A stretch of DNA of 64,000 bases from Polyangiaceae bacterium. Its GTDB lineage: Bacteria; Myxococcota_A; Polyangia; Polyangiales; Polyangiaceae. The stretch lies in contig CANJMI010000007.1 of NCBI GenBank assembly GCA_947475525.1, positions 62,001 through 126,000 of the forward strand. The letters run 5' to 3'. The translations under genes and the position numbers were made by a program. Shown one piece after another: positions 1 to 64,000 of the stretch (positions within the stretch are counted from its first letter, which is position 1; each line of letters begins with the position of its first letter). The notes under the pieces were generated by a model. The model saw only the letters and a program-made list of their open reading frames with translations. It was not told the origin of the DNA and searched no databases.

Positions 1-1256
1 GTCTTCGGAGCCGCCGCGGAGAGGACCTCATGACCGTTCGCGGTGACGAGCACGTCGTCCTCGATGCGAATGCCGATGCCGCGGAACTCGGCAGGCGCTT
101 CGACGTCATCGGGGGACACGTAAATTCCCGGTTCGATCGTCAACACGACACCAGGCACGAACGGCCTCGCTACGCCTCCAACGAAGTACGAGCCGACGTC
201 GTGAACGTCCATCCCAAGCCAGTGGCTCGTGCGGTGCATATAGAAACGCTTGTAGGACTCCTTCGCGATGAGGTCATCGACGGCACCGACGAGCAGTCCC
301 ACACGGACCATGCCTTCGACGAGCACCCGGAGGGCAACCTCGTGGACGCGCTCGATCGTCGAGCCGGGTCGCACCTCGTCTATCGCCGCGAGCTGCGACG
401 TGAGGACCGCCTCATAGACGGCGCGCTGCGCAGCGCTGAACGTGCCATTGACGGGGAAGGTCCGCGTGATGTCCGCGGCGTAGTAATCGAACTCGCAGCC
501 CGCATCGATCAGCAGAAGCTCGCCGTCTTGCATCTGACGGCGATTCTCGCGGTAGTGAAGCACCGTGGCATTCGGGCCCGAACCGACGATCGGGGCGTAG
601 GCCTCCCGCAGCGCGCCGTTGCGCCGAAATACGTCGCGCAACGTAGCGTCGACCTCGTACTCAAACCGACCGGGAGCCGCCACCGCCATGGCCGCTCGAT
701 GTGCGTCCGAGGATATCGTCGCGGCACGACGCATCCGCTCGAGCTCGTGAGCGTCTTTGACGAGGCGCAGCTCATGCCACACCGAATCGGGATGGATGAT
801 CGTGCGAGGCCACGGCTTGACCGACCGACCACGGGCCCGGAGCTGGGTGATGGCAGAGAGCACGTGCGCGTCAACCTCACTCGACTTTCCAAGCTCGTAG
901 ACGAGCTCTTCGGCACCGGCGAGGTACTCGGGAAGACGCTTCCTCAGCTCGGACAGCGGGAATGCCGCGTCGAGACCGTAAGCCGCCACCGCGCCTTCGA
1001 CACCCGCGCGAGCACCATCCCATTGCTCCCGTTCACGATCACGCGGACGCACGAACAAGACCGACCGATGCTCCGGATGCACCTTCGACAAGACGAGCAC
1101 GCTCTCCGGCTCATCGAAGCCGGTGAGGTACTGCATGTCGGAGTCTTGCCGATATTCCTGCTCGACGTCATTGTTGCGTATCGAGACGGGGGCCGCGACA
1201 ACGATGGCTGCCCCCCGAATCGAGTCGAGTACCCGCCGCCGCCTGTCCGCGAACAT
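1..1256 (-). CDS. pepP: Xaa-Pro aminopeptidase (aminopeptidase P), C-terminus cut by window edge
   Basis: Cytoplasmic metallopeptidase that removes the N-terminal residue from peptides with proline in position two. The visible 418 codons carry an N-terminal creatinase-like domain (about residues 1-170) and the pita-bread catalytic domain. All five metal ligands of the family are visible: D251 and D262 (DAGCEFDYYAADITRTF), H345 (HRTSHWLG), E375 (TIEPG) and E399 (RIEDD). The start at ATG 1256 gives the typical family N-terminus MFADRRRR. The reading frame is open to the window edge, so only the last residues are missing. Its start codon is three bases from the divergent GTG of the neighbouring lipoprotein. 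A long opposite-strand reading frame over this stretch is an antisense shadow. Confidence 0.95.
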   Translation of the reverse strand, partial: MFADRRRRVLDSIRGAAIVVAAPVSIRNNDVEQEYRQDSDMQYLTGFDEPESVLVLSKVHPEHRSVLFVRPRDREREQWDGARAGVEGAVAAYGLDAAFPLSELRKRLPEYLAGAEELVYELGKSSEVDAHVLSAITQLRARGRSVKPWPRTIIHPDSVWHELRLVKDAHELERMRRAATISSDAHRAAMAVAAPGRFEYEVDATLRDVFRRNGALREAYAPIVGSGPNATVLHYRENRRQMQDGELLLIDAGCEFDYYAADITRTFPVNGTFSAAQRAVYEAVLTSQLAAIDEVRPGSTIERVHEVALRVLVEGMVRVGLLVGAVDDLIAKESYKRFYMHRTSHWLGMDVHDVGSYFVGGVARPFVPGVVLTIEPGIYVSPDDVEAPAEFRGIGIRIEDDVLVTANGHEVLSAAAPK

Positions 1257-1259
1257 CGC

Positions 1260-1940
1260 GTGAAAGCCTACCTCAACACCATCGCCGCGGAGCCCGGAAA
1301 GTGGCCGCCGTTCGCACGCGTCGTCATTGCGGCCCTCCTCGGGGTGGCAGGTTGCGACAGCCGCGCGCGCCCGTGGCAGGGGCAACCTGACGCCAGCGTA
1401 AAGGACGAATCCCGGCCGTTCCTTCCATCGAGACCACACGACGGCTCTTGGCTCGCTGGCTCGAGCCTCCCCCCGAACCCGTCGAGCCCCGTCGAGAGCG
1501 AAGTGCCGCCGCCCGTGACGCGCGCCGGGGGCCTCTGGAAAAGCTGCGGTGCCGACTACGCCCCAACGGATGAGCCAAAGCGTGACGTGTCGCGGCTCGC
1601 GATGCTGTGCGGCCCATCGAACGGCATGCGGCCCGTCGGCCCAATGCTCGAGGGGACCGCCACGAACGCTGCGTCGAGCCATCCGCTGGCGGTACGCGTT
1701 GGGTTCTGCTACCGAATTTTCGGCGTCGCGGGCCGAGGGGTCTCGGACCTCGAAATTCGGGTCAACTCGGTGCGGGGCAGCCGTCTCGCCGAAGAGAACA
1801 CTCTCGGGCGAGTGGCCATCGTCGAAGCGGATCGGCCTTTTTGCAGCTTCGCGACGGAGATCGTGTCGGTCGATGTCTCGAGCCGCGAGGGCACCGGCGA
1901 CTACGCCCTGCTGATCTATCAGTTGCCGACGAGTGACTGA
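1260..1940 (+). CDS. Hypothetical lipoprotein
   Basis: A 226-residue protein I do not recognise. GTG 1260 is the only usual start codon before a lipoprotein signal (VVIAALLGVAGC), so the mature protein would begin at that cysteine. A Pro/Ser-rich linker follows, then a compact domain with paired cysteines (KSCGADY, LAMLCGPS, FCYRIFG, FCSFATE) that could form disulfides outside the cytoplasm. The upstream part of the same open frame is antisense to pepP and is not coding. No ribosome-binding site is evident, and the divergent pepP start is almost back-to-back with this one, so the exact start is uncertain. The next gene follows after 12 bases. Confidence 0.6.
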   Translation: MKAYLNTIAAEPGKWPPFARVVIAALLGVAGCDSRARPWQGQPDASVKDESRPFLPSRPHDGSWLAGSSLPPNPSSPVESEVPPPVTRAGGLWKSCGADYAPTDEPKRDVSRLAMLCGPSNGMRPVGPMLEGTATNAASSHPLAVRVGFCYRIFGVAGRGVSDLEIRVNSVRGSRLAEENTLGRVAIVEADRPFCSFATEIVSVDVSSREGTGDYALLIYQLPTSD

Positions 1941-1952
1941 CACGATAATGCG

Positions 1953-2612
1953 GTGGCGATGGCAGACAGCCGGCCGCCCAGCGACGACGAACGGTCGCAC
2001 GAGGACTCCCCTCGTGAAGGCGAACGCCGTGGTCTGTTCGAGGGCACCCTCCCGGATGTGCTGCGCAAGATCGTCGAGCGCGCGGTCGAGTCGGGCGTCG
2101 AGACGCTGACCGATGGCCCTGAAAACTTCCGCAAACACTTCGGCGACTTGAAGCTCCCGAAAGAAGCGGCCGGTTACGTGTACGATCAGATCGACGACAC
2201 GAAGAAAGGCCTCTATCGCGTCGTCGCCAAAGAGATCCGCGACGTGCTCGAGCACATGAGCTTCGCGGAGGAACTCGCAACGGTTCTGACGAAACTCTCT
2301 TTCGAAATCAACACCCAGGTCCGCTTCGTGCCGAATCTAGCGGCAAAAGAGGCCGACGACACGAAGCCCAACGAGGGCGAGGGCGAAGCTCTTGTGGCAA
2401 CGTCCAGCGGTGAAGATACCCCAAAGCGAAAGAGCCATTTTCCGCGACCACAAGTCGTGTCGAAAGTGATGATGAAAGCAGTAGACCTCGTCACCAGCAC
2501 GATGACGGGCGGCTCAAAGGGGGGGGATCCCACAACAAGCGCACCTCGCGCTCAGTCGTCAGGCACCAGCGGGTTCTCAAGCCCGCCGACCCCGACCGAG
2601 CACAAGGACTGA
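1953..2612 (+). CDS. Conserved hypothetical soluble protein
   Basis: A 219-residue protein (217 if the ATG at 1959 is used instead of GTG 1953) without signal peptide or membrane segment. The N-terminus is very acidic and polar. A helical core follows (about residues 25-125), with LPDVLRKIVERAVESGVE and a segment near residues 85-115 rich in Glu, Leu and Val. The C-terminal third is a low-complexity Ser/Thr/Pro/Gly tail. No catalytic motif is visible. It lies 12 bases after the lipoprotein gene and 24 before the zinc-ribbon gene, all on one strand, so co-transcription is likely. The function is unknown. Confidence 0.6.
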   Translation: MAMADSRPPSDDERSHEDSPREGERRGLFEGTLPDVLRKIVERAVESGVETLTDGPENFRKHFGDLKLPKEAAGYVYDQIDDTKKGLYRVVAKEIRDVLEHMSFAEELATVLTKLSFEINTQVRFVPNLAAKEADDTKPNEGEGEALVATSSGEDTPKRKSHFPRPQVVSKVMMKAVDLVTSTMTGGSKGGDPTTSAPRAQSSGTSGFSSPPTPTEHKD

Positions 2613-2636
2613 AGACCGAAAGCAACGACGAAAGCC

Positions 2637-3104
2637 ATGACAAAGCCCCTGACAGCTGGCAGCGAAATCGACGGCTACTGCACCAAGTGCAAGCTCGACT
2701 TAAATCACCGCATCGTCGCGATCGCGGACGCCAAGCCAGCGCGCGCGGAGTGCCTGACGTGCCACACGCAGCACAACTATTACAAGCCCAAGTCGGCCAA
2801 GGCCGCGAAGGCCCCGAAGGCCGAAAAGGCCCCACGCGTGAAGCGCGTGAAGGATTTGAAGAGCACGTCACGCACCTCGACGAAAACCCTCGTCGGGCAG
2901 CGTTTGCACTGGGAAAAGTGCACCGCGGGTCGCAGCCCGAACGAGTTCGTCACCTACTCGCTCGCTGGAATCTTCGACGTCGGCCAGCTCGTCAGCCACA
3001 AGAAGTTCGGCGACGGCGTGGTCACCGAAATCAACGATGTGCGCAAGGTCACGGTGCTTTTCGGAGAAGGCCCCAAGCTTCTCGCCCAAGCCACCGGGAC
3101 CTGA
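2637..3104 (+). CDS. Small zinc-ribbon protein with C-terminal KFGDGVV (Tudor-like) module
   Basis: A 155-residue protein. The N-terminus has two CxxC pairs (YCTKCKLDLNH and CLTCHTQHNYY), a likely zinc ribbon. The middle is Lys/Ala-rich (AKAAKAPKAEKAPRVKRVK), suggesting nucleic-acid contact. The C-terminus (about residues 115-150) has the pattern VGQLVSHKKFGDGVVTEI, which resembles the small beta-barrel at the C-terminus of PcrA/UvrD helicases, used there to contact RNA polymerase. Such zinc ribbon plus KFG modules occur as stand-alone small proteins in Myxococcota. The assignment to transcription-associated function is inference. A hairpin terminator follows the gene. Confidence 0.65.
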   Translation: MTKPLTAGSEIDGYCTKCKLDLNHRIVAIADAKPARAECLTCHTQHNYYKPKSAKAAKAPKAEKAPRVKRVKDLKSTSRTSTKTLVGQRLHWEKCTAGRSPNEFVTYSLAGIFDVGQLVSHKKFGDGVVTEINDVRKVTVLFGEGPKLLAQATGT

Positions 3105-3124
3105 ACGGCTTACGAGCAACCGAA

Positions 3125-3146
3125 CCCCGCGACGCGCGTCGCGGGG
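3125..3146 (+). terminator. Perfect 9-bp GC hairpin between convergent genes
   Basis: CCCCGCGAC and GTCGCGGGG flank a 4-base GCGC loop, just after the stop codon at 3104 and before the convergent gene ending at 3202. There is no strong T-run after it, so it may act as a processed 3' end or weak terminator for both directions. Confidence 0.5.
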
Positions 3147-3201
3147 TCGATTCCCCCATCGTGGTAGCGGCCTCGAACCGCGCGCGAGCCCGCGGCCCGA
3201 G

Positions 3202-4302
3202 TCAGTTCCCCGCGAGGGCGGCGGTCTCCTTCTCGATGTCGCCTTTCCAGGTCTCCGCGTCGCGATTCGTCTGACCCTTGTTGCCGGCCTTCGTGGCGGC
3301 CTGGCGGCTGACGAGATCAGCGTGAGTGGTGAAAGCATCGAGACTCATGCCGACAAACTCGGTGATCGATTTAAAGCCGTGTTTATCCATGAACGCGGAT
3401 AGATCGCGCTGCAGTTCATCGATGATCTTGTAGCCACGCAGCATGGGCCCCGTGCAGAGCTGCACGGTTTGGCAACCGAGCAGCATGAACTGCGCCGCGT
3501 CGCCGCCGGTCTCGATTCCACCGATGCCCGAGAGCGACACGCCGGGATTCGCGCGGGCAATCTCCATCACGTGCCGTAGCGCGATGGGGCGCACAGCTTG
3601 ACCCGAGTAACCGCCAGCCACGGTGTGCCGCTCGACCGTCGGCATAGGACGTAGCGTATCGAGGTCGACACCAATGATCGACAGGATCGTGTTGATTGCC
3701 GCAATGCCGTGCGCCCCTGCGTGCAGAGCCGCAGCGGCGGGAACCGTCGGGTTGCCGACGTTGGGCGTCATCTTTGCCCATACGGGGATGGTCGAGACCT
3801 CCTTCACCCAGCCGACGACCTCTGCCACGATCTCGGGGTTCTCCCCCATCGCCATGCCCATCTTTCGCTCGGGAAGGCCGTGAGGGCAGCTCAGGTTCAA
3901 CTCGAAACCATCGACGCCGGTCTTCTGCACGCGTTCGACAATCTCGTGCCACGCTTCCCGACGGTACTCCTCCATGATCGACGCGATCACGATCTGGTTC
4001 GGGTAACGCTTCTTCAGCTCGGTCAGCTCATCGAGCCACGTGTCGAACGGGCGATCGCTGATGAGCTCGATGTTCTCGAAGCCGATCACCTCCCCGTTTT
4101 CGCGGCTCAACAACTTGCCGTAGCGCGGCGCCGTGTTGATGACCTTGCTCGAGTCGAGGCTGATCGTCTTGATCACGCAGCCGCCCCAACCGAGGTCGAA
4201 GCTCTTCGAGATGACGCGCGCGTTCGTTCCCGGCGGACCCGACCCCAACACGAAGGGGTTGGGGAATCGCATACCGTTCACTTCGATGCTCAGGTCGGCC
4301 AT
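3202..4302 (-). CDS. preA: PreA-type dihydropyrimidine dehydrogenase (flavin domain only)
   Basis: Class 1/DPD-like flavoprotein of 366 residues in a TIM barrel that binds FMN. In its family it interconverts uracil or thymine with the dihydro forms. The catalytic loop ELNLSCPHG carries the general-acid cysteine (C139) and histidine that correspond to C671 and H673 of mammalian DPD. KMTPNV, GGYSGQAVRPIAL and SGIGGIETGGDAAQF are the usual phosphate and flavin-binding segments. The start at 4302 is supported by AGGAG eight bases upstream; the longer frame from 4332 is less likely. The C-terminal iron-sulfur ferredoxin domain of E. coli PreA is absent, and no PreT partner lies nearby, so the electron partner is unknown. 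Confidence 0.85.
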   Translation of the reverse strand: MADLSIEVNGMRFPNPFVLGSGPPGTNARVISKSFDLGWGGCVIKTISLDSSKVINTAPRYGKLLSRENGEVIGFENIELISDRPFDTWLDELTELKKRYPNQIVIASIMEEYRREAWHEIVERVQKTGVDGFELNLSCPHGLPERKMGMAMGENPEIVAEVVGWVKEVSTIPVWAKMTPNVGNPTVPAAAALHAGAHGIAAINTILSIIGVDLDTLRPMPTVERHTVAGGYSGQAVRPIALRHVMEIARANPGVSLSGIGGIETGGDAAQFMLLGCQTVQLCTGPMLRGYKIIDELQRDLSAFMDKHGFKSITEFVGMSLDAFTTHADLVSRQAATKAGNKGQTNRDAETWKGDIEKETAALAGN

Positions 4303-4453
4303 CTGTAAAACTCCTCGCGCACTCGGCGCCACTCACCAAAAACTGGAGCCGTGGACGATATCCCGCGGAAAAGAACATCCGCAAGCGCGTTCCAATGCGG
4401 ATTTCCCGCAAGTATCCCAGCTGCCCACTATTTCCGAGTGAACGGCGCGTGCG

Positions 4454-5662
4454 CTAAAGTGTCTTCCGCTCGCGCGTCACGTAGAAAAAGTCACGAGGCG
4501 AAGGGCTCACGTATTGGTCCTTCGTGAAGTCGACACCCGGGATAAGCGACTGCGTAGCCCTCGGGACCGCACCCTCCCCCTTCGCGTACATCAAGAAGCG
4601 CGGGTACGCGTAGTTCACGTCGAGCTCCGCCGCCGTATGGCATCCCGCGGCCTTCATCCCGCGCGACAGCGACTGGGCGGTCATGGCATCACCGATGGCG
4701 TAGTAGAGCGTGTGCCCATCCTTGCTCAGCCCGATAGCTGAGCGGCGAATCACCGTCTCTCCGCTCACCGTCGCGCCCCAGCCCTTCGCATATTCGCCGT
4801 GCGACTCGATGGTCTTGTCGACTTCGCCATCCTGAACGAGACACGGCGGCGTCTGTCGGTAAAAGAGCATCGACTCGATGCCCCCGGCCTTCAGCACACT
4901 CCAAGGCGCGATGGCGAGACGCCCATCCACGTAGTGCACGAGGGTGCAGGACGTGTCGCGCGGCGGCAGGTACTCCGTACCGCCGAGCAACATTCCAAAT
5001 TGGCCGTGGGTCGCCTTGAAGCCGCCGTTGAACGCGGCAAAGAGCGTCGCGTGGTGAGCCGGCGGGATCGACCCGCGCCGATCCTTCAGGTGGACACGTG
5101 GGCTTTCCGGCTCGGTCGTCCCGGCCACGAGGTGCAACCCCAGCGACGCGCGATCGAGCGCCACAACCGCGAGCGCCCCGAAACCACGGCGCGGGTCAGG
5201 GTGTACGAGCGTGCGGAACATCAAGGGTGGAGCGCTCGGCTCGTCCGCGTCCGCGATGGGCGCCCAAACTCCGTCGCCCGTGGCGGCGACTTCCGCGTAA
5301 GGCGGCGAGAAACCCGCCGGGGAAAACAGCATCGCGGCCGGCGTGCCCGCCGAGGCCGCAGGCGCTTGTGTCGGGATGGCGACCGCCGTCGGCGCTTCCC
5401 AAAATGTCTTCGGTTTTTCGTCTTTGTAGCGCCAGCGGTTGACGCGATCTTGAAGCGAATACGCGGTATCTTCCGCCCAAGCGACGAATCGTGGGCCGAG
5501 CACCGCGCGCAGCCCATCGGCGAGCATCGGTCCCATCCACGCGGTGTGGTTGACGCCGTACCACGCCCCGCCCGCGCCGAGAGCGAGGACAGCAGCCGCA
5601 ACGGCAACGCGTCGAGGCCACCGGCGCTTCGTGCTCTTGCGGATTGGCTCAGCCTTGCCCAT
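4454..5662 (-). CDS. NAGPA-family (phosphodiester glycosidase-like) protein with N-terminal anchor
   Basis: About 402 residues. A basic N-terminus precedes one hydrophobic segment (RRVAVAAAVLALGAGGAWYG), so the rest is probably exported and anchored. The C-terminal half matches the NAGPA/phosphodiester glycosidase fold: AAFNGGFKATHGQFGML, a Ser/Thr-rich strand, and AELDVNYAYPRFL with a conserved Asp. Its family acts on sugar phosphodiesters or exopolysaccharide. A longer paralogue with the same core order is at 59817-62375. The start is ambiguous: ATG 5662 was chosen because it gives a clean N-in anchor and has CAGG upstream, while GTG 5689 or TTG 5698 are in frame. The substrate is unknown. 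Confidence 0.75.
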   Translation of the reverse strand: MGKAEPIRKSTKRRWPRRVAVAAAVLALGAGGAWYGVNHTAWMGPMLADGLRAVLGPRFVAWAEDTAYSLQDRVNRWRYKDEKPKTFWEAPTAVAIPTQAPAASAGTPAAMLFSPAGFSPPYAEVAATGDGVWAPIADADEPSAPPLMFRTLVHPDPRRGFGALAVVALDRASLGLHLVAGTTEPESPRVHLKDRRGSIPPAHHATLFAAFNGGFKATHGQFGMLLGGTEYLPPRDTSCTLVHYVDGRLAIAPWSVLKAGGIESMLFYRQTPPCLVQDGEVDKTIESHGEYAKGWGATVSGETVIRRSAIGLSKDGHTLYYAIGDAMTAQSLSRGMKAAGCHTAAELDVNYAYPRFLMYAKGEGAVPRATQSLIPGVDFTKDQYVSPSPRDFFYVTRERKTL

Positions 5663-5859
5663 TGCCTGCGAGTTTGAAAGTTCGGACACCGTTGACAATG
5701 TCCACAGAATACCCGGCCATTCCGCCGGCCCAAAATTAACGGCCGTGAATCGGACCGTTCGACGCCTGGACCACGATCGCGGTCATGCGCGACACCAACG
5801 ACCCGACCCCGCAGGAGCCGCTGTCGGCCGAACTGCGTGAAGCGCGAGGGCCGTGCGGC

Positions 5860-8394
5860 TCAGCGCCGTACAACGGGAACAACGAAGCCCTGGGTAAGCT
5901 CGAGGCCCCATGTCGGCGCGGTCTCCTCGGGGCGACCTCCAGGGGGACCGATTGAAAGCTCGACGTGAGACAAGCCGACGGGGCGCACGTAAAGGCGGTA
6001 GCCGACAGCGTCGAAGCCGACGTGGCAAGTGATGGACCGGACGTGCGGATCATCGGCGGAGATGTCCTCGCTCGCTCGGCCGACAGGCACGAAGAACACC
6101 TGGACGTCGGGCCTCGTGCAGGGGCCAAGCTCGCGCCACGCATCGTACCCCGAGTGTTGGTCGAGCGCGGCCAGGAGCTTTCCTTGCTTGCTGCGCCCGA
6201 CGCGCCAACCGAACGCGGCTCGATCATCCTTCACAGCCGTCGGCTGAAGCGGCTGATAGCGCAAGGCGAGGATCCCGTGGGCCGTCGCAAGCTTCACGGT
6301 CAGAGCATTGAGATTCGTGTCGTCAGGCTCTCGGAATTTGTGGATACGCACGCCAGGCGGAAGCGTCGCTTCAAGCCGCTCTTGGAGCCACGGGTGCATC
6401 GAAAGACGCCCGCCGAGGAGGACTCGCATCGTTCCGTACGGGGCCTCCGCCCGCGTAATTTGCTCGAAGCCTGAGACAATCGCGTTTTTTATCGCTTGGG
6501 CCGCGCTCGCAAATTCGGATTTCAACCACTCGAGCAAGCTTGCACGATCGATCATCACGCGCGCGTCGTGGAGCTGCCCGTCGGACCCGAACAGCGAGAG
6601 CGAATCGGGAAGCGGCATCGGCAACGGATTCTCGAGGATGCTGCGTAACGCATCCTTGAAGATGCGCACGTTGACCTGAGCGTCGAAGGTCTCCACGAGG
6701 CGCTCTTCATGACCCGGCAGCAACGGCTCGCCACTCGGCGGAGCGAACGGAATCCCATTGTTGCGCATCGAAGACGCGCTCGCCGCGTAAACCCGATACG
6801 CAAGGCTGTGCAGATAACGCTCACCACCAACCTGCGGCAGCACGATCGGCGCGACGTGCTCGACGATGCGGTGATAGCCCGCGCCGACCTCCTCGGGCGA
6901 GCCATCGCGAAACGCACCGCACAACACGGCGGTTTCACTCGCGCCGGCCTCGATCGAGACGAAGGGAACCGGTTCGCCGCGGGGGGCGATACCGAATACG
7001 CGGAACGCGGCCGCTGCAAACGAGAGCACGTTCGGACCGGCATCGACGATCTTCAAGTCATCGATGTCGTCGAAGGCGACCATGCCAGCCGGCAGGCTTC
7101 GGAAGAGTCCCCGACGAAACTGCGCAAGGACCTGCACGCGGCGTTCCGGGCCCCAGCCCGTCGGCATGCCGAGCGCATAACGCAAGTGAAGGCCGCGCTT
7201 GCGCGTGTTGAGATGAAGCCCGACGTAATAGGCGTAGAGTTCGATTGGGTCGAACGGATCGTCGGGGCAAATTCCGTCCTCGTCGAACACCGGCGGCGCC
7301 GGTTTTCCAAGGGTGATCGTCCTGTCGAGCTCGGAGGCCCCGCAGAGCACCACGACCTCCCCACGCTCGAGCCGCTCGGGCAGCAGTCCGAGTTCACTCG
7401 CCGTCGCCTTGGTCCGCTGGGCCCGCAGGGCGGGGTCGGCATATCGGAGCGCACGCGCCGCGCGGCCGACAAAAACGTCGCCCCACTCGGTCAGCGGGAG
7501 GGAGGCTCGCTCTCGCCAAGCCTTCAAGATCAGGTGGAGATTTTCGAAGGCGACTTCGCTCGGGCTCTCAAAATCGGCTGGCACGCGCGGCGGCTCGGTC
7601 GGCCCGATGGCCACAACCTCGTTGCGCTCCCCATCACCCACGAGCACCACCGTGCTGGCCGTACCGAAGTCGATCGCGACCCACACGTCTCGCACGTCAC
7701 CGCGCGGCTGGCGCCGTACGACCTCGGGCGGAATGACCTGTTTGTTCTCACTTCGCGGCGAACGACGCCTCAGGCCGACCACTTTCCCCTGACGAAGAAT
7801 GGCAAGTTTCTTTTGACCAACGAACCGCGCGCCAAGCCAGAATCCCTGGGAAGCATCGGTCAACACCTCGCCGGGAACGATGTCGAGGTTCGCCGCGATC
7901 TTGGGGAAACTGTCGGCGATAAGCTCGGGGCGCAGGTACGCATCGAAGCGCTCGACCTTGATAGGCGGGCTGTAATAGTCCTGCGCGCTGTTGCCGAAGA
8001 TGCGCGGAGTCGTGCTGATAAGGTCGAGGTAAGGGACCGGGCAGCTCTCGCCGGTGAGTCGGTACTCTTGGTAGAGCCGGGCCGGAGCGAGCGCGTTCTC
8101 CATCTCCGGGACCACGCGCGGAGCGGCTGCGTTCAGCTCCGTACCGAAGTAGAGAAACTTCGTCGGGACCTCACCCGTGAACGCAGAGATGCGCACCTCG
8201 TTGAAGCTTGACCCGTGCTCCAACGGTGGCAGCGCGATCGTGTAATCTTGGACGAGGACGGTGTCCCAGTCCTGCCCGAGCATCTTGGACTCCCAAGAAA
8301 CGACGACGGTTGGAAAACAACGGCCCTCGAGCGAAGCCAGCCGATCGGCTTGCTCCACGAGTGCGGGATCATTCGAGAGCTCGTATTGAGCCAT
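5860..8394 (-). CDS. Large divergent Hsp70/actin-fold ATPase
   Basis: An 844-residue protein without signal or membrane segment. Residues 1-230 form an unrecognised N-terminal domain (all-beta-looking, with a basic end RRRSPRSENK). From about 235 the actin/Hsp70 nucleotide-binding fold begins: phosphate-1 loop VWVAIDFGTASTVVLVGDG (near 237-255), a degenerate phosphate-2 region VSIEAGASETAVL (about 479-491), and the adenosine motif LLGGRLSMHPWLQ (about 659-671). The substrate-binding domain of DnaK is missing. The last 170 residues form another unrecognised, possibly beta-rich region. It stands alone between unrelated genes on the same strand. Chaperone-like ATPase is the fold-level call; the partner is unknown. 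CCTCCT, the reverse of a Shine-Dalgarno sequence, lies just before the ATG. Confidence 0.75.
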   Translation of the reverse strand: MAQYELSNDPALVEQADRLASLEGRCFPTVVVSWESKMLGQDWDTVLVQDYTIALPPLEHGSSFNEVRISAFTGEVPTKFLYFGTELNAAAPRVVPEMENALAPARLYQEYRLTGESCPVPYLDLISTTPRIFGNSAQDYYSPPIKVERFDAYLRPELIADSFPKIAANLDIVPGEVLTDASQGFWLGARFVGQKKLAILRQGKVVGLRRRSPRSENKQVIPPEVVRRQPRGDVRDVWVAIDFGTASTVVLVGDGERNEVVAIGPTEPPRVPADFESPSEVAFENLHLILKAWRERASLPLTEWGDVFVGRAARALRYADPALRAQRTKATASELGLLPERLERGEVVVLCGASELDRTITLGKPAPPVFDEDGICPDDPFDPIELYAYYVGLHLNTRKRGLHLRYALGMPTGWGPERRVQVLAQFRRGLFRSLPAGMVAFDDIDDLKIVDAGPNVLSFAAAAFRVFGIAPRGEPVPFVSIEAGASETAVLCGAFRDGSPEEVGAGYHRIVEHVAPIVLPQVGGERYLHSLAYRVYAASASSMRNNGIPFAPPSGEPLLPGHEERLVETFDAQVNVRIFKDALRSILENPLPMPLPDSLSLFGSDGQLHDARVMIDRASLLEWLKSEFASAAQAIKNAIVSGFEQITRAEAPYGTMRVLLGGRLSMHPWLQERLEATLPPGVRIHKFREPDDTNLNALTVKLATAHGILALRYQPLQPTAVKDDRAAFGWRVGRSKQGKLLAALDQHSGYDAWRELGPCTRPDVQVFFVPVGRASEDISADDPHVRSITCHVGFDAVGYRLYVRPVGLSHVELSIGPPGGRPEETAPTWGLELTQGFVVPVVRR

Positions 8395-8407
8395 GAGGAG
8401 GGCGGAT

Positions 8408-8422
8408 GCTACCTCAGGTAGC
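8408..8422. promoter_or_regulatory. 15-bp perfect inverted repeat between two minus-strand genes
   Basis: GCTACCT-C-AGGTAGC is a perfect 7-1-7 palindrome in the 42-base gap between the stop of the lipoprotein gene (8437) and the start of the Hsp70-like gene (8394). Its single-base centre favours an operator over an RNA hairpin. No cognate regulator is recognisable nearby. Confidence 0.3.
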
Positions 8423-8436
8423 CGCTCGGTGCACCA

Positions 8437-9561
8437 TCACTTGGGATCGGGAACGGTTTCCGTGTCGATGCCCACGGGATCGGCGCTCCAGCGGAAATTG
8501 TCGACGAGCACGGTCGAGTCGAGCGCGGTGTCCCCGGTGTCCCAAATCGCAAAGCGGATCGTGAACTCCGAGCCGCCTTCGACCGGAGCGGTGGTCACGA
8601 GCCAGCCCGTCGAGCCGGCATCGCCCCACTCCCCGCCGAAGCCGGTGCCCTGCATGAAGCTCGGGCCCTGGGGGCAGTACGGGTTCGGCGGCGGCGGGCA
8701 ATTGCCCGCGCCAAAAAGACCGCAAAACAGGCCGAACTGCGCCTTCGTCGCGGGATCACAGTGGTCGAAAAGCGCGAGGTTCACGCTGACCGGGTTTTTC
8801 TTTTTGTCGAACGAGATGTTCCCGCTGACGGAGCCCATCGGAGCCGGCGACACCAGCGCGATGAACTGATCGTTGAATTCGGTGCAGACGTACTCGGCAA
8901 ACTCGAACGACATGAACGCGAAGTTGAACTGGTAGCCCTTCGCGTTGACGGGGGCCTTCAGCTTCAGCTCGAGGCCGATGTCGTCATTGATGTCCTTCGA
9001 CCCGGGGCAATTGGGCACGTCCTGCGGAAAGCCGGTCGGAGCCTGCCCAGGGCCGGCATTCTCACAGGTCTGGCTCGCGCACGCTTCCGGCATCGCGACG
9101 TCGCGCGCATGACCGCTCGAGAGTGCGAGCATCGATTTTCCCGCCTGCGGAGAGGCGCCGCTGCCGAACTTCGGCACAAGCCCCGTGTTGGGTCCGGCCG
9201 CAGCCGCCGAACCATCGGCTCGCACGTACTTCGCGCTGAGCACGCCCCAGCTCCCCTTGGACGAGGCCTTGCAAAGGTCGATCGCCTTCGCCGCATTCAT
9301 CGCGTCCGGGTCACCGAGCTTAAGGCCTTCATCGCACAGCTTCGGGTTTTTCAGCTCGTCATCGCAGATCGCCACGGCGGCGTCGCAACCGCCCTGGGTA
9401 CCGCCGCCGGAGCCAACGCCAACGCTGACATCGAGGCTATTTCCTCCGACGCCCGCACTCGACGTTGTGCCGCCACCGTCGAACGTCGAGTCCTTGCTCG
9501 CGGAGCATGCGGCCAGCAGTGCGGGAACGACCAAGGCTGAAAGAATGGCGAGGTATTTCAT
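8437..9561 (-). CDS. Choice-of-anchor-L-like lipoprotein
   Basis: A 374-residue surface lipoprotein. The start ATG 9561 gives MKYLAILSALVVPALLAACS with lipobox LAAC; the frame upstream of it is not needed. A Ser/Gly-rich linker precedes a Cys-rich domain. The central part contains FMSFEFAEYVCTEFNDQFI followed by ALVS, the pattern of choice-of-anchor-L domains common in myxobacterial secreted proteins. Eight or more cysteines imply disulfides. The mature N-terminus (CSASKDSTF, then Gly/Ser repeats) resembles that of the von Willebrand A lipoprotein at 62445. It is divergent from the cytochrome gene at 9732 across a 170-base promoter region. The function is probably cell-surface binding, by inference. 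Confidence 0.75.
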   Translation of the reverse strand: MKYLAILSALVVPALLAACSASKDSTFDGGGTTSSAGVGGNSLDVSVGVGSGGGTQGGCDAAVAICDDELKNPKLCDEGLKLGDPDAMNAAKAIDLCKASSKGSWGVLSAKYVRADGSAAAAGPNTGLVPKFGSGASPQAGKSMLALSSGHARDVAMPEACASQTCENAGPGQAPTGFPQDVPNCPGSKDINDDIGLELKLKAPVNAKGYQFNFAFMSFEFAEYVCTEFNDQFIALVSPAPMGSVSGNISFDKKKNPVSVNLALFDHCDPATKAQFGLFCGLFGAGNCPPPPNPYCPQGPSFMQGTGFGGEWGDAGSTGWLVTTAPVEGGSEFTIRFAIWDTGDTALDSTVLVDNFRWSADPVGIDTETVPDPK

Positions 9562-9731
9562 AGCTTCCAGGCGGATTTGTATCACAGGAGCCCGGCCTTC
9601 ACGAGAAGGTACTCTAGCGGCGTAAAATTGCGGATCGACCGGAGCTGGTTGCCAGGCACTCGAGCGACGCGATTCGTTCGCCAGACGGCGCCGTGCCGTG
9701 CTACCCGCTGGTCGTGGCAACGCAACACGTG

Positions 9732-10160
9732 ATGAAGCTGGGCCGAACGACTCTCCTCGCCGCGGGGGTCGTCTTCAGTCTGCTGACGCTCCACTGCGCG
9801 CCGCACCCTGCGGTGACGCCGGTCTCGGCCAGCGCCCCCAGCGCCCCCATCGGCTCCCTCGATGACCTGATGGGAGGTCTCGCCGCCGCAGCGGAGCCGC
9901 AATTTGCGAAGATCGGCCAGGCCACGTTCAGCGATGCCGAGCTCGCGGAGCTCACGCGGGTCGGGGTGCGCGTTCAGGCTGATGGCGTGAAAGCAAAAGC
10001 ATTTTCGCGCGGCGCGGAGTTCGACGGCTTTGCGGCACGGCTCGAGGCAAGCGGCAAAGCCCTCGAGGAAGCCGCAAAGGCGAAGGACCCTGCCGCGTCG
10101 AGCCTGGCCCTCGCGAACACGAAGGCGACCTGCGACGCTTGCCACTCCACGTTCCGCTGA
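9732..10160 (+). CDS. Cytochrome c'-like haem lipoprotein
   Basis: 142 residues. MKLGRTTLLAAGVVFSLLTLHC is a lipoprotein signal, giving a mature N-terminus at C22. The rest is Ala-rich and helical and ends with CDACHSTFR, a CxxCH haem attachment site only four residues from the C-terminus. That layout (a four-helix bundle with C-terminal haem c) is typical of cytochrome c'. The protein would sit in the periplasm or on a membrane face and could bind NO or carry electrons. ATG 9732 was preferred over an earlier in-frame start at 9693 because the signal peptide begins there. A 56-base gap separates it from the barrel gene. Confidence 0.8.
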   Translation: MKLGRTTLLAAGVVFSLLTLHCAPHPAVTPVSASAPSAPIGSLDDLMGGLAAAAEPQFAKIGQATFSDAELAELTRVGVRVQADGVKAKAFSRGAEFDGFAARLEASGKALEEAAKAKDPAASSLALANTKATCDACHSTFR

Positions 10161-10216
10161 GCCGGGCGGCGAGATCCCCCTCGCGCTCAGGGCCGCTTTG
10201 GTATAGTCCGTACGGC

Positions 10217-11479
10217 ATGCGAGCGCGTCTCGGTACGAGTCTTGGTGCCTTCTTTTTCGTGTCCGTGACGGCGGGGAGCGCATTGGCGCAGTCGCGACCG
10301 ACAAACATGCCGGTAGGCCCGGCCTCAGCGCGCGAACGCGCGGCGGTGAAAATAAACACCGCCGGGACGCACATCGAGAAGAAAGACGCGGGTGACGAGC
10401 CCGCGAAAAAGGAGACCCGCGCTCCGGCTCGCCTCCCTTGGCGCGGCACCGGCATGAGCTGGGACCACTCGGCCACGACGAGCCTGCTCGGTGTCGGCAA
10501 AGACGTGCAGAGCGTGGCGCACGAGCAGTACGTGCAGACGTTCTCGGCCGCACTCAACTACTTCATTATCGAACAGGAGAAGTGGAGCCTCGCGCTCGGC
10601 GCCGCCCCTTCCTTCTCGGTTGAGTTGACGAACAGCAGCGACACGACGACGCTCCACGAGCCGTGGTTGAACGACCTCCCCGTCAGCGCGGTCTACCGCC
10701 GGCGGCTTTACGCCAACGAGGAAAAAGAGCTCTACACGGGCCTCTCTTTCAACACGAGCGTGCTCCTGCCGACCTCCCCCGCGAGCTACAACGCCGGCAC
10801 CTACCTGACGACGTCACCGCGCGTCACGGTCTTTCAGACCTTCCCGATCCTCGGTCAGAAGGCGAAAAACTTTCAGTCCTTCAGCGTTGGCGTGAGCGCG
10901 CGCTGGGATCATCGCATCGGCCGCGCGGACACGGCCGTGAACGCCGACCTGAACCAACCTCGCATGGATTCACGCGGCTCGACGTTCATCTCGGACGACC
11001 TCTCCTTCAACCGGTTCGCCCAGAACAGCTTGCGGCAGGGCGTGTTCGTGTTCTTCTCCGAGGACATCGTCGGCACGACGTTGCAGTTTTTCGCCTCGCT
11101 CGGGCTGAACCAAAACTTCCTCCCGGCCCTCCCGGAGAGCGATTGCGATGTGGCGATTCAGACCGGCTGCGTCAATGTGAAGAACCAAGGCACCTTCACT
11201 CAGTACGGCTACAGCTTCGCCGCCGGGTTCACCTGGTTCCCGAGCGCGGAATTCGGCCTGTATTTGAACTACGCGAACGGTGGCGGCCAGCTCGGACCGA
11301 ACGGCGAGCGCCGGAGCGTGTTCTACAATCCGAACGCGCAGTTCTCCGCGGGCCTCGCGCTCGGCATCGATGCCATCTACGAGGTTCTCACCGGACCGCG
11401 CCGTAAGGATCCATTCTTCCTCGTCGCGAAGAAAGACGACAAGAAGCGCCTCGACAAGCAGGTTGCTGCAGGCTTCTAA
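10217..11479 (+). CDS. Predicted outer-membrane beta-barrel protein
   Basis: 420 residues. MRARLGTSLGAFFFVSVTAGSALA is a Sec signal; a start upstream at 10139 would bury it. A polar linker follows (about residues 25-75). The remainder alternates polar and aromatic residues in short strands with turns such as SVYRR, LYTGLSFN and FYNPNAQFSAGLALG, as expected for a porin-like barrel. One loop has an isolated cysteine pair (ESDCDV, TGCVNV). The last residues are charged (KKDDKKRLDKQVAAGF) and end in Phe, the usual BAM recognition residue. No specific substrate family is recognised. A cluster of 30-bp direct repeats lies right after the stop codon. Confidence 0.7.
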   Translation: MRARLGTSLGAFFFVSVTAGSALAQSRPTNMPVGPASARERAAVKINTAGTHIEKKDAGDEPAKKETRAPARLPWRGTGMSWDHSATTSLLGVGKDVQSVAHEQYVQTFSAALNYFIIEQEKWSLALGAAPSFSVELTNSSDTTTLHEPWLNDLPVSAVYRRRLYANEEKELYTGLSFNTSVLLPTSPASYNAGTYLTTSPRVTVFQTFPILGQKAKNFQSFSVGVSARWDHRIGRADTAVNADLNQPRMDSRGSTFISDDLSFNRFAQNSLRQGVFVFFSEDIVGTTLQFFASLGLNQNFLPALPESDCDVAIQTGCVNVKNQGTFTQYGYSFAAGFTWFPSAEFGLYLNYANGGGQLGPNGERRSVFYNPNAQFSAGLALGIDAIYEVLTGPRRKDPFFLVAKKDDKKRLDKQVAAGF

Positions 11480-11514
11480 ACTTTTGGCCTGTGCTTTTCA
11501 GCCTGGGCTTTCTT

Positions 11515-11590
11515 GCTCTTCGGCTGACGCCTCATTGCTTCTTAGCTCTTCGGCTGACGCCTCATTGCTTCTTAGCTCTTCGGCTGACGG
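11515..11590. repeat. 30-bp tandem repeat, about 2.5 copies
   Basis: The unit GCTCTTCGGCTGACGCCTCA plus TTGCTTCTTA is present twice perfectly (11515-11544 and 11545-11574). A third partial copy keeps the first 15 bases and then diverges. It lies between two convergent genes (barrel stop 11479, DUF5995 stop 11620). The core CGGCTGACG recurs in the leader of pyrC near 46958 and 47006. Confidence 0.85.
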
Positions 11591-11619
11591 CTCACGCTAA
11601 CGTACCTTCGCGGTCAGGC

Positions 11620-12528
11620 TCAATCGGACGGAGGTTGCTGCGTTCCGTCAAGCGCGCCGACGACATCAAGTGCCGCGAATGCCGCATCGACAGTGTTGAA
11701 CGACGCTGTCATTTCGGCCTTCGCGAGTCCTCCCATGCCGTGGTCCATGAGCCACCGGTTGCGCCAAGCTTTTTTGCGGACCGTCTGAAAGACGAAGCGT
11801 GTGGTCAATCCCTCGCCGTAGACCGTATCCACCCACTCACCGAGGAAGAACCCTCGAAAGAGTGGACCGGCATCGACGCCGTACGCGGTCTCGAGTTCGG
11901 CGGTGAGCGCGGGGGCAACGCCGACGAGTTCATCGCCGAATCGCTCGAAATCCGAAGCATGGGCGCCGCGGCTTTTGGCCTCCACCAGCGCGTGCGGGAG
12001 ATCGATCAGAAGGTGAACGGCGATGCCCGTCGCAGCGACCCGGACACCTCCGACGCCGTCGTTTGCGGCGAGCTCGTCGTAACGGCGCCAGCCGGATGCA
12101 GCGTCGTCGCCGAGCATCGAAGCATGCAACGCGTCGAGGTAGCGGGAGGCAAACGCGACAATGAGCCGCTCGGCCCAGGCAGCATCCTCGAACGCTCCCT
12201 CGTTGGCAGCCTGAATGGCTCGGTGCGTGATCGGCCGGTAGACGACCGAGAACATTCCACGTCGATCGCCGCAAGCTGCGAAGGCCTCCGCGAGCCGGCC
12301 GACCCGGCGCTCGACGTCCAGCGACCCCTCCAAGCTTGCGGTGTCGGTCCAGCCCAACGCGGCTCGGGTCGCGACGGGACCGAGCTCCCGGCCGTCACAG
12401 TCGAGGACCTGCTCGGCCACGTCAAACTCCGCCGAACCCGTCGACGAGGTGCCGCTACAGCCCGCGGCGACGACCGCGGCCGCTGCGTAGCCGGCGAACC
12501 GCACAAAAGCGTTTTCGAGATGTCTCAT
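11620..12528 (-). CDS. DUF5995-family lipoprotein
   Basis: 302 residues from ATG 12528 (GTG 12534 is also in frame). MRHLENAFVRFAGYAAAAVV followed by AAGC is a lipoprotein signal. The body is an all-helical domain; the segments around residues 85-125 and VHLLIDLPHALVEA are typical of DUF5995, a family with no known activity. The conserved His/Asp residues in VAVHLLIDLP and YRPITHRAI-like segments could bind metal, which is inference only. A palindrome overlapping a promoter sits directly upstream, so transcription is probably controlled by a TetR-like repressor. It is preceded by the HepT/MntA pair on the same strand and converges on the barrel gene. Confidence 0.7.
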   Translation of the reverse strand: MRHLENAFVRFAGYAAAAVVAAGCSGTSSTGSAEFDVAEQVLDCDGRELGPVATRAALGWTDTASLEGSLDVERRVGRLAEAFAACGDRRGMFSVVYRPITHRAIQAANEGAFEDAAWAERLIVAFASRYLDALHASMLGDDAASGWRRYDELAANDGVGGVRVAATGIAVHLLIDLPHALVEAKSRGAHASDFERFGDELVGVAPALTAELETAYGVDAGPLFRGFFLGEWVDTVYGEGLTTRFVFQTVRKKAWRNRWLMDHGMGGLAKAEMTASFNTVDAAFAALDVVGALDGTQQPPSD

Positions 12529-12539
12529 ACGCACCCCGG

Positions 12540-12568
12540 CTTATTTCACATACGAAGCCGTATGTCAA
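12540..12568 (-). promoter_or_regulatory. Promoter with embedded palindromic operator
   Basis: On the minus strand TTGACA (12568-12563) is followed by about 17 bases and an AATAAG/AAATAA -10-like box (12546-12540). The spacer contains a perfect 7-4-7 palindrome, ACATACG-GCTT-CGTATGT (12548-12565). Transcription would begin about 6 bases before ATG 12528, so the transcript would be nearly leaderless. The palindrome type fits TetR-family operators. Confidence 0.55.
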
Positions 12569-12674
12569 ATAGCGTGCGCGGCCCTCGAACGCGGGTCACG
12601 CCGCGTGCGCGGGCGCTCCCTCGTTCGGCACGACGCTTCCCGAAGCGGCGCGTGAGAGCGCGATGACCTTGGGC

Positions 12675-13121
12675 TCAGGTTCGGGCGATGGCGTGCATGA
12701 ACGCGCGCAGGTCACGCGGGCCCTCGGCGCCAGCGTCCCAAAGTTGACCTAGGTCGAGACTCTCGTACGCGTGGGCGATGACGTTCCTGAAGCCCACGGC
12801 GCGCACGAGCCGCTCGGTGAGCTCCGGTGGCAGTACGTTGACGTCGCGAAGTAGGCGGAACGCCGAGGCGTCATCGGGCGGTGTTCCAAGCCCGCGAGCC
12901 GCGCATTCACCCACGGCGACGTCGATGGCAAGCTGAACGGCTTGCCAGAGGTGAAGCGTGACGGCGTCGCAGGCCGCCGTCATGGGAATGAACTCGGCGC
13001 GTGCGGCTGGCAGCATGGTCTCGACTCGCACCAGGTGCCGCTCCATCGCCCGCAGTTTCGCGGCGAGGCGGTCCCGACGCGGGGACCCGGGCCCGCCAGG
13101 TGGATTCGAGACCGGATTCAC
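12675..13121 (-). CDS. hepT: HepT-like HEPN ribonuclease toxin
   Basis: 148 residues. The GTG start at 13121 overlaps the stop of mntA (GTGA), which is typical of this pair; longer frames upstream run into mntA. The helical HEPN fold contains the active motif RNVIAHAY (R112, H117, Y119), an exact RX4HXY. In characterised pairs the motif forms the RNase site, and its tyrosine is modified by MntA to silence the toxin. The surrounding Arg-rich helices fit RNA binding. The role is a cytoplasmic, self-limiting ribonuclease, probably a stress or phage response module. The gene is co-translated with its antitoxin. Confidence 0.85.
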   Translation of the reverse strand: MNPVSNPPGGPGSPRRDRLAAKLRAMERHLVRVETMLPAARAEFIPMTAACDAVTLHLWQAVQLAIDVAVGECAARGLGTPPDDASAFRLLRDVNVLPPELTERLVRAVGFRNVIAHAYESLDLGQLWDAGAEGPRDLRAFMHAIART

Positions 13122-13552
13122 GCGACCTCCGCTCCGGCGAACCGCGCGAGCTCCAACGCGATGGCGCGCTCGTAGAGCGGCTCGTAATCGAGCCACTCGA
13201 CGGTCACCCGGGTGACGAACTCGTACCAGGCGTCGGCATCGGCGAGCAGGAGCGGCCTCGCCTCTCGGACGACGTGACCTCGCACGGGTAGCGGCGCACG
13301 GAGGAGGTCGATGACGTCGACGTCACGCCCAAACGCGAGCGTGGCATCGGCGACGAGCCGAAGCCGTGAATCCAGCGAAAGCGGTTCACGGCACAGGACC
13401 GCGAAGTCGACGTCGGACCAGGGCGTCATCTCACCGCGAGCGGCGCTTCCGCAGAGGACGATGGCAAGGACCCCAGGAATATCCGTCCACGTCGCTGCGA
13501 GCGCGTGGGCAGGCTCGACGACATCGACAGGGACGGGTACCGGTCGCTCCAC
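13118..13552 (-). CDS. mntA: MntA-like minimal nucleotidyltransferase antitoxin
   Basis: About 144 residues. The catalytic signature CGSAARGEMTPWSDVDF is an exact GSX10DXD (G35, S36, D47, D49). In characterised systems this enzyme transfers AMP to the HEPN toxin tyrosine. The start is uncertain: the open frame continues to 13720, but the conserved fold begins near residue 20, so GTG 13552 is chosen; the upstream part is Arg-rich and lacks domain features. There is no strong Shine-Dalgarno sequence. It overlaps the hepT start by four bases. The pair sits upstream of the iron operon on the opposite strand, separated by about 300 bases. Confidence 0.85.
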   Translation of the reverse strand: MERPVPVPVDVVEPAHALAATWTDIPGVLAIVLCGSAARGEMTPWSDVDFAVLCREPLSLDSRLRLVADATLAFGRDVDVIDLLRAPLPVRGHVVREARPLLLADADAWYEFVTRVTVEWLDYEPLYERAIALELARFAGAEVA

Positions 13553-13857
13553 TTCGTTGAATCTAGCACGGCGCTGTGTCCTGAGGCGAAGCTGGGCATG
13601 GCGTGGGCGCCGGGCGGACGCAGACTGAATCCCGAGCCTGCGCGCCCGCGACGTCACCTTCGCATCATCACGCCTACGGCATCCCGCATCGCTCGTAGGA
13701 GTTCGCGCTCGGGGACGCACCCACGTCCTGAGCGAGCGCCGGCTTGAAAGCGCCGTTGCCCGGTCGCAAGTTGATGTTGAAACTCGTTTTCAACTGGGCT
13801 ACACCCTCATTGAACATGACTTTCAAGAACGAACGCCCCAAGGCAGCGCTCGATTTT
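13553..13857. other. Divergent intergenic region (305 bases)
   Basis: The region lies between mntA and the DUF4856 gene. The first 200 bases show no gene, repeat or hairpin that I can support, although mntA could start inside them. The promoter and palindrome of the iron operon occupy 13776-13805. A second ATG (13816) is in frame with the DUF4856 gene but would precede its signal peptide by 14 residues. Confidence 0.6.
13776..13805 (+). promoter_or_regulatory. Promoter with 19-bp Fur-like palindrome
   Basis: GTTGAAA-CTCGT-TTTCAAC (13776-13794) is a perfect 7-5-7 inverted repeat. Its left arm contains a -35 box, TTGAAA (13777-13782), and 17 bases further is TACACC, a moderate -10. Transcription would start near 13812, leaving a 46-base leader to ATG 13858. 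The TGAAA/TTTCA arms resemble Fur-family sites, which suits the metal-uptake genes that follow. Confidence 0.5.
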
Positions 13858-15339
13858 ATGTCAATCCAACCCAAGTTGATTCGCCTCACGCTAGCCGGGT
13901 CGCTCGTGGTCTGCGGCGCAGCGCTCCTCGGATGCGGCACCCCCACCGAGTCCGTCACGCCGACGACGAGCGGGACCGGCGGCGAGAGCGCGAGTGCGTA
14001 CGACTTTCCGAGTGCGTTCGTGCCTAACGAGAGCTCGGTCGCCCACGAGGGCCAGACGCTTCGCCACGTGCTGGTCGCGGATCTCATCGCCACGGTCGAA
14101 GGGCTGACGGCAAGACTCGACGGCGACACCTACAACCCAACGAGCGTCACCGACACCGTGGCGTTGCTCGAGCACTACTACGCCTTTGATTCGCAAACCG
14201 GAGGCACCGGCAAGCTGCAACTCGCGACGACGCCCGCGGCCCTGCAGGCGACCTACGACGCCATCGCCACCGGAAAAACGCTGAAAGAAAAGCTCGCCGG
14301 CAACGATGCCAGCACCGACCACAAAGACTGGACCACCGCGTTCACCGGCTGGAAAGACGCCTCAATCGCGGTGGACGGTGGGAGCACCACCTCACCCGAA
14401 GGTCTTCTCTATGCGTACTTCGGCACGCTCGGCAAGCTCGCCCTCGACCGCGAAAATGGCGTCATTCCGCTCGAGCCCGGAACGACCAGCCCCCTCGCCT
14501 TCGTGCATGTCACGGCCACTGGCCTCGACCTTCACGAGCTGATCGAAAAACACCTCGAGCTCGCCATCGGGTACTCGCAAGGCACCGACGACTACCTCGA
14601 CGACGACATCGCGGACAAGGGGCTGCGTTCACCGAACACCCAGGATGGAACCAAGCCTTATACGCTTCTCGCCCACGGCTGGGACGAAGCCTTCGGCTAC
14701 TTTGGCGCGGCGCGTGACTATGCCGCCTACACCGACGACGAGCTCGCGGCGAGCGGCGGTCGCGCCGACTGGCAAGGCTTCCACGACAGCAACGCGGACG
14801 GTGCTATCGATCTTACGCGTGAGTTCAACTTCAGCCTAGCGGTAACGGGCGCGAAGCGCGATCGCGCGTCGGCTGAACCCACGGATTTTACGGGTGACGC
14901 GTTCGCCGCCGCGCTTGCGGGACGCGCGCTTATCCAGAGCGCGGGCGCCACGCTCAGCGCGACCGAAATGGCCACCCTCACCGGCCACCGCGACGCGTGG
15001 GTGACCGCGTGGGAGCGAGCCCTCGCAGCCACCGTCATCCACGAACTCAACGAAAACGTCCTCATCACGGGGGCGATCGGAACGCCGACGTACGACTTCT
15101 ACGCGCACGCGGGCGAGTGGTCTGAACTCAAGGGTTATGCCCTCGGACTCCAATACAATCCGAAAAAGAAGCTCACGGACGCCGAGTTCGCCAGCTTGCA
15201 TGACCTCCTCGGCGACAAGCCCGTGCTCGCGACGGCGACCGTTGCCGAACGCGGCGCCTATGTGAAAGCCTTGCTCACGGCGCGCGAGCTCCTGCAAACG
15301 GCATACGGTTTCTCCGCCGCCAACGTCGAGGCTTGGTGA
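13858..15339 (+). CDS. DUF4856-family lipoprotein, first gene of the imelysin operon
   Basis: 493 residues. The start ATG 13858 gives a lipoprotein signal ending VCGAALLGC (C26). The domain begins with YDFPSAF and continues VAHEGQTLRHVLVADL, the hallmark of DUF4856, a family that accompanies imelysin genes. An Asp-rich segment DSNADGAIDLTREF resembles a calcium loop. The protein is mostly helical and would be tethered in the periplasm or outer membrane. Its stop overlaps the imelysin start (GTGA at 15336-15339), so the two are coupled. A role as a periplasmic helper in metal uptake is inferred from the operon. Confidence 0.85.
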   Translation: MSIQPKLIRLTLAGSLVVCGAALLGCGTPTESVTPTTSGTGGESASAYDFPSAFVPNESSVAHEGQTLRHVLVADLIATVEGLTARLDGDTYNPTSVTDTVALLEHYYAFDSQTGGTGKLQLATTPAALQATYDAIATGKTLKEKLAGNDASTDHKDWTTAFTGWKDASIAVDGGSTTSPEGLLYAYFGTLGKLALDRENGVIPLEPGTTSPLAFVHVTATGLDLHELIEKHLELAIGYSQGTDDYLDDDIADKGLRSPNTQDGTKPYTLLAHGWDEAFGYFGAARDYAAYTDDELAASGGRADWQGFHDSNADGAIDLTREFNFSLAVTGAKRDRASAEPTDFTGDAFAAALAGRALIQSAGATLSATEMATLTGHRDAWVTAWERALAATVIHELNENVLITGAIGTPTYDFYAHAGEWSELKGYALGLQYNPKKKLTDAEFASLHDLLGDKPVLATATVAERGAYVKALLTARELLQTAYGFSAANVEAW

Positions 15340-16619
15340 GGCCCGCCGCCGCGCACACGCCGTGCAGGGGGGACGCCACGCCGCCGCCTTCGCGACGCTG
15401 GATGTGGGCCGGTCTCATCGCCGCCGCGGCGTGCTCGACCGTCGGAACGATCGCGTGCGTAGAGAGCTCGAGCCAGACCTATGGACCGAGCGGCAGCGCG
15501 ACGGGCGCGAGCACCGGCACGACGTCGTCCACCTTCGACAAACATGCCCTGCTCGTCGCTATCACGGCCACGACCCGCAGCGAACTTACGGCCTTCGCGG
15601 CGGACACGGAGAGTCTGGCGACCGCGACCGAAAACCTCGCCGGCTCGCCGGGCTCAGACAACCTCGCGGCGGCGCAGGCTGCGTGGCGCACGGCCATGAA
15701 ACGATGGCAGCGCCTGGAGGTGATGCAGTTCGGTCCGGCCGCCGGCAGCAGCATTACGGGGGGCAAGGGCCTGCGGGACACCATCTACTCGTGGCCCAAC
15801 ACCAACCGTTGCGCGGTGGACCAGCAACTCGTGAAGAGCGACCACGGCGATGCGCAAGCGCTCGCCATGAAACTCGTCAATGTGCGCGGGCTCGGCGCAA
15901 TCGAGCACCTCCTCTTTCACAGTGAGTCAAGCAACGCGTGCTCGGCCGTAAACGAACTCAACACGAGCGGCACGTGGGACTCCGTCACGGGTGAACTGCC
16001 GCAACGTCGCGCGAACTACTCGGCTGCGGCAGCCGCGCTTTTAGCCACGTCGGCCGCCGAACTTCGCGACGCGTGGGACCCGAGCGTCGGCAATTTCGCC
16101 GGAGAACTTTCGACCCCGGGCGCGACCTTCGGGGGCGATGTGGCCAAGGCACTCGACGTCGTGGGTTACGCATTTGGGTACCTCGACACGAAGACCAAAG
16201 ACTTGAAGCTCGCTATTCCCGCAGGGCTCGCGAGCTGCGCGAACCCAACCTGCCCGGACGCGCTCGAGCTCGCCGAGTCGAAGTTCTCGAAGGCTGCGAT
16301 CCGCGAGAATCTGGTCGCCTATCAACGCCTGTTCCACGGGGGCGAGCCGTTCGACGACGCGGCCCTCGGCTTTGATGACTGGCTCCAAGCTCTCGGCGCA
16401 AACGAACTCAAAGCGGAACTTGCCGCGTCGATTGCAGCGTCGCTCGCCGCCGTCGATGCCATCGAAGAAGACGACCTTTCGGACTCTCTCGCCCTCGACC
16501 CGAAGAGCGTCGAAGACGTGTACTTCGCGCTCAAGAAGACGACCGACCTCTTCAAATCGCAGTTCGTGACGGTGCTCGACCTCCACCTACCGAACGACGC
16601 GCCGACCGACAATGACTAG
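15336..16619 (+). CDS. Imelysin family lipoprotein
   Basis: 427 residues. GTG 15336 overlaps the preceding stop; a TTG three bases earlier is less likely. The signal ends TVGTIAC (lipid C41). The two helical-bundle repeats of imelysin/peptidase M75-like proteins follow. The signature region reads VRGLGAIEHLLFHS (G185, E190): the motif is GxGxxE, so the His of the classic GxHxxE motif is replaced by Gly and a His follows the Glu instead. This matches the subgroup thought to bind rather than cleave. Such proteins are induced by iron limitation in other bacteria. Its last eight bases overlap the HTTM gene. Confidence 0.9.
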   Translation: MRPAAAHTPCRGDATPPPSRRWMWAGLIAAAACSTVGTIACVESSSQTYGPSGSATGASTGTTSSTFDKHALLVAITATTRSELTAFAADTESLATATENLAGSPGSDNLAAAQAAWRTAMKRWQRLEVMQFGPAAGSSITGGKGLRDTIYSWPNTNRCAVDQQLVKSDHGDAQALAMKLVNVRGLGAIEHLLFHSESSNACSAVNELNTSGTWDSVTGELPQRRANYSAAAAALLATSAAELRDAWDPSVGNFAGELSTPGATFGGDVAKALDVVGYAFGYLDTKTKDLKLAIPAGLASCANPTCPDALELAESKFSKAAIRENLVAYQRLFHGGEPFDDAALGFDDWLQALGANELKAELAASIAASLAAVDAIEEDDLSDSLALDPKSVEDVYFALKKTTDLFKSQFVTVLDLHLPNDAPTDND

Positions 16620-18009
16620 CGAGCCCCTCGCTCGGCGCCTCCGCCGCGAACTCGACAAGCCGACCGACGTCGCCATGCTGGTCGTCTTTCGGATCGCGTT
16701 CGGCCTCGTCGTCAGCGTCGGTGCGATGCGCTTCATCTTCGAAGGCTGGGTCGAGCGGTGTTACCTCACTCCGACGTTTTTCTTCAAATACCTTGGATTT
16801 CATTGGGTAACGGTGTGGCCCGCGTGGGGCATGTACCTCCACTTCGGCGTCGTGGCTGTGCTGGGATTGATGGTGGCCGCGGGACTCTTCTACCGCGTGA
16901 GCGCCGCGCTGATGTTCGTTGCGTTCACGTACCTCGAGCTCATCGACGTCACGGTCTACCTCAATCACTACTACCTCGTGAGCCTGCTCGCGCTGCTCGC
17001 CGCGTGCATGCCGCTCGGCCGTGCGGGCTCGCTCGATGCGTGGCGCAAACCTGAGTCTCGCCTCGACGCGTTTCCCGCGTGGTGTACCGCGCTGCTGCGA
17101 TTTCAAGTGGGGGCTGTGTACGTCTACGCGGGGCTCACGAAATGCGGCGGCGACTGGCTCTTGCATGGCCAGCCGCTGCACCTCTGGCTGGCGTCGCGGA
17201 GCGGCATGCCGATCGTCGGCCCGTACCTCGACCGCGCGTGGCTGGCCGTCGCCATGAGCTGGGCGGGCTTTCTCTACGACGTGACCATTCCGCTGTGGCT
17301 CTCGCTCCGGCGCACCCGCCTTCCCGCCTACCTCGTGCTGCTCGCGTTCCACATCGCCGTCGGCGTGCTGTTCAACATCGGAATGTTCCCGTTCATCATG
17401 TCGACCGCCGCGCTCGTGTTCTTTCCACCGAGCTTCGCGCGCGCCTTCGCCGCGAGGGTTCTGAAGGCAACACCGAGTGAGTCCGCCGCGCCTGGGCCGG
17501 GTGCGCCGGCGATACGCCTTGGTGGGGTCAGCTATGCCTTGATGCTCGCGTACGTCGTCGTTCAAGTCGCGATGCCGCTCCGCCACTTCATGTATCCGGG
17601 CAACGTGCTCTGGAATGAACAAGGAATGCGCTGGGCGTGGAAGGTCCTTATCCGCGAGAAAAACGGGGCCGTCACGTACGTTGTCACGCGTGCGGACGGC
17701 CGCAGAGAGTTCGTCGAACCGCGCCGCTACCTCACCGAGGCGCAAGCCCGCGAGATGAGCGGCCAGCCCGACCTCATCTTGCAGCTCGCGCATCACATCG
17801 CCGACGAGTTCGCCGCGCGCGGACACGGTCCGGTGCAAGTCCGCGTGGAGGCGAGCGTGTCGCTCAATGGCCGACGACCAAAATTGCTGATCGATCCAGC
17901 GATCGATCTCGCCCAAGTCGAAGACGGAATCGGTGTGGCCGCTTGGATCCTGCCCGAACCGAATGAGCCGCCAATTCGCTTGAACTCACTCGCCGGAGGC
18001 TCTCCGTGA
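16612..18009 (+). CDS. HTTM-domain membrane protein, gamma-carboxylase-like
   Basis: 465 residues with several membrane segments (about residues 20-40, 75-95, 98-135, 160-176, 205-260, 300-320). It belongs to the HTTM group related to vitamin K-dependent gamma-glutamyl carboxylase. Two functional motifs are visible: YLNHYYLVSLL (H119, equivalent to H160 of the human enzyme) and YVYAGLTKCGGDWLLHGQ (K177, in the AGxxKxxxDW motif that holds catalytic K218). It therefore keeps the residues needed for a carboxylation-type reaction. A C-terminal soluble domain follows residue 330. It overlaps both neighbours. What it modifies is unknown, perhaps a partner lipoprotein of this operon. Confidence 0.85.
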   Translation: MTSEPLARRLRRELDKPTDVAMLVVFRIAFGLVVSVGAMRFIFEGWVERCYLTPTFFFKYLGFHWVTVWPAWGMYLHFGVVAVLGLMVAAGLFYRVSAALMFVAFTYLELIDVTVYLNHYYLVSLLALLAACMPLGRAGSLDAWRKPESRLDAFPAWCTALLRFQVGAVYVYAGLTKCGGDWLLHGQPLHLWLASRSGMPIVGPYLDRAWLAVAMSWAGFLYDVTIPLWLSLRRTRLPAYLVLLAFHIAVGVLFNIGMFPFIMSTAALVFFPPSFARAFAARVLKATPSESAAPGPGAPAIRLGGVSYALMLAYVVVQVAMPLRHFMYPGNVLWNEQGMRWAWKVLIREKNGAVTYVVTRADGRREFVEPRRYLTEAQAREMSGQPDLILQLAHHIADEFAARGHGPVQVRVEASVSLNGRRPKLLIDPAIDLAQVEDGIGVAAWILPEPNEPPIRLNSLAGGSP

Positions 18010-20348
18010 AACCCGCCCCAACCATCGACCAGGACGGGTCCCGAACCGCGCGCTCGTGGCGACTCGGCGTTGCGCTCGCGCTTGCCGCATGCGTCGCATC
18101 TCCCCGCGAAGCCTTGGCCGACGACCCCGCTCCTTCGCCCGAGCCACCCGCCGACCCTTACGACGAACGGCCGACCGACGACCGCACCGCCGATGACCTC
18201 GCCCGCGAGCACTCTCCCGTCGATGTGATGATTTTTTCCGGCGACCGTGCCCGCCGTATCACCGGCTCCGCGTACCGCGTCTCCAAAGAGGAACTCGAGC
18301 GCTACGAAGACGACAACATTCACCGCACCCTGATGCGCGTGCCCGGCGTCTACGTGCGCGACGAAGACGGCTACGGACTCCGGCCGAACATCGGCATGCG
18401 CGGCGCAAGCTCCGACCGCAGCAAAAAGATCACCCTGATGGAGGACGGAATCCTCCTCGCGCCGGCCCCGTACTCCGCGCCCGCTGCGTACTACTTTCCA
18501 ATGAGCACGCGCCTCACCGGGATCGAAGTCTTCAAAGGACCGAGTGCACTCCGGTACGGCCCCAACAGCATCGGTGGCGCGATAAACCTCGTCACGCGGG
18601 CGATCCCGATGGGTCAGCATTTTGGGGCGGATCTCGCACTTGGAAGCCAGCTCTACGCAAAGCAGCACCTGAACTACGGCTACGGAACACGGCACGCTGG
18701 GTTCCTGGTCGAGGCCGTGCGCATCCGCACCGACGGCTTCAAACAACAAGACGGCGCGCAGCCGCTTACCCGGCGCAACACGGGCTTTCAGAAGACCGAG
18801 CTGATGGCGAAAGCGCGCGTCAACACCGACCCCGATGGCCGCGTGTACCACGAGCTTCGGGCCAAGCTCGGCTACTCCCACGAGCTTTCGAACGAGACCT
18901 ATCTCGGACTCACCGACGCGGATTTTCGCGCCAATTCACGCCGGCGTTACGTTGCGAGCGCGCTCGACAACATGGCCTACAACCGCACGCTCGGGTCGTT
19001 GACCTACGCCCTCGTCGTGCGGGACACGCTCCAACTTTCCACAACGCTTTACCGACACGACCTGTCGCGCGCGTGGTTCAAGCTCAACGGCTTCGCTGGC
19101 GCCGAGCTCCCAGGGATCCTCGCGAACCCGTCTGACCCAACCAACGCACTTTATTACGCGGTCCTCACGGGAAGCGAGGACTCGGTCAGCCCGGACCAAC
19201 ACCTGCGCATCGGCACAAACGATCGCGAGTTCGTGTCTCAGGGACTCCAGACAACGGGACAATGGTCGCTACCTAAGTTCGGCCGGTTCGAACAAAAGCT
19301 GCAGTTTGGCTTCCGCGTGCACCATGACTCGATCCGTCGCTTGCACACGGAAGACGGCTACGAGATGCGCGCGACCTCAGACGGCGGGCGCCTCCTCCGC
19401 GATGCGACCCCGCGCGCGACGACGGCCCACAGCCTCGGCAGCGCGCTCGCGCTAGCGGCTCACGTCGTCGATGAAATTGAGGCGTATGGGTTCGTCCTGA
19501 CCCCTGGCCTTCGAACCGAGCTCATCCAAACGCAGCTCGTGGACCGGCAGACCGGCGTCATCACCAAAGGCACGCAGCGCGTGCTCCTGCCTGGAGTCGG
19601 CGCCGCCTGGGCTGCCACCGCGCAGCTCACGCTGATAGGCGGCGTGCACGAAGGCTTCAGTCCTGCCGCTCCGGGTCAAGGAGCCGAAGTAGCACCCGAG
19701 GTGGCCGTAAACTACGAGCTCGGCGCGCGGTTTTCTCACAAAGTCGTCAGCGGCGAGCTAATCGGTTTCGCGAGCGATTACTCGAATTTGACAGGCCAAT
19801 GCTCGTTCTCGAGCGGCTGCGGCGACGCCATGTTGGACCGGCAATTCAGCGCGGGCCGGGCGCAACTTGGAGGCCTCGAAGCGTCGAGCACCGCCGAGCT
19901 TCAGGGACCACGCGGCGTCCGCTTTCCACTGCGCACCGCATACACGTTCACGAAGACTCGATTCGCAACCGCCTTCACCTCCGAAAATCCACAATGGGGC
20001 AACGTGAACGCGGGCGACGAGCTGCCGTACGTGCCGACTCACCAGTTCTCGATGAACGGCGGAGTCTCGTGGCGAGAGCGGGCTTCCGTGCACCTCGGCG
20101 TGACGTACATGGGCTCGATGCGCGAGGTCGCGGGGCAAGGTGAGCCGCCTTCGGGCTATCGCACCGACGCGTTTGCCGTGCTCGATTTGACCGCGAATTT
20201 CCGGCTCCTGCCGGAGCTGCAAGTTTACGCAAAATGCGAGAATTTGCTGGATAACGCCTATATCGCGTCGCACGCGCCATTCGGAGCGAGGCCGGGCCAA
20301 CCGCGTTTCATGTACGCGGGCCTCAAGATCGAGCTCGACCGACCTTGA
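18006..20348 (+). CDS. TonB-dependent outer-membrane receptor
   Basis: 780 residues. The GTG start overlaps the HTTM stop (GTGA). A Sec signal ends near ASPREALA. The plug domain follows with RIPGVYVRDEDGYG-like text: VPGVYVRDEDGYGLRPNIG, then TGIEVFKGPSALRYGPNSIG and GAINLVTR, all standard plug landmarks. The remaining 600 residues form the 22-strand barrel, with many aromatic girdle positions; the C-terminus MYAGLKIELDRP lacks the usual final Phe. There is no N-terminal STN signalling domain, so it is a pure transporter. It resembles FecA-type receptors for ferric chelates. The substrate cannot be read from sequence; the imelysin partners suggest iron or another metal complex. Confidence 0.9.
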   Translation: MKPAPTIDQDGSRTARSWRLGVALALAACVASPREALADDPAPSPEPPADPYDERPTDDRTADDLAREHSPVDVMIFSGDRARRITGSAYRVSKEELERYEDDNIHRTLMRVPGVYVRDEDGYGLRPNIGMRGASSDRSKKITLMEDGILLAPAPYSAPAAYYFPMSTRLTGIEVFKGPSALRYGPNSIGGAINLVTRAIPMGQHFGADLALGSQLYAKQHLNYGYGTRHAGFLVEAVRIRTDGFKQQDGAQPLTRRNTGFQKTELMAKARVNTDPDGRVYHELRAKLGYSHELSNETYLGLTDADFRANSRRRYVASALDNMAYNRTLGSLTYALVVRDTLQLSTTLYRHDLSRAWFKLNGFAGAELPGILANPSDPTNALYYAVLTGSEDSVSPDQHLRIGTNDREFVSQGLQTTGQWSLPKFGRFEQKLQFGFRVHHDSIRRLHTEDGYEMRATSDGGRLLRDATPRATTAHSLGSALALAAHVVDEIEAYGFVLTPGLRTELIQTQLVDRQTGVITKGTQRVLLPGVGAAWAATAQLTLIGGVHEGFSPAAPGQGAEVAPEVAVNYELGARFSHKVVSGELIGFASDYSNLTGQCSFSSGCGDAMLDRQFSAGRAQLGGLEASSTAELQGPRGVRFPLRTAYTFTKTRFATAFTSENPQWGNVNAGDELPYVPTHQFSMNGGVSWRERASVHLGVTYMGSMREVAGQGEPPSGYRTDAFAVLDLTANFRLLPELQVYAKCENLLDNAYIASHAPFGARPGQPRFMYAGLKIELDRP

Positions 20349-20467
20349 GGCCGAAGGCGCGCACGTCTCTGCCGTGCACGTGCCATGGCGGCGGCTTGAT
20401 GCTACCGAAGCGATCGGCCATAAAGTCAGGCCCTTCCCGACGCGTTTTTTAGTTTTTGGATTCAAAC

Positions 20468-22024
20468 ATGACTTTGCCTGGTAACGGCCAATCAAGCTCC
20501 CTTCGCGCGGACGTCGGTGCCGGCCTCGTGGTGTTCCTCGTAGCCCTCCCGCTGTGCCTCGGCATTGCCCTCGCGTCCGGCGCGCCGCTGATGGGTGGCC
20601 TGATTGCCGGGGTCGTCGGGGGGCTCGTCGTCGGCATCCTCTCCGGCTCTGAGGTCAGCGTCAGCGGGCCCGCGGCAGGCCTGGCGGTGATCGTTTTCTC
20701 GTCCATCGAACAACTCGGCTCGTACCAAGCGTTCCTCGCCGCGGTCGTCATCGCGGGGGTCATTCAGCTCGCGCTCGCTGCGCTGCGGCTCGGCGTCGTA
20801 GCGGAATACGTACCCACGACCGTGATCAAAGGGATGCTCTCCGCGATCGGCCTCGCGATCATCCTGAAGCAAATCCCGCACGCCCTTGGCCGTGACGCCG
20901 ACTTCGAAGGCGACCTGAGCTTCCTCGAGCATGGTGGCAAGGAGAACACGCTCTCGGCGATTGCGAAGGCCGTGCTCAGCGCGCACCCTGGTGCACTGAT
21001 CATAACCGGGATATCGCTGGCGATCCTCGTCGGCTGGGACAAGGTCGTCGTCCCGCGATTGCCCCGCGCAAAAGCGATCCCCGCCGCGCTCGTCGTCGTC
21101 ATCCTGGCTATCGCACTGAACGAGACCTTCAAGAAACTGTTTCCCGCGTTGGCGCTGCAGGCCGAGGACGCTCACCTCGTCTCGCTGCCGACCTCGTTCA
21201 ACGCGCTCCAAGCGCAACTTACAACGCCCGCAATGAGCGCGTTTTTGAATGTGCGGGTCTATACGGTCGCCCTCACGATCGCGGTGGTCGGAAGTCTCGA
21301 GACGCTGCTCTCGCTCGAGGCCTCCGAAAAGCTCGACCCGTTGCGACGCTTTGCCTCGCCGACGAGGGAGCTCTTTGCGCAAGGGACCGCCAACATTCTC
21401 TCCGGCCTCATCGGCGGATTGCCCATCACCTCGGTCGTCGTGCGCACCTCGGCAAACGTCTACGCAGGCGCTCGCTCGCGCTGGGCGAGCATCGTCCACG
21501 CGGCCTTCCTCGCCTTGGCGATCCTGCTTTTGCCCTCCGTGCTCATTCGGATCCCACTCGCCGGGCTCGCCGCGATCCTGATCGTCGTCGGCGTGAAGCT
21601 AGCGCCCCCTTCGCTTTTCCGCGCGATGTGGAACGAAGGTTGGACGACCTTTCTACCGTTCATTCTCACGGTTCTTGGCGTCCTCTTCACCGACCTCTTG
21701 AAGGGCGTGGTCCTTGGGATCCTCGTCGGTGTCTTCCTCGTCATGCGCGCAAATCACCACGCAGCGATGACGCTCGTAAGCGACGGCGACGCCCACCTCC
21801 TGCGGTTCAACAAAGACCTCACGTTCGTCAACAAGGCGGAGCTAAAGGCGAACCTCGCCACCGTGCCCGCCGGGGCGAGCCTCACGATCGACGCCACGCG
21901 GGCCCTCTACCTGGACCGGGACATCTTCGACGTCCTCGATGATTTCATCGAAAGCGTCCAGAGCAAGCCGATCGAAGTCGAGCTTAAAAACTTCAAGGGC
22001 AAGCGCCCCAATTCAAAGGATTGA
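20468..22024 (+). CDS. SulP-family anion (bicarbonate) transporter with STAS domain
   Basis: 518 residues with 10-14 membrane helices. Landmarks include [40 protein letters not shown], and [19 protein letters not shown]-terminal STAS-like domain (about 425-510) carries [11 protein letters not shown] and [20 protein letters not shown]. The gene is followed by a carbonic anhydrase whose start overlaps its stop (TGATG), which favours bicarbonate rather than sulfate as substrate. ATG 20468 is used; a TTG 12 bases earlier is in frame. Family-level call firm, substrate inferred. Confidence 0.9.
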
Positions 22025-22689
22025 TGATGGACAACTACAAACAACTCCTCCTGGCCAACAAGGCCTGGGTCCTGGAAAAGCTGCAGATCCGCCCCGACTA
22101 CTTCGAGCGGCACGCCCAAGACCAAACCCCGAACTACATGTGGATCGGTTGCGCGGACAGCCGCGTGCCTGCGGAGGACATCACCGGAACCGAGCCGGGT
22201 GAGCTCTTCGTGCACCGCAACGTCGCAAACCTCGTCGTCCACACCGACTTCAACGTGCTGAGCGTGCTGCAATACGCCGTCGACGTGCTCGAAGTGAAGC
22301 ATATCATCGTGTGCGGCCACTATGGCTGCGGCGGCGTGAAGAACGCGATGACCAACCGCGACTTTGGGCTTATCAACAAGTGGCTTCGCAACATCAAAGA
22401 CGTCTATCGGGTCTACCACCGCGAACTCGAAGCGATCGGCAACGAGCAGCTCCGGTTCGACCGGCTCGTCGAGCTCAACGTAAGTGAGCAGGTCCAGAAT
22501 TTGGCGCAGACCTCGATCATCCAGAAGGCTTGGAAGAAGCGCAAGGGCCCGACGATCCACGGGTGGGTCTACGACCTGAAGACGGGATACGTGAAGGAGC
22601 ACGCTGAGATGAACTCGCAGTCCGCGCTCGACCCGATCTACCGGTTCGACTTCGACGGGCCACGCAGCATCACGCCGCCAACGACGTGA
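22024..22689 (+). CDS. can: Beta-class carbonic anhydrase
   Basis: 221 residues, highly similar in layout to E. coli Can. It interconverts CO2 and bicarbonate in the cytoplasm. Zinc ligands are visible: C43 and D45 (GCADSR), H99 and C102 (CGHYGCGG). [19 protein letters not shown] and ANLVVHTD are family segments. ATG 22024 overlaps the transporter stop; a second ATG follows immediately. The pairing with the SulP gene suggests a bicarbonate uptake and equilibration unit for carboxylation reactions. No regulator is visible. The convergent M1 peptidase gene ends 25 bases away. Confidence 0.95.
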
Positions 22690-22714
22690 CCCGAGGCTCG
22701 CGGCCTAGCGGAGC

Positions 22715-24058
22715 TCAGCGGTCCGGTCGCCCGAGCGAACGCAACCAACCGTCGGCGAGCGGCTTCGAGTCGAATCCGGTTGCCGTGTCGAGTGTGTCGA
22801 GCAGGTCTTGCATGCGCGCAGCCTTGCCTTTGTGGTCGCGGTAGAATTTACCGATCGCCGCATCGAGCGCGGGTTTGCCGACCTTGGCCTCGAGCGCCCG
22901 GAAAAAGAACGCGCCCTTCATGTACGGAACGGAATTCCAAAGGTCGGTGAGGACATCGATCTCGTTGCAGGTGTCGGGCAGCGCGCGACGGTCTTCGGTC
23001 GCAATGACGTTGTCGAGTTCCTGTTCGTAGCCCTTCCAAATTGCGGCACCGGCGGACGCGCCTGCCGTCGCTTCGAGCGCGCGCGCGGCAAGGTAGCTCA
23101 CGGTGCCCTCGGAGAGCGTGAGGTCTTCCCAACACTCGAGGCGCACACCGTCCCCGAACCAACCGTGAGCGGCTTCATGAGCGTGGGTTTCAGCGTCGCC
23201 CATCGAGTCGCTGGAGACGTGCCAGAGCGGATGATGCTCCATGCCCCCGAACGCGCCCGCGCCCCACTTCGCCGACACCGAGCCGACATCCTTACCGAAG
23301 AGGTACTCACCGTAGGTTTGCTCGAGCCAGTCGAAAACGCTGACCAAGTGGAGGGTCCCCTTGAGTGCGGTGGCCTTCTCACCGGGGAGGTAATGCACGC
23401 TCACCTTGCGGCCCGCGCTCGTCGTGCCGAGCTCGACCTTCGTGTAGTCGCCCACCGCCCATGCGAGCATGTACGAAGGCGAGTCAGCGGGAATGCTCGG
23501 GGCAAACACGACGTTCGTTCCAGCCGGAGCCCCGTGGACGTCGAGCGAAAACGCGAGGCCATCGGCCGGCTCGGTCTTGCAAGGGAAGACGTTGCCGCAG
23601 AAGTACGGCCACGTGAAGCTCGTCCCGCTCGCGAGCACGCCCTCGAGCTTCTTGTGACGCGTAAACCCGTACTCCACGCGAATCTCCGCGGGCTTTTGCG
23701 CCTGCAGGCCAACGTCGAGTTGGCCATTCGCGACGCGGTATTGCAACGGACCTTGAGGGCCCCGCACGGACTCGATAGCGAGGTCGCCGATTTGAAACGA
23801 TGCGCCCGTGCGCGTCGACGCATCGACCGAAATCACCGCGCTCGCGTGGTTCGTGGCGAGATCGACATCGAGCGAGGTCGAGAGCACATCGCGCTTCCAA
23901 TTCGTCGTGGGCGCTGGAGCCTTCACGTCGAACTCGTCCGCGCCGACCGAAGTCGTGCAACCGAACGCGAGCATCGCGAGCAGCCCCATGAAAGGGAGCG
24001 GACGAAGGTGAGCGGCTCTCATTGCCCTAGCGGCTCTCATTGCCCTAGCGGCTCTCAT
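22715..24058 (-). CDS. M1-like zinc metallopeptidase lipoprotein
   Basis: 447 residues counting from the first of three in-frame starts. The lipobox is LAFGC (C34). The zinc site is H294, E295, H298 and E317: HEAAHGWFGDGVRLECWEDL continuing to LSE, an exact HEXXH-X18-E. GGMEH at 271-275 replaces the aminopeptidase GAMEN motif, so exopeptidase substrate preference may be altered. Conserved cysteines FCGNVFPC likely form a disulfide. The first start overlaps the upstream stop (ATGA). The N-terminus contains an MRAARA repeat encoded by three 18-bp copies, each offering a start codon, so N-terminal length may vary. It probably acts in the periplasm or on the cell surface. Confidence 0.85.
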   Translation of the reverse strand: MRAARAMRAARAMRAAHLRPLPFMGLLAMLAFGCTTSVGADEFDVKAPAPTTNWKRDVLSTSLDVDLATNHASAVISVDASTRTGASFQIGDLAIESVRGPQGPLQYRVANGQLDVGLQAQKPAEIRVEYGFTRHKKLEGVLASGTSFTWPYFCGNVFPCKTEPADGLAFSLDVHGAPAGTNVVFAPSIPADSPSYMLAWAVGDYTKVELGTTSAGRKVSVHYLPGEKATALKGTLHLVSVFDWLEQTYGEYLFGKDVGSVSAKWGAGAFGGMEHHPLWHVSSDSMGDAETHAHEAAHGWFGDGVRLECWEDLTLSEGTVSYLAARALEATAGASAGAAIWKGYEQELDNVIATEDRRALPDTCNEIDVLTDLWNSVPYMKGAFFFRALEAKVGKPALDAAIGKFYRDHKGKAARMQDLLDTLDTATGFDSKPLADGWLRSLGRPDR

Positions 24059-24064
24059 TGCCCT
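24011..24064. repeat. 18-bp tandem repeat (3 copies) carrying a start codon
   Basis: AGCGGCTCTCATTGCCCT is repeated three times without change. On the minus strand each unit is AGGGCAATGAGAGCCGCT: a Shine-Dalgarno-like AGGG, an ATG, and the first codons of the M1-like gene. The first copy also contains the stop codon TGA of the preceding gene (ATGA overlap). The repeat keeps the frame (18 = 6 codons). Confidence 0.95.
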
Positions 24065-24363
24065 AGCGGATCGACGAGCTCAAAGAGCGCCTGCGCGTCC
24101 GTATCGGTCGGGCGATGTCCGAGCTGGGCTTCCCGCATGATCTTGTCGATGCGCTCGCTTGCCTCCTGGATTTTGCCTTTTTTGATCGGCAAGAACACAT
24201 CGGGATTGCCAGCAAAGTGAGCCATGCCGTCGAGCGCAACTTCGAGGTGTCCCGTCGCCGGGTTCACGATGGCGGAGCGGATGTGGCTCCGGCCTTCGTA
24301 GATCTTCAGAAGGTACGTGAGAAGCTCGGCCACGCTACTAGGAACGGTTCGTACAAAACTCAT
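24055..24363 (-). CDS. Small conserved hypothetical protein
   Basis: 102 residues from ATG 24363 (AGG a few bases upstream); a TTG two codons earlier is in frame. No signal or membrane segment. Sequence pattern: amphipathic N-terminal helix VPSSVAELLTYLLKIY, then HIRSAIVNPATGHLEVALDG, and a charged helix EASERIDKIMREAQLG. It overlaps the start of the M1-like gene by four bases, so it is translationally coupled to it and could be its partner or regulator. No family is recognised. A 12-bp palindrome, TTTCAGCTGAAA, is 12 bases upstream of its start. Confidence 0.65.
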   Translation of the reverse strand: MSFVRTVPSSVAELLTYLLKIYEGRSHIRSAIVNPATGHLEVALDGMAHFAGNPDVFLPIKKGKIQEASERIDKIMREAQLGHRPTDTDAQALFELVDPLGQ

Positions 24364-24374
24364 TGCCAAACGCC

Positions 24375-24386
24375 TTTCAGCTGAAA
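24375..24386. promoter_or_regulatory. 12-bp perfect palindrome in a divergent promoter region
   Basis: TTTCAGCTGAAA lies between the divergent starts at 24363 and 24478. It may be an operator for both genes, or coincidence. Confidence 0.25.
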
Positions 24387-24477
24387 AGTTCCTCGACCAG
24401 CCGAATCGCTGGCGAGCGGCATCAGCTTACGCCGAATTGCCCCCCTCGTGCGAGCGGGTTGACCCCGGAACCCCTCG

Positions 24478-26106
24478 ATGCAAACGATTCCGTCGATGTA
24501 CCGCCGCTTGAATTTTCTCATCGCACCGCTCGCCGTTCTCGCAATCGCCGCATCTCAAGCGAGCTGCGTCGTCGACGTCGCCGGTGACGAGAGCGACCTC
24601 ACGAGCGTCACCGCCCGTGAGCGCGTGATGACGTTCGAGGGCTATGTGTACGTCTTGCCCACAGCGAGCGCGAGCCAGATCCTCACGGCAGTCCGTTCGC
24701 AGACACGCTCGGCATTCGGCGCTTTGCTCGTGTCAAACGTGGCGGTCGCGTCGCGGGAGCTCGCGACGGTGGACGCGAAATCATTCATCAAGGAAAAAGT
24801 GAGCGTGCTCGATGACGCCGGCGGCGTGTCGCACGAAATGCTGCGGGTTCATTATCGCTACACCGACCGAGCGATCATGCCGAAGGCGATGGCGAGCCGC
24901 AGCACGCTCAGCCTTGGACTTCTTCACGGCGATTACCAAGACCAGGCCGAGCGGATCCTCACGGACTGCACCCTGAACGGACCCGACGAGCGGGAGATGG
25001 CGACCGACATCTGGTACGTCTTCAACCCGTCACTGGCGCGCTGCAAAAAAGCCATGAAAGCCGAGCAAACACTGCTCGACGCGAAGCGAGTGGCGGCCCT
25101 CGCAGCTCCGGCACAGGTGGTCGCCGAGGAGCTCACGCGACTCTACATCCCGATGACGGCAAGCTTTTCGGCCACGCCCGAGAGCGGCAAGACGAGCTAC
25201 CCCGAGTACGATCGCCTGTGGGCAGGCGGCGTGACCCCAGGAACGCTCACCTCGACAGTGCTCGCGGGAATGATCGACCATGTCAAGCCGGGCGAAACAC
25301 ACTACGAAGCCGACGACTCGGGCTACTGGGAGACGATGGCGACGATGGAGGAAGTCCTCCGCACGCGGCCGAAGCTGAACGTCGTCACCGTCGATCCCCC
25401 CGCGGATTTGTCGACATTCCAGGTCGGGAAAAAGTCGCTCGGGCACCTCACGTTTCGCAACTTTGTCGAGTGGAACGTCTACGAGACGGGGTGGCCCGAA
25501 GGCCTCACCCCCACCGAGAAGAAGGACCTCGAGAGGCAGGTCGCGCACCGCATCGCGAACCGTTGGATCACGTTCGAAGAGAAGGTGAAGGTCGCCATCG
25601 GAACCGCCGCCCCGAAGCTGACGACGATCCGCGTGCAGCTCTATTTTGGGGCAGAAGAGGCCATCACGCCTTACCGCCGTGCCATCCAGACGAGCGACAT
25701 CTTGCTCTACAACGGCCACTCGTACATCGGTGAAGGCCCGCTCGACCCGAAGAATTTCTCCAAGAAAGACTTTCCGCAGAGCTACCAGCTTCTCTTCATC
25801 GATAGCTGCATCTCGTTCAATTATTACAACAGCGACTACAACGCGTTCAAAACCAACGGCTCAGCGGACCTCGACCTCATCACCAACGGCGTCGAGAGCT
25901 TGAGCGACGGCTCCGGCGCGGCACAAGGACGCTTTCTCGCGAAGATCCTCAGCGGCAAGACCCCGAGCTACCTCGCGCTTCTCAAGACCGCGAGCACCAC
26001 GGGCTCCGACTACAGCTGGGGCAAAGACGCGCTCCGCGTAGTCGACGGTGAACTCGACAATCAGTACACGCCAACGCTGAAGCCGATCAAACTGACGAGC
26101 CCGTGA
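24478..26106 (+). CDS. Gingipain-like (clan CD) lipoprotein
   Basis: 542 residues. A lipoprotein signal ends IAASQASC (C30). The C-terminal domain has the two landmarks of clan CD cysteine peptidases: ILLYNGHSYIG (candidate H414) and LLFIDSCISFNYYN (candidate C444 in DxC). The spacing of 30 residues is close to that of the His/Cys pair in gingipain R. Gly normally follows the catalytic His; here Ser does. An upstream region of about 380 residues is unrecognised, with a Cys pair near 162-190. ATG 24478 or 24496 could be the start. Secreted or surface-anchored protease activity is inferred from motif geometry only. A decayed copy of its 3' end lies near 26905. Confidence 0.6.
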   Translation: MQTIPSMYRRLNFLIAPLAVLAIAASQASCVVDVAGDESDLTSVTARERVMTFEGYVYVLPTASASQILTAVRSQTRSAFGALLVSNVAVASRELATVDAKSFIKEKVSVLDDAGGVSHEMLRVHYRYTDRAIMPKAMASRSTLSLGLLHGDYQDQAERILTDCTLNGPDEREMATDIWYVFNPSLARCKKAMKAEQTLLDAKRVAALAAPAQVVAEELTRLYIPMTASFSATPESGKTSYPEYDRLWAGGVTPGTLTSTVLAGMIDHVKPGETHYEADDSGYWETMATMEEVLRTRPKLNVVTVDPPADLSTFQVGKKSLGHLTFRNFVEWNVYETGWPEGLTPTEKKDLERQVAHRIANRWITFEEKVKVAIGTAAPKLTTIRVQLYFGAEEAITPYRRAIQTSDILLYNGHSYIGEGPLDPKNFSKKDFPQSYQLLFIDSCISFNYYNSDYNAFKTNGSADLDLITNGVESLSDGSGAAQGRFLAKILSGKTPSYLALLKTASTTGSDYSWGKDALRVVDGELDNQYTPTLKPIKLTSP

Positions 26107-26271
26107 GGCGCGCATCACGGCGAGCCTACGGCCAAAGAGGTTCGCCGCGATCGGGAGGGAGAGCGTTGAATCCGTAAGCGCTCGAAGGCGGCCCAACGCA
26201 GTTTGCGTCATCATGTCCTCCCGGTCGTGGCGAGCCGCGTGCTCGACGCCACGCGGCTCTTCGTTACGCAA

Positions 26272-26583
26272 TCAGTGCGCGGGCATCGCGGGCATCGCGG
26301 GGATCCCCGACATTCCCACCTTCATGGCGCAGGCCGCCGCCTTGGTGGCCGACTCGGCCATCTGTTTCACCTCGCCGTCGGAAGGCGTGAGCTTCTTGTC
26401 GGCAAACTTCTTCGTCGCGTCCATAAGGGCGTTGGCCGCGGCGAGGGTGCAGGCGACGTCCTTGCATGCGCACACGGACTTCTCGTAGTCCTCGTGGGCT
26501 TTGACCAACTCGGCTGCATTGCTGCAGCCCACGGTGCCGAGGAAAAGACAGACCAATCCAGACAAAATTAGCGAACGATTCAT
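26272..26583 (-). CDS. Small Cys-rich lipoprotein
   Basis: 103 residues. MNRSLILSGLVCLFLGTVGC is a clear lipoprotein signal. The mature part is helical with four cysteines (VCACKDVACTL, AACAMKV), which suggests two disulfides in a helical hairpin, and it ends with a Met/Pro-rich tail GIPAMPAMPAH encoded by an imperfect repeat. The function is unknown; similar small lipoproteins are common in Myxococcota. It converges on the gingipain-like gene; a 165-base gap between them holds no gene that I can see. Confidence 0.65.
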   Translation of the reverse strand: MNRSLILSGLVCLFLGTVGCSNAAELVKAHEDYEKSVCACKDVACTLAAANALMDATKKFADKKLTPSDGEVKQMAESATKAAACAMKVGMSGIPAMPAMPAH

Positions 26584-27023
26584 AACGGATCCTCACCCTT
26601 TAATTGCGTTGGAGGCAACGTGCCTCGCGTGGCGCGCCCTGCCCTCCACTCCGGGGCCGCAAGCCGCAAAGATCCACGCGGCCGGAGTGTTGACACAATC
26701 GCAGACGGTACACAAACGATTGTCGCGACGGTCCGCGGGCTCGGTGGTCTATTTGTCGGAACTCAATTCAAAATTCGTGTCGAGCTTTAAACGCTGCATT
26801 CGGCGATTCGAAACACGGAGACTTCTCCGTCCACCGGTGTGCCGCGCGACGTGCTCGTTGCGTTCGACGAAGCCTTCGTGTGCCCGGCTCGCTGAAGCCG
26901 CGGCACGCGTCGTCGATGAGGGGCTCGACTATCCGTGCACGCAGACGCGCACACGCAAGCGCTGAAGCCTGTCACACTGACGAACCCCTGAGGCGCGTCC
27001 GGGAACGATTCGGGGAACCGTTG
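26584..27023. other. 440-base gene-poor region with pseudogene tail
   Basis: The first 300 bases have no supportable gene. TTGACA at 26690-26695 could be a -35 box but lacks a good -10. The arms ACAATCG (26695) and CGATTGT flank it as a loose inverted repeat. A short AT-rich stretch (about 26748-26800) is unusual for the window. The end of the region holds the decayed gene tail described separately. An open frame here on the plus strand shows no coding-like composition. Confidence 0.55.
26905..26991 (+). pseudogene. Decayed copy of the gingipain-like gene 3' end
   Basis: Read in one frame, 26962-26991 encodes LKPVTLTNP then stop, against LKPIKLTSP then stop at the end of the gene at 24478-26106. 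Upstream bases keep an alignable VVD-GLD and then lose frame through an insertion. The sequence after the stop (TGAGGCGCG) also matches. The rest of the copy is not recognisable. This suggests an old tandem duplication. Confidence 0.55.
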
Positions 27024-27096
27024 AGCGGGAGACGGGATTCGAACCCGCGACCCTCAGCTTGGGAAGCTGATGCTCTACCAACTGAGCTACTCCCGC
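27024..27096 (-). tRNA. tRNA-Gly (anticodon CCC)
   Basis: Full cloverleaf on the minus strand. Acceptor GCGGGAG pairs with CTCCCGC; D-arm GCTCAGTTGGTAGAGC; anticodon stem TCAGC/GCTGA with loop TTCCCAA (anticodon CCC); T-arm GCGGGTTCGAATCCCGT-type. No CCA is encoded. A short open frame over it, with the typical AQLVEHQLPKLRVAGSNPVS text, is a tRNA shadow. Confidence 0.97.
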
Positions 27097-27241
27097 AAAG
27101 AGTGAGAAGCACTTAGCGCTGCGGGGCGGAGTTGGCAAGTGGATCACTCTCGGTCGAGAGCACGCGAACCGAGAGGCGGCAGAGCGTCGCTGCGTGGCGG
27201 TGTGTTCACACGCGCCGCGGGCCCTGCTAGAAGGAGCGCCC

Positions 27242-27466
27242 ATGTCGGCAGCACAACGGATTCAGTCGGTTTGCGAGTGTCAGGCGCTCCTCGAGGCCGA
27301 GCTCGATGAGCAAGGGCTCGTCCTCCACGGCTGGGCACGTCGACCAGGCGGAGCCAAAGAACGCGCCCCCGCGAACAGCGTTGGTCACGGCGAGCGGTTC
27401 GATGTGGCGTGGCAATGCCCGCTCTGCGGACGCAACACGTTGCGTTCGTTTCACAGCGCGAAGTGA
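27242..27466 (+). CDS. Small protein with two Cys pairs
   Basis: 74 residues. ATG 27242 is preceded by AAGGAG six bases away. Two cysteine pairs (VCECQ and WQCPLCGRN) suggest a zinc-binding site. The rest is a short helix (RIQSVCECQALLEAELDEQG) and a Trp/His strand. No signal is present. The family is not recognised; the role may be structural or regulatory. A gap of 82 bases separates it from the exported protein gene. Confidence 0.6.
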   Translation: MSAAQRIQSVCECQALLEAELDEQGLVLHGWARRPGGAKERAPANSVGHGERFDVAWQCPLCGRNTLRSFHSAK

Positions 27467-27548
27467 GCGACGCTGCGCGAGCGATCGCGATCAAACCTGG
27501 GCTCGCACGGCGCGACCCGAAGCTTCACGGCGTGGTATCATCAACGGG

Positions 27549-28136
27549 ATGCGAAGGCTTATCGCCCTCTCCGTAGCCGCGTGCGTCTTCGTCACGCCGC
27601 CGTCTGCGCCGTCCTTGTCACCGGCTTCGGCAGACGCCGCGGTGTCCGTTGCGTACACCCTTGAAAAACTGACAGCGGAGTCCTCCACCGTCGTCGTCGC
27701 GAAGGCCATCGAACAGCGCAGCGAGTGGCTGCAGCTCGCGGGTAGCCGCCGCATCGTCACGCTGACGAAGCTTCACGTCGGTGAAACCGTTGTCGGCGAC
27801 GCCTCGGGTGAGGTGTGGGTGCGCACGCTCGGCGGGATCGTCGGCCGCACGGGTCAGCAAGTCTCCGGTGAGGCCACGCTCGTACTCGAAGAAAAGGCGC
27901 TCATTTTCCTCACTCGCGCGACCGATGGCGCGTGGGTCGTGACCGGCATGGGTCAAGGCCATTACCCCGTGAGGCTGATCGATCGTGGTACCGGTTCGCC
28001 CGTGCCGCTACTCGCCGCGAGCCCCCAGGTCGGCACGTTGCTCGGACGCAACGCACGCGAGACGCTGGCCCAAGCGCGGCTCGTCGGCAAACCGGTCGCC
28101 GACGCCATCGCCGCAATTCGTGCCGTGAAGCGCTGA
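27549..28136 (+). CDS. Exported hypothetical protein paired with matrixin
   Basis: 195 residues. ATG 27549 opens a Sec signal (MRRLIALSVAACVFVTPPSA). The mature part is a beta-rich domain with KLHVGETVVGDASGEVWVRT and TLVLEEKALIFLTR, a layout seen next to matrixin genes in Myxococcota. Earlier in-frame codons from 27306 lack the signal and are excluded. The gene is followed after only four bases by the protease gene. It could be an inhibitor, chaperone or substrate of that protease, but this is inference. Confidence 0.7.
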   Translation: MRRLIALSVAACVFVTPPSAPSLSPASADAAVSVAYTLEKLTAESSTVVVAKAIEQRSEWLQLAGSRRIVTLTKLHVGETVVGDASGEVWVRTLGGIVGRTGQQVSGEATLVLEEKALIFLTRATDGAWVVTGMGQGHYPVRLIDRGTGSPVPLLAASPQVGTLLGRNARETLAQARLVGKPVADAIAAIRAVKR

Positions 28137-28140
28137 GCGC

Positions 28141-29022
28141 ATGACGGAACTCGGCACTCGGCTCGCGGCCCTCTTCGCATTGGGTACGCTCACCCTCGCA
28201 GCTTCGCCGGCGCTTGCGTATTGCCAGACCACCCTCTGCGCGAACGACACGAGCGGCGTCACCTGCGCCCCCGCGCAAGCAGGCGACTGCGGCACGCCGA
28301 TGCGATGGCACCAAGGCTGCTTCGGTTACGCAATCGCACAACGGGCGTCCGAACGAGTGCCCTACGACAGCCTCGCGAAAGCCATGGCGGCGGCAGCGGC
28401 GGCGTGGATGGGCTCGGACTGCGGAGCTGGCGCAGAGCCCGGCCTTGCCATCATCGACCTCGGCGCCGTCGCTTGTGACCAGAAAGAGTACAACCAGATG
28501 AGCGGCAACGCGAACATCGTCCTCGTGCACGACGCGGCCTGGCCGTACAGCGGAGCCGGCAACACCCTCGCGCTGACGACGGTCACATTCGACCTCGACT
28601 CGGGCGCGATCTTCGATGCCGATCTCGAACTCAACGGGACGCTCGCGCTGTCGACAAGCGACACCGACGTGCAGTTCGACCTCGAGTCCATCGTCACGCA
28701 CGAGGTGGGCCACATGCTCGGGCTCGCCCACAGCGAGGCTCCCGAATCGACGATGGTCATCGCGTATCAAGCCGGTGACACGCAGCTTCGGACGCTCGCC
28801 GCGGACGACCAGAGCGGCGTCTGCGAAACCTACCCGCCCGCCGACGTCTCCGCCTGCGACCCGACCCCGCGCCGTGGCTTCGCGACCGTGTGCGACCCAC
28901 CACCTCCAGAGGAAGGCGGATGCGACTGCAGCACCGCGGCGCCTGCAGGGATGCCAGCCCGAGGCCTGAGCGTGCTCGCACTCGTTGGATGCATTCTCGG
29001 CCGGCGAGTGTGGCGACAATGA
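28141..29022 (+). CDS. Matrixin (M10A) metalloprotease with MYXO-CTERM-like tail
   Basis: 293 residues. A Sec signal ends ASPALA. The zinc site is HEVGHMLGLAH (H187, H191, H197), followed by the Met-turn ESTMVI, a canonical metzincin. The C-terminus has CDCSTAAPAG, then a hydrophobic stretch (LSVLALVGCILG) and a basic end (RRVWRQ). This resembles the MYXO-CTERM sorting signal, so the enzyme is probably anchored at the cell surface after processing. Its stop overlaps the rnd start (ATGA). Many cysteines in the N-terminal part (YCQTTLCAND, TCAPAQAGDC) would form disulfides. Confidence 0.92.
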   Translation: MTELGTRLAALFALGTLTLAASPALAYCQTTLCANDTSGVTCAPAQAGDCGTPMRWHQGCFGYAIAQRASERVPYDSLAKAMAAAAAAWMGSDCGAGAEPGLAIIDLGAVACDQKEYNQMSGNANIVLVHDAAWPYSGAGNTLALTTVTFDLDSGAIFDADLELNGTLALSTSDTDVQFDLESIVTHEVGHMLGLAHSEAPESTMVIAYQAGDTQLRTLAADDQSGVCETYPPADVSACDPTPRRGFATVCDPPPPEEGGCDCSTAAPAGMPARGLSVLALVGCILGRRVWRQ

Positions 29023-30182
29023 ACGACGTCGATCTCGTGACCGCGCAGGCGCAACTTGGCGACCTCGCGCGCGAGCTAAACGAAGCCGAGTCCATCGCCG
29101 TCGACGTGGAGGCGGATGGGCTCTTCAAGTACCGCGCGAAGCTGTGCGTCCTTCAACTCGCATGGAAACGCGGAGATTCGCTCGCAATCGCGATCATCGA
29201 CCCGTTCACCATCGACCTGGCCCCGCTCGGCCCGGCGCTCTCTCGAAGCGGACCCGTCAAGGTGCTGCACGATCTGACCTTCGACGCCCGCATGCTCGCG
29301 GATGCGGGGATTCCTATCGACAACGTCCGCGACACGTCGGTAGCCGCGCGCTTCCTCGCCGAGCAAGCGACGGGCCTCGCGCGGATGGTGCACAGCCGTC
29401 TTGGCATCGAGCTCGCCAAAGATCTGCAAGATCACGATTGGTCGCAGCGACCGTTCTCGCCCTCGCAGGTTGAGTACCTCGCCGCCGACGTTCGCTACCT
29501 ACTCGCACTCGACGCGATTCTCTCAGATGAGGCCGCGAACCACGGCATTGCGGAAGAAGTCCGACTCGAATGCGATTACAAACTCGGCAGCGCCCTTCGT
29601 CCGCCACGGGACGAGCGCCCGCTCCACGCGCGCATCAAAGGTTACGGAGAGCTCGACCCCGTTGGACGCTCGGTGCTCCGCAGGCTCGTCGAGACACGCG
29701 AACGCCTCGCCGAAGCGGCCGACGTCCCACCGTTCCGAATCGTGCGCAACGACGTGCTCGTCGAGCTTTCGCGGTGCAGGCCGACGCAAGAGCACGACCT
29801 TCGACGCGGCTTCGGTCGTGACCGCGCAGCGCGGCATTCCATCTTGTGGCACGAAGCAATCCAGGCCGGACTCGCGGATGAACCTGAGCCCAAGTTGCCA
29901 CCGCCCACGCCGCCGCCGGACCTCAGCGCGCGACGTGCACTCGACCGAACGCTCAGCACGTGGCGACGAGAGCGTGCCGACGAGCGCGGCGTCGATCCGC
30001 AAGTCGTCGTGCCCGGCCATTGCATGGAAGGCGTAACCGCGGCGCTCCTCGAGAATGGGGCGAACGGGACCGACCTTTCGCAAGGCTTGCTCGCGATCGA
30101 TGGCTTCGGCGTATGCCGCGTCGAGCGTTACGCCGAATCGTTGAGCGGCCTACTCTCAGCCGCCGGGAGCCGCAGCCACTAG
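29019..30182 (+). CDS. rnd: Ribonuclease D
   Basis: 387 residues. The ATG overlaps the protease stop. The exonuclease domain has the DEDD landmarks [17 protein letters not shown] and [16 protein letters not shown] (Exo III, Y and D). Two HRDC domains follow (about residues 205-285 and 300-385). It trims structured RNA 3' ends such as tRNA precursors in the cytoplasm. Coupling to a secreted protease is odd and may be incidental. Its last 27 bases overlap bioB on the other strand. Confidence 0.93.
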
Positions 30183-31112
30183 CCCCGCGGCTTCGATGAG
30201 GCCGCGATCCTCGCTCACGTCCGGGTTCGGCGTCGTCAGGAGGCGGTCGCCGTAGAAGATTGAGTTTGCGCCAGCATAAAGGCACAAAAGCTGCGCTTCA
30301 CGCGCGAGCTCCGTGCGGCCCGCGGACAGGCGAACCTTCGCCGCCGGCATCAAAATACGAGCCGTTGCAATCATCCGCACGAGCTCGAGCGGCTCGATCG
30401 GCGGCAGCGCCTCGAGCGGCGTGCCCGCGACACGAACGAGCGCGTTGACGGGAACACTCTCGGGATGCGGCGAGAAGCGCGCGAGCTCGACCAGCATCGC
30501 GCAGCGATCCCGAATGCTCTCTCCCATGCCGATGATGCCGCCCGAACACACCGTGATGCCCGCACTCCGAACGGCGCGAAGCGTCGCCAGCCGGTCGTCG
30601 TAGACGCGGGTCTTGATGATCGAGCGGTAATTCTCGCGCGAGGTGTCGAGGTTGTGGTTGTAGGCGTCGAGCCCCGCTTCTTTCAAGCGATGCGCCTGAG
30701 CCTCGGTCACCATACCGAGCGTGCAGCAAGCCTCGAGCCCGCGCGCCTTCACGCCGCGCACCATCTCGAGCACCTTGTCGAACTCGGGACCGTCCTTTAC
30801 TTGGCGCCACGCGGCGCCCATGCAGAACCGGGTCGAGCCAACCTCGCGCGCGCGGTCGGCGGCCTCGAGCACCGCGTCGACGTCGAGCATGGCGTCGCGC
30901 CCTACCTCGGTTTCGTAGTGGGCCGACTGCGGACAATACGCGCAATCTTCCGGACAACCGCCGGTCTTCACGCTGAGCAGCGTGCAGAGCTGCACTTCGT
31001 TTTTTGGATGCGCGATTGTGTGCACCGCGCGCGCGCGATCGATGAGCTCGAAGAGAGGGGCATCGTGGATCGCAACCGCTTCTTCGATCGTCCAGTCGTA
31101 ACGCGTCGTCAT
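30156..31112 (-). CDS. bioB: Biotin synthase
   Basis: 318 residues. A radical SAM enzyme that inserts sulfur into dethiobiotin. The SAM-binding cluster ligands are C53, C57 and C60 ([13 protein letters not shown]). Further conserved residues sit in GAAWRQ, NHNLDTS and GIIGMGE, and the [2Fe-2S] ligands include Cys in ACCTLGM and ITVCSGG. ATG 31112 has GGGAG seven bases upstream; a TTG two codons earlier is in frame. It begins two bases after the pilT stop, so the two share a transcript. No other biotin gene is in the window. Confidence 0.96.
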
Positions 31113-31114
31113 CG

Positions 31115-32167
31115 TCAACTCCCGTGTTGGCTCGCCGTTTCCTTCGTAATCGAGCCTCGCTGCATAAGCTCGCGAAAAGACATCTGAAACGTCTGCATGC
31201 CGTACGGTGTGACGCCCCGCTCCATCAGCTCTTTCAACGGGGGGTTTTGCTCCGGGCGCTTCAGCGCCTCGCGGACCGTGCCGGTGACGACGAGCACCTC
31301 GACCGCTGGAACGACGCCCCCGCCGACCTTCGGGACGAGCCGCTGGGCCACAATGCCTTGGAGGCAGTCACCTAGGCGCTCTCGCAGTTCACCCGGGTTG
31401 TCGGACAAAGCCAGCATGCGATTCAGCGTTCGCGCGACATTCGGAGTGTGGAGCGTCGAGAGGACGAGGTGACCTGTTTCGGCGGCTTGGACGACGATGT
31501 CCATCGACTCGGCATCGCGGATCTCTCCTACGACAATCACATCGGGGTCCTGGCGTAGCGACGCCCGCAGTGCCGCCGCGAAACTCGGCGTATCGATGCC
31601 GACCTCCCGTTGGCTCACGCACGAGCGCAGGTCCGTGTGTATGAACTCGATCGGGTCTTCAATCGTGACGATGTGATGAGCGTGGGTAGCGTTGAGCTCA
31701 TGGACCATCGCGGCGAGCGTGGTGCTCTTGCCGTTGCCCGCCGCCCCAACGACGAGCACAAGACCTCGCGGACGCCGCGCAAGCTCGCGCACCGCCGGAG
31801 GCAAGCCGAGCGCTTCGAGGGATGGGATCTCCAATGGAATCACTCGCAGAACGACCGATAGGCAGCTTCGTTGACGGAAGATGTTCACGCGGAACCGGCC
31901 GACGCCCGCGACCGTGTAAGCGCCGTCGAACTCGCGAATCGAATCGATGACCGCCGCGTCAACGCCTCCGCCGAGCAGCACCCCCGCCGCAGCCTCGGTG
32001 TCCTGCGGCATCAGCCGCTCGGTCTTGAAGTACGCTATTTCGGAAGCGACACGCACCCCAGGTGGCTGCCCGACCTTCAGGTGAACGTCGCTCGCACCCG
32101 CGGCGATGGCCTTCCGCAGAAGCTGGTGAAGGTACTCTTCCGCAGCAAACACACTGATGGAGGACAC
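31115..32167 (-). CDS. pilT: PilT-type pilus retraction ATPase
   Basis: 350 residues. Secretion/twitching ATPase family. Walker A is GAAGNGKST (141-149), Asp box [10 protein letters not shown], Walker [11 protein letters not shown], His box [13 protein letters not shown]. It would power retraction of type IV pili at the inner membrane. The N-terminal domain shows [12 protein letters not shown]. The genome context is unusual: it is not next to pilus assembly genes but upstream of bioB. The four prepilins of this window lie 20 kb away. Confidence 0.92.
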
Positions 32168-32230
32168 CTCACGGATCTATCACGCCCGACGGGGACGAAC
32201 GCGCGAACTCACGCTCCACGTCGAGAGGAC

Positions 32231-32890
32231 TCAGGGCGGGGGCGCGGAGCTCGACGACGGTGCCCCACTCGCGGGCAACCTCGGCGCGAGCACGCTTGGC
32301 GGGGCGACACCGTTCCTAACGAATCCATTGAGGGCCGACTGCGCCACTGCACGGAGGGCAGCGTCCTCCGCCGTGTCGCCCGCAAGCTCGCGAAGGTTTG
32401 CGACGCATGCGGCTAGGCTCTCGGGCGCGAGCCGTTCGGTGCGCGAGGGCCGACGATTGGCGACGATGCGAATCACGCCGAGCACATCCAGCCTGTCTGT
32501 CCGCCTGCGCTCTCGGGAAAGCCCAGCGAGCCCGCCGAGCACCACCTCGACGTCTTCCGCATAGGCGAGCGCAAGCAACGCCGTGGTGTGCCCGGGGCGA
32601 CCGCTCACCGCGAGACTGAAGAGCTCCGTGGCGCGATGCGCCTCGCAAATGCGCGACAACGCGAGCGGCTCGCGAGCCCAAGGATCGATAGGCGCCAGCG
32701 TGCTACCGGCCGCATCCGACGACGAGCTCGCGTTCGGGTGCGGGCCACTCTCAGTGCCCGTCGCGTCGTGTACGGAAGTGTCGCCGCCGCAAGAGTCGCA
32801 TGCGCCAACGAGCAGCGAGCCTGCCACGAGCGAGAGCGCTACGAACGCGGACAGCGAAGACTTAGTGGGCGGATGATCAGGCGAAGTCAT
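32231..32890 (-). CDS. Hypothetical lipoprotein
   Basis: 219 residues. ATG 32890 opens a signal with lipobox LLVGAC. The longer frame upstream of that is antisense to the next gene. The mature part has a Ser/Asp-rich linker and an all-helical domain with SRICEAHRATELFSLAVS and LAACVANLRELAGDTAEDAA, resembling HEAT/TPR-like helices. C-terminal tail is Pro/Ser rich. Its first 14 bases overlap the end of the epimerase gene. No function recognised. Confidence 0.6.
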   Translation of the reverse strand: MTSPDHPPTKSSLSAFVALSLVAGSLLVGACDSCGGDTSVHDATGTESGPHPNASSSSDAAGSTLAPIDPWAREPLALSRICEAHRATELFSLAVSGRPGHTTALLALAYAEDVEVVLGGLAGLSRERRRTDRLDVLGVIRIVANRRPSRTERLAPESLAACVANLRELAGDTAEDAALRAVAQSALNGFVRNGVAPPSVLAPRLPASGAPSSSSAPPP

Positions 32891-33815
32891 CGACGGCCCG
32901 AACCGTGGCTGCGAGATCGTGAGCGGGGCGGTAACCGAGCTGCGTGTGCGCCCGCCTGTCGTCCACCATGCAGACGTAGCGGATGAAGTCGAGTTCGGGA
33001 GATGGAAACGAGGTCGCACCGAGGCGCCAGAGTCGTTCGAGCGCGCGACGAAACAAAAAGTGCGGAACTGGAAGTCGGGCGCGACCCGCAAGCTCGATGG
33101 CGTGAGACACGGGCGACGGTGGCGGACCGGCGAGGTTGAACACTCCGCGCGCCGAGCTGCGCAGCGCGAGCAGAATGGCAGAGACCAAGTCATCCACGTG
33201 CAAAAGCTGAATCATCGGATCGTAGCCGAGCAATGTCGGCACCAGCCGTTGGCGCAGGTAGTTGGACGCGGCGTTGTTCACGGGCCCGACGATGTGAGCC
33301 GGGCGGAAGATCACGGTCTGCGTCTCGGGGCGCTTCCAGAAGAACGATTGCGTCAGCATGTCGAGCTCCACAAGATCGCGGATCGTGCTGAAGGTGGCCG
33401 ACCCTTGCAGCGGCGCATCTTCATCGAGAAATTGCGCGTTGTCCGGACGCGGACCGTAGACGTTGGCGCTGGAAAGAACGATGAGCTTCGAGACGTCGTA
33501 TTGCGCGACGTCGTCCAGCAAGCGTTGAAACGCAGCCACATTCCAGGCGTGGTGCTCGCTGTCGCTGATGCGGGGGTCGTGCATCACTCCGAGATGGATG
33601 ATCGCCGAGGGTCGCTCTTGCCGAATGATGTCGCGGGTCTTCTTCCGGCGGATGTCGACCTGGTAATGGACGATGTCCTTCGGCTTGCCTACGAACGGCC
33701 GGCGGTCGATGCCGATCACGCGGCGCTCACGATGCAGCATCCGCGCGACTCGACGACCGAGTCGGCCGCATATCCCCGTGATCAGAACGGGGCGGTCGAC
33801 GTCGCTTACCTTCAC
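32877..33815 (-). CDS. NAD-dependent epimerase/dehydratase (extended SDR)
   Basis: 312 residues. The Rossmann motif TGICGRLGRRV (G14, G17, G20) and VDIRR mark an extended short-chain dehydrogenase. The active-site region reads SSANVYGPRPDN: Ser and Tyr are present, but the Lys of YxxxK is not (the position is Pro), so the catalytic chemistry may differ. RPAHIVGP and LLHVDDLVSAILLAL are typical of sugar-nucleotide epimerases. GTG 33815 was chosen because the longer frame is antisense to the acyltransferase. It is divergent from that gene with 39 bases between. Substrate unknown. Confidence 0.8.
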   Translation of the reverse strand: MKVSDVDRPVLITGICGRLGRRVARMLHRERRVIGIDRRPFVGKPKDIVHYQVDIRRKKTRDIIRQERPSAIIHLGVMHDPRISDSEHHAWNVAAFQRLLDDVAQYDVSKLIVLSSANVYGPRPDNAQFLDEDAPLQGSATFSTIRDLVELDMLTQSFFWKRPETQTVIFRPAHIVGPVNNAASNYLRQRLVPTLLGYDPMIQLLHVDDLVSAILLALRSSARGVFNLAGPPPSPVSHAIELAGRARLPVPHFLFRRALERLWRLGATSFPSPELDFIRYVCMVDDRRAHTQLGYRPAHDLAATVRAVDDFA

Positions 33816-33854
33816 GGGCCGAGGTTGCGCTGCCGGCCACCGTAGCGTCAAGGC

Positions 33855-34811
33855 ATGATAGCGTCCGATGCGATGAAACCGGGACGGGCGTGGTTGAGAT
33901 TTCGCGCCAAAACGAAGCGTTTTATTGAGCGGGACGCCATCCCCGCCGCCGAACGGACCGTCGACGTCGCCCGTCAAGTAGCCGACGAAGCGGCGACCGC
34001 CCTGCTCGGTCGTGACTTCGAGAAGCGGCTTGCACGAGTTCCGTCTCGCACGAGCAGCGGCGCGCTGGACCCGTTCGGATTCGAGCTCAGCACGGCGAAG
34101 TACGCCATCGCCGGAGCCGCGTTCTTGCACCGGGCTTACTTCCGCACCGAGGTGTTCGGTATCGATCGCGTACCCCACGGACGCGTCTTGCTCATCGCCA
34201 ATCACTCGGGACAACTGCCGCTCGACGGGATGGTGGTCGGCGCTGCGATGTTTTTCGATGCAGAGCCGCCACGCGTGATTCGCAGCATGGTCGAGAAGTG
34301 GACGCAGACATTGCCGTTCATCGGCACGTTCTTGCAACGGATTGGGCAAGTCGTTGGAGTGCCCGAGAACGCAAAGCGGTTGCTCCGCCAAGGCGAAGCG
34401 GTGCTCGTCTTTCCGGAAGGTGCCCGCGGGATCTCGAAGCCATGGAGCGAGCGCTACCGGCTGCAAGAGTTCGGGCTCGGGTTCATGCGACTCGCGCTGG
34501 AGACCGACACCCCGATTGTTCCGATTGGCGTGGTCGGCGCCGAGGAGCAATACGTGAACCTCGGCAACTCGGAGTCCCTCGCCAGGATGCTCGGAATGCC
34601 AACGTTTCCATTGGTTCCGCAGTGGTTAATCCCAGGCGGACAGCTGCCCTTGCCGACGAAGTATCGGCTCTACTTCGGGGAGCCACTCGTCTTCGAAGGC
34701 GACCACGACGACGAGGACTCCGTCATCGAAGAGAAGGTCTCGGTGGTGAAGAACGCGATCGCGGAGTTGCTCGCGCGAGGGCTCCGCGAGCGAACGGGTA
34801 TCTTCCGCTAG
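33855..34811 (+). CDS. Lysophospholipid acyltransferase (PlsC-like)
   Basis: 318 residues. Motif I is ANHSGQLPLDG (His and Asp separated by six residues, a variant common in Myxococcota and actinobacteria), motif III FPEGARG and motif IV PIVPIGVVG. The enzyme transfers acyl chains to lysophosphatidate or a related lipid at the inner membrane. An N-terminal basic region (MKPGRAWLRFRAKTKRF) may bind the membrane face. ATG 33855 or 33873 could be the start. Its last four bases overlap the LD-carboxypeptidase on the other strand. Confidence 0.85.
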   Translation: MIASDAMKPGRAWLRFRAKTKRFIERDAIPAAERTVDVARQVADEAATALLGRDFEKRLARVPSRTSSGALDPFGFELSTAKYAIAGAAFLHRAYFRTEVFGIDRVPHGRVLLIANHSGQLPLDGMVVGAAMFFDAEPPRVIRSMVEKWTQTLPFIGTFLQRIGQVVGVPENAKRLLRQGEAVLVFPEGARGISKPWSERYRLQEFGLGFMRLALETDTPIVPIGVVGAEEQYVNLGNSESLARMLGMPTFPLVPQWLIPGGQLPLPTKYRLYFGEPLVFEGDHDDEDSVIEEKVSVVKNAIAELLARGLRERTGIFR

Positions 34812-35718
34812 GACGCCCCCACATCGAGACACGCGACATGGCTCTCGCACACGAGCCGCGCCTGCGCGCCGAAGTGGAGCGGCACGTTGACGACGCCATG
34901 CCCAGCCGGCACGCCCGACGCGATGGGCTTGCCGAGCGGACCTAAAACGTCGCGGACCACATCGACGACGGACACGGCGTCACGCCCGGGTTCACAATCG
35001 GTGAACTCACCCAACACAAAGGCCGCGGCGCCATCGAGGTGCCCGCCACTGCGCAAGGTCGTGAGCATGCGGTCGATTCGGTAGGGACGCTCGGTGACAT
35101 CTTCCAAAAAGAGGATGCCGCCCTCGGGCAGCCGCAGGCGTCCGGCCGTCGCGCACGCGTGGACGAGCGTGAGATTGCCGCCGCAGAGCCTGCCACTCGC
35201 GCGGCCGGCGGCATGGGCTACGAGCCCTTCGAACGTGCGGCGGCGGCCAGGGTGCTCGAGGGCGTCGATGAACGAATCCCGAGTGGCGGCGTCCGCTCGC
35301 CCGAGTGCCGTGACGTTCGGCCCGTGAAGCGACACCACGCCGACCGCGTGCGCTTCAACGTGCAGCGCGGTCACGTCGGAAAATCCGACGATCCAACGAG
35401 GCGATGCGCGCAAAACCGACCAGTCGATCTCGTGCATGAAGCGCGACGCCCCGTAGCCCCCGCGGGCGCAGACGACAGCCGCGATCCCGGGCTCGGCGAG
35501 CGCCGCGGCGAGCTCATCCCGGCGGCGCGAATCGCTGCCCGCTAAGTAGCCACGGGCCTCGAAAATACCGCGGTCGAAGCGCACGTCGTAACGCTCCGAG
35601 AGCCAACCGAGCCCGCGCCAGACGAGCCGCGAGTCGAATGGACCCGAAGGCGCGATCACCCGAATCGCCGAGCCCTTTGCGAGTGGCGGTGGCGCGAGCC
35701 ACGCGAACGATGCCGCGC

Positions 35719-35722
<4 letters not shown>
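34808..35722 (-). CDS. ldcA: LD-carboxypeptidase (peptidase S66)
   Basis: 304 residues. Cleaves the D-Ala from L-D linked tetrapeptides during murein recycling, in the cytoplasm. The catalytic triad is visible: S115 (GFSDVTAL), E207 (ILFLEDVTE) and H275 (PAGHGVV). No signal peptide. The start overlaps the stop of the giant TPR gene by four bases, so the two are coupled. Full-length compared with the family. Confidence 0.92.
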
Positions 35723-41229
<5,507 letters not shown>

Positions 41230-41282
41230 ACGATTTGCCCGCGAGTCTACACGGGGACCACCGCTCCGTACAGCCCGACCGC

Positions 41283-42734
41283 TCAGCGGTCGAACTTCGT
41301 GTAGCCGCGCTTCTTGAAAGGTACCTGCGTGGGCTTCGGGACCGCGCTCACAGTGGGGGCCACGTGCGTCGATTCGACGGGGGAGGCCGCGGCATTCGGG
41401 CTGTCATTTGCCGTCGACCCGCTCGAAACGGGGTCCGCCGTCGCCGCTCGCGGAGGCGGGACCAGCTCAGCCGTGTCGATGGCGGGCGTCACACCGGAGC
41501 TCACCTGATCAGTCGCGAAGAAGCGTTGCGCAGCGGAGCCCGCAAGGAGCAGCGCGAGGCCCCCAGCCGCGACGCCCCCGAGAACGACCGCGCGACGGCG
41601 ACGCGACGGCGTAGGAGTGTGCGCCGATGCCGTCAGCGTTCCCGAGTTGTCCGCCGTGAGCACGTGAAGCCTTTCAAGTTCGTCGGCGAACGCGAACGCG
41701 GATTGGGGGCGACGCGCGGGATCCTTTTCGAGGACGCGCATCAACAGATCTTCGAGACCGATCGGAAGACGCAGTTCCGGCGCCACTTCGGTGGGGCGCT
41801 GAGGCGTGGTCTTGATGTGATGAGCCATCACGACGACGGCATCATCATCCGCAAACGGCGGGCGACCGACGAGCATGTGGAAGAGGATCACACCGAGGGC
41901 GTAGAGATCGCTTCGGGCGTCGAGCGTTTTTCCCTGGGCTTGTTCAGGCGACATGTACCGCGGCGTACCGAAAACCGTGCCCGCCTGGGTCTCGAGCACG
42001 TCGACGCGGCCATCGCTCGTCAGCATTTTTGCGATACCAAAATCGAGTACTTTGCTTCTCAGCTGACCTGAGCCAGTTCGCGTGATCAACAGGTTATCCG
42101 GCTTCAAATCGCGGTGAATAATCCCCTTTTCGTGGGCTTCCGTGAGCGACGCGAGTGCGTGTTTCAGAACCGTAAGCGCCTCACCCGGCTCGAGTCGACC
42201 GAGGCGGCTTATCCGTTCCCCGATCGATTCCCCCTCGAGCAGTTCCATCGCCAAGTAGAGCGATCCTGCGAGGGCCGGCGGGTCACCCACGACGGCGGCG
42301 AGTTCACCGAAGTCGAACACGGTCACCGTGTACGGCGACTCGAGCAAACTCATGGCGTGAGCTTCACGCTGAAAACGAATCTTCGCCTGGCTGTCCGAGA
42401 GACGGTCGGAGCGCACGATTTTCAGAGCGACGTCACGCCCCATCGCCTCCTGCCGCGCGCGGTACACGGTGCCCATCGAGCCGGCACCAAGCAGCTCGAG
42501 CACGGCGAATCGACCCGCGATGCACGCTCCGAGAAACGGGTCCCCATCGCTGGCCGCGACTGCGTGGGGGGACACGAGCACGGTGTTCGGATGGCGCGGA
42601 CACCGGACGAGTCTGCCCCCCACCCCGTTATCGCCTCGATGGCGGCAACGGGGGCACATTGACCCGGTGAGGGTCTGCAGCGTCGAATCCGTTTCGCCAA
42701 GCGCCATCGTGAGACGGGCGGCATCGTGGGTCAC
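41283..42734 (-). CDS. Ser/Thr protein kinase with zinc-ribbon N-terminus
   Basis: 483 residues. Residues 26-46 have CPRCRHRG...RCPRH (C27, C30, C45), a zinc-ribbon-like start. The kinase domain follows: glycine loop GAGSMGTVY (83-91), K105, HRDLKPDN (207-214), DFG at 231-233 and GTPRYMSPEQA. A single membrane segment (about residues 378-397) separates it from a Pro/Ser-rich extracytoplasmic tail, ending KKRGYTKFDR. The GTG start overlaps the upstream Cys-rich lipoprotein stop (GTGA). It is the last gene of a three-gene operon, so the outer-side lipoproteins may signal through it. Confidence 0.9.
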   Translation of the reverse strand: MTHDAARLTMALGETDSTLQTLTGSMCPRCRHRGDNGVGGRLVRCPRHPNTVLVSPHAVAASDGDPFLGACIAGRFAVLELLGAGSMGTVYRARQEAMGRDVALKIVRSDRLSDSQAKIRFQREAHAMSLLESPYTVTVFDFGELAAVVGDPPALAGSLYLAMELLEGESIGERISRLGRLEPGEALTVLKHALASLTEAHEKGIIHRDLKPDNLLITRTGSGQLRSKVLDFGIAKMLTSDGRVDVLETQAGTVFGTPRYMSPEQAQGKTLDARSDLYALGVILFHMLVGRPPFADDDAVVVMAHHIKTTPQRPTEVAPELRLPIGLEDLLMRVLEKDPARRPQSAFAFADELERLHVLTADNSGTLTASAHTPTPSRRRRAVVLGGVAAGGLALLLAGSAAQRFFATDQVSSGVTPAIDTAELVPPPRAATADPVSSGSTANDSPNAAASPVESTHVAPTVSAVPKPTQVPFKKRGYTKFDR

Positions 42735-43723
42735 CTACGCACGCACCGCAAGGCCCAAGAGCCCGCAAGCGAGACCAGCCGGCAGGCGAAGCGTCCCGAA
42801 TCGCCACAGCTTGCGTCGTCGCAGCAAAGGTCGGAACAATAACGCTCGCCTCCCTCGCCGGCGCACAACCCCGAGCGGCATTGCTCATCGGCTCCGCACG
42901 CGCTGCCTACCGCACCCAACGCCGCAGCGGACACCACGCGTGAACATGCGCGGATTCCGTTGACCTTCGAGCACGCGAGTTGTGCACCCGGAGTCGGTGC
43001 GACTGAGCCATCGAGCGCCGAGCACTCTCTCGACGAGCAGCAGGCTGCGGCGCATAGCCGCTCGCTGCCGACCATGACCGTGCAGGCGCCCGAACGACAG
43101 TCGTCATCGCCCGCGCACGGCCCGCCGCTGGACGAGTCCGCAGCCGCGGGGGAGCACGTCCACGTGAGAGTCGACGCAAGTGGCGTTAGCGCAACGCGAC
43201 ACACGGTGCCGAGCCCGACGCAGTCCTCGTCGCGGGCGCAAACATCGGTGCAGCGCGCTTCGTGGCAGAGGCCGCTTCGGCACTCCCCGCTCGTCAAACA
43301 CGCGGCGCCCGAAGGCCCCTTTCCCGGAGGGGCTCGCGGCGGAAGCTCACTCGCCGGCCAACAAACCGACGCGGCAGCGAGGTCGAGGGGACGGCACACG
43401 AGCCCTTCGGACGGCGCAAGGCAGTCTTCCGAAGATCGACACGGTAAGAGACAGCGCTTGCCGCCACCGGGGTCAAAACTCGAGGTGTCCGTACAGCTCG
43501 CCGGCGCGCGGCACTCCGAGTCGTGCGCACACTGCGCGCCGGGTGGTACGCCGACTGCGTTGCACGCGCCTGCGACACACGTCTCGCCGAGCGGACACGT
43601 CGGAGCACCGAAGGCATCCTCCGCGGCGCAGTGGATGACGGCGAGTTGGTCGCCGAGAAGCGCGCTGCATGACGCAGCGAACGCCAGCAACACGACGAGC
43701 GCGCGTGCACGAAAGACCATCAC
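42731..43723 (-). CDS. Cys-rich repeat lipoprotein
   Basis: 330 residues. The signal ends LLAFAASC (lipid Cys). The mature part has more than 30 cysteines arranged in about six repeats of the type CxxDxxCxSGxC: GAQCAHDSECRAPASC, GAACLTSGECRSGLC, GGPCAGDDDCRSGAC, GSACGADEQCRSGLC. These look like small disulfide knots seen on myxobacterial surface proteins. It can start at GTG 43723 (GTGA overlap) or ATG 43720. It is coupled upstream to a TPR protein and downstream to a kinase. Confidence 0.8.
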   Translation of the reverse strand: MMVFRARALVVLLAFAASCSALLGDQLAVIHCAAEDAFGAPTCPLGETCVAGACNAVGVPPGAQCAHDSECRAPASCTDTSSFDPGGGKRCLLPCRSSEDCLAPSEGLVCRPLDLAAASVCWPASELPPRAPPGKGPSGAACLTSGECRSGLCHEARCTDVCARDEDCVGLGTVCRVALTPLASTLTWTCSPAAADSSSGGPCAGDDDCRSGACTVMVGSERLCAAACCSSRECSALDGSVAPTPGAQLACSKVNGIRACSRVVSAAALGAVGSACGADEQCRSGLCAGEGGERYCSDLCCDDASCGDSGRFACRLVSLAGSWALRCVRR

Positions 43724-44574
43724 TGAAACCGCCAGGTGAACGCAGCCGAGGTCGGCCCCACGTCGATCGACAACGCCGCTCCGCGCCGAGCGGGCACCCT
43801 CGATGCGAGCGCGCGAGGACCGGAAACCAAGGCCGGCTCCTCGACTTCAGCTACGAAAATTCCAATCGAGATCGCGGCGACGGCCGAGACGGCGGCGAGC
43901 CCGAGGGTCACTTCGGCGGCGAGCGCGCTCACCTCTGCCCGTGAAGCCGCCGCCTGCAATTGTTCGATCGTCACGCCGTCGCCCGTGGTCGCAACGGCGC
44001 CCGGTGCCGTTCGCAGGGCATAGCCTGCGAGCACGCCTCCAACCACGCCGAGTGACAGCGCGGTACCCGCACTGACCCACATCCACGGACGCAACGGATG
44101 CGGACCGCGAGGCATAGGAGGAGGGGCGATAGGTCGCGCAGGAACCAGCGATTTTGCTAGCGATGTCTCTCGTTCACTTGCAACTTGCGCGCCCTCGACA
44201 CGCTTCACCATGGCCTGAAGGCGATCCCGCTCGGCAGGGTTGCTCTCGAGCTCGAGCGCACGGCGATACATCACGAGTGCCGGCTCGAACTCACCGAGCA
44301 GCTCATGAATTTTTCCGAGGTTGAAGTAGAGCTGGCCGCCATTGGGATCGCTCGTCACGGCCTCGTCGAGCCGCACGATGGCGTCCCGATAACGGCCCTC
44401 GGCATACAGGCGTTGGGCATCATCGTGGAGGTCGAGCGCGCGTACGCAGCGCGGATTGCGAACATCGTTCGAGCAGTTCGGCCCGTCCGCCTCGGCCACG
44501 CCAACGTGGCACGTCGCACCGAACAAAACTGCCACGGAGAGGCAGGTCGATACGCGCGTTTTTCCGAGCCTCAT
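43720..44574 (-). CDS. TPR protein with signal peptide and membrane segments
   Basis: About 284 residues from ATG 44574, which opens a signal-like segment (RVSTCLSVAVLFGATCHV); ATG 44589 is also possible. A Cys pair NCSNDVRNPRC follows, then two TPR units (ALDLHDDAQRLYAEGRYRDA, GQLYFNLGKIHELLGEFEPA). After a Pro-rich linker there are two hydrophobic segments (VSAGTALSLGVVGGVLAGYA and LAAVSAVAAISIGIFVA). The reading frame upstream to 44820 is opposite a possible small gene and has no clear features. It is the first gene of a coupled operon with the Cys-rich lipoprotein and the kinase. Confidence 0.7.
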   Translation of the reverse strand: MRLGKTRVSTCLSVAVLFGATCHVGVAEADGPNCSNDVRNPRCVRALDLHDDAQRLYAEGRYRDAIVRLDEAVTSDPNGGQLYFNLGKIHELLGEFEPALVMYRRALELESNPAERDRLQAMVKRVEGAQVASERETSLAKSLVPARPIAPPPMPRGPHPLRPWMWVSAGTALSLGVVGGVLAGYALRTAPGAVATTGDGVTIEQLQAAASRAEVSALAAEVTLGLAAVSAVAAISIGIFVAEVEEPALVSGPRALASRVPARRGAALSIDVGPTSAAFTWRFQ

Positions 44575-44930
44575 AGCGGCGGCGAGCATATCCTTTTTTT
44601 CGCTCGCAGCCACACCGCGCACGCTAGCTTCGAGCTGTAAGCCACGACCCTGACCGACATCGAGTCCTCGAGAGGAACCCGAACACGCTGCGGCGGCAGC
44701 CTCGTGCGTGCGCTGCGCTCCGCATTCAAGGAGACGATCGCCGCCCTCCACGTGCAGACCGATGCCTTCCCGATGTTCCTTCTCATGCGAGGCGAACTGG
44801 CGCCGCTCGACGTTATCCACGGCCGAGCATAGGACGACGACGTCGCGACCAACATCGGCCCCGTGCGTGGTGAGTTTATTCGGAGAACGTACCGCTGCAG
44901 GGTTTCATCGATTGTGGCATCTTGCGCCGC
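44575..44930. other. 356-base divergent region upstream of trpS
   Basis: The region sits between the TPR gene and trpS. It holds the possible small gene described separately (44704-44832) and the promoters of both flanking genes, which I could not place with confidence. No T-box or attenuator hairpin with Trp codons was seen. Confidence 0.5.
44704..44832 (+). CDS. Possible small gene, unknown
   Basis: A 42-residue frame from GTG to TAG, reading VRALRSAFKETIAALHVQTD and then AFPMFLLMRGELAPLDVIHG followed by RA. Codon third positions are GC-rich as in real genes here. The same frame runs 18 codons further upstream to a stop at 44638, without a usual start except CTG. No Shine-Dalgarno sequence is visible. 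It could be a short peptide, or the remnant of a larger protein. Confidence 0.25.
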   Translation: MRALRSAFKETIAALHVQTDAFPMFLLMRGELAPLDVIHGRA

Positions 44931-45926
44931 ATGAGCACGCGCGTTCTGTCGGGAATTCAGCCCTCGGGCGTCAAGCACCTCGGCAACTATTTCGGCGCGA
45001 TTCGCCAGCACATCGAGCTTCAGGAACGGTTTGCCGGCGAGTGTTTCTACTTCATCGCGGACTACCACGCGCTGACCACCCTTCAAGACGCGCAAGCGCT
45101 CCGTGCCAGCGTGCACGAGCTCGCAGTGACGTACCTCGCGCTGGGGCTCGACCCAGAGAAAGCATTGCTCTTTCGGCAAAGCGACGTCCCCGAAGTGACC
45201 GAGCTCGCGTGGCTCCTCGCGACGGTGACGGGCATGGGTCTCCTCGAGCGCGCGCACAGCTACAAGGACAAGGTCGGCCGCGGACTCACAGCGTCGGTGG
45301 GACTGTTCACGTACCCGGTGCTGATGGCCGCGGACATTCTCATCTACGACGCAGCGCTGGTTCCGGTCGGTAAAGACCAAATTCAACATGTCGAGATGAC
45401 GCAAGACATGGCGACGCATTTCAACCAAAACTACGGCCAAGGCGTTGAGCTGCTGCACCGGCCCGAATTTCGATTGTCAGAAGCGCCCTACGTGACCGGC
45501 ACCGACGGCCAAAAAATGAGCACGAGCTACGGCAACACACTGCCGCTCTTCGAATCGGGCAAGAAGCTGAAGAAGCTCGTCGGCGGCATCGTCACCGACT
45601 CCACCGAGCTCGGGCAGCCTCTCACCCCGGAGCGCTGCAACGTGTTCGCGCTCTTGCGCCTGTTCGCGCCGGCCGACGATCTCGACCGCATCGACGCGTA
45701 CTACCGCTCCGGACTCCGAGACGGCGAGCCCTTCGGCTACGGCCACGCAAAGCTCCTACTCGCCGAGTACATCGAACACCATTTCTCTGGCGCGCGCGTG
45801 CGGCGCGAAGAGCTCCAAGCGCACCCGGAGCGCGTCGAAGACGTGTTGCGTACATCGGCCCTACGCGCCCGAGCGACTGCCCGAGCGACCCTCGACCGAT
45901 GCAAGCGCGCATGCGGATTGTTATGA
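44931..45926 (+). CDS. trpS: Tryptophanyl-tRNA synthetase
   Basis: 331 residues. Class I synthetase that charges tRNA-Trp. The HIGH-like signature is PSGVKHLGNY (11-20) and the KMSKS loop is KMSTS (195-199). GKDQIQHVEMTQDMA and AADILIYDAALVPVG are standard active-site segments. ATG 44931 gives the family N-terminus; a TTG three codons earlier is in frame. A 26-bp duplication spans the stop codon. It converges on the PPC-domain gene. Confidence 0.96.
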   Translation: MSTRVLSGIQPSGVKHLGNYFGAIRQHIELQERFAGECFYFIADYHALTTLQDAQALRASVHELAVTYLALGLDPEKALLFRQSDVPEVTELAWLLATVTGMGLLERAHSYKDKVGRGLTASVGLFTYPVLMAADILIYDAALVPVGKDQIQHVEMTQDMATHFNQNYGQGVELLHRPEFRLSEAPYVTGTDGQKMSTSYGNTLPLFESGKKLKKLVGGIVTDSTELGQPLTPERCNVFALLRLFAPADDLDRIDAYYRSGLRDGEPFGYGHAKLLLAEYIEHHFSGARVRREELQAHPERVEDVLRTSALRARATARATLDRCKRACGLL

Positions 45927-45971
45927 GCGGCGCGATTCGCTCGAGGTTATGAGCGGCGCGATTCTATCGAG
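45920..45971. repeat. 26-bp tandem duplication spanning the trpS stop codon
   Basis: GTTATGAGCGGCGCGATTCG plus CTCGAG (45920-45945) is followed by a copy that differs at two bases (45946-45971). The first copy contains the trpS stop TGA. It is a recent slippage event with no obvious effect on the protein. Confidence 0.9.
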
Positions 45972-45977
45972 GTGAGG

Positions 45978-46745
45978 TCAGCGTCGGCGCTTGGGCCCGA
46001 TGACGCGAAAGACCCTCGTCCCAGCGGCGTCTTCGGTCGGTGCCGCAACTTCCAACGTGTCGAGGCGCAGCACGCAAACGCGTCCGCTCGGGATCCGCAC
46101 GCGCATGCCCCCCGACTCGTCGTCACCGACGACTTCACCACGCCCGAGCTGTGGATGATCGAGCCAATCTCCCGCGGCCACCTCCATCCAATACTCGTCT
46201 TCGATAGGGGCGAGACTCGCGTCGACGCGACCGAGCGGAACGACGACGGGGGCCACGCCGAAGACCGTCGAGGGAACTCCCGGCGAGGACGGGCGTGCGC
46301 CCGGCATGTCCGCATTGGCCTTACGCGAACGAAACTCCATTACCGGAGAGGCCGCCGCTTTCGGGACGGCGCGCGCACCTACGGAAGACGCTGCGGAAGG
46401 CAGCAGCGCCGCCTCGACGACGAGCAAAAGCGGCCCCGTCAGCGCAGCCACGACGCGTCCGCTATGCACCCGGCCGCCGACCAACACTTGGACATGGAGC
46501 CGCGCGATGGCGCGCTGTTCGGGGCGGACGATGTGCCCGCTCATCGACACGAGCTCGGCCCGTTCGAGCGAGAGCACTTCGGAGCCAACCTCGAGCTCAA
46601 CGAGGTCCAGCGAGCCTGTCCCGCTAACGAACGCCTCGCGCCACCCGGCCGCATTCGCAAGTCCTTCGAGAGCTGCGAGCAGATCCTCGCCGGGGTCGCT
46701 CCGAACCATCCCTCGCGCGATCGCGCTCTCGTCGATGACCTGCAC
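45978..46745 (-). CDS. PPC-domain (DUF296-like) protein with C-terminal KFG-type module
   Basis: 255 residues. The N-terminal half looks like a PPC/DUF296 domain: GEDLLAALEGLANAAGWREA, FVSGTGSLDLVELEV, and RAIARLHVQVLVGGRVHSGR, the pattern of a trimeric metal-binding fold often attached to AT-hook proteins. After a linker, GDWLDHPQLGRGEVVGDD and VRIPSGRVCVLRLD resemble the small beta-barrel also seen in the protein at 2637. The C-terminus is basic (GPKRRR). It may bind nucleic acid or act as a small-molecule sensor; both are inference. It converges on trpS. Confidence 0.7.
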   Translation of the reverse strand: MQVIDESAIARGMVRSDPGEDLLAALEGLANAAGWREAFVSGTGSLDLVELEVGSEVLSLERAELVSMSGHIVRPEQRAIARLHVQVLVGGRVHSGRVVAALTGPLLLVVEAALLPSAASSVGARAVPKAAASPVMEFRSRKANADMPGARPSSPGVPSTVFGVAPVVVPLGRVDASLAPIEDEYWMEVAAGDWLDHPQLGRGEVVGDDESGGMRVRIPSGRVCVLRLDTLEVAAPTEDAAGTRVFRVIGPKRRR

Positions 46746-46856
46746 TGGCGGCGATAGGTATCACAGTCGCAACGCTCCCGAGCGGCTCGTTATCGCTTGA
46801 CCCCCGGAGCCCCTTGGCGCTACTTCTGCGTCGGTCGACGTCAAAAGTCTCCCCGC

Positions 46857-46940
46857 GCGAAGATGGCGGAATCGGTAGACGCGCTGGTTTCAGGTGCCAG
46901 TGGCTTTACGGCTGTGGGGGTTCGAGTCCCCCTCTTCGCA
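46857..46940 (+). tRNA. tRNA-Leu (anticodon CAG)
   Basis: Long-variable-arm tRNA. Acceptor GCGAAGA pairs with TCTTCGC and is followed by A; D-arm GGCGGAATCGGTAGACGC; anticodon stem CTGGT/GCCAG with loop TTCAGGT (anticodon CAG); variable arm TGGCTTTACGGCTG; T-arm GGGGGTTCGAGTCCCCC. CCA is not encoded. A run of seven Ts follows. Confidence 0.97.
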
Positions 46941-46950
46941 CTCTTTTTTT
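46941..46950 (+). terminator. T-run after tRNA-Leu
   Basis: CTCTTTTTTT follows the tRNA directly, with no separate hairpin; the acceptor stem may serve as the upstream helix. Confidence 0.4.
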
Positions 46951-46958
46951 GACGCGTC

Positions 46959-47023
46959 GGCTGACGGGTGTCGTGCATAACGGCAGCCGCCAGCCGTGCT
47001 GTTGGGGCTGACGGCTGTCGTGC
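46959..47023. repeat. Direct repeats and hairpin in the pyrC leader
   Basis: GGCTGACGGGTGTCGTGC (46959-46976) and GGCTGACGGCTGTCGTGC (47006-47023) differ at one base. Between them CAGCCGT (46991-46997) and ACGGCTG (47011-47017) form a perfect 7-bp stem. This could be an RNA structure in the pyrC leader, or simply a repeat. No U-run follows the stem. Confidence 0.6.
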
Positions 47024-47112
47024 TGTTGGACGCCGCGCCCGGTGGTCCAGTTGCCTCATCGGATGCGTGCGTTGGGACGCTCGCGGTGCTAACAGCCGCC
47101 CGGCAGGAAGCG

Positions 47113-48480
47113 ATGGGCGAGCGGATGACCGAATCGATTGGCGGCGTGCCAAAACACCCCGACTTTGTCGTGATCACGGGTGCGCGTGCCGTCGATCCCT
47201 CCGTCGGCCTCGACGCGGTGGTGGACGTCGTGATCGAAAAGGGGCGGATCACGCGCATCGGCCCGAATGCCGCGTCGCCGGAGCAGCTTCGGTCGGAGCG
47301 TGGCCACGTGATCGACGGCACCGACCGCTGGCTTCTGCCCGCATTCGTCGACTTACACGCCCACTTTCGGGAGCCCGGACACGAGTACAAAGAGGACATC
47401 GCGAGCGGTCTCCGCGCGGCGGCGGCTGGCGGATTTGCTCACGTGTGCTGCATGGCCAATACGCGGCCGATCAACGACACGCGTGCGGTGACGGAAATGA
47501 TGGTGGCGCGCTCGCGCGAGCACGGCGGGGCGCAACTTCACCCGATCGGCGCCATCACCAAAGGACAACGCGGCGAAGAATTGACGGAAATGGCCGACCT
47601 GCGGGATGCGGGCGCGGTCGGCGTCAGCGACGACGGCGTGTGCGTGATGTCGAGCGTGGTGATGCGGCGCGCTCTCGAATACGCGCGCACCTTCGACATG
47701 CCTGTGATTCAGCACTGCGAAGATCACGGCCTCACCGCCGGCGCGCAAATGCACGAGGGCGCCGTGGCGACAAAGCTCGGCCTACGCGGCTGGCCCCGCG
47801 TCGCCGAGGACATCATCGTCGCTCGCGATCTCCTGCTCGCCGAAGCGACGGGGGCGCGGTACCACATCGCGCACGTGTCTACCGAAGGCGCGGTGCGACT
47901 CATTCGAGAAGCGAAATCACGAGGGATCCGCGTCACAGCCGAAGTGACTCCGCATCATCTGATGCTCACCGACGAGTCGGTCATCGGTTACCGCACGTAC
48001 TGCAAGGTCAACCCACCGCTCCGAGAGGCGCGCGACATCGAAGCGCTCCGGGCCGCCCTCGCAGACGGGACCATCGACGCCATCGCAACCGACCACGCGC
48101 CGCACTCCCCGCTCGAGAAAGACTGCGAGATGGAGAGTGCATCGCCAGGCATGATCGGCCTCGAGCTCGTCGTCCCGGTCCTCCTCGAGCTCGTCACGAA
48201 CGGTACGCTCTCGCTCGCGCGCTTCGTCGATGCGCTCACCCGCTCGCCAGCGTCGATAGTCTCGCTCGAGCCTCCACGACTCGCCGAAGGTGCGCGCGCC
48301 GAGCTCACCCTTATCGACCCCGACGTCGAACACGTCGTCACCGCGGCGTCGCTGCGAAGCAAGAGCAAGAACACGCCGTTCGCGGACCACTCCTATCGAG
48401 GGCGCGTCGAGCTCACTCTCCTGGGCGACGTGTTCGCCTTCGCGAGCGCGACAGCTTTCACCAAAAGAGGCACACGATGA
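47113..48480 (+). CDS. pyrC: Dihydroorotase (class I)
   Basis: 455 residues. Cyclises carbamoyl aspartate in pyrimidine synthesis. Metal ligands include DLHAHFREPG (H82, H84), and further conserved segments are HVSTEGAVRLIREAKSRG, TPHHLMLTDE and TDHAPHS. ATG 47113 has AGGA five bases upstream; the ORF extends further up but without family similarity. Its stop overlaps the carA start (ATGA). It is the first gene of pyrC-carA-rimO. Confidence 0.94.
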   Translation: MGERMTESIGGVPKHPDFVVITGARAVDPSVGLDAVVDVVIEKGRITRIGPNAASPEQLRSERGHVIDGTDRWLLPAFVDLHAHFREPGHEYKEDIASGLRAAAAGGFAHVCCMANTRPINDTRAVTEMMVARSREHGGAQLHPIGAITKGQRGEELTEMADLRDAGAVGVSDDGVCVMSSVVMRRALEYARTFDMPVIQHCEDHGLTAGAQMHEGAVATKLGLRGWPRVAEDIIVARDLLLAEATGARYHIAHVSTEGAVRLIREAKSRGIRVTAEVTPHHLMLTDESVIGYRTYCKVNPPLREARDIEALRAALADGTIDAIATDHAPHSPLEKDCEMESASPGMIGLELVVPVLLELVTNGTLSLARFVDALTRSPASIVSLEPPRLAEGARAELTLIDPDVEHVVTAASLRSKSKNTPFADHSYRGRVELTLLGDVFAFASATAFTKRGTR

Positions 48481-49622
48481 CTCGAGCCTGGCTCTGCTTT
48501 GCCGACGGCACGCGCTACGAAGGGGTTTCGTACGGCGCTTCTGGAACGGCGCTCGGCGAGGCCGTATTCACGACGGGCCTCACCGGCTACCAAGAGGTCC
48601 TCACCGATCCGTCGTACTGCGGCCAGCTCGTCACGATGACGGCGACGCAGATTGGCAACACCGGCTGCAACGCAGAAGACGCCGAGAGCACCGATGGCTT
48701 GCCCAAGGTGGCCGGATTCATCGTCCGCGACGCGAGCGCGGTGGCCGCCAATTGGCGTGCAACCGAGACGCTAGGCGCTTACTTGACGCGTCATGGGGTG
48801 GTCGCGATTGCAGGCGTCGACACGCGCGAGATCACGCGGCACATCCGCCACACGGGCGCACAAAATGCTGCGATCGGAACCGGCAACGCCGACGAGCTCG
48901 TCGATCGCGCTCGCGCGGCACCGAGCATGGAGGGAGCGGACCTCGTCGGGCGGGTCACACCGAGCGCGCCGTACACATGGACGGAGTCGAGCCGCGAATG
49001 GCTCGCGCTGCATGGGGTGCCCGGAGCGCCGCCTCGCGAAGCTATCCCGGAGCGCCATGTCGTCGTGATCGACCTCGGCATCAAGCGCAACATCCTACGC
49101 AGCCTCGTTGACTATGGCTGCCGAGTCACCGCCGTCCCCGCCACGACGACCGCGAGCGAGATCCTCGCCCTCGACCCCGACGGGATCTTCATCTCGAACG
49201 GCCCGGGCGATCCCGCCGCCGTCACCGCGACCATCGCCACGCTCCGCGAGCTGCTGGGCAAGCGTCCGACCTTCGGCATCTGTCTCGGCCACCAGTTGCT
49301 CGCTCTCGCGGCCGGCGCGCGCACCTTCAAGCTGAAGTTCGGGCATCGCGGGACGAACCAACCCGTGCGTGACCTCGCCACCGGCCGCGTTGAAATTACC
49401 ACGCAAAATCACGGTTTTTGCGTCGATCTCGAGTCACTCGGCGGCCGAGCCCGCTCGACCCACGTTCACTTGAACGACGGCACGAGCGAGGGCCTGGTGA
49501 TCGACGACGCCGACGCCTTTAGCGTACAGTACCACCCTGAGTCCGCGGCCGGTCCGCACGACTCTCTCTACCTCTTTCAGCGGTTCGTCGAGCGCATCGA
49601 CAAGCAACGAGGTTTCGCGTGA
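48477..49622 (+). CDS. carA: Carbamoyl-phosphate synthase small subunit
   Basis: 381 residues. Glutamine amidotransferase subunit that feeds ammonia to CarB. The class I triad is C269 (FGICLGHQLLA), H353 and E355 (YHPESAAGPHD). N-terminal CarA domain: TGYQEVLTDPSYCGQLVTMT and GVDTREITRHIR. Coupled to pyrC upstream (ATGA) and to rimO downstream (GTGA). carB is not in this window, so the enzyme's partner lies elsewhere. Confidence 0.96.
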   Translation: MTRAWLCFADGTRYEGVSYGASGTALGEAVFTTGLTGYQEVLTDPSYCGQLVTMTATQIGNTGCNAEDAESTDGLPKVAGFIVRDASAVAANWRATETLGAYLTRHGVVAIAGVDTREITRHIRHTGAQNAAIGTGNADELVDRARAAPSMEGADLVGRVTPSAPYTWTESSREWLALHGVPGAPPREAIPERHVVVIDLGIKRNILRSLVDYGCRVTAVPATTTASEILALDPDGIFISNGPGDPAAVTATIATLRELLGKRPTFGICLGHQLLALAAGARTFKLKFGHRGTNQPVRDLATGRVEITTQNHGFCVDLESLGGRARSTHVHLNDGTSEGLVIDDADAFSVQYHPESAAGPHDSLYLFQRFVERIDKQRGFA

Positions 49623-51049
49623 GCAACACCATTCATTTCGTATCGCTCGGTTGTCCGAAGAACCGCGTCGACAGCGAGGTCATGCTCGGCGTCGCGCAGC
49701 GCGAAGGTTACGTCCACGTCGACGACCCATCGGGCGCATCGGTCATCGTGATCAACACCTGCGGGTTCATCGACGCCGCAAAAAAGGAGTCGATCGACAC
49801 GATCCTCGAGATGATGGACTACAAGACTCGCGGCAGTTGCGAGCGCATCGTCGTCGCGGGCTGCCTCTCGCAGCGCCACCCCGAAGAGCTCGCGGAAGGC
49901 TTCCCCGAGGTCGATCATTTTCTCGGTTCGAGCGACATGCTCGCGCTCGGTGGCGTGCTGCGCGGAGCAAGCGCACGCATCGCCGTTGGCAACCCCGCCG
50001 ATTGGTTGGTCGCGGCCGATTCGCCTCGGACTCTCTCGTCGCGGCAAGGCAGCGCGTACGTAAAAATCGCCGAAGGCTGCAATCGTAGCTGCTCGTTTTG
50101 CGTCATCCCCGACCTGCGCGGCAAGCAGCGCTCGCGTCGCATCGATGACGTTGTTCGAGAAGTCGAGCAGCTCGTCGCGAACGGCGTGAAAGAGGTCAAC
50201 CTCGTGTCGCAAGATACGATCGCCTTTGGCCGTGACCTCCCCGCGCAAGAGCGCCCCGATCTCGCGGCGCTCGTTCGCCGGGTGGCTGACGTCGAAGGAC
50301 TCCGGTGGCTGCGGATTTTCTACCTCTACCCTGAGAAGCTCTCCCCCGAGCTCGTCGAGCTCATCGCCCACCACCCGCGCGTACTGCCGTACGTCGACAT
50401 GCCGCTGCAACACGCGGCCGACGGCATGCTCCGACGAATGAAGCGCGGGCACGGTGGCAAGCGCCTCTACGAGCTGGTCGACCAACTCCGCGGCGCGATA
50501 CCGAACCTCACCTTTCGCACGGCGTTCATCGTGGGTCATCCCGGTGAGACTGCCGCCGAATTCGAAGAACTTTGCGAGTTCGTCGCGTGGGCGAATTTCG
50601 ATCGCGTTGGGGTATTTCGCTACTCGGACGAAGAGAGCTGCGCAAGTCACGAGCTCGCCGGCAAGGTTCCGAAGCGCACTGCCGAGAGCCGCTACAAGAA
50701 GCTTATGGCGATGGCGCAGCGAATCGCGCGCGAACGCAACCAAGCGCTCGTCGGCAAGACCATCGAAGTCCTCGTCGAAGGCGAGAGCGACGAACACGAG
50801 GCCGTCCTGATGGGTCGGCACGGCGGGCAAGCTCCCGAGATCGACGGGCAAGTTTACCTCACGGGCACGGAGCGCCTTCCCGAACTGCCACGGGCCGGAG
50901 AAATCGTCGAGGTGCGAATAACCCAAGCGAGTGATTACGACTTGGCCGGCGAGGTCGTAGCCATGGAGCAAGCGGGCAAGGCCGTGCCTCGGCGCACGTC
51001 GCTGCGCGTACTGCCAACCGACAACCGACGCCTCTCCTCGCCGAGTTAA
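49619..51049 (+). CDS. rimO: Ribosomal protein S12 methylthiotransferase RimO
   Basis: 476 residues. Radical SAM enzyme that adds methylthio to an Asp of S12. N-terminal cluster ligands C12 (SLGCPKNRVDSE), C48 (NTCGF) and C82 (AGCLSQRHPEE); radical SAM cluster C154, C158, C161 (CNRSCSFC). The TRAM domain is at the C-terminus (VGKTIEVLVEGE, VRITQASDYDLAGEV). The GTG start overlaps the carA stop. A lipoprotein gene starts 13 bases downstream. Confidence 0.96.
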   Translation: MSNTIHFVSLGCPKNRVDSEVMLGVAQREGYVHVDDPSGASVIVINTCGFIDAAKKESIDTILEMMDYKTRGSCERIVVAGCLSQRHPEELAEGFPEVDHFLGSSDMLALGGVLRGASARIAVGNPADWLVAADSPRTLSSRQGSAYVKIAEGCNRSCSFCVIPDLRGKQRSRRIDDVVREVEQLVANGVKEVNLVSQDTIAFGRDLPAQERPDLAALVRRVADVEGLRWLRIFYLYPEKLSPELVELIAHHPRVLPYVDMPLQHAADGMLRRMKRGHGGKRLYELVDQLRGAIPNLTFRTAFIVGHPGETAAEFEELCEFVAWANFDRVGVFRYSDEESCASHELAGKVPKRTAESRYKKLMAMAQRIARERNQALVGKTIEVLVEGESDEHEAVLMGRHGGQAPEIDGQVYLTGTERLPELPRAGEIVEVRITQASDYDLAGEVVAMEQAGKAVPRRTSLRVLPTDNRRLSSPS

Positions 51050-51062
51050 CGCGGAGCGCCCG

Positions 51063-51524
51063 GTGATCGTGCCCATGCAACGAGGGTCGCGACTCGTGCT
51101 ACCCTTTTGGGCAGTGGGACACCTCCGCATCCGTGCAACCCTCGCCACGCTGCTCGCGACGCTGCTCGCTACGTTGCCTTGCTGCCTGAGCCCAACGCTG
51201 CCGCTGCCACCTCCCGACGCGCCGACCAGCGTGACCGAGGACACGAGCACCACCGCGAAGCCCGACGGCACCCGTCGCTGGCTCGTCCGCGGCGCCAGCA
51301 CACCAGGGTCGATCGTTCTCATTCGCAATGCGGCTACCGGACGGATCTTCGGCGTCGAAGATTTGAATCACGACGGGCGCTACACGCTGGCCGTCGAGGC
51401 GGAGACCTGCAACGTGGCCGAGGTGTGGGAGCTCTTCGGAGACGTGACCTCGGAGCGCACAAGCTTCTTGGTCGCCCCCACGGTCAACGGCGAGGTGGAT
51501 GACACGAGCTGCAGCGGAGAATGA
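51063..51524 (+). CDS. Small lipoprotein
   Basis: 153 residues (149 from ATG 51075). The signal contains a 12-bp DNA repeat coding for ATLL units and ends LPCC. The mature domain includes WLVRGASTPGSIVLIRNA and GVEDLNHDGRYTLAVEA, likely a small carboxypeptidase-regulatory-like beta-sandwich. Its stop overlaps the start of the sigma-54 regulator (ATGA), so the two are coupled. Role unknown; it might sense a surface signal for the pilin regulon. Confidence 0.6.
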   Translation: MIVPMQRGSRLVLPFWAVGHLRIRATLATLLATLLATLPCCLSPTLPLPPPDAPTSVTEDTSTTAKPDGTRRWLVRGASTPGSIVLIRNAATGRIFGVEDLNHDGRYTLAVEAETCNVAEVWELFGDVTSERTSFLVAPTVNGEVDDTSCSGE

Positions 51525-52984
51525 AAGCCTCCGACAGCGGCGTGGCGACTCCGCCGACGATCCTCGTGGTGGATGACGAGCCAGGCCTTCGGCAGGTGAT
51601 GGACATCGCTTTGCGCCGAAGCGGATTTCTCGTTCGAGCGGTAAACGGAGCAAAAACCGCCCTTCGCGCACTTGCGGAGGTCGAGGTGCCTTACCCGCTC
51701 GTGATTACGGACCTCGTCATGCCCGATGGCTCGGGGATGGACGTGCTCCACGCCGCGCGGGCTCGCAGCGAGCATACGCAGGTGATCGTCGTGACCGCGT
51801 ATTCGACCGTAGAATCGGCGCTCGATGCGATGCGCAGTGGCGCATACGACTTCGTCACCAAACCGTTCTCGCCCGCGGAACTCGCCGCACTCGCCTCGAA
51901 GGCACTCGAAAAAAATGCCGTCGTCGCGGAGAACCAACGACTCAAGGCGCAGCTCGCTTCATTCTCGCCCACGGCCCACGACGTCTTCGGTCACAACGAG
52001 GCTATGCGCCGAGTCGGGACGCTCGTCACGAAGGCCGCCGCGAGCCGCGCGACCGTGCTCATCACCGGCGAGAGCGGTACCGGCAAGGAGCGGGTCGCCC
52101 GATTGCTCCACGAGCAGAGCGACCGCGCCCGAGGGCCCTTCTGCGTCATCAACTGCGGCGCGTTACCCGAAGCCTTGATGGAGAGTGAGCTCTTCGGCCA
52201 CGAGAAAGGTTCGTTCACCGGCGCGACGAGCGCGGCTCTCGGACTTTTTCGCCAGAGCGATGGCGGCACGCTTTTGCTGGACGAGATAGGCGAGCTACCG
52301 GTCCTTTTGCAGGTGAAGCTCCTCCGCGTGCTGCAAGAGCGCAAAGTGCGGCCGGTAGGCAGCGCCATCGAAGTTCCGGTCGACGTGCGCGTACTCGCCG
52401 CGACCAACCGCGATGTCGAAGCCGATGTCGCCGCCGGAATGTTTCGCACCGACCTCTACTACCGCCTCAATGTCATTCGAATCACGTTGCCGCCGCTCCG
52501 GGAGCGCACCGGAGACGCGCGACGTCTCGCCGAGCACATGGTCGTTCGATTCGCCGATGAGCTTCGCAAGCCGATTCGGGGGCTCACGCCGGCCGCACTT
52601 CGGGCACTCGATGGCTACGCGTTTCCCGGCAACGTGCGCGAGCTCGAGAACATGATGGAGCGCGCCGTCGCACTCACCTCAAGCCTCACGATCGACATCG
52701 ACATGCTGCCCGACCACCTCGCGGGACCTCCGGGTCGCAGGGCGAGCTTGCTCGAGCTGCCGCCCGAAGGGATGCGACTCGACGAGGCGCTCGCCGACGT
52801 GGAGCGCCGCCTCCTTCAGCAGGCGCTCGAGCGGAGCGATGGCGTCCGAAAGCATGCAGCCAAGCTGCTCGGCATCTCGTTTCGTTCGATCCGGTATCGT
52901 TTGGACAAACTCGGCATCGCCGCCGCCGAAGACGACGAAGACGGGACGGAGGAACCGGGCATTGAAGGCGACGGCCAAGGCTAA
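51521..52984 (+). CDS. NtrC/PilR-type sigma-54 response regulator
   Basis: 487 residues. Receiver domain with phospho-acceptor D64 (VITDLVMPDG), D18/D19 and K114 (TKPF). AAA+ domain: Walker A GESGTGKE (183-190), the sigma-54 contact loop GSFTGA (230-235, one change from GAFTGA), Walker B GGTLLLDEIGEL. A C-terminal Fis-type helix-turn-helix (VRKHAAKLLGISFRSIRYRL). Two good sigma-54 promoters follow, for prepilin genes, so it probably controls them like PilR. No sensor kinase gene is adjacent. Confidence 0.92.
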   Translation: MKASDSGVATPPTILVVDDEPGLRQVMDIALRRSGFLVRAVNGAKTALRALAEVEVPYPLVITDLVMPDGSGMDVLHAARARSEHTQVIVVTAYSTVESALDAMRSGAYDFVTKPFSPAELAALASKALEKNAVVAENQRLKAQLASFSPTAHDVFGHNEAMRRVGTLVTKAAASRATVLITGESGTGKERVARLLHEQSDRARGPFCVINCGALPEALMESELFGHEKGSFTGATSAALGLFRQSDGGTLLLDEIGELPVLLQVKLLRVLQERKVRPVGSAIEVPVDVRVLAATNRDVEADVAAGMFRTDLYYRLNVIRITLPPLRERTGDARRLAEHMVVRFADELRKPIRGLTPAALRALDGYAFPGNVRELENMMERAVALTSSLTIDIDMLPDHLAGPPGRRASLLELPPEGMRLDEALADVERRLLQQALERSDGVRKHAAKLLGISFRSIRYRLDKLGIAAAEDDEDGTEEPGIEGDGQG

Positions 52985-53014
52985 GGCCGTACGCTCTTCG
53001 CGGCGAGAGTTCAG

Positions 53015-53034
53015 CGTCGGCTTGCAATTTGCTT
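53015..53034 (+). promoter_or_regulatory. Sigma-54 promoter of the first prepilin gene
   Basis: GTCGGCTTGCAATTTGCTTG has GG (53019-53020) and GC (53031-53032) separated by exactly 10 bases, as required, with TTTGCTT at the -12 site. The -24 site is CGGCTT, one to two changes from consensus. It lies 54 bases upstream of ATG 53087. Confidence 0.65.
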
Positions 53035-53086
53035 GTCCGCAGGTGCTATTCTAAAAAACTCCGTCCCTTCGACCGTTTTCCTCGCT

Positions 53087-53674
53087 ATGGCAAGCTCCCG
53101 CAGCTCCCGACACGCTAGGCGCCCCTCCTCGCATCGCCGAGGACGCGGCTCCGGCGGCGAGCAGGGCTTCACGTTGGTCGAGCTGATGGTGGTGATCGCG
53201 ATCGTCGGCGTGATGGCGGCGTTGGGGGTCTTCGGCATTCGCAGGTTCCTCACCGCAGGGAAAGCGCGCGCCGACGCGGATGACGCGATGCTCGGAATGG
53301 CCACGGCGATTCGCACCTATTACGACCGGAACCGCGGGTACCTCGACTGCTCCAGCGACTACGATGACTTCTACCCGAGGAAGCCAAACGCAAATAAACA
53401 CGTGCTGAACGACACGTCCAACAGCGACCAAAGCTGCTGGTCGCTCTACGGCTATCGCATGGGCCCGACCTACATCTCCTTCGCCGTGCGTGCGGGGACC
53501 AAGAGCGACACCCCGCCCAATCCGTCGTGGCTGACCATCACCTACCCGAAACCGAAGGAACCGTGGTTCGTGCTCGTCGGAACGATGGACCTCGACGGGG
53601 ACGGCGTGTACGCGCGTTATGTCACCTCCTCGTTTTCACCCGGCGTCATCCATCGCACCAACGAAGGCGAGTGA
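53087..53674 (+). CDS. Type IV prepilin-like protein 1
   Basis: 195 residues. A long basic leader (MASSRSSRHARRPSSHRRGR and on) ends with G, then the N-methylation site FTLVELMVVIAIVGVMAALG; E5 is present. The helical stem ends near FGIRRFLTAGKARAD. The globular domain has two Cys in a pair (LDCSSDY, QSCWSL) and a late acidic loop DLDGDGVY. A prepilin peptidase would cut after Gly, and the protein would join a pilus or pseudopilus. A sigma-54 promoter precedes it. Confidence 0.85.
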   Translation: MASSRSSRHARRPSSHRRGRGSGGEQGFTLVELMVVIAIVGVMAALGVFGIRRFLTAGKARADADDAMLGMATAIRTYYDRNRGYLDCSSDYDDFYPRKPNANKHVLNDTSNSDQSCWSLYGYRMGPTYISFAVRAGTKSDTPPNPSWLTITYPKPKEPWFVLVGTMDLDGDGVYARYVTSSFSPGVIHRTNEGE

Positions 53675-53736
53675 GCTCGATGGTCGATCGCCCAGCCCCC
53701 AACGGCGACGAAAAACGGCACCGAGCTTGAGCCCGA

Positions 53737-53773
53737 GTGCCAAAAATTGTCACCCCTCCCTTCCGAGGGGACA
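53737..53773. promoter_or_regulatory. Candidate activator binding sites upstream of the second prepilin promoter
   Basis: GTGCCAA-AAA-TTGTCAC (53737-53753) is an imperfect palindrome. Overlapping it, TGTCACCCCTC (53748-53758) and GAGGGGACA (53765-53773) form a second inverted repeat. Both lie 30-70 bases upstream of the -24 element at 53805, where enhancer sites for NtrC-type activators occur. The TGTC/GACA elements resemble the PilR-type pattern. The second repeat could also be a terminator stem. Confidence 0.4.
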
Positions 53774-53800
53774 GAAATCCGGCAAATTGTGGCCAACCAG

Positions 53801-53820
53801 GGCTGGCATGTGATTCGCTT
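53801..53820 (+). promoter_or_regulatory. Sigma-54 promoter of the second prepilin gene
   Basis: GGCTGGCATGTGATTCGCTT has TGGCAT at -24 (GG 53805-53806) and TCGCTT at -12 (GC 53817-53818), with the required 10 bases between. The match to consensus TGGCAC is five of six. Confidence 0.75.
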
Positions 53821-53857
53821 AGGCTGCAGCAGGTCTTCGCTCCCGCAGTCCCAAGTC

Positions 53858-54421
53858 ATGCCCTCAACTCGCCCAACCCAGTGCACCCGCCGGACCCGTG
53901 TCCGAGGCTTCACGCTGGTCGAGTTGCTGGCCGTCGTGGCGATGATAGGCGTGCTGGCGGCCCTCGCGCTGGTCGGATTCAAGAAATTCATGAACTCGAC
54001 CCGCACCGCCGATGCCCGCGCGATCATCGGCGCGATCCGCATCGCGGAAGAGTCTCACCGCGCTGAAACACTGAGCTACCGCAGCTGCGGCGCCTCCCTC
54101 ACGGACTGGTATCCGGCAGCTCCGACCGGGAAGAAGCGCGCGTGGGGCGGCTGGTCCTCGCATTCGCGTTACGACGATTGGCGCATTCTGAACGTGACCG
54201 CGGATTCGCCTACGACTTTCGGTTTTGCTATCGTCGCGGGTGCCCCAGGCGATAAGCCCCCGAACACCAACACGAGCCTGAAGACGACCTGGCCAAGCCC
54301 GACAACGGAGCCTTGGTATGTCGTTCAAGCCGCAGGTGACGCGGACGGAGACGGCACCTTCTCCTACCTCGTCTCGTCGTCGTTTAACGGGGAAATTTAC
54401 GTCGAAAACGACACGGAGTGA
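53858..54421 (+). CDS. Type IV prepilin-like protein 2
   Basis: 187 residues. The leader MPSTRPTQCTRRTRVRG is followed by FTLVELLAVVAMIGVLAALA; E5 is present. The stem ends near FKKFMNSTRTADARAI. The globular part includes SYRSCGASLTDWYP and RYDDWRILNVTADSP and a late loop DADGDGTFSY. ATG 53858 is 38 bases after the -12 of a sigma-54 promoter; the earlier in-frame start at 53747 lacks a leader and is rejected. Same stem-and-loop plan as prepilin 1. Confidence 0.85.
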   Translation: MPSTRPTQCTRRTRVRGFTLVELLAVVAMIGVLAALALVGFKKFMNSTRTADARAIIGAIRIAEESHRAETLSYRSCGASLTDWYPAAPTGKKRAWGGWSSHSRYDDWRILNVTADSPTTFGFAIVAGAPGDKPPNTNTSLKTTWPSPTTEPWYVVQAAGDADGDGTFSYLVSSSFNGEIYVENDTE

Positions 54422-54530
54422 ACGGACCCACCGAGCGTATGTCCCGGCGTCTCCAGCGCCATCAAAAACCCACCACACCCACTACTTCCAACCGATTCAT
54501 CGAACCGAAATCACCAAAGGTAACCGAAAC

Positions 54531-55133
54531 ATGAAAACCAAATCCAACCTTATGAAGCGTGGTTTCACGCTGGTCGAGCTCATGATCGTCGTCGCGATCA
54601 TCGGCGTCCTCGCGGCACTCGCCATCTACGGCGTGCGTCGTTACCTCGCGAGCGCGAAAACGTCGGAAGCGAAGAACACCCTCGGTGCCGTCTCGCGTAG
54701 CGCAGCGGCGGCGTTCGAGCGTGAAAACGCCAAGTCCGAGGAGCTCGCTGAGGGCGCCGAATCGGCGACGGCGAGCCACGTCCTCTGCTCGACGGCGACC
54801 ACCATTCCGGCCACCGTGCCGAAAGGGAAGAAGTACCAGCCGAAGACGACCAACGGCTCCGACTTCGACTCGGGCGACATGACCTCGGGCTGGAAGTGCC
54901 TGAAGTTCAACATGACCCAGCCGATTTACTACCAATACCAGTACACCTCGGGCGCAGTTGCGACCGGCTCGTCCAACCCCGCCAAATGCGACGCGGCTCC
55001 CTGCTACGAAGCGATGGCGACCGGCGACCTCGACGCCGACGGCGTGCTGAGCCAGTTCTCCCAGACCGGCAAGGTCGCGAACGGCGAGCTCAAGAAGGCG
55101 AGCCAGCTCTTCCTTCAAGACGAGTACGAATGA
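54531..55133 (+). CDS. Type IV pilin (duplicate copy A)
   Basis: 200 residues. Short leader MKTKSNLMKRG then FTLVELMIVVAIIGVLAALA; E5 present. AAAGG about ten bases upstream supports ATG 54531. A Cys in SHVLCSTA and others in WKCLKF, KCDAAPCYEA form likely disulfides. A late loop is DLDADGVLSQ. It is about 92% identical to the gene at 55325 over the mature region. Of the four it has the shortest leader, most like a major pilin. No clear sigma-54 promoter was found upstream. Confidence 0.88.
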   Translation: MKTKSNLMKRGFTLVELMIVVAIIGVLAALAIYGVRRYLASAKTSEAKNTLGAVSRSAAAAFERENAKSEELAEGAESATASHVLCSTATTIPATVPKGKKYQPKTTNGSDFDSGDMTSGWKCLKFNMTQPIYYQYQYTSGAVATGSSNPAKCDAAPCYEAMATGDLDADGVLSQFSQTGKVANGELKKASQLFLQDEYE

Positions 55134-55190
55134 GCCCCAGCTACCCTGCCAAAGCGTCGACTACCCTTCGGAAGAGCTAACTGCGCTTGG

Positions 55191-55229
55191 AAAGTAAGGC
55201 CGTTGACACAAGCTCGACTGCCTTACTTT
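55191..55229 (+). terminator. Rho-independent-like hairpin after pilin copy A
   Basis: AAAGTAAGGC (55191-55200) pairs perfectly with GCCTTACTTT (55220-55229), followed by one more T. A similar sequence follows pilin copy B, which suggests the two were duplicated together with their terminators. Confidence 0.7.
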
Positions 55230-55306
55230 TATGTGGCCCACTTCAGGGCCTTCCACCGCCCTCACAATTTCTCGGAAAACGCTTGACCACTACCCCCGTT
55301 AGAGTC

Positions 55307-55316
55307 GGGGGGGGGG
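55307..55316 (+). repeat. Run of ten Gs just upstream of pilin copy B
   Basis: A G10 tract runs into GAG and ends 8 bases before the TTG start at 55325. It contributes the Shine-Dalgarno-like GGGAG. Slippage here would change spacing between the promoter and the start, so phase variation of pilin B is possible. Confidence 0.7.
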
Positions 55317-55324
55317 AGCCTGTT

Positions 55325-55939
55325 TTGGTACGTAAACAAAGCCACTTCAACAAGTACACGCGGCGTGGTTTCACGCTGGTGGAGCTGATGATCGTCGTCG
55401 CGATCATCGGGGTCCTCGCGGCACTCGCCATCTACGGCGTGCGTCGTTACCTCGCGAGCGCGAAAACGTCGGAAGCAAAGAACACCCTCGGTGCCATCTC
55501 GCGTAGCGCCGCGGCTGCCTTCGAGCGTGAAAACGCCAAGTCCGAGGACATCGCTGAGGGCGCCGAATCGGCGACGGCGAGCCACGTCCTTTGCGCGACG
55601 GCGACCACCATCCCGGCCACCGTGCCGAAAGGGAAGAAGTACCAGCCGAAGACGACCAACGGCTCCGACTTCGACTCGGGCGACATGACCACGGGCTGGA
55701 AGTGCCTGAAGTTCAACATGACCCAGCCGATTTACTACCAATACCAGTACGCGTCGGGCGCGGCTGCGACCGGCTCGAGCAACCCGGCCAAATGCGACGT
55801 GGCCCCATGCTACGAAGCCCTGGCGACGGGCGACCTCGACGCCGACACCGTGCAGAGCCAGTTCTCCCAGACCGGCAAAGTCGCGAACGGCGAGCTCAAG
55901 AAGTCGACCCAGCTCTTCCTTAAAGATGAGTACGAATGA
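55325..55939 (+). CDS. Type IV pilin (duplicate copy B)
   Basis: 204 residues from TTG 55325, which has GGGAG six bases upstream; the leader is MVRKQSHFNKYTRRG then FTLVELMIVVAIIGVLAALA. An earlier frame start at 55187 has no such support. Mature sequence nearly identical to copy A (about 15 differences, scattered and mostly conservative, with changes such as DLDADT instead of DLDADG). Cys positions are conserved. It is probably a product of tandem duplication (offset near 806 bases) that has diverged. Confidence 0.85.
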   Translation: MVRKQSHFNKYTRRGFTLVELMIVVAIIGVLAALAIYGVRRYLASAKTSEAKNTLGAISRSAAAAFERENAKSEDIAEGAESATASHVLCATATTIPATVPKGKKYQPKTTNGSDFDSGDMTTGWKCLKFNMTQPIYYQYQYASGAAATGSSNPAKCDVAPCYEALATGDLDADTVQSQFSQTGKVANGELKKSTQLFLKDEYE

Positions 55940-55985
55940 GGGTCGACTAAGCTAGTTTTCTGAACGACCAAGTACGCTTGGGTGG

Positions 55986-56024
55986 AAAGGCGGTCGGCGC
56001 AAGCTCGGCCGCTTTACTTTTTTT
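55986..56024 (+). terminator. Rho-independent-like hairpin after pilin copy B
   Basis: GCGGTCGG (55990-55997) and TCGGCCGC (56005-56012) form an 8-bp stem with wobble pairs, followed by TTTACTTTTTTT. The flanking text (GCTTGG, AAGCTCG, GGCCTTCC) is shared with the region after copy A. Confidence 0.7.
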
Positions 56025-56068
56025 GTGGGCCCCTTGCGGCCTTCCCTTGCTAGAACCAACTCTGTTCG

Positions 56069-56566
56069 ATGGGCCGAAACTGGAGCGCACCCGAGGTCGC
56101 GGTGGCAATTGCCGTCGGCGGCAGCTTGCTGTTGGTCGCCGTCCCAGCCTTCGTGAGAAACCTGAGTTTTTCAAAGCTGAGTGAACCCGTCGAGGGGCTC
56201 GATCGCTTGGTGACCGCCGCGATCGCTTACTCGGACGGTCGACCGGCCAATCTCAGCTTCCCCCCATCCGCGCCGCTGACTCCGGAAAAGGTTGCTCGCG
56301 GCGTCGAGCAACGCGACCCCGACGATGCGTGGGAGCACCTCACGTGGCGGGCGCTCGACTTTGGCTTCGATGCGCCCCATAGCTTCGCGTTTCAGTTCGA
56401 CAGCGCCTACGACGCCCCATCCGGTACCTCGCGGTTCGTCGCCACCGCGCACGGTGACCTCGACGGTGACGACGTGCTGTCGACCTTCGAGGTGCGAGGC
56501 GAGCGCGGGGCGAACGAACGTGCGCGCGTCGTACCCGGTATGTTCGTCGATCGGGAGGTGGAGTGA
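56069..56566 (+). CDS. Pilin-like protein lacking a standard prepilin site
   Basis: 165 residues. The N-terminal hydrophobic segment reads APEVAVAIAVGGSLLLVAV. The usual G-FTLVE cleavage and methylation motif is gone; an Ala-Pro-Glu may substitute for it. The stem-like continuation PAFVRNLSFSKLSE and the late acidic loop GDLDGDDVLSTFEV match the pilins next door, so it is a divergent family member. It may be an uncleaved anchor or a minor subunit. Its stop overlaps the next start (GTGA). Confidence 0.6.
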   Translation: MGRNWSAPEVAVAIAVGGSLLLVAVPAFVRNLSFSKLSEPVEGLDRLVTAAIAYSDGRPANLSFPPSAPLTPEKVARGVEQRDPDDAWEHLTWRALDFGFDAPHSFAFQFDSAYDAPSGTSRFVATAHGDLDGDDVLSTFEVRGERGANERARVVPGMFVDREVE

Positions 56567-57501
56567 GGTTCGGTCCGCTGCGTGAGCTCAGCGTGCTCGC
56601 GGGGTTGCTCGGTGCGGCGCTCGGGTTCGTATCGTCGGCGCGGGCGGAGCTCGGCCGCGTGAGTGCACGCGTGCGAGACGGCGAGGACGTCTACCTGCTG
56701 CCGCCGAGCCACCAATTGAAGGTCTTGAGCCTCGGCTACGACGCCGCTCTGGCGGACGTTTTGTGGGCGCATACGCTGGTCACTCAGGGGCTTCACCTGA
56801 CGGAACGGCGGCGCTTCGACAACGTGACGCGCCTCTACGGTGCCATCAACGAGCTCGCTCCAGATTGGCGCACCCCGTACTTGATGGCGGACGCGCTCAT
56901 CACCCTGCAGACCGTGCCGGTCGGATTCGAAGAAGTCGCCGCGACGCGCGTGATCCTCGAGCGCGGAGTGAAGCACCGCCCACTCGACGCTGAACTGTGG
57001 CTAAACCTTGGGCAATTCGTGACCTACACGGCACCCGCCAGCCACATGGACGACCACCCCGACCTCATTCCGGTCTGGCGCGAACAAGGGCTGCGCTACT
57101 TGGAGCGGGCGGCCGAGCTCGGTGCCGACAGCAACATCGGTTGGCAGGCGCTGGGTGGAGCATCGCGGCTGCTGCGAGCGGGCAACCGCGAGGCGGCGAT
57201 TCGCTACTACACGAAACAATACGCCATTGCCGAAGATCCCGAGCTGCGATCCACGATTGAGCGACGGCTCACAGCGTTGCTCGGCGAGCGCGAGAAGGGC
57301 CGGGTTATCGCGCGGCGCAAGGCCTTCGACGCGTTGCGCGACGCTGAGTTTCGATGGCTCGGCTCCGATGAAGGTGTCCTGATGCTCCTCGGCCCGCAGC
57401 TCCGCGCCGAATGCGTTGGCGGGGGAAACACCACGCCCGGGTGCGCGACCACCTGGCGTGAGTGGTCGCGTCGTCAGCGAGCCCCAACAAGCGAGGAGTG
57501 A
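56563..57501 (+). CDS. TPR-like protein, last gene of the pilin cluster
   Basis: 312 residues. A signal-like N-terminus (LSVLAGLLGAALGFVSSARA). Then YLLPPSHQLKVLSLGYDAAL and TPR-like helical pairs (GLRYLERAAELGADSNIGWQ, EAAIRYYTKQYAIAEDPEL). Coupled to the pilin-like gene by GTGA. Such TPR proteins accompany pilin clusters and may help assembly or secretion; this is inference from position. It converges on the PEGA-domain gene, 34 bases away. Confidence 0.7.
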   Translation: MRFGPLRELSVLAGLLGAALGFVSSARAELGRVSARVRDGEDVYLLPPSHQLKVLSLGYDAALADVLWAHTLVTQGLHLTERRRFDNVTRLYGAINELAPDWRTPYLMADALITLQTVPVGFEEVAATRVILERGVKHRPLDAELWLNLGQFVTYTAPASHMDDHPDLIPVWREQGLRYLERAAELGADSNIGWQALGGASRLLRAGNREAAIRYYTKQYAIAEDPELRSTIERRLTALLGEREKGRVIARRKAFDALRDAEFRWLGSDEGVLMLLGPQLRAECVGGGNTTPGCATTWREWSRRQRAPTSEE

Positions 57502-57535
57502 ACGCGCCGAGTTTCCTCGGGAAAACGCGACTCAA

Positions 57536-59710
57536 TCATTCGTCGGCGGCCGGCTTCTTCTTCTTCTTGGGCTTCTCGTCGCCACCTTTGACATCGAACT
57601 TCACCGTGACCGTCGCGGCCTTGCCGGCGGCCACGCTGACGCCGCGCGACTGGATGCCGAAGTCCTTGTGCTTGAAGACGACGGTGTGGCTTCCAGCCGC
57701 CACCCGGACGCCCGTGACCGGCGTCTGCCCATGCGGGCGCCCGTCGATCAGCACGCTCGAAGGAGGCAAGGAGTTCGCGTTGATGGTGCCGAAATCGGCC
57801 GCGGCTGGCCCCACGGTAGGCGGAGGCGCGCTCGCCCCTGCGACGGTCGGCGCTACGGGCACTGCGGCCGTGGCGGCGTCATTCTTGTCGAGCTTAATCT
57901 CGACGGTCGCAGTCCCCTTGCCGTCTTCGAAGACGATCACCTGTTCGAAGTCGCTGTAATCCTTCAGCGACGCCGTGAGCGTCCACTTGACGGTCGTGTC
58001 GAGCTTCTTTTCGACCTTCTCGCCACCGAAGGCGAGCACGGTGTCCGGCTTGCCGTCCTGCTTGAGCTTCACCGCAGCGCCCGCCGTCGCGAGCTTGAAC
58101 GTGACGAGGACCAGCTTGAATGGCAGCTTCACGTCGTCGAGGCTGAAGGTCTTGCCGGCCTCGAGTTCGACGGTCTTCTCGAGCTTGCCGTATTTGTCGC
58201 CCGCAGCCTCGAAGCGCAACGTGACCGACCCGGGCTTCAGGTCTTTCAGTTCGAGTGGGAGCGTCCCTTTTTCTTGACCATCAACGAACACCTTCACCTT
58301 TTCGGTGAGGGAAGTCTTCAGCGCGAGGGCCGCAGGGGGAGCCCCTTCAACGGCGTGCCCCGAGGCGACGGGCGCCGAGTCGGGCGACGCGCCACCGACG
58401 GTGAGCTGAATCTCGAGCTCGCTTTCCGATGAGCCGCCCTTCACCTCGACCGAGCCTTGACCCACGAGCGCTCCGGAGGCGACGCGGATCTCGCGCTTGC
58501 CCCGATCGACGTTTTTCACGCGGCACGGAGTGAAGGTACAGACCTGCTGGCCATCGACGAATACCTGAGCGGTATCGACGGGCTTGCCCTGGTGCACGAC
58601 CCGAACGACGAGCGTCCCGGGCCCGGAGCCGCGCAGCCACAGGAAAGCCGCGAGGGCAACCACGAGCGCCGCCACAAGACCAAGCCAAACATTCGTGCGG
58701 GACGGAGAGCTCGCCACCGACGCCGCGGCAGGGGCCGGAACCGATGGGGACCAGGTCGGAGTGGGCGCGCGCCCGAGGGTCGACGAGGAGGGGGGCGCCG
58801 GCGCGGAATCGAAGCTCACCGCGTTGCCGATTTCGCGCGGAACGGGCGCAGGCCCGGGGATCTTCGGAAGTCCGTCGAACGGAATCGAGGGCATCACGCT
58901 GACGGCCGGTGATGAGGCGTCAACCGAAGAGGCGGAAGCCCCGCCAGGGGCCATCGGCGCGGGTCGATTCGAGTTGGCCAGGAGGGCGGACATCGCGCTG
59001 AAGTCGGGCCGGCGGCCACCCTCGTCGATGCGCTTCATGTGCTCACCGGCGAGGTTGCCGAAGAGCTCTTCCGCGTGGCTTCGACCAAACACCGAGGTCG
59101 ACTCTTCTTCGTCGTCCCACGCAAGGCCTTCGCCTTCTTCCTCGAGTGCTGCCGCCGACACAAGCTCTGCCGGAACGGATTGCGCTGCCTCTTCGGAGTC
59201 GGAGTCGGAGTCGGGAACGATTTGAAGGAACGCGCCGAGTGCCGGCGGGGCCGTAGGCGAGAGCGGATAGGGTTGGGCCCCCAGTGTGGATGAAGGCAGT
59301 GTGGATGAAGGCGCCGCCGCGGGTTCGTCCCCCATCATCAAGCGTTGGAGGTCCTCCTTCGACGGACGGCGCAGCTCGGTCGTGAGCTCGGGATTGATTT
59401 CCGACTCGAACGTCAGGATCGGCGACGGGGGGGAGGAAACAGGCCTTCGCGAAGGCGCGGGCAGCGACGGTTTCGGAAGCGAAGCCGGCGGCGTGGCGTC
59501 GGCTTCGCTGAGCGGCGCGGCCATGCCGAGCATGGTCTTCTTCGCGGGCGGAAGGTTCGCCGGCGGGAGACTTCGGGGGGCATCGGATGCCGCCGCAACG
59601 CTTGCGACATCGGACTCGATCGACGGCTCCGCCGCGATAGGAGCGAGGCTCTTTTTTTTCTTCGTCAGCCCCTCGAAGACGTCGAGGTCGCTGCTTTTTT
59701 CGTCAGACAT
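57536..59710 (-). CDS. PEGA-domain membrane protein
   Basis: 724 residues. A cytoplasmic Pro/Ala/Ser-rich region of about 340 residues is followed by one membrane segment (VWLGLVAALVVALAAFLWL). The outside part has several PEGA-like repeats: KPVDTAQVFVDGQQV, VKVFVDGQEKGTLPLELKD and SSVLIDGRPHGQTPVTGV, each with the VDGxxxGxxP turn. A Lys-rich C-terminus ends KPKKKKKPAADE. PEGA domains bind carbohydrate or peptide and often sit outside kinases; no kinase domain is present here. Convergent with the TPR gene. Confidence 0.8.
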   Translation of the reverse strand: MSDEKSSDLDVFEGLTKKKKSLAPIAAEPSIESDVASVAAASDAPRSLPPANLPPAKKTMLGMAAPLSEADATPPASLPKPSLPAPSRRPVSSPPSPILTFESEINPELTTELRRPSKEDLQRLMMGDEPAAAPSSTLPSSTLGAQPYPLSPTAPPALGAFLQIVPDSDSDSEEAAQSVPAELVSAAALEEEGEGLAWDDEEESTSVFGRSHAEELFGNLAGEHMKRIDEGGRRPDFSAMSALLANSNRPAPMAPGGASASSVDASSPAVSVMPSIPFDGLPKIPGPAPVPREIGNAVSFDSAPAPPSSSTLGRAPTPTWSPSVPAPAAASVASSPSRTNVWLGLVAALVVALAAFLWLRGSGPGTLVVRVVHQGKPVDTAQVFVDGQQVCTFTPCRVKNVDRGKREIRVASGALVGQGSVEVKGGSSESELEIQLTVGGASPDSAPVASGHAVEGAPPAALALKTSLTEKVKVFVDGQEKGTLPLELKDLKPGSVTLRFEAAGDKYGKLEKTVELEAGKTFSLDDVKLPFKLVLVTFKLATAGAAVKLKQDGKPDTVLAFGGEKVEKKLDTTVKWTLTASLKDYSDFEQVIVFEDGKGTATVEIKLDKNDAATAAVPVAPTVAGASAPPPTVGPAAADFGTINANSLPPSSVLIDGRPHGQTPVTGVRVAAGSHTVVFKHKDFGIQSRGVSVAAGKAATVTVKFDVKGGDEKPKKKKKPAADE

Positions 59711-59816
59711 CGTCGTTTCGGCTCCGGTATGCTTAAGCGAATCACACTACTCGCATTGCCCAACGACTGAGTAGCGAATTCAGGATTTTGCCCGCAACCG
59801 CCGTACCTGTGGGGGT

Positions 59817-62375
59817 TCACGGGTCTTTCGGCTTTTTGAAGTAACGGATTCTGCGGGATTGGAGCGGGTACCATTTGTCGAAGGGCACGATCGGCGTGTC
59901 CTCGAAAACGCGCCGCGACCCCGGGCCTGGCTGGCGACGCAACACCACGGCGTCCCCTTCGGGAAGCCGCGCGGCCTTCAGGCTGACGTCGGTGTCCCCG
60001 CCAAGGAGGACCTGCCACGGCGCCGCGAGTGGCACGCTATGGGAACTCCCGAGCTTCGCAAGGAACGCCTGAAAGTCGGCAATCGGTAGCGGCCCCACAT
60101 GCGACTCGACGAGCTCGACATAGACGAGCATGCCGCTTTCGTCTTCCACTCCGAGCGCCGCCACCGCGCCATTGGTCGTCGTACCGCTCGCGAGCCGCAC
60201 CGAGCCCGCCACCGTCGCCTCCGGCCCAAGCGCGAACGCGCCCGGCGAGAACCAAAGCGACGGCACCTCGGCCGACGACTTTCCGGGTGCGAGAGCGCGG
60301 AGCACGACGCCCAACGACCGCTGTCCATCGCCACCAACCGAGGCCGGCTTGCCCTCCCGTGCGAGCATCCGCGGGTCGAGTCGCAGCACGACGGCGCGGC
60401 GGTTTCCGAACGGCACTTCGGTGCGCGCGAGGGCGTACGGGTAGCCTTGCTGGGGCAATCCCTTCGTCTCCCAGACGCCGTCTCCCGCTTTGGCTCCGGG
60501 CACCACGAGAGGCTCGCCTGGCAGCAGGTGACGGAGGGTCAGATAAAAGTAGTCCCGCCCTTCTCGCTTGATGTAGCGCGGAAAATTCATCAGGCCCATG
60601 CCGCGAATCAGCCGTCGCGCACGGAACTTCCACCCGTCGATGTCGGGCACGTCGCCTTCACGCTCCCACTCGTAATCGAGTGCGCGACCGAGCGTGCCGA
60701 CCTCGCTCTCGGGACCCACCTTGTAGAACTCGAGTCCGCTGTGGCCCGCGTTCATGTCGAGAGCCAGTCCGTAGTGGCAGCGCGTTTGAATCATCGCGCG
60801 GGCGAGCGCCTCGGGAGCGAGATCGGCGCCGTAGAAGTACGCGACGAAATTCTCCTGGGTCTGGCACATGCCTGTGCGCACAGTGTGAGTCTTGTCCTCC
60901 CAATCGGCGGGCGTGCCGCCCCACCAACTGCGATGGTACGGGTTGAACTTTCCGTCGATCACCATCGGCGTCATGTTCTGCCGGTACGAGATCATGTCGG
61001 CCGGAATGGCGGGGTCCTCTGGCCAGGTTCCAAAGCCGGTGCTGCCGTCACTGAGCTCGGCGACCGTCGCGGCGTACGGTTTTGGCGGGAGGTACACGAC
61101 GCCGTCGCTCATCATTCCGAACTCGCCGTGCAGTGCCTGGAAGCCCGCGTTCATGGCGGCGCAAACGCGCTTGAGCACCGTCGGCTCCCGCGGAATCGCT
61201 CCCGGTCCCGTTGCCCCCGTCGCGCTCTTCGGCTCGGCGATGCCTGCCATCGTGTGGAGCTGCACGAGCCTGGGGTCCCAAAGTGCGATGAAAACGACGC
61301 TCGTTTTTCGCGTTGGGTCGGGTCGAATAAACGTCGTGACGAACGTCGGAGGCAAGCCGGGCAAGGACTGGATGAACGGATCGTCGGGCTTTGCCTGCCA
61401 CGTGCCTTCATTCTTCAATGACGGCGTGACCGTGGGCTCGAGCGGCGGCGGCGGAAAGCCGATGTCGGGATCGACCGGGACCACCCGTGACGCGTCCTCG
61501 AGCGAAGGCTCGCCGAGATCCTTCGCGATGTCCTCGGCGGCCCCCTTGTCGGTTCCGACAGCCTCCTGGCCGGATTTGACGACATCGAGCAGCGAAAACG
61601 CGATCGCTTTGACGTATTGCATCGCTTCGTCGCCGACCTCGGACCGCACGCGATCGACCGCCCACGTGACGAGGTTGCCGGGCGTGGTCTCGGGTACGAG
61701 CTGCGCCCCGAGAGACTCCGGAACTTCGGTGGGGTGTTCGAGCGACACGTCGAGTGCGCGCCCATCCGCGACGATGCGCAAGACGCGGTCGGTGATAGCC
61801 AGCGTGACGGTCTTCGGCTCGGGCACGAGGGCGTACGCGTAGCGCGCCACACCGGACAGGCGACCGGTCTCTTGCAATCGCGTGAGCGCACCCTGCATGC
61901 GTTCGAGGCGCGTCCAGCCGGTCCGCGCGGAGGGCGGCTCGCCATCGAGATCGAACAAGCGAATGGAGCCGCTCGGCTCGGCGTAAGCAAAACGGGTTCC
62001 TCGACCGACCGGACGCGGCTCATCGACGGCGGTCGTGTCGCTCACGTCGTGGGCTCGACCGACGGACAAGAGCACGCCTTCCGGCGAGAGCCTCGCCTCC
62101 GCCACGTAGATGTCGTGCGGCTCCTCGCTACCGCTGCGAGCTCGCGCGACGACCGCGACGCTTCCCGTAGCGGCGCGCCACGTCGAGATGGGGGGTGGGT
62201 CGAGCCAAACGACCCCGTCAGCGTCGAGCTCCAGCCCTTGCCGAGCGAACGCGTGCGCGAGTGCGGCATTGCGATTCGGTCCACTCGACGACCGCGCGCG
62301 GGCCGTCGTCACGCCGGCGGCGACGCATGCCGCGAGGGCGACAACGCCCCATGCCGGTTTTCGCTGCCAGGCCAT
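59817..62375 (-). CDS. Large NAGPA-family protein
   Basis: 852 residues. A signal-like N-terminus WGVVALAACVAAGVTTARA. An N-terminal beta region (about residues 30-200) is unrecognised. The core (about 385-565) contains AAMNAGFQALHGEFGMM, SDGVVYLPPKPYAATVAEL and ALDMNAGHSGLEFYKV, the order seen in the shorter protein at 4454, including the aspartate motif. A C-terminal region of about 270 residues is again unrecognised. It probably acts outside the cytoplasm on glycans or sugar phosphodiesters. The substrate is unknown. No obvious operon partner. Confidence 0.75.
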   Translation of the reverse strand: MAWQRKPAWGVVALAACVAAGVTTARARSSSGPNRNAALAHAFARQGLELDADGVVWLDPPPISTWRAATGSVAVVARARSGSEEPHDIYVAEARLSPEGVLLSVGRAHDVSDTTAVDEPRPVGRGTRFAYAEPSGSIRLFDLDGEPPSARTGWTRLERMQGALTRLQETGRLSGVARYAYALVPEPKTVTLAITDRVLRIVADGRALDVSLEHPTEVPESLGAQLVPETTPGNLVTWAVDRVRSEVGDEAMQYVKAIAFSLLDVVKSGQEAVGTDKGAAEDIAKDLGEPSLEDASRVVPVDPDIGFPPPPLEPTVTPSLKNEGTWQAKPDDPFIQSLPGLPPTFVTTFIRPDPTRKTSVVFIALWDPRLVQLHTMAGIAEPKSATGATGPGAIPREPTVLKRVCAAMNAGFQALHGEFGMMSDGVVYLPPKPYAATVAELSDGSTGFGTWPEDPAIPADMISYRQNMTPMVIDGKFNPYHRSWWGGTPADWEDKTHTVRTGMCQTQENFVAYFYGADLAPEALARAMIQTRCHYGLALDMNAGHSGLEFYKVGPESEVGTLGRALDYEWEREGDVPDIDGWKFRARRLIRGMGLMNFPRYIKREGRDYFYLTLRHLLPGEPLVVPGAKAGDGVWETKGLPQQGYPYALARTEVPFGNRRAVVLRLDPRMLAREGKPASVGGDGQRSLGVVLRALAPGKSSAEVPSLWFSPGAFALGPEATVAGSVRLASGTTTNGAVAALGVEDESGMLVYVELVESHVGPLPIADFQAFLAKLGSSHSVPLAAPWQVLLGGDTDVSLKAARLPEGDAVVLRRQPGPGSRRVFEDTPIVPFDKWYPLQSRRIRYFKKPKDP

Positions 62376-62444
62376 CGTCTTTGCCGGTTAGCACGACAGG
62401 CACGTCGGCCGCAAAGTTACGGCCGCTTCCGTCACGCCGCGCCG

Positions 62445-63650
62445 TTACTTTAGCTTCGATTGGCAGCCGAGAATGATCGTGATCGTCGTGCCTTTGGCAG
62501 CCTTGTAAACCTCGCAGGCTGGACCAAAAAGCTGGATCTTCGACTGCGAGGCATCCGTGTAATCCCAGCCGTCGACGTGGCTCGAGTCCTTCAAGACCTC
62601 GTTCGGTCCCATCGGTGTATCGACGGTGACGTTGACGAGGTTCGGGTCGACATCCTCGCCCTCCGGCACCTCAAAAACGCAATCGGCGACGCTGCCGGCG
62701 ATCGCGCCGAGGACCTCGGCGAGTTCCTTCTCGAAGTTCGCGGTACCGATCTGGTAATGGCAGTCACCGGCGTTCGCCGAGCAGCCCGGAGCTTTCGGGG
62801 TTTGGCCGTTCAACGCGAGCTTCGAGAGCGACTCGCTTGCCTCTTCGCTCCCGGGCGAGCCAATCACGAACGTCTTGACCGAAGGCGAACCGTTGGCCGC
62901 CACTGCGGCTTCATTTTCGATCGCCGCCAGGTCACCGCACTCGGTCTGCATCGCGGGTAGCGCTAAGAATGCGGGCTCGGCGGTGTTCGGGACGCCATCG
63001 GTGATCAGCAGCACGAAGCGCTGCCCCGGCGTCTGGAACGCCTTGACGATGGCGTAAGCGTTCTTCAGCGCGTGGAGCGTAGGCGTCCCGCCGTCCGGGT
63101 CGTTCTGGTTCAACCACGACGCGATCGCAGGCGCGTTCTCGGTCAGCGCCTGAATGTTCACGACCGGTTGCGTGTCGATGTCCTTGCAGCCCATGTCGGC
63201 GAGCAAAGCCGCGCAGCCTGGCGCGGCGGGATCCAAGAAGCAGAGCGACGCGCCCTGACTGTTGAACTTCCCGGCCGGAAACGGCAGGAGGCCGACCTGC
63301 AGCGAGGGGCTCGCGACCTCCAGCATGTGTTTGACGGCCGCCACGGTGGCGTCCCACTTCGACGGACCGTTGTTGCCACTCGGCGGGTCCGCCATGCTCC
63401 CGGACTTGTCGAGCAAAAGGAGCATAGCGCCAGGTATTTCATTGCCCACGGTGCTCTTGCCGCACTGCATTTCACTCCCGGTCGACGTCTCCCCCGAGCC
63501 GAGGTTCGAGCCCGTCGAGAGGGTAGCGCCGGTCCCCGAGAAGTTGCCGCTCGCTTCACTCGAGCCCGAGAACTTGCTGTTGTTGGAGGCGGAACATGCG
63601 GCGAGACAGACCGCGAAGGCAAAACCGGAGCGAAGGTGTCGTATGCGCAT
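62445..63650 (-). CDS. Von Willebrand A-domain lipoprotein
   Basis: 401 residues. ATG 63650 opens a lipoprotein signal with lipobox LAACS (C19); the in-frame extension to 63941 overlaps gatC antisense and is rejected. A Ser/Gly linker follows. The vWA domain begins MLLLLDKSGSM (MIDAS D81, S83, S85) and includes VLLITDGVPNT. The C-terminal part carries Cys pairs near GCSANAGDCHY and ADCVFEV. It would be a surface adhesin or binding protein. The mature N-terminus resembles that of the lipoprotein at 8437. Confidence 0.85.
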   Translation of the reverse strand: MRIRHLRSGFAFAVCLAACSASNNSKFSGSSEASGNFSGTGATLSTGSNLGSGETSTGSEMQCGKSTVGNEIPGAMLLLLDKSGSMADPPSGNNGPSKWDATVAAVKHMLEVASPSLQVGLLPFPAGKFNSQGASLCFLDPAAPGCAALLADMGCKDIDTQPVVNIQALTENAPAIASWLNQNDPDGGTPTLHALKNAYAIVKAFQTPGQRFVLLITDGVPNTAEPAFLALPAMQTECGDLAAIENEAAVAANGSPSVKTFVIGSPGSEEASESLSKLALNGQTPKAPGCSANAGDCHYQIGTANFEKELAEVLGAIAGSVADCVFEVPEGEDVDPNLVNVTVDTPMGPNEVLKDSSHVDGWDYTDASQSKIQLFGPACEVYKAAKGTTITIILGCQSKLK

Positions 63651-63767
63651 AAGCGAGCCTGAGGCAGAGGGTTGGCCGCCGGCACACGCGCCCGCGACCC
63701 TGAAAGACTCCCTAGAATACCCGCGTTTGTGCGCTTGCGCCTGGCCAAAAGTGCTAGAGCCGCCGAG

Positions 63768-64000
63768 ATGCCCAACGATGTCAGGGACAATGCCCGGCTG
63801 CCATTCGACGCGGAGCGGGTACGCGCCGTCGCTCGCCTGGCCAGGCTCGAGCTCGCCGACTCCGAAGTCGACCGCTTGAGCCAGGACCTCGGTCGCATCG
63901 TCGCGCTCGTAGCCACGCTCCCCGACGAGGGCGGCGCGCACGACGACGAGACGGAGCTGCCGCCAACGGTCCGCGCGATCCCACCGATGCCGCTGCGCCG
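63768..64000 (+). CDS. gatC: Glu-tRNA(Gln)/Asp-tRNA(Asn) amidotransferase subunit C, cut by window edge
   Basis: 77 codons visible. Subunit of the amidotransferase that converts Glu-tRNA(Gln) to Gln-tRNA(Gln), the N-terminal region matching GatC (VRAVARLARLELADSEVDRL, LGRIVALVATL). ATG 63768 is the natural start. gatA usually follows beyond the edge. Divergent from the vWA gene with a 117-base promoter region that I could not resolve. Confidence 0.88.
   Translation, partial: MPNDVRDNARLPFDAERVRAVARLARLELADSEVDRLSQDLGRIVALVATLPDEGGAHDDETELPPTVRAIPPMPLR

Follow-up and report, generated by a model that had tools for sequence, protein, structure and literature searches.

A triplicated 18-bp start-codon junction before a predicted lipoprotein peptidase gene in a Polyangiaceae bacterium, very probably a young, near-neutral minisatellite

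Introduction

Why should the start codon of a peptidase gene, together with the stop codon of the gene in front of it, occur three times in a row? The question is raised by a locus in a 64,000-nucleotide stretch of DNA from a Polyangiaceae bacterium, called the window here. An initial annotation had reported a triplicated 18-bp start-codon junction at window positions 24011 to 24064, and had proposed that the arrangement is an unusual means of tuning translation or signal-peptide length.

Results

The triplication proved exact, both by TRF and in the sequence. TRF reported a period of 18, 3.3 copies, 100% matches, and a score of 118 for positions 24011 to 24069, and given that result a chance origin of the array is excluded. 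On the minus strand, which also carries the upstream gene and the peptidase gene, the whole array (24011 to 24069) is (CCGCTAGGGCAATGAGAG)x3 + CCGCT, with no mismatches. Positions 24011 to 24064 make up exactly three full units (minus-strand unit, AGGGCAATGAGAGCCGCT), and the fractional 0.3 copy counted by TRF is exactly the pentamer CCGCT at 24065 to 24069, so that the array extends 5 bp beyond 24064. This pentamer, conserved in the related genome G001 (GATCCGCT), also closes every unit, giving a direct repeat of 5 bp whose copies lie 13 bp apart, and the array may equally be phrased as CCGCT-AGGGCAATGAGAG three times, followed by a closing CCGCT.

In copy 1 (24047 to 24064), the 5'-most on the mRNA, ATG1 at 24058-24056 overlaps the upstream TGA at 24057-24055, giving an ATGA with the usual -4 spacing. 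ATG2 at 24040-24038 in copy 2 (24029 to 24046) and ATG3 at 24022-24020 in copy 3 (24011 to 24028) follow the upstream stop by 14 and 32 nt, respectively. Since 18 bp is six codons, ATG2 and ATG3 (24040 and 24022) share the peptidase reading frame with ATG1 (24058), and for the same reason all three TGAs stand in the frame of the upstream gene, the first alone being reached. The initial annotation had assigned the upstream stop, as ATGA, to the first copy; it is indeed there, but copies 2 and 3 hold an ATGA too. Its further point, that gain or loss of a unit keeps the frame and changes both the length of the N terminus and how many candidate starts there are, formally holds. The peptidase has the N terminus MRAARAMRAARAMRAAHLRPLPFMGLLAMLAFGC, each copy adds RAARAM to the n-region of the signal peptide, and the protein is 447, 441, or 435 amino acids long from ATG1, ATG2, or ATG3. 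A fourth in-frame ATG, at 23989, lies outside the array.

The downstream gene (22715 to 24058) encodes an M1-like zinc peptidase, a predicted lipoprotein (LAFG-C). Its open reading frame, running from 24058 to 22715, matches the Pfam family Peptidase_M1 (PF01433) with an E value of 4.8e-21, its translation contains an M1 zinc site of the HEXXH-x18-E form (HEAAH-x18-E), and its best PDB relative is the cold-active aminopeptidase 3cia. The presumed lipobox cysteine codon is at 23957 to 23959. A signal with a lipobox-like terminal cysteine was found in most of the homologs checked, from other Polyangiaceae, other Myxococcota, and gammaproteobacterial symbionts, and the peptidase N terminus is therefore expected to be removed at the cysteine. 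The upstream open reading frame (24055 to 24363) encodes 102 amino acids from the ATG at 24363, or 104 from a TTG at 24369, and ends ...DPLGQ*, with its TGA inside copy 1. A Pfam search of the protein returned no family. It is 85% identical in G001 and present in few relatives, so the gene looks real. On the other side of the peptidase gene, positions 20456 to 22689 hold a SulP-type transporter gene and then a carbonic anhydrase gene, with open reading frames that overlap by 4 bp; these are likely a bicarbonate transport pair.

The same gene pair occurs without the array on contig C113 of G001, a genome of the same genus. There the junction reads GATCCGCTCGGAGCTTGAGCACCG, the upstream frame ends DPLGA*, and a TTGA takes the place of the ATGA at 24058-24055, so that an NTGA start/stop overlap is present in both genomes. 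The end of the G001 junction, ...GATCCGCTCGGAGCTTGAG, lines up with one copy of the array position for position with no net gap, and the alignment score against G001 falls from 58.8 with one copy to 48.0 with two and 42.6 with three. A start at ATG3 gives a lipoprotein signal of 22 residues including the cysteine (MRAAHLRPLPFMGLLAMLAFGC), the same length as in G001, where a TTG start is followed by STVSFRSFFTACLLVGGAHGC. The ungapped fit of one copy, the kept NTGA overlap, and the equal 22-residue distance point to one copy as the likely ancestor. We consider it most likely, on this one junction comparison, that the single-copy state is ancestral and that the array is a lineage-specific expansion. 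The polarity rests on G001 as the sole other genome with the same junction, at a protein identity of about 63 to 85% and on a contig that breaks off within the peptidase gene. Loss of an array in G001, rather than expansion in the focal genome, may have occurred instead, but it is disfavored by the equal start-to-cysteine lengths.

In G003, G004, and G002 the peptidase is 70, 62, and 60% identical, respectively, and the upstream junction is absent. No array of this kind was found at the peptidase start in any of 40 other homolog loci; the arrays near those loci lie within Gly/Asp-rich linkers or other sequence. The comparison covers one genome per species, and the nearest other species (G001) has one copy-equivalent.

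The relatives also bear on which start is used. Our home-made codon-score gene caller chose the fourth ATG (ATG4, 23989), and if that were the true start, the array would be a mere intercistronic leader. This seems very unlikely: an ATG4 start would leave a signal of 11 residues, MGLLAMLAFGC, that lacks the positive charges seen in the signals of many homologs, it has no Shine-Dalgarno sequence (duplex, +0.7 kcal/mol), and it would break both the NTGA overlap and the 22-residue length common to the two genomes.

The array probably arose from a single copy by replication slippage. In the ancestor, the end of the upstream gene and the start of the peptidase gene would have shared a single NTGA overlap with a CCGCT direct repeat on both flanks; replication misalignment between the two CCGCTs would then have produced an 18-bp duplication, and a second event three copies. 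G001 has the first CCGCT and lacks the second, and we regard the 5-bp repeat as a plausible seed for slippage. The perfect identity of the copies could also be a product of selection or homogenization. Elsewhere in the 5.15-Mb genome the unit does not occur above control level: five further matches were found, all with 3 mismatches, which equals the count for a reversed-pattern control.

To place the array among others, 1.66 Mb of the focal genome was surveyed for tandem arrays with a period of 12 to 60, at least 2.5 copies, and at least 90% matches. Fifty-five arrays were found, and all 40 that lie wholly inside coding sequences have a period divisible by three. Random placement would give 2.0 arrays over a stop, 2.2 over a start, and 1.2 over both. 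Stop-spanning arrays numbered 5 to 6, against an expectation of 1.6 to 2 for the stop alone and 2.7 to 3.2 with start-plus-stop cases, and start-spanning arrays 0 to 1, against about 2, or about 3 with start-plus-stop cases. Our array was tallied as stop-spanning because the caller took the fourth ATG as the peptidase start; counting it as start-spanning gives at most 2. By these counts the junction array is not remarkable and starts are not preferred, and a class of arrays targeted to start codons was rejected, as the observed start-spanning counts are not above expectation. The stop-spanning arrays (L142 5905-6039, L132 8383-8444, L097 15956-16004, L098 10912-10994, L147 10999-11051, and window 45920-45973) are seemingly commoner than random (6 versus about 2 to 3), which is expected if duplications over stops are tolerated, and perhaps arrays favor the 3' ends of genes. 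Two other repeats of the window lie in one gene (35719-41229, minus strand) for an 1,836-amino-acid TPR-like protein: long Gln/Tyr/Ala-rich tandem repeats (AAYAQQQGYD) at its C terminus, at 35858-36265, and a 12-bp repeat of 12.5 copies at 39961-40110 that encodes PVAA repeats.

What would three starts do? The upstream reading frame would still terminate at the first TGA, and neither gene would be harmed. Ribosomes that finish the upstream gene could, if the genes are coupled, restart at ATG1 (-4), ATG2 (+14), or ATG3 (+32). According to a review, coupling efficiency changed little from -4 to +25 nt in one study and was 3- to 10-fold lower near +40 in others (PMC12548453); by that comparison the three starts appear to fall in or near spacings with reported coupling. 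Each product would keep a cleavable lipoprotein signal, the differences being 6-residue, Arg-rich RAARAM blocks before the hydrophobic core, and with cleavage at the cysteine the anchored mature enzyme is predicted to be identical for all three starts. Most likely, the array adds up to twelve residues to a disposable leader peptide and changes little.

Initiation signals differ slightly among the copies. The AGGG of the unit is separated from the ATG by 2 nt, a spacing too short for a good Shine-Dalgarno sequence. In copies 2 and 3 a weak GAGAG context arises (-4.3 kcal/mol for ATG2 and ATG3 versus -1.8 kcal/mol for ATG1, with a generic anti-Shine-Dalgarno tail assumed), which may affect initiation slightly. 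The predicted RNA fold around the junction was not better than those of shuffled sequences (z = +0.86). The shared mature enzyme that is predicted, the small Shine-Dalgarno difference, the AGGG placed too close to the start, and the unremarkable fold all argue that the array is near-neutral.

Discussion

In light of these observations, we believe that the array is very probably a young, near-neutral minisatellite at a tolerant junction. The proposal that it tunes translation or signal-peptide length found no support, as the array is absent from the G001 gene pair and from all other homologs examined, alters the removable n-region alone, and places its starts near the coupling range in a genome where tandem arrays are common. 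A contingency device, in which copy number tunes translation or export of the peptidase through the number of starts and the length of the Arg-rich n-region, is nevertheless conceivable, given that the unit is in frame and carries a start with a weak Shine-Dalgarno-like context, and that at the fpg1 gene of Mycobacterium tuberculosis the length of a repeat upstream of the start correlates with the mRNA level (PMC2734929). We consider it very unlikely here, with only three copies, a lineage-specific array found in none of the relatives examined, an unchanged predicted mature protein, and no RNA structure. More speculative, and to be given very little weight, is the idea of an in-frame rheostat, in which the number of units would set the coupled starts and the Arg count and would yield reversible variation in export or expression between cells; our literature search returned no description of signal-peptide n-region minisatellites as phase-variable.

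Nor is such an arrangement as unusual as had been suggested. The array consists of head-to-tail, near-identical units with start and stop codons inside the unit, and so belongs to a kind of start/stop-spanning minisatellite already known in other bacteria. Among the variable-number tandem repeats (VNTRs) of Yersinia pestis, likewise short tandem repeats, the start codon lies within the unit at 6 loci and the stop codon at 10, and copy change alters the length of the open reading frame (PMC3689786). Unlike in Y. pestis, where strain variation was measured, the array here is known from a single genome of its species, and each unit combines the upstream gene's stop with the in-frame start of the gene that follows.

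Repeats are also known at coupled junctions in mycobacteria (PMC12548453, PMC2734929). MIRUs sit at NTGA start/stop overlaps, where the -4 coupling is kept and both genes are spared (PMC12548453); they are dispersed, apparently mobile elements of about 40 to 100 bp (PMC2734929) with a small open reading frame of their own that is coupled at both ends. Our array resembles them in its tandem units at an NTGA overlap, its -4 coupling spacing, and the sparing of both genes. It differs in its 18-bp unit, its single locus, and the residues that it adds to the downstream protein, and it was rejected as a MIRU on two grounds: the unit is not dispersed, and its 18 bp are translated as part of the peptidase and form no open reading frame of their own. 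The M. tuberculosis rnc-fpg1 repeat (ETR-F/VNTR3239) extends up to the start codon, is missing from mycobacteria outside the complex, and has a length that correlates with mRNA level (PMC2734929). Both that repeat and our array are lineage-specific repeats at a stop/next-start junction, the relatives of rnc-fpg1 having only a few bp there (PMC2734929). The rnc-fpg1 repeat differs from ours in its length of about 280 to 360 bp, its position between the genes and not inside the downstream frame, and its accompanying expression data.

The array might instead belong, in short and degenerate form, to a dispersed, stop-associated tandem-repeat family of the genus (core GATGAGGCGTCAGCCGAAGAGCC), mobile or dispersed as MIRUs are. 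There is a loose likeness (GCAATGAG versus GAGAGCCG), the placement right at a stop codon is similar, and of 300 shuffled versions of the unit, 5 reach its score against the family. This origin is extremely improbable, as the native G001 junction can be aligned with the unit without gaps, and membership was rejected when a profile search gave no match even at an E value of 100.

This dispersed tandem-repeat family, with the core GCGATGAGGCGTCAGCCGAAGAGCCAA, has a unit spacing of about 28 to 41 bp and 1 to 8 copies per site. Its core has 72 matches in the focal genome (control, 1), 22 in G003, 4 in G001, and 0 to 2 in other relatives, with sites at window 11510-11594, L139 7628-7913, L142 5905-6039, L164-L175, and L177-L183. 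The arrays examined are intergenic, and most begin a few to about 70 bp past a stop codon. Judged from these matches, the family is genus-specific and MIRU-like in distribution, and it may be more interesting than the array studied here.

For the peptidase locus, the array carries a warning for start-site annotation, in that gene callers will choose differently among three equivalent ATGs. Were its copy number both variable and functional, the array would act as a simple rheostat of protein export. Mainly, it offers a clean example of why overlapping stop/start junctions tolerate short duplications: termination at the first stop is preserved, and any start that is in frame can serve.
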